A DNA stretch of 38,782 nucleotides from Bacteroidales bacterium (GTDB lineage: Bacteria > Bacteroidota > Bacteroidia > Bacteroidales > UBA932): contig JAKSKE010000014.1 of the NCBI GenBank assembly GCA_024401895.1, forward strand, positions 1-38,782, written 5' to 3'. Shown here in pieces: positions 1 to 38,782 of the stretch. Position 1 is the first letter of the stretch, and the number at the start of each line of letters is the position of its first letter. The notes beneath the pieces are model-generated. The model saw only the letters and a list, made by a program, of their open reading frames with translations, was not told the DNA's origin and searched no databases. The position numbers and the translations under genes are program-made.

Positions 1-38
1 TCCTCTTCAGACTTCAGAATATCTATGCCTAAACACAT
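1..38 (-). CDS. N-terminus of an unidentified protein, cut by window edge
   Basis: Reading leftward from an ATG at 38 there is an open frame of 12 codons (MCLGIDILKSEE) that runs off the window. Nothing in so short a piece identifies a family. It is listed because the reading direction, the AT-rich upstream stretch and a small palindrome just upstream (54-67) fit a gene start. It could equally be chance. Confidence 0.25.
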   Translation of the reverse strand, partial: MCLGIDILKSEE

Positions 39-53
39 AGTTTTCCCCCTGAC

Positions 54-67
54 CCAATAACTATTGG
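54..67. repeat. Short palindrome, possible operator
   Basis: CCAATA and TATTGG arms with a 2-base centre lie 16 bp upstream of the possible start codon at 38. A stretch reading TACTTTTA on the minus strand (75-68), one base from the TAnnTTTG promoter element, lies next to it. A regulatory role is only a guess. Confidence 0.25.
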
Positions 68-152
68 TAAAAGTATGTTTATCCGCCTGGGTATTTGAAT
101 TTCGTACAACGCGAATGATTTGCGTCTGTACAACATTCATTCGTTTGTGCAA

Positions 153-198
153 AGAGAGGGTGACCTCTAGTCCTGTAGGACTTTTAGTCACCCTCTCT
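153..198. terminator. Strong two-stage hairpin downstream of the lipoprotein genes
   Basis: The arms AGAGAGGGTGAC (153-164) and GTCACCCTCTCT (187-198) are exact complements over 12 bp. Inside them AGTCCT (169-174) and AGGACT (177-182) form a second 6-bp stem. It lies about 80 bases beyond the stop of the lipoprotein transcribed leftward, so it may end that transcript or protect its 3' end. No clear U-tract follows in either direction, so a standard intrinsic terminator is not proven. Confidence 0.45.
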
Positions 199-275
199 GT
201 TGAAAGTGTTGTTAGAACCTCGGTGGTGGGACAGGCTGTGGGGCAATGCCTCGGGCTGTCCACGCCGGATTCTGT

Positions 276-2957
276 TTATTCAGTATAGGTAATTCTAAAC
301 TGAACTTGAGAATTGTAGTCATTCGTCACCTGATACCAGAAATATTTAGCGCCATCAGGAATTTTTGATGAGCAATCATATACTTTATCCACTGTTGATA
401 ATGTTTCAGTATAGGTGTTTGTTCCTTCAGCATACTCGGAAATCGCGGTTTTACTGAAAAGTACACCTACAGAAACCTTGGCAGAGGCTCCCTTGTTTGA
501 ATAAATCTCAAACTTTGTAATCTTTCCTGGAATCGGGGTTTTGTTGTATATATATTTCTCCTCCTTGCCGATTAAGATTGCTGGATTCGAACAAAAATTA
601 TTCTCCGCGCCTTTTTGAATAGCTTGTGATTTCGCTCCATCGCTCATCGTGATTGTGAAACCGTCATAAGTATAATCTGCCTCAGCTTTAGTTGCAGTAC
701 TCGTTAATTTGGATCCATCGATAATCAAAGTTTTAGTCTCTCCGCTTCCTCCGGCAGTATATTTCTTGCTGGCTACCTTGCTGTCCTGCATATCAGTAGC
801 GCTTGCCTTGGCCCAGATGGTCTGACCGTCTGTGAGCTGAACGGGGCTGCTATAGGTGTTGGTGAAAGAAGCGGGCTCGGTGTTGGAAATGGCATACTTG
901 ATGGTTGCACCTTCCGTCGCGCAGGTGATAGTTGCCTTACCGCTGCCGTCGAAGGTGATGACGGGTGTGGCGCAAGTGGGAGAAGGAGCTGTGTAGCTCA
1001 GTTCTGTCCATGCCCAGGTTTGTACAGGTGCAAGTTCCCAGGTTGAATTGTATGTCTTCCAAGGGCAATCGGTAAGCTTTCCTGAAACTTTTCCGCCGAC
1101 TTCCCACTCAGTAGGAACATCACGGAAATAAAGTTCCACTTCCTGATTTCCGACCTTGAAGTAAATCCCGTTCCTGTAGCCACCGCTTGTAACATATATA
1201 CCGGTAATCTCTTCGTTTGTAAGTGTCACCGTTACATTCTCTCCAGTTGGAGCGCCTGCAGCAACAAGTTCTGCAAGGCTGGCATAAGTCTTTCCAGGAG
1301 TATTTACTGTGAGGGTGTAGCTGGCAGTGCCGGCCTTGTAGGTCGCGCTGGCCTCAGCTTTGGCGGTGATGGTGGTGGTGCCGGCTGCTACGAGTGTAAC
1401 GGCTCCGGTGCTCTCGTTTACTGTAGCTACGGCCTTATTGCTTGAAGAGTACTTCACAGTAGTTATTACGCCAGAGACAGAAGGAGCGTCGAAGGTTCCT
1501 CCGAGTTCGGCAGTGTAAGATGCCTCAGGGAATGAGAGATTCTGAGGAGTGCGGGAATCGCTGTAAGCGAAGAAGCAAACCTCCTGCCCTGCGATGTTGC
1601 CCGTAGTAGATGAATAGGCGCGCCAGTCTTTAGGTCCATTGTCATCGGAATAAACCCCAAGATATCTGTATATAGGATTATCTTTGTTATCTTTAAATTC
1701 TTTGGTGAATTTCAGGTAATCTCCTTCAAGAACCCAAGTGCCTTCTGTAGTACCGACCCTTACTCCATTGTTGCTGTTTGTAGAATATAGATTTTTAGTA
1801 GCATCTCCGGCAGGACGTATGATATATCCGGCATCAGACGAAGAAATGTTCCATCTCAGATCTGCACTCGGGTTCTTGACAGTATTATTTGTTACATCGG
1901 TCAAAACGGCACTAGGTCCAGCACTGGTTCCCTTGTCGTTTGTCATTGCATAATATTTATCGCCTTTCTTCATTGCGATTACAACAACATCACTTTCCTG
2001 AATGGCATCAAGGCTGGTGAGGGTGAAGGTCTCATTGGTTGTGGGCTTTACGGCGGAGCTCATATCGACGGCAATAGTGTTGACATTTCCGGCTTTGAGT
2101 TCCTTGGCTGTCATTGTAATCTCACGGGTATAAGTGGTCTTGTCTGTGGTGGCTACGATTGTGAGCTTATCTCCAGCGGCAAAGCTGCAAGGCCAGCAAG
2201 AGAACCAGAAAGTGAAGTCGGAAGAGGTGGTGATGCTCTTAACATCCACACTTACTTTGTCGTTGGCTCCCGATGAGGCGTGGTTGAAAGTTCCATCTTC
2301 GTAAACATACCAGCTCTTTCCACTCAGATCCTTGCCCTCTGCAGTAATGGAAACATTCTCGATTTTTTCGCCAGCCTCGATGGGGAGGTTTTTCAGAGTC
2401 ATCTTGCCGATGGCGCTTATAGCCTCGAAATTGGTCGAGAAACTTGTCTGCTGGGAGGTTTTGCCCATAACGCTGCTGAACAGAAAGACAGCCTTGGGAT
2501 CGGCTGAGTTTTGTGCAGAAGTCTGGCTGAGGGGGAGAGAGAGCGTGAGGGTCATAGGATCCTGCGTTTTGTTGAATCCGGTAGATGCGGGATATACGAA
2601 CAAATAATCGTAGCTATCGGCATTTGCTTCCTCAAGCTTAAATGAGAATTTTGCAGTTTTCTTATCCTGAGACAAAGTATATTCTTCCTCGGAAGAAATG
2701 CTGCTTTCATTGACTTTTTCACCGTGCCGAACCTCAATCATTGTAACGCTCTCGCCTTCTGCGTCCCAGGTTACGGGATACTTGGTGCCGTCCTTGGAGC
2801 CGATGGTGACTTTGGTGGCGGGGGTGTCGGTAGAAGCGGTAAGCTCTACTTTGAGGGTGCCTTTTTCTGAACTCAGGGATTTTTCTTCAACCTTGGCGCA
2901 GGAGAAGAGCATTGTTGCCACTATGGCAGCCGATGCAAGATAGAATGACTTTCTCAT
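276..2957 (-). CDS. Large multidomain surface lipoprotein (fimbrillin-like, BIG2, chitobiase-C-like modules)
   Basis: The product is 893 aa from the ATG at 2957. That start is chosen because it begins a classical lipoprotein signal (MRKSFYLASAAIVATMLFSC, acylated Cys20), follows a GGGGAGGAAT ribosome-binding sequence and overlaps the preceding small ORF by ATGA; the open frame upstream is not coding in this register. Visible modules, in approximate residues: fimbrillin-like N-terminal part 25-310, a module starting TSLDAI 311-462, a bacterial Ig-like BIG2 domain 468-552 (SSSNKAVATV then AAGTTTITAKA), an OB-fold-like segment 556-655, a chitobiase C-terminal/FN3-like domain 659-731 (TPVITFDGSGKATIT), and a beta-rich C-terminal part 735-893. 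No catalytic domain is recognised. It is expected at the outer membrane, perhaps in adhesion or ligand binding. Codon use looks more AT-rich than in the neighbouring metabolic genes, suggesting accessory status. Confidence 0.85.
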   Translation of the reverse strand: MRKSFYLASAAIVATMLFSCAKVEEKSLSSEKGTLKVELTASTDTPATKVTIGSKDGTKYPVTWDAEGESVTMIEVRHGEKVNESSISSEEEYTLSQDKKTAKFSFKLEEANADSYDYLFVYPASTGFNKTQDPMTLTLSLPLSQTSAQNSADPKAVFLFSSVMGKTSQQTSFSTNFEAISAIGKMTLKNLPIEAGEKIENVSITAEGKDLSGKSWYVYEDGTFNHASSGANDKVSVDVKSITTSSDFTFWFSCWPCSFAAGDKLTIVATTDKTTYTREITMTAKELKAGNVNTIAVDMSSAVKPTTNETFTLTSLDAIQESDVVVIAMKKGDKYYAMTNDKGTSAGPSAVLTDVTNNTVKNPSADLRWNISSSDAGYIIRPAGDATKNLYSTNSNNGVRVGTTEGTWVLEGDYLKFTKEFKDNKDNPIYRYLGVYSDDNGPKDWRAYSSTTGNIAGQEVCFFAYSDSRTPQNLSFPEASYTAELGGTFDAPSVSGVITTVKYSSSNKAVATVNESTGAVTLVAAGTTTITAKAEASATYKAGTASYTLTVNTPGKTYASLAELVAAGAPTGENVTVTLTNEEITGIYVTSGGYRNGIYFKVGNQEVELYFRDVPTEWEVGGKVSGKLTDCPWKTYNSTWELAPVQTWAWTELSYTAPSPTCATPVITFDGSGKATITCATEGATIKYAISNTEPASFTNTYSSPVQLTDGQTIWAKASATDMQDSKVASKKYTAGGSGETKTLIIDGSKLTSTATKAEADYTYDGFTITMSDGAKSQAIQKGAENNFCSNPAILIGKEEKYIYNKTPIPGKITKFEIYSNKGASAKVSVGVLFSKTAISEYAEGTNTYTETLSTVDKVYDCSSKIPDGAKYFWYQVTNDYNSQVQFRITYTE

Positions 2958-3100
2958 AGTATTCCTCCCCAATCGTTTTCGTTCAAATCGGTAATTGTTC
3001 CGTCCTCGCTTGCGCATAGAACACCGGTGGATACAAGATCCATCGTTTCGCACCGTGGAGACTCGTAGGTCTGTGGTGCCTTAATTTCTGGTTTGATCAT
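2954..3100 (-). CDS. Tiny ORF (48 aa) coupled to the lipoprotein gene
   Basis: An ATG at 3100 opens 48 codons ending in TGA at 2956-2954, which overlaps the lipoprotein ATG (2957-2955) as CTATGA. The peptide begins MIKPEIKAPQTYESPRCE, contains GVLCASEDG (Cys29; the other Cys is residue 17) and ends in an acidic, Trp-containing tail (ENDWGGIL). It has no signal peptide or membrane segment. A second ORF with the same plan sits at 5663-5830 before the other lipoprotein gene, which is the main reason for believing it is translated. No function is known. It could be a coupled leader, a small secreted or modified peptide, or a partner of the lipoprotein. No promoter is seen in the 46 bp before it, so read-through from the endonuclease gene is likely. 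Confidence 0.65.
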   Translation of the reverse strand: MIKPEIKAPQTYESPRCETMDLVSTGVLCASEDGTITDLNENDWGGIL

Positions 3101-3146
3101 AAAAATTGATTTTGTTGTTAATGAATGAATTATGAATAATAATGTT

Positions 3147-5666
3147 TTATAGCCAGTCGTTGGGGTTGTATGTCGATTTGGGGGCGTTGGGCACGTTCAC
3201 AAAGTATTTGAATCCCGTAAGCTTTTCCAGGTCGGAGATGCTCATCATCTCTTTGGCGGAAACCTTTTGCCCCTTGAGCCCGTTGTTGTGCGAGCGCACG
3301 AATGCCACGCACTGAAGTTCGTCGGCGGTGCAGTTCTTCACCGACTTGCCGGTGTTGCCCTTCTTGGTGCGGAGTACGGCATAATAGAACATTGTGGGGC
3401 AGCTGACGTCGCTCCTGCCTCCGAAAGAAATCTTCTTGGGAGAAGCGGAATATCCGTAGCCGTCGGTGAACGACTCATAGTAGCATCCCACAACCTCGTA
3501 CAGCGTGTCGGCGCATACCTTTGTATCTATATAGTCCTCAAGGATGTTCCATCCGCCTCCGCCGGTGTTGTAGCCGCTGGAGTACTGGGGCGCGATGTTG
3601 CTGTAGTAGAATACCTGCTTGTTGGCCTCTACGCTGCACGTCCTCTCGGCGGAGCCCAGCAGGTGTCCCTTGTTGCAACCGCCTCCGGTGTCCTTGCTTT
3701 TGAACTGAATGCCCGAAGGTATGTCCGGGTCAGCCCTGTAGGAATCGTTTCTGCCTGAGCCGCCGGTATAGCAACTGTGCCTTGGCGCCGCAACCCACAT
3801 AGCGCAGTGGTGTTCGGAACTGAAGCATACCGTGTAGTTTCTCCTGCCGGAGAATGAGAATGAGAATGAGTGGTAGGCGTAGTACCAGGTGGAGTTGTTG
3901 TCGTCGATGTTGTTGCCGTCCTTGTCGGTTATGGCGGGCATTTCGGCCCAGCCGCGTGTGGTTTCTCCCGCAGGGGTGTTGGATGCGGTGGTGAATGATT
4001 TCAACTCGCCGGTATATACTTTATCCCCTATCGAGATGGCTGCTTTGTAATAATATGTGGTGGATGCGCTCAGGCTGTACAGGTTCGCTGTAAACGAGTC
4101 GGAAGCGCCCGATATAACTTCGTTGCAGTATGCAGTCTTGCTGAGGTTTGAAGACGAGGTCCCGTAGAGGAAGCAGGCCGAATACGGGGTCTCGGGTGCA
4201 TTGGAGTAAGATGCGCTGAGCACCGCTGAAGTGGTGGTTATGGCCGATGAACCTCCTGTGCTGACCGAAGGCTCGCCGGGAATGACAGGGTCGTCTCCAC
4301 CGCCTCCCCCGTTCTTGTAGAGAACAAGGTTCTTCTGGCTGCCGCCATAGACGGCGAAGCGGGGTGAAGACGGGTTGTACTGCAGGGTATGATAGCTTGA
4401 ATTGCTTGTAATCTTGAGGGTCACGACATCGTTGGTGCCGATGGTGGGAGTGAACGATGTGGTCTTGGACTGGGTGGAATACAGCTTGCAGCTGTTCTTG
4501 GAATTTTCGTTGCCGATATAGGAGTCGCCCACCTTGATGCAGACGGCGCCGGACACGGCGGTGGATTTCACGAATTCCACTTCGTAGGCCGAGGTCGCTG
4601 TAACCGTGGCCATATCTATTGTGCCCTTTTCGCTCTTGCCGGAGGAGGTGCCTGAATACATTATGTTGTCTTTGCATTCGGTTCTCATCGGGACAATTAC
4701 ACCGGACTTGGCGCTGGCTTCATAGCCTATAATGAACCGTCCTCCGGAGGTTATCTGGTCGAGTGTGGTGACCCGTTTCCATCCCTCTTCGACGGGATCT
4801 TTTTCAAGGGTATAGTTAATGGTCTTTATGTGCCCGGCCTGGAACTCGATGTTCTTGCCAAAGTTGAAGGTCTTTTCCTTTCCGTTCACCGAAATCTTGA
4901 TTCCGGTAGAGCTGAAAGGCGTAACGGCCAGATAGAACTTTGCGCTGCTCCCGGCTGAAAGCACGGCGTTGCTTACGCTCAGGGTGGCGTTCTTGCAGGC
5001 CTGGGCCGGGGTGTAAACAGGGCTTCCGCCGGTGATGTCTACGAAGTAGGTACCGGAAATATTCTGGTCGGCCGAGAGCGAAACGCTGGAAATTGTGGCG
5101 CTTTTGCCGGACTCGTTCTTAACGTTAACTGCAATGACGCCGGTGAGCTGATGCATCTTGAGGTTTACCTTCTGCGAACCGGAAACCGATTTTGCCTGAG
5201 CCCAGGCGGCCATTTTGTCCCCGGCAAGGTGAGATCTGCTGTCGGGCCCGTTCTGGGACTGGGAATTTGCGGCTACGGTAATGCTGCCGGACCCCGAATA
5301 TGCGGCGGGAGTAGTTATACCCGAAGTATAGGGATAAATTGCGTACCAATCATAAGAAGCCGCAGGTGAAGGTTCGTTCTGAAGGGTTCCCCTGAAAGTG
5401 CCGGACTCCAAGTCGCTAACCGTGAACCGGGCGTTGCCGCCATACAGGGAGGAATTGGCCGGGGTGCAGAATACCGAGATTTCATCGCCTTGGGCCCAGA
5501 CGGTAGAAAGCCCGTCGTTGACGGTTTTTGTGTCGGTAGCGCTTACGCTGATGGTGTATTCGATGCCCTCTGAGGGTGTCTTAAAATCAATGAACTTGGT
5601 GCATCCGGTGACGGAAAGAAGGATTGCCGTGAAAAGCCCGGCAGACAGGAAGCCAGATTTTTTCAT
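3147..5666 (-). CDS. Lipoprotein with C-terminal DNA/RNA non-specific endonuclease domain
   Basis: The product is 839 aa. Signal peptide II: MKKSGFLSAGLFTAILLSVTGC, acylated Cys22. Approximate layout: fimbrillin-like N-terminal region 30-290 (TKTVNDGLSTVWAQGDEISV is the typical opening), a module starting TTLDQI 294-452 that resembles the TSLDAI module of the neighbouring lipoprotein, an FN3-like beta-sandwich 467-559 (ending YYYKAAISIGDKVYTGELKSF), then a nuclease domain 570-839. The nuclease shows the beta-beta-alpha-metal core: NKGHLLGSAER with the expected general-base His668, followed by FYYSNIAPQ with the metal-ligand Asn690. The usual first Asp of the DRGH motif is Asn here. Its likely role is cleaving extracellular nucleic acid at the cell surface, for nutrition or against competitors. 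The start overlaps a 55-aa ORF by ATGA. The 3' end is 46 bp before the second small ORF, so all four genes may share one mRNA. Confidence 0.88.
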   Translation of the reverse strand: MKKSGFLSAGLFTAILLSVTGCTKFIDFKTPSEGIEYTISVSATDTKTVNDGLSTVWAQGDEISVFCTPANSSLYGGNARFTVSDLESGTFRGTLQNEPSPAASYDWYAIYPYTSGITTPAAYSGSGSITVAANSQSQNGPDSRSHLAGDKMAAWAQAKSVSGSQKVNLKMHQLTGVIAVNVKNESGKSATISSVSLSADQNISGTYFVDITGGSPVYTPAQACKNATLSVSNAVLSAGSSAKFYLAVTPFSSTGIKISVNGKEKTFNFGKNIEFQAGHIKTINYTLEKDPVEEGWKRVTTLDQITSGGRFIIGYEASAKSGVIVPMRTECKDNIMYSGTSSGKSEKGTIDMATVTATSAYEVEFVKSTAVSGAVCIKVGDSYIGNENSKNSCKLYSTQSKTTSFTPTIGTNDVVTLKITSNSSYHTLQYNPSSPRFAVYGGSQKNLVLYKNGGGGGDDPVIPGEPSVSTGGSSAITTTSAVLSASYSNAPETPYSACFLYGTSSSNLSKTAYCNEVISGASDSFTANLYSLSASTTYYYKAAISIGDKVYTGELKSFTTASNTPAGETTRGWAEMPAITDKDGNNIDDNNSTWYYAYHSFSFSFSGRRNYTVCFSSEHHCAMWVAAPRHSCYTGGSGRNDSYRADPDIPSGIQFKSKDTGGGCNKGHLLGSAERTCSVEANKQVFYYSNIAPQYSSGYNTGGGGWNILEDYIDTKVCADTLYEVVGCYYESFTDGYGYSASPKKISFGGRSDVSCPTMFYYAVLRTKKGNTGKSVKNCTADELQCVAFVRSHNNGLKGQKVSAKEMMSISDLEKLTGFKYFVNVPNAPKSTYNPNDWL

Positions 5667-5830
5667 AGTTCGTTAATGGAATCGGTATAGATTGAATTTA
5701 TTACTCCGTCCTCTTCCCAGTCTGAAAAGGATGTGCCTGCACTTGAGCACACAAGTCCTGGCGCAATGCAGGAAAAGTCTTGTATGCAGGGCTTTGTGTA
5801 AAGTTTACGGGCTTTCTGTCCTAGAAACAT
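5663..5830 (-). CDS. Tiny ORF (55 aa) coupled to the endonuclease lipoprotein gene
   Basis: An ATG at 5830 opens 55 codons ending in TGA at 5665-5663, overlapping the lipoprotein ATG (5666-5664) as CTATGA. The peptide has basic residues near the N-terminus, then LYTKPCIQDFSCIAPGLVCS with Cys15, Cys21 and Cys28, then SSAGTSFSDWEEDG. Compared with the ORF at 2954-3100 it shares an aromatic-x-x-Pro start, a following Cys, the core G-hydrophobic-hydrophobic-C-A/S-S, and an acidic Trp-containing tail. There is no Shine-Dalgarno sequence before the lipoprotein ATG here, so translation of the lipoprotein may depend on re-initiation after this ORF. From memory, short proteins with this look are common as hypothetical proteins in Bacteroidales genomes; this was not checked. 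Confidence 0.65.
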   Translation of the reverse strand: MFLGQKARKLYTKPCIQDFSCIAPGLVCSSAGTSFSDWEEDGVINSIYTDSINEL

Positions 5831-5881
5831 CGATAACTGTATGTAATTAAAATTGACTTTGCAGTGCTTTATTAAAGCCTA

Positions 5882-5912
5882 CAAAGTTACAAATTACAAA
5901 CGTTATTTTCAA
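5882..5912 (-). promoter_or_regulatory. Bacteroidetes-type promoter for the small-ORF/endonuclease transcript
   Basis: On the minus strand TTG (5912-5910) is followed by exactly 20 bases and then TAACTTTG (5889-5882), an exact match to TTG-N19-21-TAnnTTTG. It begins 8 bp past the last base of argH and would give a leader of about 45 nt before the ATG at 5830. It is the clearest promoter in the window and sets the surface module apart from the arginine operon upstream. Confidence 0.75.
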
Positions 5913-5919
5913 GAGCAAA

Positions 5920-7236
5920 TTACACTTTGAAAGCGTTTTCCATCAGCTGTGCTATTCTGTCATTGCACAGGTTTCCTATGCTTCCGCAGTGCGTGTGCCC
6001 GAGGTCGGACGGCTTGATTGTGCTGCCGGAACCGTTGCCGTAATGAAAGTTACCGGAATTGACTTCGATTCCCACCTGGCGGTAGGCCTCGCGGAATGGC
6101 GTGCCCTGCAGTACGCGCCGGTTCACTTCTTCTACCGTGAACATATTGTCGTACAATCCGTCGCTCAGGATATCTTTGTTGACTTGAACGTTCTCCAGCA
6201 TATAGGCGGCCATTCCAAGGCAGCTGTGCATTTTTTCCAGAGCGGGGAAAAGGATATCCTTGAGCAGCTGGCTGTCGCGGTGATATCCGTGAGGAAGGTT
6301 GCCGCACAATAGGGCAATCTGGTTGTAGACGCTCATAATGCAATTACACTCCCCTCTCATAATCTCCCATACGTCGGGATTCTTTTTGTGGGGCATTATG
6401 CTGGACCCGGTGGTAAGGCTGTCGGGGAATGAAATGAACCGGAAATTGGGGCACATATAAATGCAGCAGTCACTTGCCAGCTTGTTGAGTGTAAGTGCTA
6501 TGCTGCCAAGGGCGGCCGCAGTGCACAGCTCGGCTTTTCCACGGCTCAACTGGGCTGCCGCGCTGTTGTAGTCGGGAGAGGCGAACCCCAGAAGTTCGGT
6601 TGTATATTCGCGGTCCAGAGGAAAGGAGTTTCCGTATCCGGCCGCCGACCCCAGAGGGTTGCGGTTGACCACGTCGTAGGCCCCTTTGAGAACGTACATA
6701 TCGTTCACCAGAGACTCGGCGTAGGCCCCGAACCACAGCCCGAACGAAGAGGGCATCGCAATCTGGAAATGGGTGTACCCGGGCAGCATTACGTCGCAGT
6801 ATGTGTCGCTCAGACCCTGCAGGACTCCGAACAGTTGCAGCACCTCCTTGCGGACAAGCAGAATCTCATCCTTCAGGAAAAGTTTGATGTCGGTAAGAAC
6901 CTGATCGTTGCGGGAACGGCCGGCGTGGATTTTCTTGCCCACTTCTCCAAGGGAGCCGGTGAGCAGGAGTTCCACCTGCGAGTGGATGTCTTCAACATTG
7001 TCTTCAATGACAAACTCTCCCCTGTCAATCCGGCCAAGAATATCTTCCAGGCCGCCGGTAAGCACTTTCAATTCGTCATCTGAAAGCAAGCCTACCCTGT
7101 TGAGCATTTTTATGTGGGCCAGGGAGCCCATTACGTCGTAGCGTGCCAGACGCAGGTCCAGCTCGCGGTCTTTGCCAACTGTGAATTTTTCTACTTCCGC
7201 TGTGCAGGAAATGCCTTTGTTCCAAAGAGTTGCCAT
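5920..7236 (-). CDS. argH: Argininosuccinate lyase
   Basis: Splits argininosuccinate into arginine and fumarate, the last step of arginine synthesis, in the cytoplasm. The 438-aa product carries the fumarase/aspartase-superfamily signature GSSIMPHKKNPDVWE, with the flexible catalytic-Ser loop at its start, and the early block HAGRSRNDQVLTD. Length is slightly under the usual 450-470. The start at 7236 (MATLWNKGISCTAEVEKF) fits the family and is 1 bp past the argE stop. It is the last gene of the nine-gene operon; the promoter for the next transcript begins just beyond its stop. Confidence 0.97.
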   Translation of the reverse strand: MATLWNKGISCTAEVEKFTVGKDRELDLRLARYDVMGSLAHIKMLNRVGLLSDDELKVLTGGLEDILGRIDRGEFVIEDNVEDIHSQVELLLTGSLGEVGKKIHAGRSRNDQVLTDIKLFLKDEILLVRKEVLQLFGVLQGLSDTYCDVMLPGYTHFQIAMPSSFGLWFGAYAESLVNDMYVLKGAYDVVNRNPLGSAAGYGNSFPLDREYTTELLGFASPDYNSAAAQLSRGKAELCTAAALGSIALTLNKLASDCCIYMCPNFRFISFPDSLTTGSSIMPHKKNPDVWEIMRGECNCIMSVYNQIALLCGNLPHGYHRDSQLLKDILFPALEKMHSCLGMAAYMLENVQVNKDILSDGLYDNMFTVEEVNRRVLQGTPFREAYRQVGIEVNSGNFHYGNGSGSTIKPSDLGHTHCGSIGNLCNDRIAQLMENAFKV

Positions 7237-7237
7237 A

Positions 7238-8290
7238 TTAGATTTCCAATTTGTCCAATAGTTTGAAGTAAATGCCGGCGGCCTCGTCCAGTTCCGAGAG
7301 CAGTATGAATTCGTCGGCGGTGTGTGAACGCTCAGACAGTCCGGGACCTATCTTGAGGGTTGGAAAGTCGCAGCGGGTGCTGTTTGAGGTGGTGGGTGAA
7401 CCGAAGGCTTCGAGTCCTATTTCCAGTCCCCGGCGCACTACCGCACTGCCGGTGCTTATGGAAGAACTGTTGTTGCGCAGCGACCTGGGCCGCACCTCGC
7501 ACTGCACGTTCTGCATTACGGTTTCCAGTATTTGAGCGTTGCTGTATTCGCCGTTCGAACGGATATCTACGGTAAACCTGCAGCTGTCGGGTATCACGTT
7601 GTGCAGAGAGCCCGCTTCAATGGCAGTGACGCTCATCTTTACGGGCCCCAGGTATTGAGACTCCCTGGGGAAGCGGTAGGTCCGGAACCATTCTATGTCT
7701 TCCATAGCTTTGTAGATTGCATTGACTCCACCTTCCCTGGCGGCGTGTCCGGTAATTCCGCGCGCAGTGCAGTCGAGCACCAGCAGGCCTTTTTCGGCGA
7801 CGGCCATCTTCATTCCCGTAGGCTCTCCTATTATTCCCAGCCTGACATTCCCCCACTCCCCTTTCACTGCGTCGAATCCGTCGGCGCCGGAGTTTTCTTC
7901 CTGGGCGGTGGCGCTGAATACAAGCCGGTAGGGCTGTTCGTGAGCGGTGAGCAGGAACCAGGCCTGAATAAGGCTTACAAGGCTGCCGCCGTCGTCATTG
8001 CTTCCCAGGCCCAGGATGCGCCCGTTCTCCAGCCTTCCGCAGTAAGGGTCGAAACTGTACCCGGCCGACGCTTTTACGGTGTCCAGATGGGCGTTCAGGA
8101 GCAGAGTGGGCTTGCCCGCCGCCTCGCTCTCGGATTCTATCCACAGATTGTTTATGCGGCGGTGTACGGTGCAGCCCTTGTCTTCGAGAAAGCGCTGCAC
8201 AAGGTCGGCGGCCGCTTTCTCCTCTCCGCTTGGGGATGGAATGCTTATGAGCCGCTGCAGCAGGTGCCTATATTCCAGGTTGTCTTTCAT
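7238..8290 (-). CDS. argE: M20-family deacylase, ArgE-like (probable N-succinylcitrulline desuccinylase)
   Basis: A 350-aa zinc metallopeptidase-fold hydrolase. Visible metal and catalytic blocks: NAHLDTVK (metal His and Asp), GSNDDGGS (bridging Asp), TAQEENSGADGF (catalytic Glu) and GEPTGMKMAVAEKG. It has the dimerisation-domain arrangement of M20 enzymes. In this pathway the carbamoyl group is added before the acyl group is removed, so the substrate should be N-acylcitrulline rather than N-acetylornithine. Since the transcarbamylase looks specific for the succinyl form, N-succinylcitrulline is the predicted substrate; this is inferred from the pathway, not read from active-site residues. 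The start overlaps the argB stop by ATGA. Confidence 0.9.
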   Translation of the reverse strand: MKDNLEYRHLLQRLISIPSPSGEEKAAADLVQRFLEDKGCTVHRRINNLWIESESEAAGKPTLLLNAHLDTVKASAGYSFDPYCGRLENGRILGLGSNDDGGSLVSLIQAWFLLTAHEQPYRLVFSATAQEENSGADGFDAVKGEWGNVRLGIIGEPTGMKMAVAEKGLLVLDCTARGITGHAAREGGVNAIYKAMEDIEWFRTYRFPRESQYLGPVKMSVTAIEAGSLHNVIPDSCRFTVDIRSNGEYSNAQILETVMQNVQCEVRPRSLRNNSSSISTGSAVVRRGLEIGLEAFGSPTTSNSTRCDFPTLKIGPGLSERSHTADEFILLSELDEAAGIYFKLLDKLEI

Positions 8291-9057
8291 AGGCCTATTA
8301 CGGTCCCTGCGCCGGGATCGCCGATTTCTTCGTAACTCAATATCCTTGCGCCGGGGGCTCCGCCGCGCAGGGCGGTAAGGCAGTTCTCTATCTTAGGAAT
8401 CATTCCGCCCCATACGGTTCCCTTCCGTTTGAGTTCTTCGTACCCGGCGGAATCGATGCTTTTCAGCAGCACACCGTCCTCCTGCAGCACTCCCCTCTGT
8501 TCGAAACAGCAGTGAAGGTTGGCCTTCAAGGCCGATGCAACACTCTGTGCCACGGTGTCGGCGTTGGTGTTGAGAAGAACTCCGCGGCCGTCGTGATTGA
8601 TTGGACAGAGAACCGGCACCAGCCCCAGGGCGAGCAGTTTCTCCAGCATAGGAACATTTACCGAACCGGCGGTCACGTCGCCCACAAAGCCGAAATCGAT
8701 GCCTTTGCTGGGGCCTTCGGCCGACGGGGACCTGCGGTCGGCCCTGATTACGGATGCGTCGCAGCCGGCCATTCCTATGGCGTTGCAGCCGTTGGCCTGA
8801 AGCAGGGCGCAGATATGGCGGTTGCACCATCCGGCATAGACCATAGTGACGATTTTCAGGGTGGGCTCGTCGGTTATCCGGCGGCCCTCCACCATTACCG
8901 GTTCAATTCCCAGTTTCTGCTGCATCCGGCTTGCCGCAACTCCACCGCCGTGAACCAGTATGCGGGGGCCTTGCAGGGCGGCGAAATCGCGGCAGAACTT
9001 TTCAAGGGAGGCGGGGTCGTCGATTACCTTGCCTCCAATCTTGTAAACGTCGGTCAT
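8287..9057 (-). CDS. argB: N-acetyl/N-succinylglutamate kinase
   Basis: Phosphorylates the gamma-carboxylate of N-acylglutamate with ATP. The 256-aa product has the amino-acid-kinase fold marks: IGGKVIDD at the N-terminus with the phosphate-binding Lys, VHGGGVAASRMQQKLG, EGRRITDEPTL, and the late VLLNTNADTVAQSVA block. This is the short, non-hexameric length typical of ArgB enzymes without the N-terminal arginine-sensing helix, so feedback inhibition by arginine is less likely here than control by ArgR. It overlaps argF' by ATGA upstream and argE by ATGA downstream. The acyl group (succinyl rather than acetyl) is inferred from the pathway. Confidence 0.94.
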   Translation of the reverse strand: MTDVYKIGGKVIDDPASLEKFCRDFAALQGPRILVHGGGVAASRMQQKLGIEPVMVEGRRITDEPTLKIVTMVYAGWCNRHICALLQANGCNAIGMAGCDASVIRADRRSPSAEGPSKGIDFGFVGDVTAGSVNVPMLEKLLALGLVPVLCPINHDGRGVLLNTNADTVAQSVASALKANLHCCFEQRGVLQEDGVLLKSIDSAGYEELKRKGTVWGGMIPKIENCLTALRGGAPGARILSYEEIGDPGAGTVIGL

Positions 9058-10019
9058 AGGAGTCCCTCCAGCATTCGTTTCATTACTACCTGCGCCGACA
9101 CTACCCGGTTGGCCGCCTCGGGAACAACCAGACTTGCGGGCGAATCTATCACGCTGTCACTCACTATCATATTGCGCCTTACCGGAAGGCAGTGCAGGAA
9201 ATAGGCATTGTTGGTGACGGCCATATGGGCGTCGTCAACCGTCCAGGACATATCCTTGCTCAGAATGCGGCCGTATTGGGCGGGGTCGGTCACTCCGGGG
9301 CAGCTCCAGTTCTTGGCATATACGAAGTCGGCGCCTTCGAGGGCTTTCATCTGGTCATATTCAACCTTTGCGTTTCCGGCAAAACGGGGGTCCAGTTCGT
9401 ATCCTTGCGGATGTGTTATGACTAAGTCAACGTCGGCGGCGTTCATCCACTGCGCGAAGGAATTGGGCACCGCCTGTGGCAGGGCCTTCGGGTGCGGAGC
9501 CCAAGTCATTACAACCTTCGGCCGGGCCTTGCGTTTGTATTCTTCTATGGTAATGAGGTCGGCGAAGGCCTGACAGGGATGCACCGTTGCCGACTCCAGG
9601 CTTATTACCGGCTTGGAACCGTATTCGAGGAAACTGCTGAGTATGGTTTCGCCGTAGTCGGCCTCTCTGTCGGTGAGCCCGGCGAACGAGCGTATGCCAA
9701 TTATGTCGCAGTAGCTTGTCATAACCGGAATCGCTTCGCGCAGATGCTCGCTCTTGTCGGAATCCATAACCACTCCCATTTGGGTTTCGAGTTTCCAGCT
9801 GTCCTGTCCTATGTTAAGGACGATGGGATTCATTCCAAGGTTGAGCGCCGCTTTCTGGCTGCTGAGCCGGGTGCGCAGGCTGCTGTTGAAGAATACCAGC
9901 ATAATGGTCTTGTTCTCCCCCAGATTCTTCCAGGCGAAAGGCGTGCGTTTAACCTCGAAGGCCTCTTTAAGGGCCGCGTCGAGATTGCCGATGTCGGATA
10001 CGTCAAAGAATTTTTTCAT
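9054..10019 (-). CDS. argF': N-succinylornithine transcarbamylase
   Basis: Transfers the carbamoyl group from carbamoyl phosphate to N-succinylornithine. The 321-aa product is collinear with the Bacteroides fragilis enzyme as I recall it. Motifs: FFNSSLRTRLS (carbamoyl-phosphate site, S-x-R-T-R), HPCQAFADL, and HCLPVRR. Residue 90, in DSDKSEH, is Ser (codon 9752-9750). In the Xanthomonas N-acetylornithine enzyme the equivalent Glu92 selects the acetyl substrate, and replacing it by Pro, Ser, Val or Ala is reported to turn it into a succinylornithine enzyme; B. fragilis has Pro90. Ser90 therefore supports succinyl specificity through a variant residue. It overlaps argD by 1 base and argB by ATGA. 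Confidence 0.93.
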   Translation of the reverse strand: MKKFFDVSDIGNLDAALKEAFEVKRTPFAWKNLGENKTIMLVFFNSSLRTRLSSQKAALNLGMNPIVLNIGQDSWKLETQMGVVMDSDKSEHLREAIPVMTSYCDIIGIRSFAGLTDREADYGETILSSFLEYGSKPVISLESATVHPCQAFADLITIEEYKRKARPKVVMTWAPHPKALPQAVPNSFAQWMNAADVDLVITHPQGYELDPRFAGNAKVEYDQMKALEGADFVYAKNWSCPGVTDPAQYGRILSKDMSWTVDDAHMAVTNNAYFLHCLPVRRNMIVSDSVIDSPASLVVPEAANRVVSAQVVMKRMLEGLL

Positions 10020-11140
10020 TATATGAGTTCGTTGAATGCTTTTGTGAAAGTGTCGGCCTGCTCAATGCTGAGGCACAGCGGGGGCAACAGTCTTATCATA
10101 TTCTTTCCGGCTACTCCGGTGAAGATGTGTTTCTGGAAAAGGAGAGCGTTGCGCAGCGGCGCCACGTTTTCGTGCATCTCGATTCCTATCATCAGTCCCC
10201 GGCCCCTCACGTCCTTGACCGGGGCCTTGGATGGAATGGTTTCAAGCAAATGCTGTCCAACCTTCAATGCGTTGTCTATTAGTTTTTCAGATGTGATTAT
10301 CTGAAGGGTTGCAATAGCTGCCGCCATAGCCAGGTGGTTGCCTCCGAAAGTGGTCCCCAACATACCTTTCACTGCCTTGAATTCGGGTGAAACCAGGATT
10401 CCTCCGCAAGGGAAGCCGTTGGCGATTCCCTTGCCCATTGAGATTATGTCCGGGCGTATGGAGGCCCATTGGTGAGCGAAGAATTTACCGGTACGGCCGT
10501 ACCCGCTCTGGACTTCATCCAGTATGAGGCAGGCGCCGTAACGGGAGGTGAGGCTGCGCAGGTCCTGCATAAAAGTGTCGTCGGGGATATTGATTCCGCC
10601 GCAGCCCTGAATGCCTTCAATGATGACCGCCGCCACGTCGCCTCTGCTCAGCTGCTCCTCTACCCCTGCGGCGTCGTTCAGTTCGCAGAAAGTCACTTTA
10701 TGACCGGCGTTGAAGGGGCTTACGATGGCCGGATTGTCGGTAAGGGCGACGGCTCCCGAGGTTCTTCCGTGAAAGCTTTTGCGGAAGGCTATGATGCGGT
10801 CTTTACCGGTGTGGAACGAGGCCAGCTTTGCCGCGTTTTCATTGGATTCGGCCCCGCTGTTGTCCAGGAAAAGAGAGTAGTCGGGATACCCGCTCGCTTC
10901 GCCGACAAGATGTGCGAGTTCTTTTTGCAGCGGGTTCTGTACGCTGTTGGAGTAAAATCCCAGGCGAGCTGCCTGTTCGGCTATGGCCCGAACGTAAAGG
11001 TCGGGGCAGTGGCCTGCCGATATGACCGCGTGTCCGCCGTACAGGTCGAGGTACTGTGTTCCCTCGCTGTCCCAGATTGTACACCCCTTGGCTTTGACGG
11101 GGGTAACGTCGAAAAGTGAATATACGTCGAAAAGTTCCAT
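10019..11140 (-). CDS. argD: Acetyl/succinylornithine aminotransferase
   Basis: A PLP-dependent class III aminotransferase that converts N-acylglutamate semialdehyde to N-acylornithine with glutamate as donor. The 373-aa product shows the PLP-binding blocks LILDEVQSGYGRTGKFFAHQ and ISMGKGIANGFPCGGI, with Lys237 as the Schiff-base lysine, plus DNSGAESNENAAKLA for cofactor-phosphate and substrate contacts. The start at 11140 (MELFDVYSLFDVTPVKAKG) is 1 bp after the argC stop. The length is a little short of the 390-400 common in Proteobacteria, but no core block is missing. Confidence 0.95.
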   Translation of the reverse strand: MELFDVYSLFDVTPVKAKGCTIWDSEGTQYLDLYGGHAVISAGHCPDLYVRAIAEQAARLGFYSNSVQNPLQKELAHLVGEASGYPDYSLFLDNSGAESNENAAKLASFHTGKDRIIAFRKSFHGRTSGAVALTDNPAIVSPFNAGHKVTFCELNDAAGVEEQLSRGDVAAVIIEGIQGCGGINIPDDTFMQDLRSLTSRYGACLILDEVQSGYGRTGKFFAHQWASIRPDIISMGKGIANGFPCGGILVSPEFKAVKGMLGTTFGGNHLAMAAAIATLQIITSEKLIDNALKVGQHLLETIPSKAPVKDVRGRGLMIGIEMHENVAPLRNALLFQKHIFTGVAGKNMIRLLPPLCLSIEQADTFTKAFNELI

Positions 11141-11141
11141 A

Positions 11142-12104
11142 TCAGAATGCCGATGCTTTCAGTTTGAGGCCGGTTCGCTGGTCTAGCCCGAACATTATGT
11201 TCATATTCTGCACTGCCTGCCCGGATGCCCCCTTGAGGAGGTTGTCGAGTACGCAGGTGACGCAGAGCCGGTCGTCGTGCTTTTGAAGTTGAATGAGGGC
11301 CTTGTTGGTGTTTACAACGTCCTTGAGGTCGACGGGACGGTCGCTCACCAGGGTGAAGGGACAGTTTTCATACAAGCCGCGGTACAGGTCTGTGAGCTGC
11401 TGCAGGGTGAGGTTCCGGCAGTTCAGCACTGCGGTGGAAAAGATGCCTCTGGAGAAATCTCCCCGCACGGGGACGAATGAAATCTCGAAACGGCCGTCGG
11501 TTACGGAGCTCAGGTTGCGGTTTATTTCCAGCAGATGCTGGTGCTCGAATACTTTGTAGGCCGACAGGTTTGAATTCCGCCAGCTGAAGTGGGTGGTCTG
11601 CGAGGGTTTCACCCCGGCGCCAGTGCTTCCGGTTATTGCATTTACCGTTACGGGTCCCAGCAGTTCTCCCGCCATTGCCAGGGGCAGCAGCGAAAGTTGT
11701 ACGGCGGTTGCGAAGCAGCCCGGATTGGCCACCTTCGAGGCGCCCGCGATGCGGTCTTTCTGCCACTCGGGCAGGCCGTACACGTAGCCTTCGCTCTGGT
11801 CTCTGAAATCCTGGGCAAGGTCGATGATTTTCAGCCCTTCGGGGGCGGTGTGGCTCTCCCAGAAGGCGCGGCTGGCACCGTGTCCCGAACATAGGAACAG
11901 GACGTTGACGGTCGACAGGTCGAAATGGTCGCAGAAGACAAGGTCGGTGTCGCCCAGCAGGCCCTGATGCACGCTGTCCACCCGGTTTGCGCAATTGCTT
12001 GAAGACTGCACGAACGCTATTTCGCATTGGGGATGATTCACCAGAATGCGGATGAGTTCGCCGGCGGTGTACCCGGCGCCTCCTATTATGCCGGCCCTAA
12101 TCAT
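11142..12104 (-). CDS. argC: N-acetyl/N-succinyl-gamma-glutamyl-phosphate reductase
   Basis: NADPH-dependent reduction of N-acylglutamyl phosphate to the semialdehyde. The 320-aa product begins MIRAGIIGGAGYTAGELIRI (dinucleotide-binding Rossmann start) and has the catalytic cysteine motif VANPGCFATAVQL (Cys130). GSTGAGVKPSQTTHFSWRN is the usual substrate-loop region. The start codon lies inside the argG 3' end (8-base overlap), and argD follows after 1 bp, so translation is probably coupled. Confidence 0.96.
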   Translation of the reverse strand: MIRAGIIGGAGYTAGELIRILVNHPQCEIAFVQSSSNCANRVDSVHQGLLGDTDLVFCDHFDLSTVNVLFLCSGHGASRAFWESHTAPEGLKIIDLAQDFRDQSEGYVYGLPEWQKDRIAGASKVANPGCFATAVQLSLLPLAMAGELLGPVTVNAITGSTGAGVKPSQTTHFSWRNSNLSAYKVFEHQHLLEINRNLSSVTDGRFEISFVPVRGDFSRGIFSTAVLNCRNLTLQQLTDLYRGLYENCPFTLVSDRPVDLKDVVNTNKALIQLQKHDDRLCVTCVLDNLLKGASGQAVQNMNIMFGLDQRTGLKLKASAF

Positions 12105-13302
12105 TTCCGAGTTCCTGGGGATGGTTCAGATAATAGGCCCTGAGGGCGGTGGAACTTACCTTTATGAAGCCTTTGGCATCTTCCGAAGTCCAGCCTTTGG
12201 CTCCCTCGCCGTATTCTCCGAGCTTGTTCTTTACAAGGTCATCGGGAGTTTCGACTCCCACCGTAGAGAAGGAGTTCGGCCTGAGTTCGAGGGAAACCGT
12301 TCCGTTGACGTTGCGCTGGCTGCTTTCCAGCATAACCTCTATGTCCCGCATTACGGGTTCGAGGTACTGGCTCTCGTGCAGGAACATTCCGTACCAGTTG
12401 GCAACCTGGTCCTTCCAGTACTGCTGCCATTTGCTGAGGGTGAATTTTTCCAGGAAACGGTGGGCTCCTATGATGAGCATTGCGGCCGCGGCCTCGAATC
12501 CAACCCGTCCCTTGATTCCTATTATTGTGTCGCCGACGTGCATATCGCGTCCTATTCCATAGGCGCTGCCAATGTCTTCAACGGCTTTTATGGCAGCTAT
12601 GGGCGAGTCGTACTGTATGCCGTTGACCGAACATATCTGCCCTTGCCTGAACCCTATCTTCAATATTTCGCTGCCGGTTTTTTCGATGGGTTTCAGATAG
12701 GCTTCTTCGGGCAGGCCCTTGCTGCTGTCCAGAATTTCTCCGCCGCAGATTGAGGTGCCCCAGATGCCTACGTTGTACGAATATTTAAGTTTTGTGAAGT
12801 CGGCCTTGAAGCCGTTGGCGTTAAGGTAGTCGATTTCTTCCTTGCGGCTGAGGTTGCGGTCGCGGGTCAGGGTGATGATTTCCATTTCGGGGCACATTAC
12901 CAGGAAGGTCATGTCGAAACGTACCTGGTCGTTGCCGGCACCGGTGGAGCCGTGGGCAATGGCGTCGGCGCCTATCGACTTTGCGTAGCGGGCGATGGCT
13001 ATTCCCTGGAAAATTCTTTCGGACGATACCGAGATGGGATAGGTGCCGCCCCGCAGGACATTCCCGAATATCATATATTTCAGGCTTTTGCTGTAATATT
13101 CTTCGGTTACGTCCAGGGTTACGTATTTTGTTGCGCCCAACTTATAGGCGTTCTCTTCGTTTTTCTTGAGCTGAAGGGGGCTGAAGCCTCCCGTGTCGGC
13201 GCATACGGCGTGGACTTCGCAGTCCATCTCCCGGGCCAGATACATTACGGTATAGGAGGTGTCGAGTCCTCCGCTGAATGCAACCACTACTTTCTTTTTC
13301 AT
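12097..13302 (-). CDS. argG: Argininosuccinate synthase
   Basis: Joins citrulline and aspartate using ATP. I take the start at 13302, giving 401 aa beginning MKKKVVVAFSGGLDTSYTVM; the ATP-pyrophosphatase P-loop SGGLDTS falls where expected, and this ATG overlaps the upstream acetyltransferase stop as ATGA. A longer frame starts at 13317 but would add only five residues of no known use. Further blocks: AHGSTGAGNDQVRFD, and EAAAAMLIIGAHRFLEKF in the C-terminal part. The ArgG sequence type (QLKKNEENAYKLGATKYVTL) resembles other Bacteroidetes enzymes. Confidence 0.96.
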   Translation of the reverse strand: MKKKVVVAFSGGLDTSYTVMYLAREMDCEVHAVCADTGGFSPLQLKKNEENAYKLGATKYVTLDVTEEYYSKSLKYMIFGNVLRGGTYPISVSSERIFQGIAIARYAKSIGADAIAHGSTGAGNDQVRFDMTFLVMCPEMEIITLTRDRNLSRKEEIDYLNANGFKADFTKLKYSYNVGIWGTSICGGEILDSSKGLPEEAYLKPIEKTGSEILKIGFRQGQICSVNGIQYDSPIAAIKAVEDIGSAYGIGRDMHVGDTIIGIKGRVGFEAAAAMLIIGAHRFLEKFTLSKWQQYWKDQVANWYGMFLHESQYLEPVMRDIEVMLESSQRNVNGTVSLELRPNSFSTVGVETPDDLVKNKLGEYGEGAKGWTSEDAKGFIKVSSTALRAYYLNHPQELGND

Positions 13303-13871
13303 ATTTCCTGTTCGCAAGGGTTATGTATTTCAAGATGTTCCTTAGGGTCGAAGAGCAGTCCGGTGCAGATGCACATCTTATAGTCGTGCTCTTTGAGTAT
13401 TTCGAAATGGCGGCAGCCTTCGCAGCCTTTCCAGAATTCGGGGTCGTCGGTGAGTTCGACGAACGGTACCGGGCGGAAGCCGAATTCGTAGTTGAGTTTC
13501 ATTACGGCGGCTCCGGTGGTGATGGAGAAAATTTTGGCGTCGGGATACAGTTTCCGGGACAATATGAAGGTCTGTTCTTTTATTCTGCGGGCGATGCCCT
13601 TTCCACGGTATTTGTGGGCGACTATGAGTCCCGAATTGGCTACGAAACTCTTTCCTCCCCAGGATTCAATGTAGGAGAATCCTACGAATTCGCGGTTTGA
13701 GGTGAGGGCTATGACGGCTTTGCCGGCCAGTATTTTCTCGCATATATATTCGGGAGTTCTGCGGGCGATGCCGGTTTTTCTCTCGTTGGAGGACAGGAAG
13801 ATTTCATCGCATATAGCCTGTGCGAATACGGTGTCCTCTTTTGCGGCTAGTCTGACGTCGATTTCATTCAT
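13299..13871 (-). CDS. GNAT acyltransferase, probable N-succinylglutamate (or N-acetylglutamate) synthase
   Basis: A 190-aa GNAT-fold protein with the acyl-CoA pyrophosphate loop KYRGKGIARRI (residues 88-97). It sits between argR and argG, overlapping both (8 bases and ATGA). The operon has every other arginine-pathway enzyme but no ArgA or ArgJ, so this gene is the natural candidate for the first step, acylating glutamate; succinyl-CoA is the expected donor given the succinylornithine transcarbamylase. I recall genetic evidence from Bacteroides thetaiotaomicron assigning a GNAT next to argR this role. The C-terminal part has CEGC (Cys150, Cys153) and CIC (Cys167, Cys169), an unusual four-cysteine pattern for a GNAT that may bind metal. 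Specific function is inferred from context. Confidence 0.8.
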   Translation of the reverse strand: MNEIDVRLAAKEDTVFAQAICDEIFLSSNERKTGIARRTPEYICEKILAGKAVIALTSNREFVGFSYIESWGGKSFVANSGLIVAHKYRGKGIARRIKEQTFILSRKLYPDAKIFSITTGAAVMKLNYEFGFRPVPFVELTDDPEFWKGCEGCRHFEILKEHDYKMCICTGLLFDPKEHLEIHNPCEQEI

Positions 13872-14304
13872 TGTATGGAAGAATTTCTTTTATTGTTGCT
13901 ATTATGGTGTCTCCTCCGGTGTTTTCGCGCAGGATTGCAAGTACTGTGTCGTCCCCTGCAATGGAGCCCATTACTCCGGGGATGCTGGATTCGTCGATGA
14001 GGGAGGCTACTGCCGGGGCGAATCCCGGTTTGCAGTGGATTACGCACATTTGTCCCGATACGTCTATTCCTTTGACCATTCCTGGTCTGTTTCCGTTTGC
14101 CGGAGATTCGGTACATTTGTAATAGATTTCACCTCCGGCTTCGGTGAATTTGTATGCCCCCAGGTCTTTCATGTCTCTGGAAAGGGTTGCCTGGGTGGCT
14201 TCTATCCCCTTTTCTTTAAGTGCTTGCAGGAGTTCTTCCTGGGTGTGTATGCGCTGGGTGGAAAGGATCAGCGAGATGATTTGTTTGCGGTAGTTCTTTT
14301 TCAT
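13864..14304 (-). CDS. argR: Arginine repressor
   Basis: A hexameric arginine-responsive DNA-binding regulator of about 146 aa. I choose the ATG at 14304 (MKKNYRKQIISLILSTQRI); the open frame extends to 14367 but the extra residues run through the promoter and operator. N-terminal winged helix: THE-like region HTQEELLQALKEKGIEATQA then TLSRDMKDLGA, with the recognition Ser-Arg. C-terminal arginine-binding and oligomerisation part: GSIAGDDTVLAI, the family's GTIAGDDT motif with its Asp pair. It heads the arginine operon, so it probably represses its own transcription through the two ARG boxes just upstream. Confidence 0.95.
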   Translation of the reverse strand: MKKNYRKQIISLILSTQRIHTQEELLQALKEKGIEATQATLSRDMKDLGAYKFTEAGGEIYYKCTESPANGNRPGMVKGIDVSGQMCVIHCKPGFAPAVASLIDESSIPGVMGSIAGDDTVLAILRENTGGDTIIATIKEILPYNE

Positions 14305-14323
14305 TTTTGTCTTTTTGCGGCAA

Positions 14324-14331
14324 CAAATATA
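14324..14331 (-). promoter_or_regulatory. -7 promoter element of the arginine operon
   Basis: TATATTTG on the minus strand matches TAnnTTTG. Transcription would begin roughly 15 nt before the argR ATG at 14304. No good TTG lies 20 bp further upstream, so the -33 element is weak or the promoter is arranged differently. An ARG box overlaps and extends from its upstream edge. Confidence 0.6.
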
Positions 14332-14347
14332 TGAATAATTATTCAAT
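14330..14347. promoter_or_regulatory. ARG box 1 (ArgR operator)
   Basis: The 18-mer TATGAATAATTATTCAAT fits the E. coli ARG-box consensus WNTGAATWWWWATTCANW at every position, with a perfect 14-base palindrome at its core. It abuts the -7 element of the argR operon, so bound ArgR would block RNA polymerase. Confidence 0.7.
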
Positions 14348-14360
14348 TTTATTTGATTTA

Positions 14361-14378
14361 TTTGCATAAATATTCATT
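14361..14378. promoter_or_regulatory. ARG box 2 (ArgR operator)
   Basis: TTTGCATAAATATTCATT fits the same consensus with one mismatch (C for A at 14365). Its centre is 31 bp from the centre of box 1, close to three helical turns, so both boxes face the same side of the DNA. E. coli pairs are about 21 bp apart, so the spacing is wider here. Confidence 0.55.
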
Positions 14379-14386
14379 TTTATTTG

Positions 14387-14472
14387 AGACCGGCAGGTAT
14401 TCCGGTTAGGGAGGAATTGATTTGTCGAAGCAAATTGTAGTTGACGAGTCTACCGGAATACCTGCCCGGTCT
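14387..14472. repeat. Long near-perfect inverted repeat in a divergent intergenic region
   Basis: The left arm 14387-14406 and right arm 14452-14472 pair over 20 bp with a single bulged C at 14465: AGACCGG plus CAGGTATTCCGGT against ACCGGAATACCTG-C-CCGGTCT. The 45-base centre holds a smaller stem ATTTG/CAAAT (14420-14424 and 14431-14435). Genes run away from it on both sides, so it is not a terminator for either. It could be a structured RNA, a REP- or MITE-like element, or a protein-binding cruciform. Confidence 0.6.
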
Positions 14473-14519
14473 TATATTCAGGCAAATTAAATTCTTCCTA
14501 AACGGAAAGCCTGCGGGTC

Positions 14520-14550
14520 TTGTGTTTTTGTACGATAATGCGTACCTTTG
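14520..14550 (+). promoter_or_regulatory. Promoter of the rlmD-to-amylase transcript
   Basis: TTG (14520-14522), 20 bases, then TACCTTTG (14543-14550), an exact match to the TTG-N20-TAnnTTTG pattern. The element ends 8 bases before the ATG at 14559, leaving an untranslated leader of only a few bases at most. Confidence 0.6.
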
Positions 14551-14558
14551 AAGGATTT

Positions 14559-15989
14559 ATGGCAAGAAAAAAAATCGACATTTCCCTTAAGGGAATTACT
14601 ATAGAAAATGTTGCGGCGGAAGGCAAAGCCCTTGCGCACGTTTATCTTCCCGGTGACGAGCCGTCCGGCCCCGGTCGCGTGGTCTTCGTTGAGTTCGCAG
14701 TGCCGGGAGACGTAGTGGACATAAAGGTCCTGAAAAAGAAGAAGAATTATCTTGAAGGCCGCATTGAAAATATCATAAAGCCTTCTGCGCAGCGGCTCGA
14801 GCCTTTCTGCGAACATTTTGGAGTCTGCGGCGGATGCCGATGGCAACCGCTCCCCTACGAACTGCAGCTCAAGGCCAAGCAACAGCAGGTGTATGACCAG
14901 CTTGTGCGCATAGGTCATCTGGACATTCCGGAAATCTCCCCCATCGTAGGTTCGGACAAGACCCGATATTACCGTAACAAATTGGAATTCAGCTTCTCCA
15001 GCAAACGCTGGATACTGGACGGCGAAGACCCCGAGGCGCTTCTGCCCCGGCAGAAATGCGGGCTGGGTTTTCACGTGGGGAAGTTTTTCGACAAGGTGCT
15101 GGACATAAACCACTGCTGCCTGCAGCCCGACCCTTCCAATGAGATTCGTCAGTTTGTGCGGGAGTATGCGATAGAGCACGACCTTCCCTTTTATGATATC
15201 CGGGAGAACAGGGGCCTTATGCGCACGCTCTTTGTGCGTACAACCGAAGACGGACAGGTAATGCTCATAGTTTGCTTTGCCCATCCGTCTCCCGAAATTA
15301 AACCTATGTTGGAGGCCATCAAGGTGGCTTTCCCTTCGGTTTCAAGCCTCTATTACATTATCAACGAAAAGCTTAACGACAGTATAAGCGACCAGGAATG
15401 CATCCTTTACAGCGGAGCCGACGCCATTTATGAATCTATGGAGGGCCTGCGCTTCAAGATAGGGCCCAAGTCATTTTTCCAAACCAATACTCCGCAGGCT
15501 TACAAACTCTATAGCATTGCCCGGGAATTCGCCGCATTGGACGGTTCCCAGGTGGTGTATGACCTTTATACCGGGACCGGAACCATTGCCCAGTTCGTCA
15601 GCCGCAGGGCGGCGAAGGTCATTGGAATCGAGTATGTGCAGGAAGCTATAGACGATGCCAGGGTGAATGCCCGGATGAACGGCATCGACAACTGCGAGTT
15701 CTTTGCCGGAGATATGAAGGACGTGCTGACATCCGGCTTCATAGCCGAACACGGCAGGCCGGACGTTATGATAGTGGATCCTCCCCGTGCGGGGATGCAT
15801 CCCGACGTTGTGAAGGTTATTCTGGAAGCGGCTCCCGGGCGCATAGTCTATGTGAGCTGCAACCCTGCATCGCAGGCCCGCGACATTGCTCTGCTCGATG
15901 CAAAATACAAGGTTACCGCCGTGCAGCCCGTGGATATGTTTCCGCATACGCAGCACGTCGAGAACGTTTGCAAACTTGAACTGAGATGA
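14559..15989 (+). CDS. rlmD: 23S rRNA (uracil-5-)-methyltransferase, RlmD/RumA family
   Basis: A SAM-dependent RNA m5U methyltransferase of 476 aa. The start at 14559 (MARKKIDISLKGITIENVA) is preferred over in-frame starts at 14520 and 14538 because it matches the family N-terminus and the others lie inside the promoter. Domains: TRAM (about 5-70), iron-sulphur cluster cysteines CEHFGVCGGC (Cys84, Cys90, Cys93) with a later Cys, SAM motif LYTGTGTIAQF, the DPPRAGMHP block, catalytic-cysteine motif VSCNPASQARD and the C-terminal HTQHVENV with the general-base Glu. RlmD (U1939), RlmC (U747) and TrmA-like activity cannot be told apart by eye. It is the first gene of a seven-gene series; its stop overlaps the next start. 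Confidence 0.88.
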   Translation: MARKKIDISLKGITIENVAAEGKALAHVYLPGDEPSGPGRVVFVEFAVPGDVVDIKVLKKKKNYLEGRIENIIKPSAQRLEPFCEHFGVCGGCRWQPLPYELQLKAKQQQVYDQLVRIGHLDIPEISPIVGSDKTRYYRNKLEFSFSSKRWILDGEDPEALLPRQKCGLGFHVGKFFDKVLDINHCCLQPDPSNEIRQFVREYAIEHDLPFYDIRENRGLMRTLFVRTTEDGQVMLIVCFAHPSPEIKPMLEAIKVAFPSVSSLYYIINEKLNDSISDQECILYSGADAIYESMEGLRFKIGPKSFFQTNTPQAYKLYSIAREFAALDGSQVVYDLYTGTGTIAQFVSRRAAKVIGIEYVQEAIDDARVNARMNGIDNCEFFAGDMKDVLTSGFIAEHGRPDVMIVDPPRAGMHPDVVKVILEAAPGRIVYVSCNPASQARDIALLDAKYKVTAVQPVDMFPHTQHVENVCKLELR

Positions 15990-16945
15990 TGATTGTCAAC
16001 ACACTGCTTCTGCTGGCCGGACTGGCCCTCATCATATTCGGAGCCGATGCCCTGGTGGACGGTGCATCGGCCATAGCCAGAAAAGCCGGGATAAGCGAAT
16101 TTGTAATTGGACTTACAATCGTGGGCTTCGGCACTTCCTGCCCCGAACTTGTAGTGAGCATAACCGGAGCTCTGGGCGGCAACGCCGACATTTCCATCGG
16201 GAACGTACTGGGCTCGAACATTTTCAACACCCTGCTCATACTTGGAATTACCGCCGTGATTCTTCCGGTTGCCGTTACCGTCAAGAACCGGAAGGTGGAC
16301 ATTCCGCTTATGGTAGCGGTTTCACTCCTGCTGCCGCTGATGTTCGTTCTGGGAGAAATTTCCCTCATTTCGGGAATCGTAATGCTGGTTCTTTTCGCGG
16401 CCTACATTATATTCTGTTTCAAGACCGACGAAAACGGGGGTGCTGAAGAACCGTCCGGCAATGACAATTCGATTCTGTCCCGAATCAGCTCCCATACCGT
16501 GGGTGCCGTAATCCTCATTTTTGCCGGGCTGGTGGCCCTGGTTGCCGGAGGCCGGCTGTTCGTAGATTACGCCTGCATAATTGCGCGTGCCCTGGGAGCA
16601 TCGAACAAGTTCATTGCGGTAACCGTGCTGGCGGCCGGGACTTCTCTTCCCGAACTCGCAACTTCGGTGGTGGCCGCCGCCAAGGGCAAGGGCCAGCTCG
16701 CCCTGGGGAATGTGGTAGGCTCCAATATTTTCAACGTCCTGCTCATCCTGGGAGCATCGGCCGTAATTACCCCGCTTTCAATGGCCGGGATGGACGTAGT
16801 GGACATTGCTGTGTTCACTGTGGGCGCCCTGCTTCTGCCGCTGTTCGCCTATACGGGGAAAAAGGACAGGCTCGACCGTGGAGAAGGCGTGATAATGCTT
16901 GTGACTTTTGCCGCATACTATATTTATCTGATATCTAAAATCTAA
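15986..16945 (+). CDS. Sodium/calcium antiporter, YrbG family
   Basis: An inner-membrane cation exchanger of 319 aa with about ten hydrophobic segments. The two inverted alpha-repeats that define the Ca/CA superfamily are clear: GFGTSCPELVVSI with GNVLGSNIFNTLLILG in the first half, and AAGTSLPELATSV with GNVVGSNIFNVLLILG in the second. An acidic loop (KTDENGGAEEPSGND) joins the halves. The start overlaps the rlmD stop (ATGATGA); either of the two adjacent ATGs may be used. The transported ion is not decided by sequence. Confidence 0.9.
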   Translation: MMIVNTLLLLAGLALIIFGADALVDGASAIARKAGISEFVIGLTIVGFGTSCPELVVSITGALGGNADISIGNVLGSNIFNTLLILGITAVILPVAVTVKNRKVDIPLMVAVSLLLPLMFVLGEISLISGIVMLVLFAAYIIFCFKTDENGGAEEPSGNDNSILSRISSHTVGAVILIFAGLVALVAGGRLFVDYACIIARALGASNKFIAVTVLAAGTSLPELATSVVAAAKGKGQLALGNVVGSNIFNVLLILGASAVITPLSMAGMDVVDIAVFTVGALLLPLFAYTGKKDRLDRGEGVIMLVTFAAYYIYLISKI

Positions 16946-16950
16946 CCTAT

Positions 16951-18084
16951 ATGTCCGTAGAAATTAAAACTGTTAAAGGGAGCCGGGACCTTCATAAGTT
17001 CCTGCAGTTCCGCCGGGACCTTTTCAAAGGCCAGCCCAGCTATGTTCCCGCCCTGCTCTTCGATGAGCTCAACACCCTTAATCCCAAGACAAATCCCGCC
17101 GCGTCTTTCTGCGAATCGGAACTTTATCTTGCCTACAAAGACGGCCGGTTGGTCGGAAAAATCGCGGCCATTGTGAACAAGAAGGCCAATGAGGCCTGGA
17201 ATCACAATGAAGTGCGCTTCGGCTGGCCCGACTTCATAGACGACCCCGAGGTAAGCAAGGCTCTGGTCGACAAAGTCATAGAATTCGGGAAAGTGCGGGG
17301 AATGGACACGGTTGTGGGTCCTCTGGGCTTTACCGATTTCGACCCCGAGGGTATGCTGGTGGAAGGTTTCGACAAACTGAGCACAATGGCAATGCTGTAC
17401 AACCTTCCGTATTATCCCAGGCATTTCGAGGCTATGGGTTTCGGCAAGGAAACCGACTGGATTGAATACAAAATCTTTATCCCCGACGAAATAAACGAGC
17501 GCTATCTGCGAATGAGCAAGGTGGTGGAAGAGCGTTCGCACGTAAGGATAGTCCCGCTCACGAAAGAGAAGATACGCAAGGAAAACTTTGCCAGAAAACT
17601 GTTCAACCTCATCAACGAATGCTATAAAAATCTGTATAATTATACAGTGATGCCCGATGACCTTGCCGACAAATACATTGGCTTCTACCTGAGTGTGCTC
17701 GACCTTAAGTATATTTCTATAATCGAGAACGACAAAAATGAGATTGTAGGTTTCGGAATCTGTATGCCATCGCTTGCAAAGGCTTTGCAGAAGACTTCGG
17801 GAAAATTGTTCCCTTTCGGATGGTACCATATTCTGAAAGCGATGAAAGGCAAGGGCGTGGAAGGGGCCGATATGCTTCTCATAGGAATCCGCCCCGACTA
17901 TCAGAACCAGGGCTTGAACTGCCTGCTTTTCTGCGACGTGTTCAAGAAATTCAAGGATAGCGGATTCAAATGGGCCGAGACTCAGGCCATTCTGGAAGAC
18001 AATCTCGAGAACCTTACCCTTTGGCGTGACTTTGACAAGGAAAGCGACAAGAGAAGACGTATATTTACAAAGAAAATAGATTAA
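16951..18084 (+). CDS. GNAT-fold acyltransferase-like protein of unknown substrate
   Basis: A 377-aa cytoplasmic protein widespread in Bacteroidetes (recognised from memory; no name assigned). N-terminal part: RRDLFKGQPSYVPALLFDE, then YLAYKDGRLVGKIAAIVNKK, which reads like a GNAT beta-sheet. GPLGFTDFDPEGMLVEGFD and NLPYYPRHFEAMGF are the most distinctive conserved blocks. A second GNAT-like half contains VGFGICMPSLAKALQ and IGIRPDYQNQGLNCLLFCDV, a degenerate acyl-CoA-binding loop. It lies 5 bp after the antiporter and 3 bp before rarA. Bacterial ceramide synthases have been described as GNAT-fold enzymes, and this family may be one; that is only a hypothesis. Confidence 0.75.
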   Translation: MSVEIKTVKGSRDLHKFLQFRRDLFKGQPSYVPALLFDELNTLNPKTNPAASFCESELYLAYKDGRLVGKIAAIVNKKANEAWNHNEVRFGWPDFIDDPEVSKALVDKVIEFGKVRGMDTVVGPLGFTDFDPEGMLVEGFDKLSTMAMLYNLPYYPRHFEAMGFGKETDWIEYKIFIPDEINERYLRMSKVVEERSHVRIVPLTKEKIRKENFARKLFNLINECYKNLYNYTVMPDDLADKYIGFYLSVLDLKYISIIENDKNEIVGFGICMPSLAKALQKTSGKLFPFGWYHILKAMKGKGVEGADMLLIGIRPDYQNQGLNCLLFCDVFKKFKDSGFKWAETQAILEDNLENLTLWRDFDKESDKRRRIFTKKID

Positions 18085-18087
18085 CCT

Positions 18088-19401
18088 ATGGGCGACAGCG
18101 TTCAGAATACATCTTTGCTTCCGCCTCTTCCGGAACGGATGCGACCCTCGAATCTTTCGGAGTTTATGGGTCAGTCCCAACTCGTGGGTCAGAATTCGGT
18201 CCTGAGGAGAATGCTGGAGTCGGGGAATCTGTCTTCCTTCATCCTGTGGGGTCCTCCCGGTGTGGGAAAAACGACGCTCGCCCATATAATTGCCGATTCC
18301 TTCGACCGTGAGTTCTTTACTTTGTCGGCTGTGTCGGCCGGTGTCAAGGACGTGCGCGAAGTGATAGACGCCGCAAAGCACAAGTCGCTTTTCAGCGCAT
18401 CGGCCGCGCCCATACTGTTCATAGATGAGATTCACCGTTTCAACAAGGCCCAGCAGGACGCCCTTCTTGGGGCGGTCGAAGCCGGAACGGTCATCCTCAT
18501 AGGCGCAACCACCGAAAATCCCTCGTTCGAAGTCATTACTCCCCTTCTGTCCAGGTGTCAGGTATTCGTACTCAAGGAACTGGGGAAGGAAGACCTGAGC
18601 ACCCTGCTCCGACGGGCTATCAGCGAGGACGTGCTGCTCAAGACTCTGGACATTGAACTGAAAGAGTCCGACGCCCTGCTGCGGCAGAGCGGTGGCGATG
18701 CCCGCAAGCTGCTCAATATCCTGGAACTGGTGATTGATTCGAATGCCGGGAAAAAGAAGATTGTGATAGACAATGCGGCCGTGTCGGAATGCCTCCTTAC
18801 AAGCACAGCCATTTACGACAAGGGCGGAGAAATGCATTTCGACGTTATTTCGGCTTTCATCAAGTCTATCCGTGGGTCGGATCCCAATGCCGCCCTGTAC
18901 TGGCTCGCCCGTATGCTCGACGGTGGCGAAGACCCGCTGTTCATTGCCCGCAGGCTGTGCCTGAGCGCATCGGAAGACGTTGGACTTGCCAATCCAAATG
19001 CACTGCTGCTGGCAAACGCCACGTTTCAGGTCGTACACAACATAGGTATGCCCGAAGCCCGCATTCCGCTTGCCGAATGTACGGTTTATCTGGCTTCGTC
19101 GCCCAAAAGCAATGCATCTTACCTGGGCATTGAAAAGGCTCTGCAGGCCGCCAGGGATGGTAAAGGCTATGCGGTACCCCTGCATCTGCGCAATGCTCCC
19201 ACCTCGCTTATGGCCGAGTTGGGATATTCCGACGGATACAAGTACGCCCACGATTATCCGGGCCACTTCGTGGACCTGGAATTCCTCCCCGAAGGGCTGG
19301 AAGGAACAGTTTTTTATGAACCGGCCCCCAACGCCCAGGAAAATAAGTTAAAGGCCTATCTAGAAGCCTGCTGGCCCAAATATTATCCCGTTAAGAAATG
19401 A
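18088..19401 (+). CDS. rarA: Replication-associated recombination protein A (AAA+ ATPase)
   Basis: An MgsA/WRNIP1-type AAA+ ATPase that acts at stalled replication forks. The 437-aa product has Walker [14 protein letters not shown], Walker [20 protein letters not shown], sensor 1 [11 protein letters not shown] and the arginine-finger region LLSRCQVF, followed by the tetramerisation domain ([20 protein letters not shown], then [13 protein letters not shown]). N-terminus [18 protein letters not shown] is typical. The stop overlaps the next gene by ATGA. Confidence 0.95.
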
Positions 19402-21461
19402 AACCCGCTGTTATCATAGCCTCTTCCCTTGCACTTCTGGTGTCGTGCAGTACAGTGAAACTGGAGCCGGGCGAATATGCCCTCCAGAAGAGCAAAGTGG
19501 TTGTGGAAAACGGCGAGCTGCCCGCATCCAGCATTCTGCCCTATGTGCGCGCGGCCGACAAATACAATTCCGAGACGGTGGAGGCGTCGGTGCGCAACAT
19601 CGACAACCACCTGCGTTTTCTGGGTTACTACAACTCGTCTATCGAACCCAGCGTAAAGTTCGGAAAGGATAAGGCCAGGGTAACATATCTGGTGAATCCG
19701 AAGGGAAGACTTACGGTTGACAGTGTCTTTTTCAACGTCCCCTCCGACAGCGCGTTCCTGGCCGACTTCCTGGCCGACACCGCCGGCATTTCCGTAAGGA
19801 AGGGCGATTTTCTGTCGGAAAGCAGTCTCAGCGCCGAAAGCGACCGCAGTGCGTCATACCTCAGGAACAAAGGCTACTACGACATTAACCGTAACAGTTA
19901 TTCGTTCGTTGCCGATTCCCTGTCGCGTAACGGCAAGGTCAGTCTCGAATACCGTATCAACGGCCCGGCGGTGCCTGTCAAATACCATATAGGACAGGTG
20001 CGCATATCTTATCCGCAGGACCTGAAGTTCAATGACAGGGTTCTGAAGGAGCTGAACAGCATACACCCCGGCGACGGGTATTCCGACGACGCCGTGAACG
20101 TTGCCTACAACCGTTTTTCGGCCCTGCGTATCTTCAATACTGTCAACGTGAATATGTCGCCCTCAACCAGGGACAGTTCAGAGGTCGATTGCAACGTGAC
20201 CCTGACTCCCGGCGAACTGCAGGGTTTCCGCTTCAATCTCGAGGCCTCCATAAATTCCACCGGACTGTTTGGAATCTCTCCCCAGATATCGTACTTCAAC
20301 AAGAATATCTTCAGAGGCGGAGAATGGCTCGACGTGGCCTTCAACGGTAACTTCCAGAGACGGTTCAAGGATCCCGTAACCTCCAACGAATTCGGTATCA
20401 ACGCTTCGCTGAGCCTGCCCAGGTTCCTGGGGCTGCGCTATTCGGTATTCAAGGACGGAAACATTCCCCGAACCGAGTTCAAGGCCTCGTTCAACTATCA
20501 GTCCAGGCCGGAATACAGCCGGAGGATAACGTCTTTCAGCTTCGGATACAACGGCATTTTCAACCGCGGGGGCTCCTACCTGAATTACAAGTTCTACCCC
20601 ATAAAGATAAGTACTGTAAAGATGGGCAGCATGAGCGAGGAATTCGCCGAACAGATTTGGCGCAATCCTATGTTTATGTATACCTATACCAGTCACGTCG
20701 ACGTAGGTATGGGTGGTAACCTGTATTTGAGTGACTCCCCCATTCTTAACCCTAAGGAAACTTACAGCTATTTGAAGGCATCGGTAGCTGTGTCCGGCAA
20801 TATCCTGAGCCTTTTCAATGGACTGATGCCCCTGGACGATATGGGACAGCACGCAGTGTTCGGGGTGCCGTATGCCCAGTATGCCAAGGCCGAAATCCAA
20901 CTCGGGAAAACCTGGCGCCTGGGCGACGACCAGAAAAGCGCCTTCGCCACACGTTTGGTCATAGGAGTGGGCAAAGCGTATGGAAACTCTACGAAGATGC
21001 CCTATGAAGAGCAGTTCTTCTGCGGCGGAGCCAATTCTATGAGAGCCTGGCAGGCACGTTCACTAGGTCCCGGAAAATCTATTTATTACGGTATATTCGC
21101 CATTCCCAGCCAGACCGGAGACATGAAAATTGAGCTCGACGCCGAATACCGTTTCCCGCTTTTCTGGAAACTTTACGGAGCCGTTTTTGCCGAAGCCGGA
21201 AACGTCTGGCTCATATACCCGGAGAACAGACCGGATGCCACTATCGAAGATTTCGGATACTTTACGTTCAAGAATTTCTATAAGGAAGTGGGAGTTGACT
21301 GGGGCCTCGGATTGAGGCTCGACATTGACCTCATAGTCCTGCGGCTCGATGCCGGATTCAGGATTTACGACCCGCAGCGGCCGGAGCGTTGGCTCAAACC
21401 TTCCCAGTGGTTCAAGACCGACGGGTATGGAATCCAGTTCGGCGTGGGATATCCTTTCTAA
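19398..21461 (+). CDS. tamL: Omp85-family outer membrane assembly lipoprotein, TamL type
   Basis: The 687-aa product starts with a lipoprotein signal ([20 protein letters not shown], Cys17), which distinguishes Bacteroidetes TamL from TamA. N-terminal half: POTRA-like repeats (around LTVDSVFFNVPSDSAF and VKYHIGQVRISYP). C-terminal half: a 16-strand Omp85 barrel with FCGGANSMRAWQARSLGPG, the L6-loop region (the RGF-type motif appears as MRAW), and GVDWGLGLRLDIDLIVLRLDAG. It ends in VGYPF, with the C-terminal Phe usual for outer membrane barrels. It probably helps insert or assemble outer membrane proteins with a TamB partner, which is not in this window. The start overlaps rarA by ATGA. Confidence 0.88.
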   Translation: MKPAVIIASSLALLVSCSTVKLEPGEYALQKSKVVVENGELPASSILPYVRAADKYNSETVEASVRNIDNHLRFLGYYNSSIEPSVKFGKDKARVTYLVNPKGRLTVDSVFFNVPSDSAFLADFLADTAGISVRKGDFLSESSLSAESDRSASYLRNKGYYDINRNSYSFVADSLSRNGKVSLEYRINGPAVPVKYHIGQVRISYPQDLKFNDRVLKELNSIHPGDGYSDDAVNVAYNRFSALRIFNTVNVNMSPSTRDSSEVDCNVTLTPGELQGFRFNLEASINSTGLFGISPQISYFNKNIFRGGEWLDVAFNGNFQRRFKDPVTSNEFGINASLSLPRFLGLRYSVFKDGNIPRTEFKASFNYQSRPEYSRRITSFSFGYNGIFNRGGSYLNYKFYPIKISTVKMGSMSEEFAEQIWRNPMFMYTYTSHVDVGMGGNLYLSDSPILNPKETYSYLKASVAVSGNILSLFNGLMPLDDMGQHAVFGVPYAQYAKAEIQLGKTWRLGDDQKSAFATRLVIGVGKAYGNSTKMPYEEQFFCGGANSMRAWQARSLGPGKSIYYGIFAIPSQTGDMKIELDAEYRFPLFWKLYGAVFAEAGNVWLIYPENRPDATIEDFGYFTFKNFYKEVGVDWGLGLRLDIDLIVLRLDAGFRIYDPQRPERWLKPSQWFKTDGYGIQFGVGYPF

Positions 21462-21472
21462 GTTCAAAGTAT

Positions 21473-22165
21473 ATGACTGCAAATGAGATAAAAATGGTGC
21501 GTTCCCTTTCGCAGAAGAAGTTCCGCGACCAGTACGGGATGTTTGTAGTGGAGGGGAAAAAACTGGTGGCCGAGGCCCAGTCCTGCGGGCTGGACATAGT
21601 GGAAATATATTCCGAACAGAGCGTGGGTGCTCAGGCAATGGCCAGAATAAGTTCTATGAGTTCTCCCTCTCCCATTCTTGCAGTCGTGCGCAAGCCGGCC
21701 CCGAAAAGGCTGGAAAAGCCATATAAGGGCCTGTATCTGGCGCTGGATGCGGTTCGCGACCCGGGCAATCTGGGAACGATAATACGAATTGCCGACTGGT
21801 TCGCCCTGGACGGGGTGATAGCCTCGGAAGATACCGCCGAACTCTTTAATCCCAAAGTGCTGCAGGCTTCTATGGGGTCGGCTTTCAGAGTGCCCTTCAT
21901 CCGTTGCGACCTGCGGGCTGCGATTGGGGAAATGAAGGCTGCCGGGATTCCGGTTTACGGTACCTTCCTCACGGGAGAGAACATATATCGCGGGACTTAT
22001 CCCCGCAATGCGGTGCTGGTTATGGGCAACGAAGCCAACGGAATAGGAGATGCGGTCGCCGCAACGGTGGACCACAGAATTACAATTCCCTCTTTCGGGT
22101 CCCCCACCGAGTCGCTCAACGTTAGTGTGGCCACAGCAATCTGTGTGTCGGAATTCAGAAGATGA
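21473..22165 (+). CDS. SpoU/TrmH-family RNA 2'-O-methyltransferase
   Basis: A 230-aa SPOUT methyltransferase. The ATG at 21473 (MTANEIKMVRSLSQKKFRDQ) is chosen over the longer frame because it lies after the tamL stop and matches the family N-terminus. The N-terminal L30e-like substrate-binding domain (GMFVVEGKKLVAEA) is followed by the three SPOUT motifs: RDPGNLGTIIRIADWF, VLVMGNEANGI and SLNVSVATAI, which form the SAM-binding knot. The RNA target (rRNA or tRNA) cannot be assigned. The stop overlaps the amylase start by ATGA. Confidence 0.93.
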   Translation: MTANEIKMVRSLSQKKFRDQYGMFVVEGKKLVAEAQSCGLDIVEIYSEQSVGAQAMARISSMSSPSPILAVVRKPAPKRLEKPYKGLYLALDAVRDPGNLGTIIRIADWFALDGVIASEDTAELFNPKVLQASMGSAFRVPFIRCDLRAAIGEMKAAGIPVYGTFLTGENIYRGTYPRNAVLVMGNEANGIGDAVAATVDHRITIPSFGSPTESLNVSVATAICVSEFRR

Positions 22166-23412
22166 GAAAACAGATTATATATCAGGTGCTTCCCCGGCTA
22201 TGGAAGAACGGCCGGTTCTCAGATTGGGAGGAGGATTCCTTCGATTATGTAAAATCCCTCAGCGCAGACTATATCTGGTTTACCGGAATAATAAGGCACG
22301 CCACCGGCAAGGAATGGGTGAAGGGCAATCCCGGATGCCCGTATTCCATCTGCGACTACTATGACGTGAACCCGTATCTGGCCGACAACCCCGACAAACG
22401 TATGGAGGAGTTTGAGGCCCTGGTGGCAAGGACTCACCGGGCCGGGTTGAAACTTGTCATAGACTTTGTGCCCAATCACGTGAGCCGCGACGGAGCCAGC
22501 GGAATCCCCACCTGCGGGTACTGCGACTACGACTGGACCGACACCCTTAAAATAGATTACTCCCATCCCGAAACCGAGGGCCGGCTGATGGACATCCTCG
22601 AATTCTGGGCTTCCAAGGGCGTGGACGGCTTCCGTTGCGATATGATAGAGATGGTGCCGCCCGACTTCCTGAAGCGCGCCATTGCCAGGGTAAAGGCGTC
22701 GCATCCCGGAGTCATTTTCATTGGCGAGGCCTATGGACGCCACAACTACCCTCTCTACCTTAAGGAGGTGGGATTCGACCTGTTGTACGACAAATCGGGG
22801 TACTACGATTCGGTACGCTCGATTCAGAAGGGAATGACGGCCGAGGCGCTTACCTGGAACTGGCAGAGTCTTGGGGACTTGCAGGACGGAATGCTCAATT
22901 TCCTCGAGAATCACGACGAGCAGCGCTGTGCCTCTCCCGCGTTTGCCGGCCGGCCCCAACTGTGCTATGCGGCGCTGGCGGCGGGCACCCTTTTCAACAA
23001 TGCGTCCTTTATGCTATACTTCGGACAGGAGTGCGGCGAACAGGCGCTGCAGAACGAAGACTACCGCACTTCAATCTTCAATACCGACACCGTGGGCTCG
23101 CTTCGCTCGCCCGATGAAGCCGTGCTGGAACGCTACCGGCGTACCCTCGGGCTGGCCGCCACTCCCCTTTTCAGGGAAGGCTCTAACTGGGATCTGGGCT
23201 ACTGCAACTCAGACTCGGAGGGATTCAATCCCAAGGCCCATTTCGCATTCCTGAGAATGCTCGACGGCAAGGCCGCCCTGGTTGTCTGCAATTTCAGCAA
23301 TCACGAGTGCTCCCTGACCGTACGGATACCAAAAGAGACCGGACTTGCGCCCGGCCTCTTCAAACTCAATGTCCCTGCCTGGGACTATATTACCATTCAA
23401 GTATTTTCTTGA
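22162..23412 (+). CDS. GH13 alpha-amylase-family enzyme, cytoplasmic
   Basis: A 416-aa glycoside hydrolase with no signal peptide, so probably active on internal glucans such as glycogen or imported maltodextrin. GH13 conserved regions: KLVIDFVPNHVS (region I), GVDGFRCDMIEMVP (nucleophile Asp), GVIFIGEAYGR (acid/base Glu) and NFLENHDEQR (third catalytic Asp). The barrel is followed by a small C-terminal beta domain ending in ITIQVFS. It is compact for GH13, with a short domain B containing TCGYCDYDW. Substrate and bond specificity are not decided. Its last 23 bases overlap the convergent phosphofructokinase gene. Confidence 0.9.
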   Translation: MRKQIIYQVLPRLWKNGRFSDWEEDSFDYVKSLSADYIWFTGIIRHATGKEWVKGNPGCPYSICDYYDVNPYLADNPDKRMEEFEALVARTHRAGLKLVIDFVPNHVSRDGASGIPTCGYCDYDWTDTLKIDYSHPETEGRLMDILEFWASKGVDGFRCDMIEMVPPDFLKRAIARVKASHPGVIFIGEAYGRHNYPLYLKEVGFDLLYDKSGYYDSVRSIQKGMTAEALTWNWQSLGDLQDGMLNFLENHDEQRCASPAFAGRPQLCYAALAAGTLFNNASFMLYFGQECGEQALQNEDYRTSIFNTDTVGSLRSPDEAVLERYRRTLGLAATPLFREGSNWDLGYCNSDSEGFNPKAHFAFLRMLDGKAALVVCNFSNHECSLTVRIPKETGLAPGLFKLNVPAWDYITIQVFS

Positions 23413-24619
23413 AATCGTATTCTGCAGGATTCTCAACGATAGCCTTGGCCGCTTCGTAGTCGGCCTCGGTGATATAGTGGCAGATGTGGTTGTAGTAATT
23501 GCGGGCGATTCCGCCTTCGATATCGACCCTGCGAGGGGGAATCTTTCCCTCGGCGTTCTGCAGATCCTTCAGGTACAGAGGCTTCGCATTGCCGTAAGCG
23601 TCGACGAATACCATACATCCCGTCTCGCCCTTGCTGAAGAGCTCGTAGGCTCCCATAGCAAGTCTTGAGCAGTAGCTCAGGTCGAATGCGATAGGGTCCT
23701 GGCAGCGTACGTCGTAACCTATCTCAACGGGACGGGTCTTGACTTTCATTCCAAGTTTCTTGAACTCTTTCTCGAGAAGTTCATTGAACAGGACGGCCTT
23801 GCTGATTTTGCCGAGTTCGGGGTGTCCGTGCTCGTCGTATGTCATATGCACGCCGGTAGCCTTTATGTCCTGGGCGTCCAGGTCGTGGAATACACCTTCG
23901 GCCACAACTACTGTTCCGTAGTTGATTCCGAGCAGTTTGCGCTTTACGATTGCCGAAATGGTGAGCTTGATGATCTTGTCAACGGTGATTTTGGTATTGC
24001 TGAACATTTCGGGAATGATGGTCATAGGGCAATGGGTTGCCTCGCCGATTCCGAGTGCCAGATGTCCTGCACTGCGTCCCATAGCCGAAATGAGAAGCCA
24101 GTTTCCGCTGGTTCTTGCATCTTCGTAGATGGTACGGGCAATGTGGGCGCCTTCATCCTTTGCCGAATTGAATCCGAAGGTGGGAGTATTGTCGGGCAGG
24201 GGAAGGTCATTGTCTATGGTCTTGGGAACGTGGATGTTGGCAATGGGGTATTTCTTTGCCTCGAGGAACTTTGCAATGCGGTTTGCAGTGGATGCGGTGT
24301 CGTCGCCTCCAACCGTTACCAGAAGCTTGATGTTGTTGGTCTTGAAGAGTTCGAGGTTGAAATTCTTTTCAAAGTCTTCGTCGGTAGGTTTGAAACGGCT
24401 CATTTCGAGGTAAGAGCCGCCACGGTTGAAATAGGCGTCGGCCTTGAAGAAATCGAGGTCTTCGGTACGGGGGTTGGCGTTGAAAAGTCCGCTGTAGCCA
24501 CCGTGGAGTCCAATTACTCTGTAACCGTTTGAGAGGAAGGTCTTTGCGACCGAACAAACGACGGTGTTCATTCCGGGAGCCGGACCGCCGCCGCACAAAA
24601 TGATGATAGAATCTTTCAT
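23390..24619 (-). CDS. pfp: Pyrophosphate-type 6-phosphofructokinase
   Basis: The 409-aa product of the PfkA superfamily has CGGGPAPGMNTV at the N-terminus, TVGGDDTAST (residues 102-111) and HVPKTIDNDLP (130-140). Asp107 in GGDD and Lys133 in PKTIDND are the marks of PPi-dependent enzymes; ATP enzymes have GGDG and GTIDND. MGRSAGHLALG and ARPVEIGYDVRCQDP-like blocks (here TRPVEIGYDVRCQDP) complete the active site. It probably catalyses reversible fructose 6-phosphate/fructose 1,6-bisphosphate conversion with pyrophosphate. It is transcribed alone, convergent with the amylase gene and divergent from ligA. Confidence 0.9.
   Translation of the reverse strand: MKDSIIILCGGGPAPGMNTVVCSVAKTFLSNGYRVIGLHGGYSGLFNANPRTEDLDFFKADAYFNRGGSYLEMSRFKPTDEDFEKNFNLELFKTNNIKLLVTVGGDDTASTANRIAKFLEAKKYPIANIHVPKTIDNDLPLPDNTPTFGFNSAKDEGAHIARTIYEDARTSGNWLLISAMGRSAGHLALGIGEATHCPMTIIPEMFSNTKITVDKIIKLTISAIVKRKLLGINYGTVVVAEGVFHDLDAQDIKATGVHMTYDEHGHPELGKISKAVLFNELLEKEFKKLGMKVKTRPVEIGYDVRCQDPIAFDLSYCSRLAMGAYELFSKGETGCMVFVDAYGNAKPLYLKDLQNAEGKIPPRRVDIEGGIARNYYNHICHYITEADYEAAKAIVENPAEYDFKKILEW
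23396..23413. repeat. Palindrome at the convergent gene overlap
   Basis: TTCAAG-TATTTT-CTTGAA forms a 6-bp hairpin with a 6-base loop exactly where the amylase and phosphofructokinase coding ends overlap. It encodes residues of both proteins. It is a weak candidate for a two-way terminator, as no other hairpin lies between the genes. Confidence 0.35.
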
Positions 24620-24648
24620 ATCGCGATATTAAGGTTTATTCGTGGTTA

Positions 24649-24656
24649 CAAAATTA
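24649..24656 (-). promoter_or_regulatory. pfp: -7 element of the phosphofructokinase promoter
   Basis: TAATTTTG on the minus strand matches TAnnTTTG and lies about 30 bp upstream of the ATG at 24619. The -33 element is not clear. It overlaps the expected -33 position of the divergent ligA promoter. Confidence 0.5.
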
Positions 24657-24685
24657 GAACTTTTTCGGCATTTTTCCTATATTTG
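24654..24685 (+). promoter_or_regulatory. ligA: Promoter of ligA
   Basis: TATATTTG (24678-24685) matches TAnnTTTG; TTAG (24654-24657) lies 20 bases upstream as a poor -33. The -7 element ends 6 bases before the ligA ATG (24692), so the mRNA would be leaderless or nearly so. Confidence 0.5.
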
Positions 24686-24688
24686 TAA

Positions 24689-26788
<2,100 letters not shown>

Positions 26789-26790
26789 AT

Positions 26791-28953
26791 ATGAGTACTT
26801 ATTCGGAATTCAGCGAGCAGGATTGGGCTCTCGTAAAGAAGGAATATGAGGTCTTGAAGGAACTTGCAAAAAAGAGATGCGCAAGCCCCGAGGAGTTCAG
26901 AGTAGTCAAAAAGGCCTATGACTTTGCCAGTGCGGCGCACAAGAATGTACGCCGGCGTTCGGGAGAGCCGTACATAATCCATCCCATTAGAGTTGCAAGA
27001 ATCTGTATCGAAGAAATAGGGTTGGGCTATAAGTCCATAGCCTCGGCTCTGTTGCACGACGTGGTGGAGGATACCGACTATACCGTAGATGACATACGCA
27101 ACCTGTTCGGCGACAAGATTGCTTCGCTGGTGGACGGCCTCACTAAAATCAAGAGCGTGCTGGATGCCGAGGGAAAGAAAGAGTCTGCCGAGAGCCTTCA
27201 GGCCGAAAACTTCAGGAGGATTCTGCTTACCCTGAATGAAGACGTGAGGGTGGTCCTCATCAAACTTGCCGACAGACTGCACAACTGCCGCACCATAGAA
27301 TTTATGCCCGAATACAAGCGGGACAAGATTCTGGCCGAGACAATGTATATCTTCATTCCCCTGGCGAACCGTCTGGGCTTTTACAGCGTAAAGAGCGAGA
27401 TGGAGAACATCTTCCTCAAGTACACCGACCCAGAGGCTTATAACGACATAAGCAACCGAATCAACGAAAATGTAAAGATACGGGACCGCCAGGTGGACGA
27501 ATTCATAAAACCCATCTCGGAAATGCTGTCGACCGAGGGTTTCAACTTCGAAATTAAGAAACGGATAAAGACTCCGTATTCGGTATGGCGGAAGATGAGC
27601 AACAAGAGAATCTCGTTCGAAGAGATTTATGACATCTACGCTGTGAGGATTATCTTCGAGCCGAGGGACAACAGTAAAGACATAGACCGGGAGCGAGAGG
27701 ACGCATTCCTCATCTATTCCAAGATACTGAAGCTCTACAATGCCAATCCCAACCGGTACCGGAACTGGATAAGCAATCCCAAGACCAACGGATACGAGGC
27801 CCTGCACTGCACGCTTATGAGCCACGCCGGGTTCTGGATAGAGGTGCAGATACGCTCCAGAAGAATGGACGACATTGCCGAAAAGGGAATCGCCGCCCAT
27901 TGGACCTATAAGCAGGAGGGCTATTCGGGAGAGAACAACTCTGAAGTTGACCGATGGCTGTCTAAGGTTCAGGAAACGCTGCTGAACCACGATTTGAACG
28001 ATTACGGCTTCCTGGACCTCATACATACCGACCTCGTGAGCCGGGAAATGTACGTGTTCACTCCAAAGGGAGACCAGAAGACAATCCTGTACGGTGCTAC
28101 GGCCCTTGACTTCGCCTATCTTATCCATACCCATATCGGGCGCACCGCAGTGGCCGCCAAGGTGAATATGAAACTGGTGCCGCTGTCTCACGTGCTGCAT
28201 TCGGGAGACCAGGTGGAAATCATTACCCTGGAGTCGGCGAAACCCGAAAAGGAATCTTTGAAATACCTGAAGACACGCCACGCAAGGGCGCAGATAATAG
28301 AGTATTTCAGGAACTTCAAGCAGGAACTTGTCGCCGAAGGGAAAGAGATTTATGAAAGGACTTTGAAGAGTTGCGGCATAAGCGACTCCCCCGAACTTCG
28401 CAGGCAGTTCCTGGACTTTGTCCAGAGCAACGACTTCGACGAGGTCTATTTCAAGACCGGGCTGGACATTGTGGACAGCAGCGTGTTCAAGATTATCCTG
28501 GGAGACGCCACGCCTTCCCGCCAGATTCACAGCGGAAAGTTCAAATACGTGCTTGCAACCTGCTGCAAACCCATTCCCGGCGATGCCGTGATAGGCATCA
28601 GAGACCAGATGGGCGTAGTGCACATACATAAGAAATCCTGCTCTCACGCAGGCAATATTGCAACCAAGCACGGGAACCTGCTCGTTCCTGCCCACTGGCC
28701 CGACCTGGAACATAATTTCCACGCTCGTCTGTCCATAAACGGAATTGACAGGCTCGGCCTGCTGAATGAGATTTCGCATTTCATTTCGCTGAATATGGGC
28801 GTAAATATGAACCGGGTTTCAATGGGTTCCGACAATGGAATTTTTGAAGGAGAGCTATATATAGACGTCCGCGACAAGGCAACTCTGGATACGCTTATAG
28901 ACGGTCTCAAGCGCATTCAGGGAGTCAACGACGTGCACAGAGTAGAAATATGA
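26791..28953 (+). CDS. rel: RelA/SpoT-family (p)ppGpp synthetase/hydrolase
   Basis: Makes and degrades (p)ppGpp in the stringent response. The 720-aa product has an HD hydrolase domain (YIIHPIRVARI, LLHDVVEDTDYT with His89-Asp90, IKLADRLHNCRTIEFM), a synthetase domain (RIKTPYSVWRKM, EEIYDIYAVRIIF, NGYEALHCTLM), a TGS domain (MYVFTPKGDQKTILYGATAL), a helical and zinc-finger-like region with CCKPIPGD, and a C-terminal ACT domain (GIDRLGLLNEISHFIS). Hydrolase and synthetase signature residues both look intact, so it is probably bifunctional. It lies 2 bp after ligA and overlaps the next lipoprotein gene by ATGA. Confidence 0.95.
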   Translation: MSTYSEFSEQDWALVKKEYEVLKELAKKRCASPEEFRVVKKAYDFASAAHKNVRRRSGEPYIIHPIRVARICIEEIGLGYKSIASALLHDVVEDTDYTVDDIRNLFGDKIASLVDGLTKIKSVLDAEGKKESAESLQAENFRRILLTLNEDVRVVLIKLADRLHNCRTIEFMPEYKRDKILAETMYIFIPLANRLGFYSVKSEMENIFLKYTDPEAYNDISNRINENVKIRDRQVDEFIKPISEMLSTEGFNFEIKKRIKTPYSVWRKMSNKRISFEEIYDIYAVRIIFEPRDNSKDIDREREDAFLIYSKILKLYNANPNRYRNWISNPKTNGYEALHCTLMSHAGFWIEVQIRSRRMDDIAEKGIAAHWTYKQEGYSGENNSEVDRWLSKVQETLLNHDLNDYGFLDLIHTDLVSREMYVFTPKGDQKTILYGATALDFAYLIHTHIGRTAVAAKVNMKLVPLSHVLHSGDQVEIITLESAKPEKESLKYLKTRHARAQIIEYFRNFKQELVAEGKEIYERTLKSCGISDSPELRRQFLDFVQSNDFDEVYFKTGLDIVDSSVFKIILGDATPSRQIHSGKFKYVLATCCKPIPGDAVIGIRDQMGVVHIHKKSCSHAGNIATKHGNLLVPAHWPDLEHNFHARLSINGIDRLGLLNEISHFISLNMGVNMNRVSMGSDNGIFEGELYIDVRDKATLDTLIDGLKRIQGVNDVHRVEI

Positions 28954-30749
28954 AAAAGAACAGTCTGATTCCCATACTGGCCTGCGCCGCGGTGTTTATT
29001 CCCATAATATTCACCCCGTCCTGTGCCAATACCACACAGGCACCTACAGGAGGCTTGAAAGACACTATTCCTCCGGTTATCCTGAACGTAACTCCCCCGT
29101 CGGGCGGAGTCAACGTTGCCCTCAAGGGTCTGAAGATTGTGCTGGAGTTCGATGAATTCGCAACCGTAAAGAACAATTCCAACATAATAATGTCGCCCTC
29201 GCTTCCCCACCCTCCGAAATGTGTGATAAGGGGGAAGTCGCTGGTTGTGACCTTCGAGGATTCCCTTTCGGCCAATACCACCTATTCCATATCTTTCGAC
29301 AAGGCCATAGGCGACCTTAACGAGGGAAACCTTATTCCCGGATTCACCTATGTGTTCAGTACGGGAAACTGCGTGGATTCGATGTATGTCACCGGAACTG
29401 TACGGGATTCCAAGAAAATGGAGCCGGCCAAGGATGTCCTGGTGCTCTTCTACAAGGATCTGTCCGACTCTGCCCTGTTCAAATCCAAGCCCTACGCCTA
29501 TACCAGGACCGACGACTGGGGCTATTTCTCGATGGCTTACCTGAGCGACACCCTGTACCGCGTGTATGCAATGTCGGACGCGAACAACAATATGATGTAT
29601 GACCCCGAGACCGAGGACGTAGGCTTCATTGCCGGGACAATCCGCCCCGAGACAAAGGTTACCGACAGCCTGCCGGACATTATGAAGTTTGACCCCAAGG
29701 ACACCGTGAGCTGTATGTCCCGCAAATCCCAGTACGACATTGTGCTGTTCCGCGAAAGACCTACCAAACAGTATATAGAAAGTTCGGTGAGACTTTCAGA
29801 GAAGTCGGCCCAGGTGAAGTTCTTCGCCCCGAACGTGTGGATAGATTCGGTATGGGTTCCCGGATTCACTGCCGACCGCCTCATAACCAGGCTGAATGAA
29901 GATCAGGATACGTTGCAGCTGTGGATCAACGATCCCAGGCCATACCCCGACACTATGCATTTGTTCGTGGCATACCGCAAGACCGGAGCCGACAATCATT
30001 TGCAGGCCGACCTGGAGCATCTTAAACTGCTTTTGCTTGGCTCAGACGGCAAACCGGTGAAAAAGAAGGCACATCAGACTGTAGAACGTTCCGACACAAT
30101 ATGCAAGCTGACCCTTACTGCGAATCCCAAGACTGTAGAGGAGAAGGGCGTGGTTCTGTCTTTCGACTATCCTATTGTGGAGGAGCATTTCGCCGACATA
30201 AGCTTTACCCAACTGAACGCCCGCCAGGTGAGGACCGACGTCGAATTCAGGGTCGAGCCCGACAGCACCTCTCTGCTGCAGTATATAATTAAGCCGGTAA
30301 AACCGCTCGAACAAGGTTTGGATTATTATGTAAAGCTGCCCTACAAGGCATTCAGGGACATAAACGGGTTCTATTCCGATTCTCTCGAAACCAGGTTCGC
30401 GCTGCCCAACAAAGAGACTATGAGCAGCCTGATTCTGGATATCAAGGGCACCGGAAATGCAAGTTACAACGTAGAGCTTCTCAACAAGAATGCGACTTCT
30501 GTTATCCATCGCTTCTGGGTAACTCAGGACGGACAGTTTACGGCATACTATCTGGACAAGGGCGAGTATTGCATACGAATTTCCAGAGACGAGAACGGAA
30601 ACCGCAAGGTTGATACAGGGTCGGTGCTGGAACAGAGACAGCCCGAAAAGGTGAGGTTCTTCTCGATAGAGGACAACAAGGAAATATCGGTGCCGGAAAA
30701 CAGTGAAGTAAGTCAGGAAATCGACCTGCAGGAATTATTCAAAGACTGA
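28950..30749 (+). CDS. Ig-like (Big_5) domain lipoprotein of unknown function
   Basis: A 599-aa lipoprotein (MKKNSLIPILACAAVFIPIIF then TPSC, acylated Cys25). After the Cys comes APTGGLKDTIPPVILNVTPP, the typical opening of a protein conserved across Bacteroidetes, then a Big_5/SbsA-like Ig domain (about 40-140) ending FTYVFSTGN. The middle part resembles carboxypeptidase-regulatory-like beta domains (VTGTVRDSKKMEPAKDVLVLFY; YRVYAMSDANNNMMYDPETE). The later part has more Ig-like strands and a C-terminal block YCIRISRDENGNRKVDTGS. No catalytic residues are recognised. It overlaps rel by ATGA and the beta-barrel gene by one base, suggesting the two envelope proteins are made together. Confidence 0.82.
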   Translation: MKKNSLIPILACAAVFIPIIFTPSCANTTQAPTGGLKDTIPPVILNVTPPSGGVNVALKGLKIVLEFDEFATVKNNSNIIMSPSLPHPPKCVIRGKSLVVTFEDSLSANTTYSISFDKAIGDLNEGNLIPGFTYVFSTGNCVDSMYVTGTVRDSKKMEPAKDVLVLFYKDLSDSALFKSKPYAYTRTDDWGYFSMAYLSDTLYRVYAMSDANNNMMYDPETEDVGFIAGTIRPETKVTDSLPDIMKFDPKDTVSCMSRKSQYDIVLFRERPTKQYIESSVRLSEKSAQVKFFAPNVWIDSVWVPGFTADRLITRLNEDQDTLQLWINDPRPYPDTMHLFVAYRKTGADNHLQADLEHLKLLLLGSDGKPVKKKAHQTVERSDTICKLTLTANPKTVEEKGVVLSFDYPIVEEHFADISFTQLNARQVRTDVEFRVEPDSTSLLQYIIKPVKPLEQGLDYYVKLPYKAFRDINGFYSDSLETRFALPNKETMSSLILDIKGTGNASYNVELLNKNATSVIHRFWVTQDGQFTAYYLDKGEYCIRISRDENGNRKVDTGSVLEQRQPEKVRFFSIEDNKEISVPENSEVSQEIDLQELFKD

Positions 30750-31567
30750 TGAAAAAGACCATTCTATTCATATTTCTGTTCATACAGACCGTATGCCTTG
30801 CCCAGGAATCCGGCTCTAAAGACGCGCTTTCCTTCGATGACGCTTATCTGGACACGGTTGTGCTGCAGAAACCGAAACTCAACGACTATTCAATGATTGG
30901 CGTGAATTACGGTGTGAATTTCTGCGGGGCCTACCTTAACCCGGAATTTCCCCAGAAGTGGTTTTTGACTCCGGGATACTATTCGGTAATGTTCTCTCAT
31001 TACGAGAAACTGTTCGACTATCTCCCCTACTTCGGGTTTACCGTGGGGCTCGCCTATGGCAAGCAGGGATACGAGTTCGACACAGACAAGGAAACCGGAG
31101 TACCGGTGCGTTCGATTCGGGGAGCCTACAAATGCGTTACCGACATTGTCGAACTGCCGTTCCTCATAGAGGGGCACTTTGACGCCGACCGCATTAGGAT
31201 TATGATGAATGCCGGAATGTACGGAGGATACCGTACAAAGATGCAGCGCTGGGGCAATGTGGACGATGCCCTTGCGAACAACTTCGACGCTACCGACATA
31301 CGCTGGGATTACGGCATTATGGCGGGTGCAGGCCTGGGATATGCCCTGGACCCGGTGGAATTCCACGTCAGGGCGCTGTTCAGAATGTCCTGGGATTATT
31401 TTATGAAGCCGGACTACCTGAGCAGCGAGAAATTCTATTTCACGTCTCCTATGGGGGTCGTTGTCCAGTTCGGAATTTATTATCAGCTGACCAAACGCCG
31501 CGGCCGCACCAGCCGGGATTTGCGCAGAGCTGCAAAACAATACGTTTACGGCAATGAAGACAATTGA
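30749..31567 (+). CDS. Outer membrane beta-barrel protein (PorT-like)
   Basis: A 272-aa protein with a Sec signal peptide (MKKTILFIFLFIQTVCLAQ, likely cleaved after CLA) and alternating hydrophobic strands with glycine and aromatic residues (GVNYGVNFCGAYL; YFGFTVGLAYGKQGYEF; LPFLIEGHF; GIMAGAGLGYAL). This is the pattern of small Bacteroidetes barrels of the outer-membrane beta-barrel/PorT group. A direct role in type IX secretion cannot be claimed. The end is basic (KRRGRTSRDLRRAAK) and its last 14 bases overlap ispG. Confidence 0.75.
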   Translation: MKKTILFIFLFIQTVCLAQESGSKDALSFDDAYLDTVVLQKPKLNDYSMIGVNYGVNFCGAYLNPEFPQKWFLTPGYYSVMFSHYEKLFDYLPYFGFTVGLAYGKQGYEFDTDKETGVPVRSIRGAYKCVTDIVELPFLIEGHFDADRIRIMMNAGMYGGYRTKMQRWGNVDDALANNFDATDIRWDYGIMAGAGLGYALDPVEFHVRALFRMSWDYFMKPDYLSSEKFYFTSPMGVVVQFGIYYQLTKRRGRTSRDLRRAAKQYVYGNEDN

Positions 31568-32780
31568 GGTTAATGTGGGCGGAGTCCTCATTGGAGGTTC
31601 CAATCCCGTGGTGGTCCAGACAATGTGCAACACGCACACCGACGACGTTGCGGCAACGGTGGCGCAGTGCCGTGAGCTTTCGCTGGCAGGCGCGCAGCTG
31701 GTGCGCATTACGGTGCCGGGAAGGCAGAACGTCGCGCAGGTGAGGGCTATTCACGATGAGCTGCGCGCCGGGGGAATCCTTACCCCTCTGGTGGCCGACA
31801 TTCACTTCAGCAGTGAAACTGCAATAGAGGTCGCCCCTTTTGTAGAGAAGGTGCGCATCAATCCCGGTAACTTCCATCCCGACCATACCCAGGCCTGCCT
31901 GCAATTCCGCCGTCTGATTGGCGTTTGCAAAGAATATGGCACTGCCATAAGGATAGGGCTTAACCACGGCTCCCTGGGCACTTATATCACAAACCTTTAC
32001 GGCAATACTCCGTATGCTATGGCAAAGGCGGCGATGGAATGGATACGGATTTGCCGGGAAGAGGATTTCCGCAAGGTTGTAGTGTCGCTCAAGTCAAGCA
32101 ATACGGTTACAATGGTGAATGCCTACAGGGAACTCGCGAAAATGGAGACAGCCGAATTCGGAGAGGTCTTCCCCTTCCACGTGGGAGTCACCGAAGCCGG
32201 CAATGCCGACAGCGGCCGCATAAAATCCTGCGTCGGAATCTCGACTCTGCTGCAGGAAGGAATAGGCGACACAATCAGGGTATCCCTCACCGAACCTCCG
32301 GTAAACGAGCTGCAACCGGCATTCTTCATTGCCCGCTTCTCCCCCGGTAAAACGGAGCATACAAGCCTTTTGGGCGCCGCCTGCCACTGGGGACCGAAAC
32401 TGCTGAACCGCGAGATAGACGAAATTCCTTCCGATGCCGGAATCGGGCAATACCTTGCCGATGAAATAATGCAGGCCGCCCGCCGCCGCTTCTACCGGCC
32501 CGAGTACATAGCCTGTCCGGGATGCGGACGCACTATGTACGACCTTCAGGCCGCTTTCGAGGAAGTTAAGGCGCGCACGGCGCATTTGAACAATATTGTG
32601 ATAGCCGTAATGGGCTGCATAGTGAACGGCCCCGGAGAGATGGCCGACGCCGACTGGGGATACGTGGGGGAAGGTGCCGGCAAGGTAAGCATATACAAAA
32701 AGAACGTACCCGTTCTAAGGCACGTTCCTCAGGAAGAAGCAGTTGACAAACTGCTGGAACTTATCGAAGGGAAGCAATAA
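31554..32780 (+). CDS. ispG: 4-hydroxy-3-methylbut-2-en-1-yl diphosphate synthase, short form
   Basis: An iron-sulphur enzyme of the MEP isoprenoid pathway that converts MEcPP to HMBPP. The 408-aa product has an N-terminal TIM barrel (VADIHFSSETAIEVAPFVEK, VRINPGNF, IRIGLNHGSLG, HVGVTEAGNADSGRIKS) and a C-terminal 4Fe-4S domain with Cys321 and Cys324 in CPGCGRT, Cys355 in GCIVNGPGE and Glu362 as ligands. The barrel reads like the Bacteroidetes/chlamydial/plant long type, which normally has a large inserted domain of roughly 200 residues before CPGC. Here only about 70 residues lie between SLTEPP and CPGC. The start lies inside the upstream gene. Its 3' end overlaps convergent psd by 20 bp. 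Confidence 0.93.
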   Translation: MKTIEVNVGGVLIGGSNPVVVQTMCNTHTDDVAATVAQCRELSLAGAQLVRITVPGRQNVAQVRAIHDELRAGGILTPLVADIHFSSETAIEVAPFVEKVRINPGNFHPDHTQACLQFRRLIGVCKEYGTAIRIGLNHGSLGTYITNLYGNTPYAMAKAAMEWIRICREEDFRKVVVSLKSSNTVTMVNAYRELAKMETAEFGEVFPFHVGVTEAGNADSGRIKSCVGISTLLQEGIGDTIRVSLTEPPVNELQPAFFIARFSPGKTEHTSLLGAACHWGPKLLNREIDEIPSDAGIGQYLADEIMQAARRRFYRPEYIACPGCGRTMYDLQAAFEEVKARTAHLNNIVIAVMGCIVNGPGEMADADWGYVGEGAGKVSIYKKNVPVLRHVPQEEAVDKLLELIEGKQ

Positions 32781-33417
32781 CGGTTTCGCAAGCCCGTGTG
32801 ACTTCTCCCGTTTCAACCTTTATCTCTGCATCCAAAGGCAGATACATATCTATTCTGGAGCCGAACTTGATTATGCCGCACTGGTTGCCGGCGCGTACTT
32901 TCATAGCCGGTACAGCGTAGTTTACGATTCTTCGGGCAAAGGTTCCCGCCAACTGTTTGAACATAATCTCGGTTCCGTCCGGAGTGCGGATTGCGGTACA
33001 GCTGTGCTCGTTCTCCTCGGAGGCCTTGGGCTTGAAGGCCAGCCAGTGCTTGCCGGGATGGTATTTGTAATAGGTAACCTCTCCGTCAACCGGCCAGAAG
33101 TTGGCGTGCATATCAAAGAAGTTCATATATACCGAAACCTGGATGCAGTTGCGTTTGAGGTACTCCCCTTCGTAGGTTTCCTTTATTATCACCACCTGCC
33201 CGTCTGCAACGGATGTGACATTCTTGTCATCGCCTTCGGACTCGCGGCGCGGAATGCGGAAAAAATACGTTACCATAATTCCCAGCCAGATAAAGAACAT
33301 ACTTATGAACCAGCTGAGCCATATTACGGGAATGAATTTGAGAGATGCTATGGAAAGGACTATGCTGCCCACCAGCACGGCAATTACTTCAATATATGAG
33401 TTTCTGTCGATTTTCAT
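32761..33417 (-). CDS. psd: Phosphatidylserine decarboxylase proenzyme, short type
   Basis: Makes phosphatidylethanolamine from phosphatidylserine at the inner membrane. The 218-aa product has two N-terminal membrane segments (about 8-50) and the decarboxylase core: SVADGQVV, VSVYMNFFDMHANFWPVDG with the catalytic His, and the self-cleavage site KFGSRID (Gly186-Ser187), where Ser becomes the pyruvoyl group. The FGS form in place of LGST is usual in this short class. It follows cdsA directly, placing two successive phospholipid-synthesis steps (CDP-diacylglycerol, then PE via a PS synthase encoded elsewhere) in one transcript. Confidence 0.92.
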   Translation of the reverse strand: MKIDRNSYIEVIAVLVGSIVLSIASLKFIPVIWLSWFISMFFIWLGIMVTYFFRIPRRESEGDDKNVTSVADGQVVIIKETYEGEYLKRNCIQVSVYMNFFDMHANFWPVDGEVTYYKYHPGKHWLAFKPKASEENEHSCTAIRTPDGTEIMFKQLAGTFARRIVNYAVPAMKVRAGNQCGIIKFGSRIDMYLPLDAEIKVETGEVTRACETVIASLR

Positions 33418-34251
33418 TTATATAAGGTTGAATATTAGCAGATAAAGGGATGCGAGTGGAATAGCCGTAAGGGAGCTGTCGAAACGGTCGAGAAAGCCGC
33501 CGTGCCCGGGAATAAGATTGCCGGAATCCTTTACTCCGTAGCGACGCTTCCACATAGACTCCACCAGATCTCCGCAAACGCAGGCTGCCGGAACTATTAT
33601 TCCCAGCACGGCACAGTGAATCAAATGGAAGTCGAGCATAGAGCAGAAATACAGTACCACGGCGGTCATTACACCAAAAGCGATGCTGCCCCAGAATCCC
33701 CACCACGATTTCTTGGGAGAAATGGTTGGAGCCAGCTTGCGTGCACCGGATTTCTGACCGAACATAGACCCTATGCAGTAGGCTCCGGTGTCGGACATCC
33801 ATATAAGGATAAAGAACGACAGCAGGAGTCTCCAGCTGTACTGCCCGTCAATGAAAAGAATGAACGGGCACAGGGCAATGGGAAGGGCAATATACACCAG
33901 GGCCGAATAAACCGGCATCAGGTGGTCCATCTGCTCGATTCTGCCGCTGAATATGAACGACATAGGAATGGCCAGAACCGGAATCAGGACAAGGGATGCC
34001 CAGCGCAGGGAGATTCCATCTCGGCAGTGGAAAGCCATAACGGCAAAAAGCAGAATACCTGCAATTATTGCAAGAATGCGCTGAAGGCGAACCGTGCCTT
34101 TTCCGAGGGTAATGTCCAGGAATTCATTGACAGTCCCCGCCATAATGACAATCAAAAGGCATAGAGCCCCGTATTCAAACATCAGGGCTCCTATCATCAC
34201 CACCAGGAACAATGCTCCGAAAACGGTTCTTTTTTTTAAATCACTGCTCAT
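33418..34251 (-). CDS. cdsA: Phosphatidate cytidylyltransferase
   Basis: Makes CDP-diacylglycerol from phosphatidic acid and CTP, the branch point for membrane phospholipids. The 277-aa integral membrane protein has about eight hydrophobic segments and the family signature near the C-terminus: VKDSGNLIPGHGGFLDRFDS, which contains the Asp residues of the metal site. DTGAYCIGSMFGQKSGARKL and SPKKSWWGFWGS are the other conserved blocks. The start lies inside the ftsH 3' end (11-base overlap); the stop abuts the psd start. Confidence 0.95.
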   Translation of the reverse strand: MSSDLKKRTVFGALFLVVMIGALMFEYGALCLLIVIMAGTVNEFLDITLGKGTVRLQRILAIIAGILLFAVMAFHCRDGISLRWASLVLIPVLAIPMSFIFSGRIEQMDHLMPVYSALVYIALPIALCPFILFIDGQYSWRLLLSFFILIWMSDTGAYCIGSMFGQKSGARKLAPTISPKKSWWGFWGSIAFGVMTAVVLYFCSMLDFHLIHCAVLGIIVPAACVCGDLVESMWKRRYGVKDSGNLIPGHGGFLDRFDSSLTAIPLASLYLLIFNLI

Positions 34252-36235
34252 TGGAGATTGCTTCCGGTTTGGGTTCTTCTTCGGGTTTCAGCCTTTCTTC
34301 GCCGTGCTTGCCGGCCTTGGGACCAAGTTCGGCTTCAAGATCTTCGGCCGTAATGACTTCCTTCTCTACAAGCAGCCTGGCCAAGTTGTCAAGAGAATCG
34401 CGGTGGCTGGTAAGAATTTCACGGCACTTCAGGGTAACCTCATCAACAATGGCCTTTGCTTCCTCGTCAATGAGCTGAGCGGTCTTTTCGCTGTAGGGCT
34501 TGGTGAGTTCATAACCCCTGGCTCCGGTTGAATCGTAGAACGAAACATTGCCTATCTTGCCGCTCATTCCGTAGTATGTCACCATTGCGTAGGCCATTCT
34601 GGTCATCCTCTCAAAGTCGCTCAGAGCTCCGGAGCAGGGTACCCCGTCATTTGCCATTTCTTCGGCAACGCGACCGGCTACCAGCATACACATCTCGTCC
34701 ATAAGCTCGGTCTTTGACTGCGTTACTTTTTCATCGGGCAAAGACCAGGTGATTCCCAGAGCCTGTCCCCTTGGGATTATGGTTACCTTGAGCACGGGGG
34801 CGCAGCCTTCAAGCAGCCATCCGGTTACGGCGTGGCCGGCTTCGTGGTATGCGGTAAGCCTCTTCTCGGCAGGCGACATTATGGTCTTCTTTCTCTCGAT
34901 GCCGCCCACGATGCGGTCGGCCGCATCCATAAAGTCCTGTTCGGTAACGCTCTGGTGATTCTTGCGGGCGGCGGTGAGGGCCGCTTCGTTGCAGACATTG
35001 GCAATGTCGGCTCCCGAGAATCCCGGAGTGTGCTTGGCTACTTTGTCCAGATCGAAGCTGCTGTCGAGCTTGATATTCTTGAGGTGAACCTGGAATATTT
35101 CCTTGCGTTCGTTAAGGTCGGGAAGAGTTACGTGAATCTGGCGGTCGAAACGACCGGCTCTCATAAGGGCCTTGTCCAGAATGTCGGCGCGGTTGGTGGC
35201 TGCAAGCACAATGACACCGCTGTTGCTGCCGAACCCGTCCATTTCGGTAAGCAGCTGGTTCAGGGTGTTTTCCCGTTCGTCATTGGAAGAGAAACCGGCG
35301 TTCTTTCCACGGGCCCGGCCTACTGCGTCAATCTCGTCTATGAATACGATGCAGGGGGCCTTTTCCTTGGCCTGGGCAAACAGGTCGCGCACTCTGGAGG
35401 CACCTACGCCCACGAACATTTCTACAAAGTCGGAACCGCTTATAGAGAAGAACGGTACGTTGGCCTCGCCTGCCACAGCCTTGGCGAGCAGGGTCTTGCC
35501 GGTGCCCGGAGGACCTACAAGAAGGGCTCCCTTGGGAATCTTTCCGCCCAGACTAGTATATTTTGCAGGGTTCTTGAGGAAATCTACAATCTCCATAACC
35601 TCTTCCTTGGCACCGTAGAGACCGGCCACATCCTTAAAGGTTACGTTAACCTTGTTTTTGTCGGTAAGTTTGCCGGTAGCCTTTCCAACGTTGAAAGGGT
35701 TCATTCCGCCCGCGCCCTGGCCGCCGGGGCCCTTGTTGATTCCGCGGAACATCCAGGCCCAGAACAGGACAATGAGCAGAATGGGGAACACCCACTGGAG
35801 AATATTGTCCCACACTTTGGCGTCATTCTCTATGATGAGTTTGACGGGTTTCTCGTTATCCATAACCAGAGCCTCGTTGAGAGCCTCGAATTCGGCCTCG
35901 GGGTCGAATTTTGTAGAAGTGAGAAAGTAAAAGTGCGGAGACTTTGCCGGCACTTCCCCGCCGGGGAAAAGATTCTTGTATTTCTCCAGACGGTCGGGAT
36001 ATATTGTTACCGTTCCCTTGAAATCGTTTCTTACAAAGTGGATGTCTTTTACGTCGGCGGCTTCTATCATAACCTTCACCTGCGCCCATTCCACCTTCTG
36101 GGCAGGAACGCTCTTGGTGCTGAAGAACATCCATATTATTCCGGCGATGAGCGGAATGTACAGCCAGCTGAGGTTGATTCTAATAACCTTTGGGCCGCCA
36201 GAGTTCTTGCCGCCTTTCTTTTTATTCTGTGCCAT
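34241..36235 (-). CDS. ftsH: ATP-dependent zinc metalloprotease FtsH
   Basis: A membrane-anchored AAA+ protease for quality control of membrane and regulatory proteins. The 664-aa product has two N-terminal membrane segments (around 22-40 and 148-164), a Gly-rich linker ([13 protein letters not shown]), Walker [10 protein letters not shown], Walker [11 protein letters not shown], the second region of homology ([14 protein letters not shown]), and the zinc site HEAGH at 464-468 with a distal Asp/Glu ligand in the M41 domain. The C-terminal tail is charged ([14 protein letters not shown]). It overlaps rsfS upstream by 14 bases and cdsA downstream by 11. Confidence 0.97.
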
Positions 36236-36608
36236 TTCTCTTCTGTCTTGCTTTTAAACTGCGTTCGGAATAGGTTTTTGACGGAGCATCGGCCCAGAGG
36301 TCTTCGAGCCGGTAGAATTCCCGGTAAGGGGTCTGGAACACGTGTATGACTATATTTCCGTAGTCCAGTATAACCCAGAAATTGTTCTCCATTCCCTGCA
36401 TTCGAATGGGTTTGAGATTCAGTTGTTCTTTGGTTTCCTTAAGAATATTGTCGGCAATTGCGCCTACATTGGTCGTGGAGTCGCCATTGCATATTACGAA
36501 ATAGTCTGCGATGGCCCCGTCAATGCCTCTCAGATCAAGAGACACAACGTTCTGGCCTTTCTTGTCCTGTATGGCATCCGCGATGACGCGAAGGTCGTGA
36601 GTAATCAT
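36222..36608 (-). CDS. rsfS: Ribosome silencing factor
   Basis: Binds uL14 on the 50S subunit and blocks subunit joining when nutrients are short. I take the ATG at 36608 (MITHDLRVIADAIQDKKGQN), giving 128 aa, about the family length; the open frame extends to 36758 but runs through the promoter and into the rpe region. Core blocks: VVSLDLRGIDGAIADYFVIC, WVILDYGNIVIHVFQTPYRE and FYRLEDLWADA are typical of the Iojap/RsfS family. The C-terminal tail is basic. It heads the rsfS-ftsH-cdsA-psd series. Confidence 0.94.
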   Translation of the reverse strand: MITHDLRVIADAIQDKKGQNVVSLDLRGIDGAIADYFVICNGDSTTNVGAIADNILKETKEQLNLKPIRMQGMENNFWVILDYGNIVIHVFQTPYREFYRLEDLWADAPSKTYSERSLKARQKRNGTE

Positions 36609-36631
36609 ATCTTTTAAGTTATTATTGCAGA

Positions 36632-36639
36632 CAAATATA
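36632..36639 (-). promoter_or_regulatory. -7 element upstream of rsfS
   Basis: TATATTTG on the minus strand matches TAnnTTTG and lies about 24 bp upstream of the rsfS ATG. No clear TTG is found 20 bp further upstream. It is the only promoter-like element in the 103 bp between rpe and rsfS. Confidence 0.5.
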
Positions 36640-36702
36640 CTACAAAATTCTGACCAGTGCCTAATGTCGGCAAGATATTCTGGCAGAACATTGTTTTCTA
36701 TT

Positions 36703-36719
36703 CCGTCTGTTTCAGACGG
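36703..36719 (-). terminator. Hairpin at the end of rpe, possible terminator
   Basis: CCGTCTG-TTT-CAGACGG is a perfect 7-bp stem with a 3-base loop that includes the rpe stop codon. No run of T follows on the minus strand, so termination is uncertain; it may instead limit exonuclease decay of the pepD-rpe mRNA. Confidence 0.4.
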
Positions 36720-37356
36720 CCTGCAGCTTCCTGATAACCGAGGCCGGGTCTCCGGCATTGAACACTGCGCTGCCGGCTACCAGAATGTCGGCTCCGGCGC
36801 GGGCCAGGTCCGCCGCATTCGAAAGGTTCACTCCCCCATCGACTTCGATTGCCGCCCGGAATCCTCCGGCTTCGATTTTTCTTTTAAGGGCCGAAACCCG
36901 ATCCAGGCTGCCGGGAATGAAACTCTGTCCGCCGAATCCGGCGAAAACGCTCATTATGAGGAAGTAATCGGCTTTGCCGAGATAGGGATACAGGCGAGAC
37001 ACCGGAATGTCCGGGTTTATTGCAATGCCGGCCTTCAGGCCCAGGGAATGCAGCCGGTCAATGAATTCGGAGGTTCTGCCGCGGCTTTCTTCCCAGTGGA
37101 AGCTGAGCATCTTTACGCCTGCGTTGGCAAAGCGCTCGAACCACCTTTCGGGGTGGACAACCATTAGGTGAGCATCGACAGGAATATCAAACTTTCCCTT
37201 GAGAGCGTCCACCACAGAAAAACCGAAAGAAATGTTGGGAACGAACACCCCGTCCATAATGTCGAGGTGGGCAATGTCGGCGTTGGCGTTGAGCATAGCC
37301 ACGTCTTTACTCAGATTCAGGAAATCTGCCGACAGCAGTGAGGGGGCGACTGTCAT
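36712..37356 (-). CDS. rpe: Ribulose-phosphate 3-epimerase
   Basis: Interconverts ribulose 5-phosphate and xylulose 5-phosphate in the pentose phosphate pathway. The 214-aa TIM barrel has APSLLSADF, AHLDIMDGVFVPNISFG (metal His and catalytic Asp), VDAHLMV, and AIEVDGGVN (second catalytic Asp). The phosphate loop reads MSVFAGFGGQSFIP where many enzymes have VNPGFGGQ; the glycines are kept, so activity is probably unaffected. The start overlaps the pepD stop (ATGA). Confidence 0.96.
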   Translation of the reverse strand: MTVAPSLLSADFLNLSKDVAMLNANADIAHLDIMDGVFVPNISFGFSVVDALKGKFDIPVDAHLMVVHPERWFERFANAGVKMLSFHWEESRGRTSEFIDRLHSLGLKAGIAINPDIPVSRLYPYLGKADYFLIMSVFAGFGGQSFIPGSLDRVSALKRKIEAGGFRAAIEVDGGVNLSNAADLARAGADILVAGSAVFNAGDPASVIRKLQAV

Positions 37357-38780
37357 TCTCCGAAAGTGGTTACGATTTCTTCAAGCAGCATTACGAAACG
37401 GTCGAGCGATGCAAGTTCAAGCTTTTCGCCCGGAGCGTGGACCCCGCGGAGGGTAGGCCCGAATGAAACCATATCCAAATTGGGGAATTTTGTAAGGAAG
37501 AGACCGCATTCCAGGCCGGCGTGTATGGCACGCACTACGGGCTCTTCATTGAAGAGCTTCCGGTAGGCCTGCACACTGCGCTTCAGAATGGCAGACTTGG
37601 GATTGGGCTCCCATCCGGGATATTCCAGGAGATGTTCGCTTTTGCCTCCGGCAAGTTCAAAACAGGCCGCAATCCTGTGTGCAAGGGAAATGCGCTCGTT
37701 CCGCGAAGGACTTCTCTGGCTTGTGATTACGGTGAGCGCTCCGTTGGAGGAGGGCTTTACCGCCGCCAGGTTTGTGGAAGTTTGAACCAGCCCGGGAATG
37801 TCCTGGCTCATAGCCTGAACTCCGTGGGGGCAGGCGAACATTGCAGCTATGAATTTCTGTGCCAGGGCAGTGTCATATGCAAATTCGGCTGGCTCGGATT
37901 TGTGGACAGACGTTCCTATGCCGGGGTCGGTTACGTGGAATTCCTGGCGGATGTCCTTGCCGAACTGCTCGAAACGCCCGGCGGTGGCCTTCTTGTCGGC
38001 TACCGCAACAAGGGCTTGCGCCTCTCTGGCTATTGCATTGGGCTTGCCGCCTCCCACAATGCCGCAGAGTTGCATTCCCCGGGCGAATTCGCTGTGCAGG
38101 AAACGGCACAGCAGCTGTACTGCATTCGCGCGTCCTTTGTTGATTTCATCTCCGCTATGGCCTCCAAGGCCGCCTTCAACCTTTAGCAGGAGGGTTTCAT
38201 AACCGGCTTTCAACGCCTCTTTTCCCAGGGCGAATTCTATGTTGGTATTCAGGCCACCCGAACAGCCGATGAAAAGTTCGCCCTCGTCTTCGGAATCCAG
38301 ATTTACAAGGGTGTCACCGGTAATAAACCCGGCTTCGAGATGCTCGGCTCCAAACATATCGGTCTCTTCGGAAACGGTGAAAAGGCATTCTACGGGTCCT
38401 GTCGGAACGGAGTCGGAGAGCAGGGCCAGAGCGGCCGCAATCCCTATGCCGTCATCGGCTCCCAGAGTTGTGTCCGGGGCAATCATCCATCCGTCCTCGA
38501 CAATGTATGATATGGGGTCGGTGGCGAAGTCGTGGCCGCACGATTCATTCTTTTCGCAGACCATATCCATATGGGCCTGAAGTACAATCACCGGGACATT
38601 CTCTTTTCCCGGAGCGGCTTCGCGGCGGATGACCACGTTGCCCACCTTGTCGATTTTGCAGGCCAGAGAATGGCTTGTAGCCCAGTCCTTAAGCCATTGA
38701 ACCATTTTCTCTTCGTGACCGGACTCTCTGGGAACGGTTGTAATTTCCTTGAAAATATCAAGAACTGCCTTTGAATTCAT
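37353..38780 (-). CDS. pepD: Aminoacyl-histidine dipeptidase (M20 family)
   Basis: A cytosolic zinc dipeptidase that hydrolyses Xaa-His and other dipeptides. The 475-aa product is complete; its ATG (38780-38778) is 2 bases from the window edge. Metal and catalytic motifs: QAHMDMVCE, GADDGIGIA, SEETDMFGAEHL, then VNLDSEDEGELFIGCSGG. The lid-domain insertion (about 190-390; GGLGGHSGDEINKGRANA) is typical of the PepD/carnosinase-like group. The late IHAGLECGLF with HAPGEKLELAS provides the final metal-ligand His. The upstream promoter is outside the window. It overlaps rpe by ATGA. Confidence 0.95.
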   Translation of the reverse strand: MNSKAVLDIFKEITTVPRESGHEEKMVQWLKDWATSHSLACKIDKVGNVVIRREAAPGKENVPVIVLQAHMDMVCEKNESCGHDFATDPISYIVEDGWMIAPDTTLGADDGIGIAAALALLSDSVPTGPVECLFTVSEETDMFGAEHLEAGFITGDTLVNLDSEDEGELFIGCSGGLNTNIEFALGKEALKAGYETLLLKVEGGLGGHSGDEINKGRANAVQLLCRFLHSEFARGMQLCGIVGGGKPNAIAREAQALVAVADKKATAGRFEQFGKDIRQEFHVTDPGIGTSVHKSEPAEFAYDTALAQKFIAAMFACPHGVQAMSQDIPGLVQTSTNLAAVKPSSNGALTVITSQRSPSRNERISLAHRIAACFELAGGKSEHLLEYPGWEPNPKSAILKRSVQAYRKLFNEEPVVRAIHAGLECGLFLTKFPNLDMVSFGPTLRGVHAPGEKLELASLDRFVMLLEEIVTTFGE

Positions 38781-38782
38781 AT

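Follow-up and report, generated by a model that had tools for sequence, protein, structure and literature searches.

Two peptide-lipoprotein pairs on one strand

The window analyzed here, a stretch of 38,782 nucleotides from a Bacteroidales genome that is 76% complete, carries two short open reading frames on the minus strand, each directly upstream of a lipoprotein gene on the same strand. Peptide 2 (5663..5830, 55 aa) precedes lipoprotein 2 (3147..5666, 839 aa), and peptide 1 (2954..3100, 48 aa) precedes lipoprotein 1 (276..2957, 893 aa); we consider both peptides candidate precursors akin to those of the linear polyphosphorylated peptides (LPPs). The initial annotation had the coordinates and lengths of the two frames right, as it had the CTATGA hexamer at both junctions, in which the stop of the peptide gene and the start of the lipoprotein gene overlap by 4 nt (ATGA). 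Both downstream proteins begin with a lipoprotein-type signal (...MLFSCAKVE and ...SVTGCTKFI) and are predicted to be surface-exposed. Lipoprotein 2 carries a C-terminal Endonuclease_NS domain (residues 608-827, about 3186-3845; PF01223, E 2.1e-24), and lipoprotein 1 contains Big_2 (PF02368, E 4e-5) and Fn3_assoc/CHB_HEX_C_1 (PF13287, E 1.7e-8) domains.

The Bacteroidales -7 promoter consensus is TAnnTTTG. The octamer TAACTTTG (5882..5889, minus strand) fits it, with a TTG about 20 nt upstream, and is possibly the promoter of a four-gene unit (peptide 2, lipoprotein 2, peptide 1, lipoprotein 1); the assignment is suggestive, because the window holds 16 such 8-mers when both strands are counted.

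The two peptides share much of the plan that had been described for them. Peptide 1 has a leader Y12xxP15 (codons 3067-3056), C29 (3016-3014), and a conserved Ser31 (3010-3008), which correspond to Y11xxP14 (codons 5800-5789), C28 (5749-5747), and Ser30 (5743-5741) in peptide 2, all on the minus strand, and both end in an acidic tail with Trp. The first Cys (C17/C15), also counted as part of the plan, did not hold up: across the family, it is the later Cys alone, inside a GVxCxS block, that is conserved.

A multicopy peptide family upstream of lipoprotein genes

The window peptides belong to a large, previously unrecognized family without a name in Pfam and NCBIfam. Their resemblance is well beyond chance: a profile built from the two sequences matched 38 of 61 genomes (own genome included) at E<=1, a cut-off that admits some chance matches. 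A 26-sequence profile yielded 530 matches in 104 of the 151 genomes of the genus (own genome included) at E<=0.01, with up to 25 copies per genome (G032). It matched peptide 1 at E 4.7e-18 and peptide 2 at E 9.0e-12, both sequences being themselves part of the profile. The initial annotation had proposed a search with a two-peptide profile and named a lack of homologues beside lipoprotein genes as a refutation; homologues in that position proved abundant. Pfam and NCBIfam scans of both window peptides and all 26 profile members returned no convincing family, the best stray Pfam hit (E 0.007) being to a family that matched two members. A 69-sequence peptide profile gave weak matches to solved structures (best E 0.66), searches of a plasmid collection gave chance-level hits, and the open-licence literature yielded no prior account of these peptides or of a Bacteroidales LPP-like set. 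Peptides of about 40-60 aa without a Pfam or NCBIfam match are readily overlooked by annotation.

The family is defined by the block Y-x2-P-x13-C-x-S, in which the Cys is replaced by other residues in divergent members, followed by an acidic, hypervariable tail. The block resembles a RiPP leader, YxxP being a motif to which RiPP recognition elements (RREs) bind. All 42 held-out hits, which were picked by profile rather than by motif, carry [Y/F]xxP and then CxS. At Y+5, V or I is the most frequent residue among 67 family members, part of which were chosen with a motif rule. The block showed a pN of 0.25 (392 pairs, chosen for block similarity), versus 0.63 in the tail (45 pairs). The conserved block and a substitution pattern typical of coding sequence agree with the earlier proposal that the peptides are under selection.

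The same 42 hits all lie directly 5' of a lipoprotein gene (40 so classified by a rule and the other 2 by visual inspection), compared with a background of 13 in 89 genes (P(>=40 of 42) = 2e-31); seven of the 49 hits in this rank range had been left out, six whose match contains an in-frame stop and one other. In the window's own genome, all six peptide hits precede a lipoprotein gene. The ATGA overlap of the window, in contrast, is not a family trait, since a -4 overlap occurs in 4 of 81 automatically measured pairs, whereas 63 are separated by gaps of +11 to +25 nt. Nor do the downstream lipoproteins form one Pfam family: among 10 that were scanned, eight had no hit, one matched Laminin_G_3, and one fn3. 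A fimbrillin label, considered from sequence appearance, gained no support from Pfam and was dropped. A motif rule recovered an upstream candidate for 9 of 22 lipoproteins that resemble the N-terminal part of lipoprotein 2 and none for the other 13; two of these 13 (G011 C19 and G032 C16) have upstream profile hits, and the rule thus undercounts.

An enzyme set and its association with the peptides

Most genomes of the genus encode a PqqD-type RRE (127 of 151) and an HprK-like kinase (128 of 151). In 50 of 80 kinase windows, the two occur together with an archaeal-type signal-peptidase-I-like (SpI-like) protease and an MsbA-like ABC exporter; an NTP transferase is found in 9 of the 80; L157, G054, and Phocaeicola massiliensis have one. 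The window's own genome has the RRE, kinase, protease, and exporter together on contig C3; its RRE and kinase matches fall on contigs C3 and C38, and none on the contig of the window (C6). Judged by residue spacing, equivalents of LppB N33, Y60, and D70 are present in 58/58, 58/58, and 57/58 RREs, respectively; the protease Ser/His/Asp pattern is present in 55/56, and the kinase P-loop in 80/80. Against solved structures, the RRE profile matched best the lasso RRE TfuB1 (E 8e-5), and the LPP RRE chain 9x8z_B only at E 0.68; the protease profile had weak matches to LexA and signal peptidase chains (best E 0.003), and the kinase profile no convincing match.

Peptide and enzymes are joined at two loci outside the genus, both with all five LPP-type enzymes. 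In G054, another Bacteroidales genome, a peptide (20.4 bits) is the first gene of an enzyme operon ordered peptide-kinase-SpI-RRE-NTP-ABC. In Phocaeicola massiliensis (OY725995.1), a 38-aa peptide of 18.5 bits heads a single co-directional cluster, peptide-lipoprotein-RRE-NTP-ABC-kinase-SpI, with the RRE at L334 7015-7287. Reversed or shuffled decoy ORFs, 64,048 in all, scored below 15 bits without exception. Two further genomes, G431 and G344, have peptides that precede lipoproteins 3 to 8 kb from the enzyme set; these scored 8-10 bits, near decoy level, and were excluded from the counts.

Co-occurrence pointed in the same direction. Among good genus genomes, an RRE was found in 36 of 37 peptide carriers versus 19 of 25 non-carriers (p 0.014, ignoring phylogeny). 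Since 19 of these 25 have the RRE and 19 a kinase, the enzyme set is not exclusive to the peptide family. Outside the genus, a strong kinase match was found in three of four carriers versus one of 24 other genomes (p 0.005, again ignoring phylogeny), and that one, G054, was later found to carry a peptide. This count drops two genomes whose single peptide hits looked unconvincing, G166 (no kinase match) and G083 (a weak one, E 1e-15); among the 24 others, G047 also has a weak kinase match (E 3e-16). Within the genus, precursors mostly do not lie beside the enzymes, and their proximity is weakly enriched: six hits were found in the 80 kinase windows versus 2.2 expected, at a P of 0.024 that is optimistic because the closeness in G348 and G351 (three of the six hits) had been noticed beforehand. 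In G014, a genome 70% complete, no RRE match was found, yet a lipoprotein gene is preceded by a weak peptide hit (E 0.108).

Candidate LPP-like precursors and their possible role

LPPs were published in 2026 from Bacillota and are described there with an RRE, an HprK-like kinase, an SpI-like protease, an ABC exporter, and an NTP transferase; their precursors have a YxxP leader, a phosphorylated Ser3, and RRE-dependent SpI cleavage (PMC13381572). The Discussion of that paper states that LPPs are restricted to Bacillota and that their biological role is unknown. The Bacteroidales sets resemble these in their discrete RRE, HprK-like kinase, SpI-like protease with its Ser-His-Asp pattern, and MsbA-like exporter and, in G054 and Phocaeicola massiliensis, an NTP transferase, which in the genus is usually not nearby. 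The peptides share the YxxPxV leader and variable C-terminal region of the Paenibacillus alginolyticus lpp cluster, and their conserved Ser, at Y+19 (Y+18 in LPP and G054), is the equivalent of the LPP core Ser3. They do not match the full LPP consensus, YxxPxVLxHQxIxFETxxS: HQ, I, and FET are absent from the family consensus, and the leader ends in EGV[IL]-C-x-S rather than FET-xxS. Moreover, unlike LPP precursors, they are numerous and scattered, and each adjoins a lipoprotein gene or another large gene; a precursor inside the enzyme cluster, as in LPP, is seen in G054 and Phocaeicola massiliensis but not for the window peptides.

We regard it as likely that both ORFs encode RiPP-type precursors that work like LPP precursors and are processed in trans, with the chemistry and the role inferred. 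In such a pathway, the RRE would bind the YxxP of the leader, the kinase would phosphorylate the conserved Ser (which, with a leader cut immediately ahead of the Cys, would be the third core residue), the SpI-like protease would take off the leader, and the ABC exporter would carry the core to the periplasm, with one enzyme set serving many precursors. Most speculatively, the finished peptide would serve the co-encoded surface lipoprotein as a ligand, cap, adduct, or assembly factor. Of the three ideas in the initial annotation, precursors of modified peptides is thus best supported, by the YxxP leader, the RRE/kinase/protease/exporter set, and the two joined loci, while assembly of the lipoprotein may be a role of the finished product.

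The remaining idea, coupled leaders, fared worse. A short ORF that only controls lipoprotein translation, through stop-start coupling or nascent-chain stalling, would account for the shared strand, the ATGA overlap in the window, and the constant position upstream of lipoprotein genes in the held-out set. The rarity of the -4 overlap speaks against it, as do peptides of similar kind placed after other genes in another Bacteroidales family (G147, G329, and G091) and the G054 peptide, which heads an enzyme operon and is not directly followed by a lipoprotein gene. Conservation spans the N-terminal to middle part of the peptide and the C-terminus is hypervariable, an arrangement unlike that of any arrest peptide known to us, and we consider this explanation quite improbable. 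An unmodified cytosolic small protein, a chaperone or targeting factor for each lipoprotein whose resemblance to an RRE leader is convergent, seems unlikely as well. One copy per lipoprotein gene, the missing signal peptide, the unlinked enzymes of most genus windows, and G032, with its 25 copies yet no kinase match, all fit such a protein; the hypervariable tail, however, suits a chaperone poorly, and the clustering with the full enzyme set in Phocaeicola massiliensis and G054 and the co-occurrence with RRE and kinase also count against it.

In paeninodin-like lasso peptides, a PqqD-type RRE binds the Y/WxxP leader, and an HprK-like kinase and an NTP transferase act as tailoring enzymes (as described in PMC13381572 and PMC7533575); all of these have counterparts here. 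A precursor family of lasso or other cyclized RiPPs, rather than linear LPP-like ones, would share the YxxP motif, which lasso RREs recognize, and the genus does contain a lasso-type cluster (G013, L158), whose precursors carry a parallel block, KKxxWxxPEIIDLDV. But where lasso systems use a B2 leader peptidase, the Bacteroidales sets have the SpI-like protease: B2 (PF13471) was found in one of 23 genus genomes searched; neither the window's genome (76% complete) nor 21 of the 22 others gave a match. On this search we rejected lasso membership of the family. By eye, the other enzyme-locus gene lists examined contain no cyclase-like gene, and a cyclized product is very improbable.

Linear, LPP-like precursors in Bacteroidales would place an LPP-type enzyme set and leader logic outside the phylum to which LPPs were stated to be confined (PMC13381572). 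With up to 25 precursors per genome, tied to lipoprotein genes, they suggest a testable role involving surface proteins. One broader reading, plausible but short of probable, is a genome-wide surface peptide code of Bacteroidales, in which a single RRE/kinase/protease/exporter set would process up to dozens of scattered precursors, each modified peptide being dedicated, as ligand, cap, or covalent attachment, to a co-encoded surface or secreted protein. In this code, we tentatively picture the peptide gene as preceding its partner in the genus studied here and as following it in another family. If true, it would be the first biological role for the LPP class. Prochlorosins, which are lanthipeptides and thus differ in chemistry, likewise comprise many dispersed RiPP precursors served by one modification enzyme, and several to dozens of precursors per enzyme set would be matured in Bacteroidales; we know of no pairing of prochlorosins with surface lipoproteins. 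For testing such a role, the named species Phocaeicola massiliensis offers a compact locus.

Peptides paired with lipoproteins

The two short ORFs described in the initial annotation, at 2954-3100 (48 aa, peptide 1) and 5663-5830 (55 aa, peptide 2) on the minus strand, were both found as reported, and the overlap claimed with the lipoprotein starts holds at both, where stop and start share ATGA. The minus-strand order in the window, contig C6 of a 1.45-Mb genome (estimated completeness 76%), is argH, peptide 2, lipoprotein 2 (3147-5666), peptide 1 and lipoprotein 1 (276-2957). Between argH and peptide 2 lies a TAnnTTTG site (5889-5882, minus strand), one of 16 in the window, which fits the Bacteroidales -7 promoter consensus and may be a promoter. 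Given the gene order behind this site, the two peptides and two lipoproteins may form one four-gene unit. Lipoprotein 1 carries Big_2 and Fn3_assoc domains, and lipoprotein 2 ends in a DNA/RNA non-specific endonuclease domain (Endonuclease_NS, window 3186-3845). Lipoprotein 2 was matched in 36 of 61 genomes (E≤1e-10), many matches covering the nuclease region. A lipoprotein search also turned up a named relative, a Bacteroidales MAG from horse faeces.

Neither the Pfam nor the NCBIfam scan placed the peptides in a convincing family. Searched with a profile built from both peptides, 38 of 61 genomes gave matches (E≤1), and 26 members, chosen by a variable-spacing motif rule with a few added by eye, aligned without gaps over a Y-x2-P-x13-C-x-S block. 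The 26-member profile yielded 530 matches in 104 of the 151 genus genomes, the window's own included (E≤0.01); six are in that genome, each with a lipoprotein gene behind it. As a held-out sample we used 42 of the 49 best profile matches, from genomes outside the profile, a set that is partly dependent, as peptides of genomes G435 and G420 are identical or near-identical to a profile member from G008. The motif was present in all 42, and a same-strand lipoprotein gene came next in every case (40 by rule, 2 by eye). Since the same rule was passed by 13 of 89 genes in stretches picked irrespective of peptides, the probability of at least 40 of 42 is 2e-31. The homologues sought beside lipoprotein genes elsewhere are thus plentiful.

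For 81 of 91 distinct members, a lipoprotein start was called automatically between -60 and +120 nt, at +11 to +25 nt in 63 of them; four of the remaining ten are lipoprotein-paired by eye, and six come from outside the genus. The anticipated coding selection was also supported: codon-position differences over all pairs, unselected, were 0.49, 0.35 and 0.67, the pattern of constrained coding sequence. The block dN/dS of 0.145 (392 pairs) is rough, because pairs were preselected for at least 60% block identity and synonymous sites are near saturation. Variability of the tail was far above that of the block (pN 0.63, 45 pairs). In genomes without a strong match, weaker members often have the Cys replaced and lie mostly upstream of lipoproteins; the gene after one (G443, contig C12) is not a lipoprotein, and another (G425, contig C77) has no lipoprotein within reach.

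An RRE, kinase, protease and exporter set

PqqD-type RREs (RiPP recognition elements) occur in 127 of the 151 genus genomes. At most RRE loci viewed, including L155 of the window's own genome, an HprK/PEPCK-like kinase, a signal-peptidase-I-like protease (SpI) and an MsbA-like ABC exporter lie nearby, and some also contain an NTP transferase. Kinase, SpI, RRE and ABC occurred together in 50 of 80 kinase windows, drawn from the kinase list; in these windows the kinase P-loop was present in 80/80 and the protease Ser-His-Asp pattern in 55/56. Residues matching by spacing N33, Y60 and D70 of LppB, the RRE of linear polyphosphorylated peptides (LPP), were found in 58, 58 and 57 of 58 RREs, respectively. 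The window's own genome has a second pairing of an RRE with a signal-peptidase-like gene (L156:1-1904, contig C38), next to a contig-end ORF that partially matches the kinase. In the oral Prevotella sp. oral taxon 299 (NC_022111.1, L333:7101-8745), matches to RRE, signal-peptidase-like protein and kinase are direct neighbours, with no peptide matching the profile within the 16 kb viewed.

As defined by Popov et al. (Nat Commun 2026; PMC13381572), the LPP core comprises an SpI-like protease, a discrete RRE, an HprK-like kinase, an NTP transferase and an MsbA-like exporter; the genus set corresponds to this core as described there, with the NTP transferase in some loci only. By the same account (PMC13381572), LPP precursors have the leader YxxPxVLxHQxIxFETxxS and highly variable C-termini, the kinase phosphorylates core Ser3, leader cleavage by SpI requires the RRE, and two LppB residues, Asn33 and Asp70, contribute to holding YxxP. 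The conserved Ser of our family would likewise be core residue 3 if the leader were cut directly before the Cys; it lies one residue further from the Tyr than the LPP Ser. The best solved match of the genus RRE profile was TfuB1, a lasso RRE (E 8e-5); the LPP RRE chain reached only E 0.68. We file the peptides as working like LPPs and, because the family lacks the full LPP leader consensus, do not claim strict membership. As far as our paper searches show, dispersed precursors paired with surface proteins, and LPP-like occurrence in Bacteroidales, are undescribed. The genus also contains a lasso-type cluster (G013, L158:2400-10100) in which RRE and B2-like matches accompany two WxxP precursors; its asparagine-synthetase-like and sulfotransferase-like genes were so labelled by eye alone.

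Peptides and enzymes co-occur. With kinship ignored, RREs were found in 94 of 104 peptide carriers versus 33 of 47 non-carriers across all 151 genomes (p 0.003), and in 36 of 37 versus 19 of 25 among good genomes (completeness ≥90%, contamination ≤5%; p 0.014). Kinase counts in the good genomes, kinship again ignored, were also 36/37 versus 19/25. The sole good-genome carrier without an RRE, G390, has the kinase; the kinase-table exception, G032, has 25 precursors, RRE matches and no kinase match, and its enzyme set may differ from the usual. G032 (L211, L212) holds the most precursors of any genome, with one RRE match between genes that look glycosidase-like by eye and another inside a 490-aa ORF. 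Of the 47 genomes lacking strong matches, 44 were searched with a broader peptide profile, which at E≤0.05 hit 14 of 33 RRE genomes versus 0 of 11 without RRE (p 0.009); G014, without RRE, has a weak match (0.108) upstream of a lipoprotein. Outside the genus, leaving out two rows with unconvincing peptides, strong kinase matches were found in three of four convincing-peptide genomes (G147, G091 and G281, the fourth being G329) versus 1 of 24 others (p 0.005), and that one, G054, turned out to have a peptide.

Joined loci and a proposed maturation route

Peptide and enzymes are joined in two loci. The G054 operon opens with the peptide (20.4 bits), followed by kinase, SpI, RRE, NTP transferase and ABC. 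In Phocaeicola massiliensis (OY725995.1, a record without annotation), one co-directional cluster encodes a peptide (MKENSIETYEAPKVEIIEVEVEKGFATSGGGENGNWTD), a 1,077-aa lipoprotein, RRE, NTP transferase, ABC, kinase and SpI. Pfam matches in this cluster were PF05402 (E 1e-12) and PF14907 (E 2e-41); its kinase and protease had no Pfam match and in NCBIfam stayed below the cut-off (HprK_rel_A, E 0.001; sigpep_I_arch, E 7e-5), so their names rest on genus profiles. Among 64,048 decoy ORFs, made by reversal or shuffling, none reached 15 bits. Within the genus, peptides were only weakly enriched near the enzymes, with 6 found where 2.2 were expected (P 0.024, the closeness having been noticed beforehand in two of the genomes counted).

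The YxxP motif suggests a RiPP leader recognised by RREs. In the route we propose, the RRE would bind YxxP, the conserved Ser would be phosphorylated, the leader would be cleaved before [C/A]-x-S and the peptide exported, with the enzyme set serving the precursors in trans. More speculatively, the mature peptide may act on its paired lipoprotein or together with it.

The peptide might instead be a pure translational leader, a role disfavoured by the G054 arrangement and by peptides placed after genes in other genomes. Outside the genus, nine peptides in G147, G329 and G091 (loci L297-L300, L302, L303 and L305) lie directly 3' of another same-strand gene, at junctions ranging from a 4-nt overlap to a 33-nt gap. 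The preceding genes have a secretion signal in six of nine by eye, the other three starts being unclear or cut off; in each of G147 and G091, one further peptide lies upstream of a lipoprotein. Several peptides of these three genomes have an acidic, Trp-containing C-terminal tail. In G281 (L306:5448-6557), a YxxP..ILCAS peptide forms an in-frame fusion with a lipoprotein signal peptide in a single 369-aa ORF.
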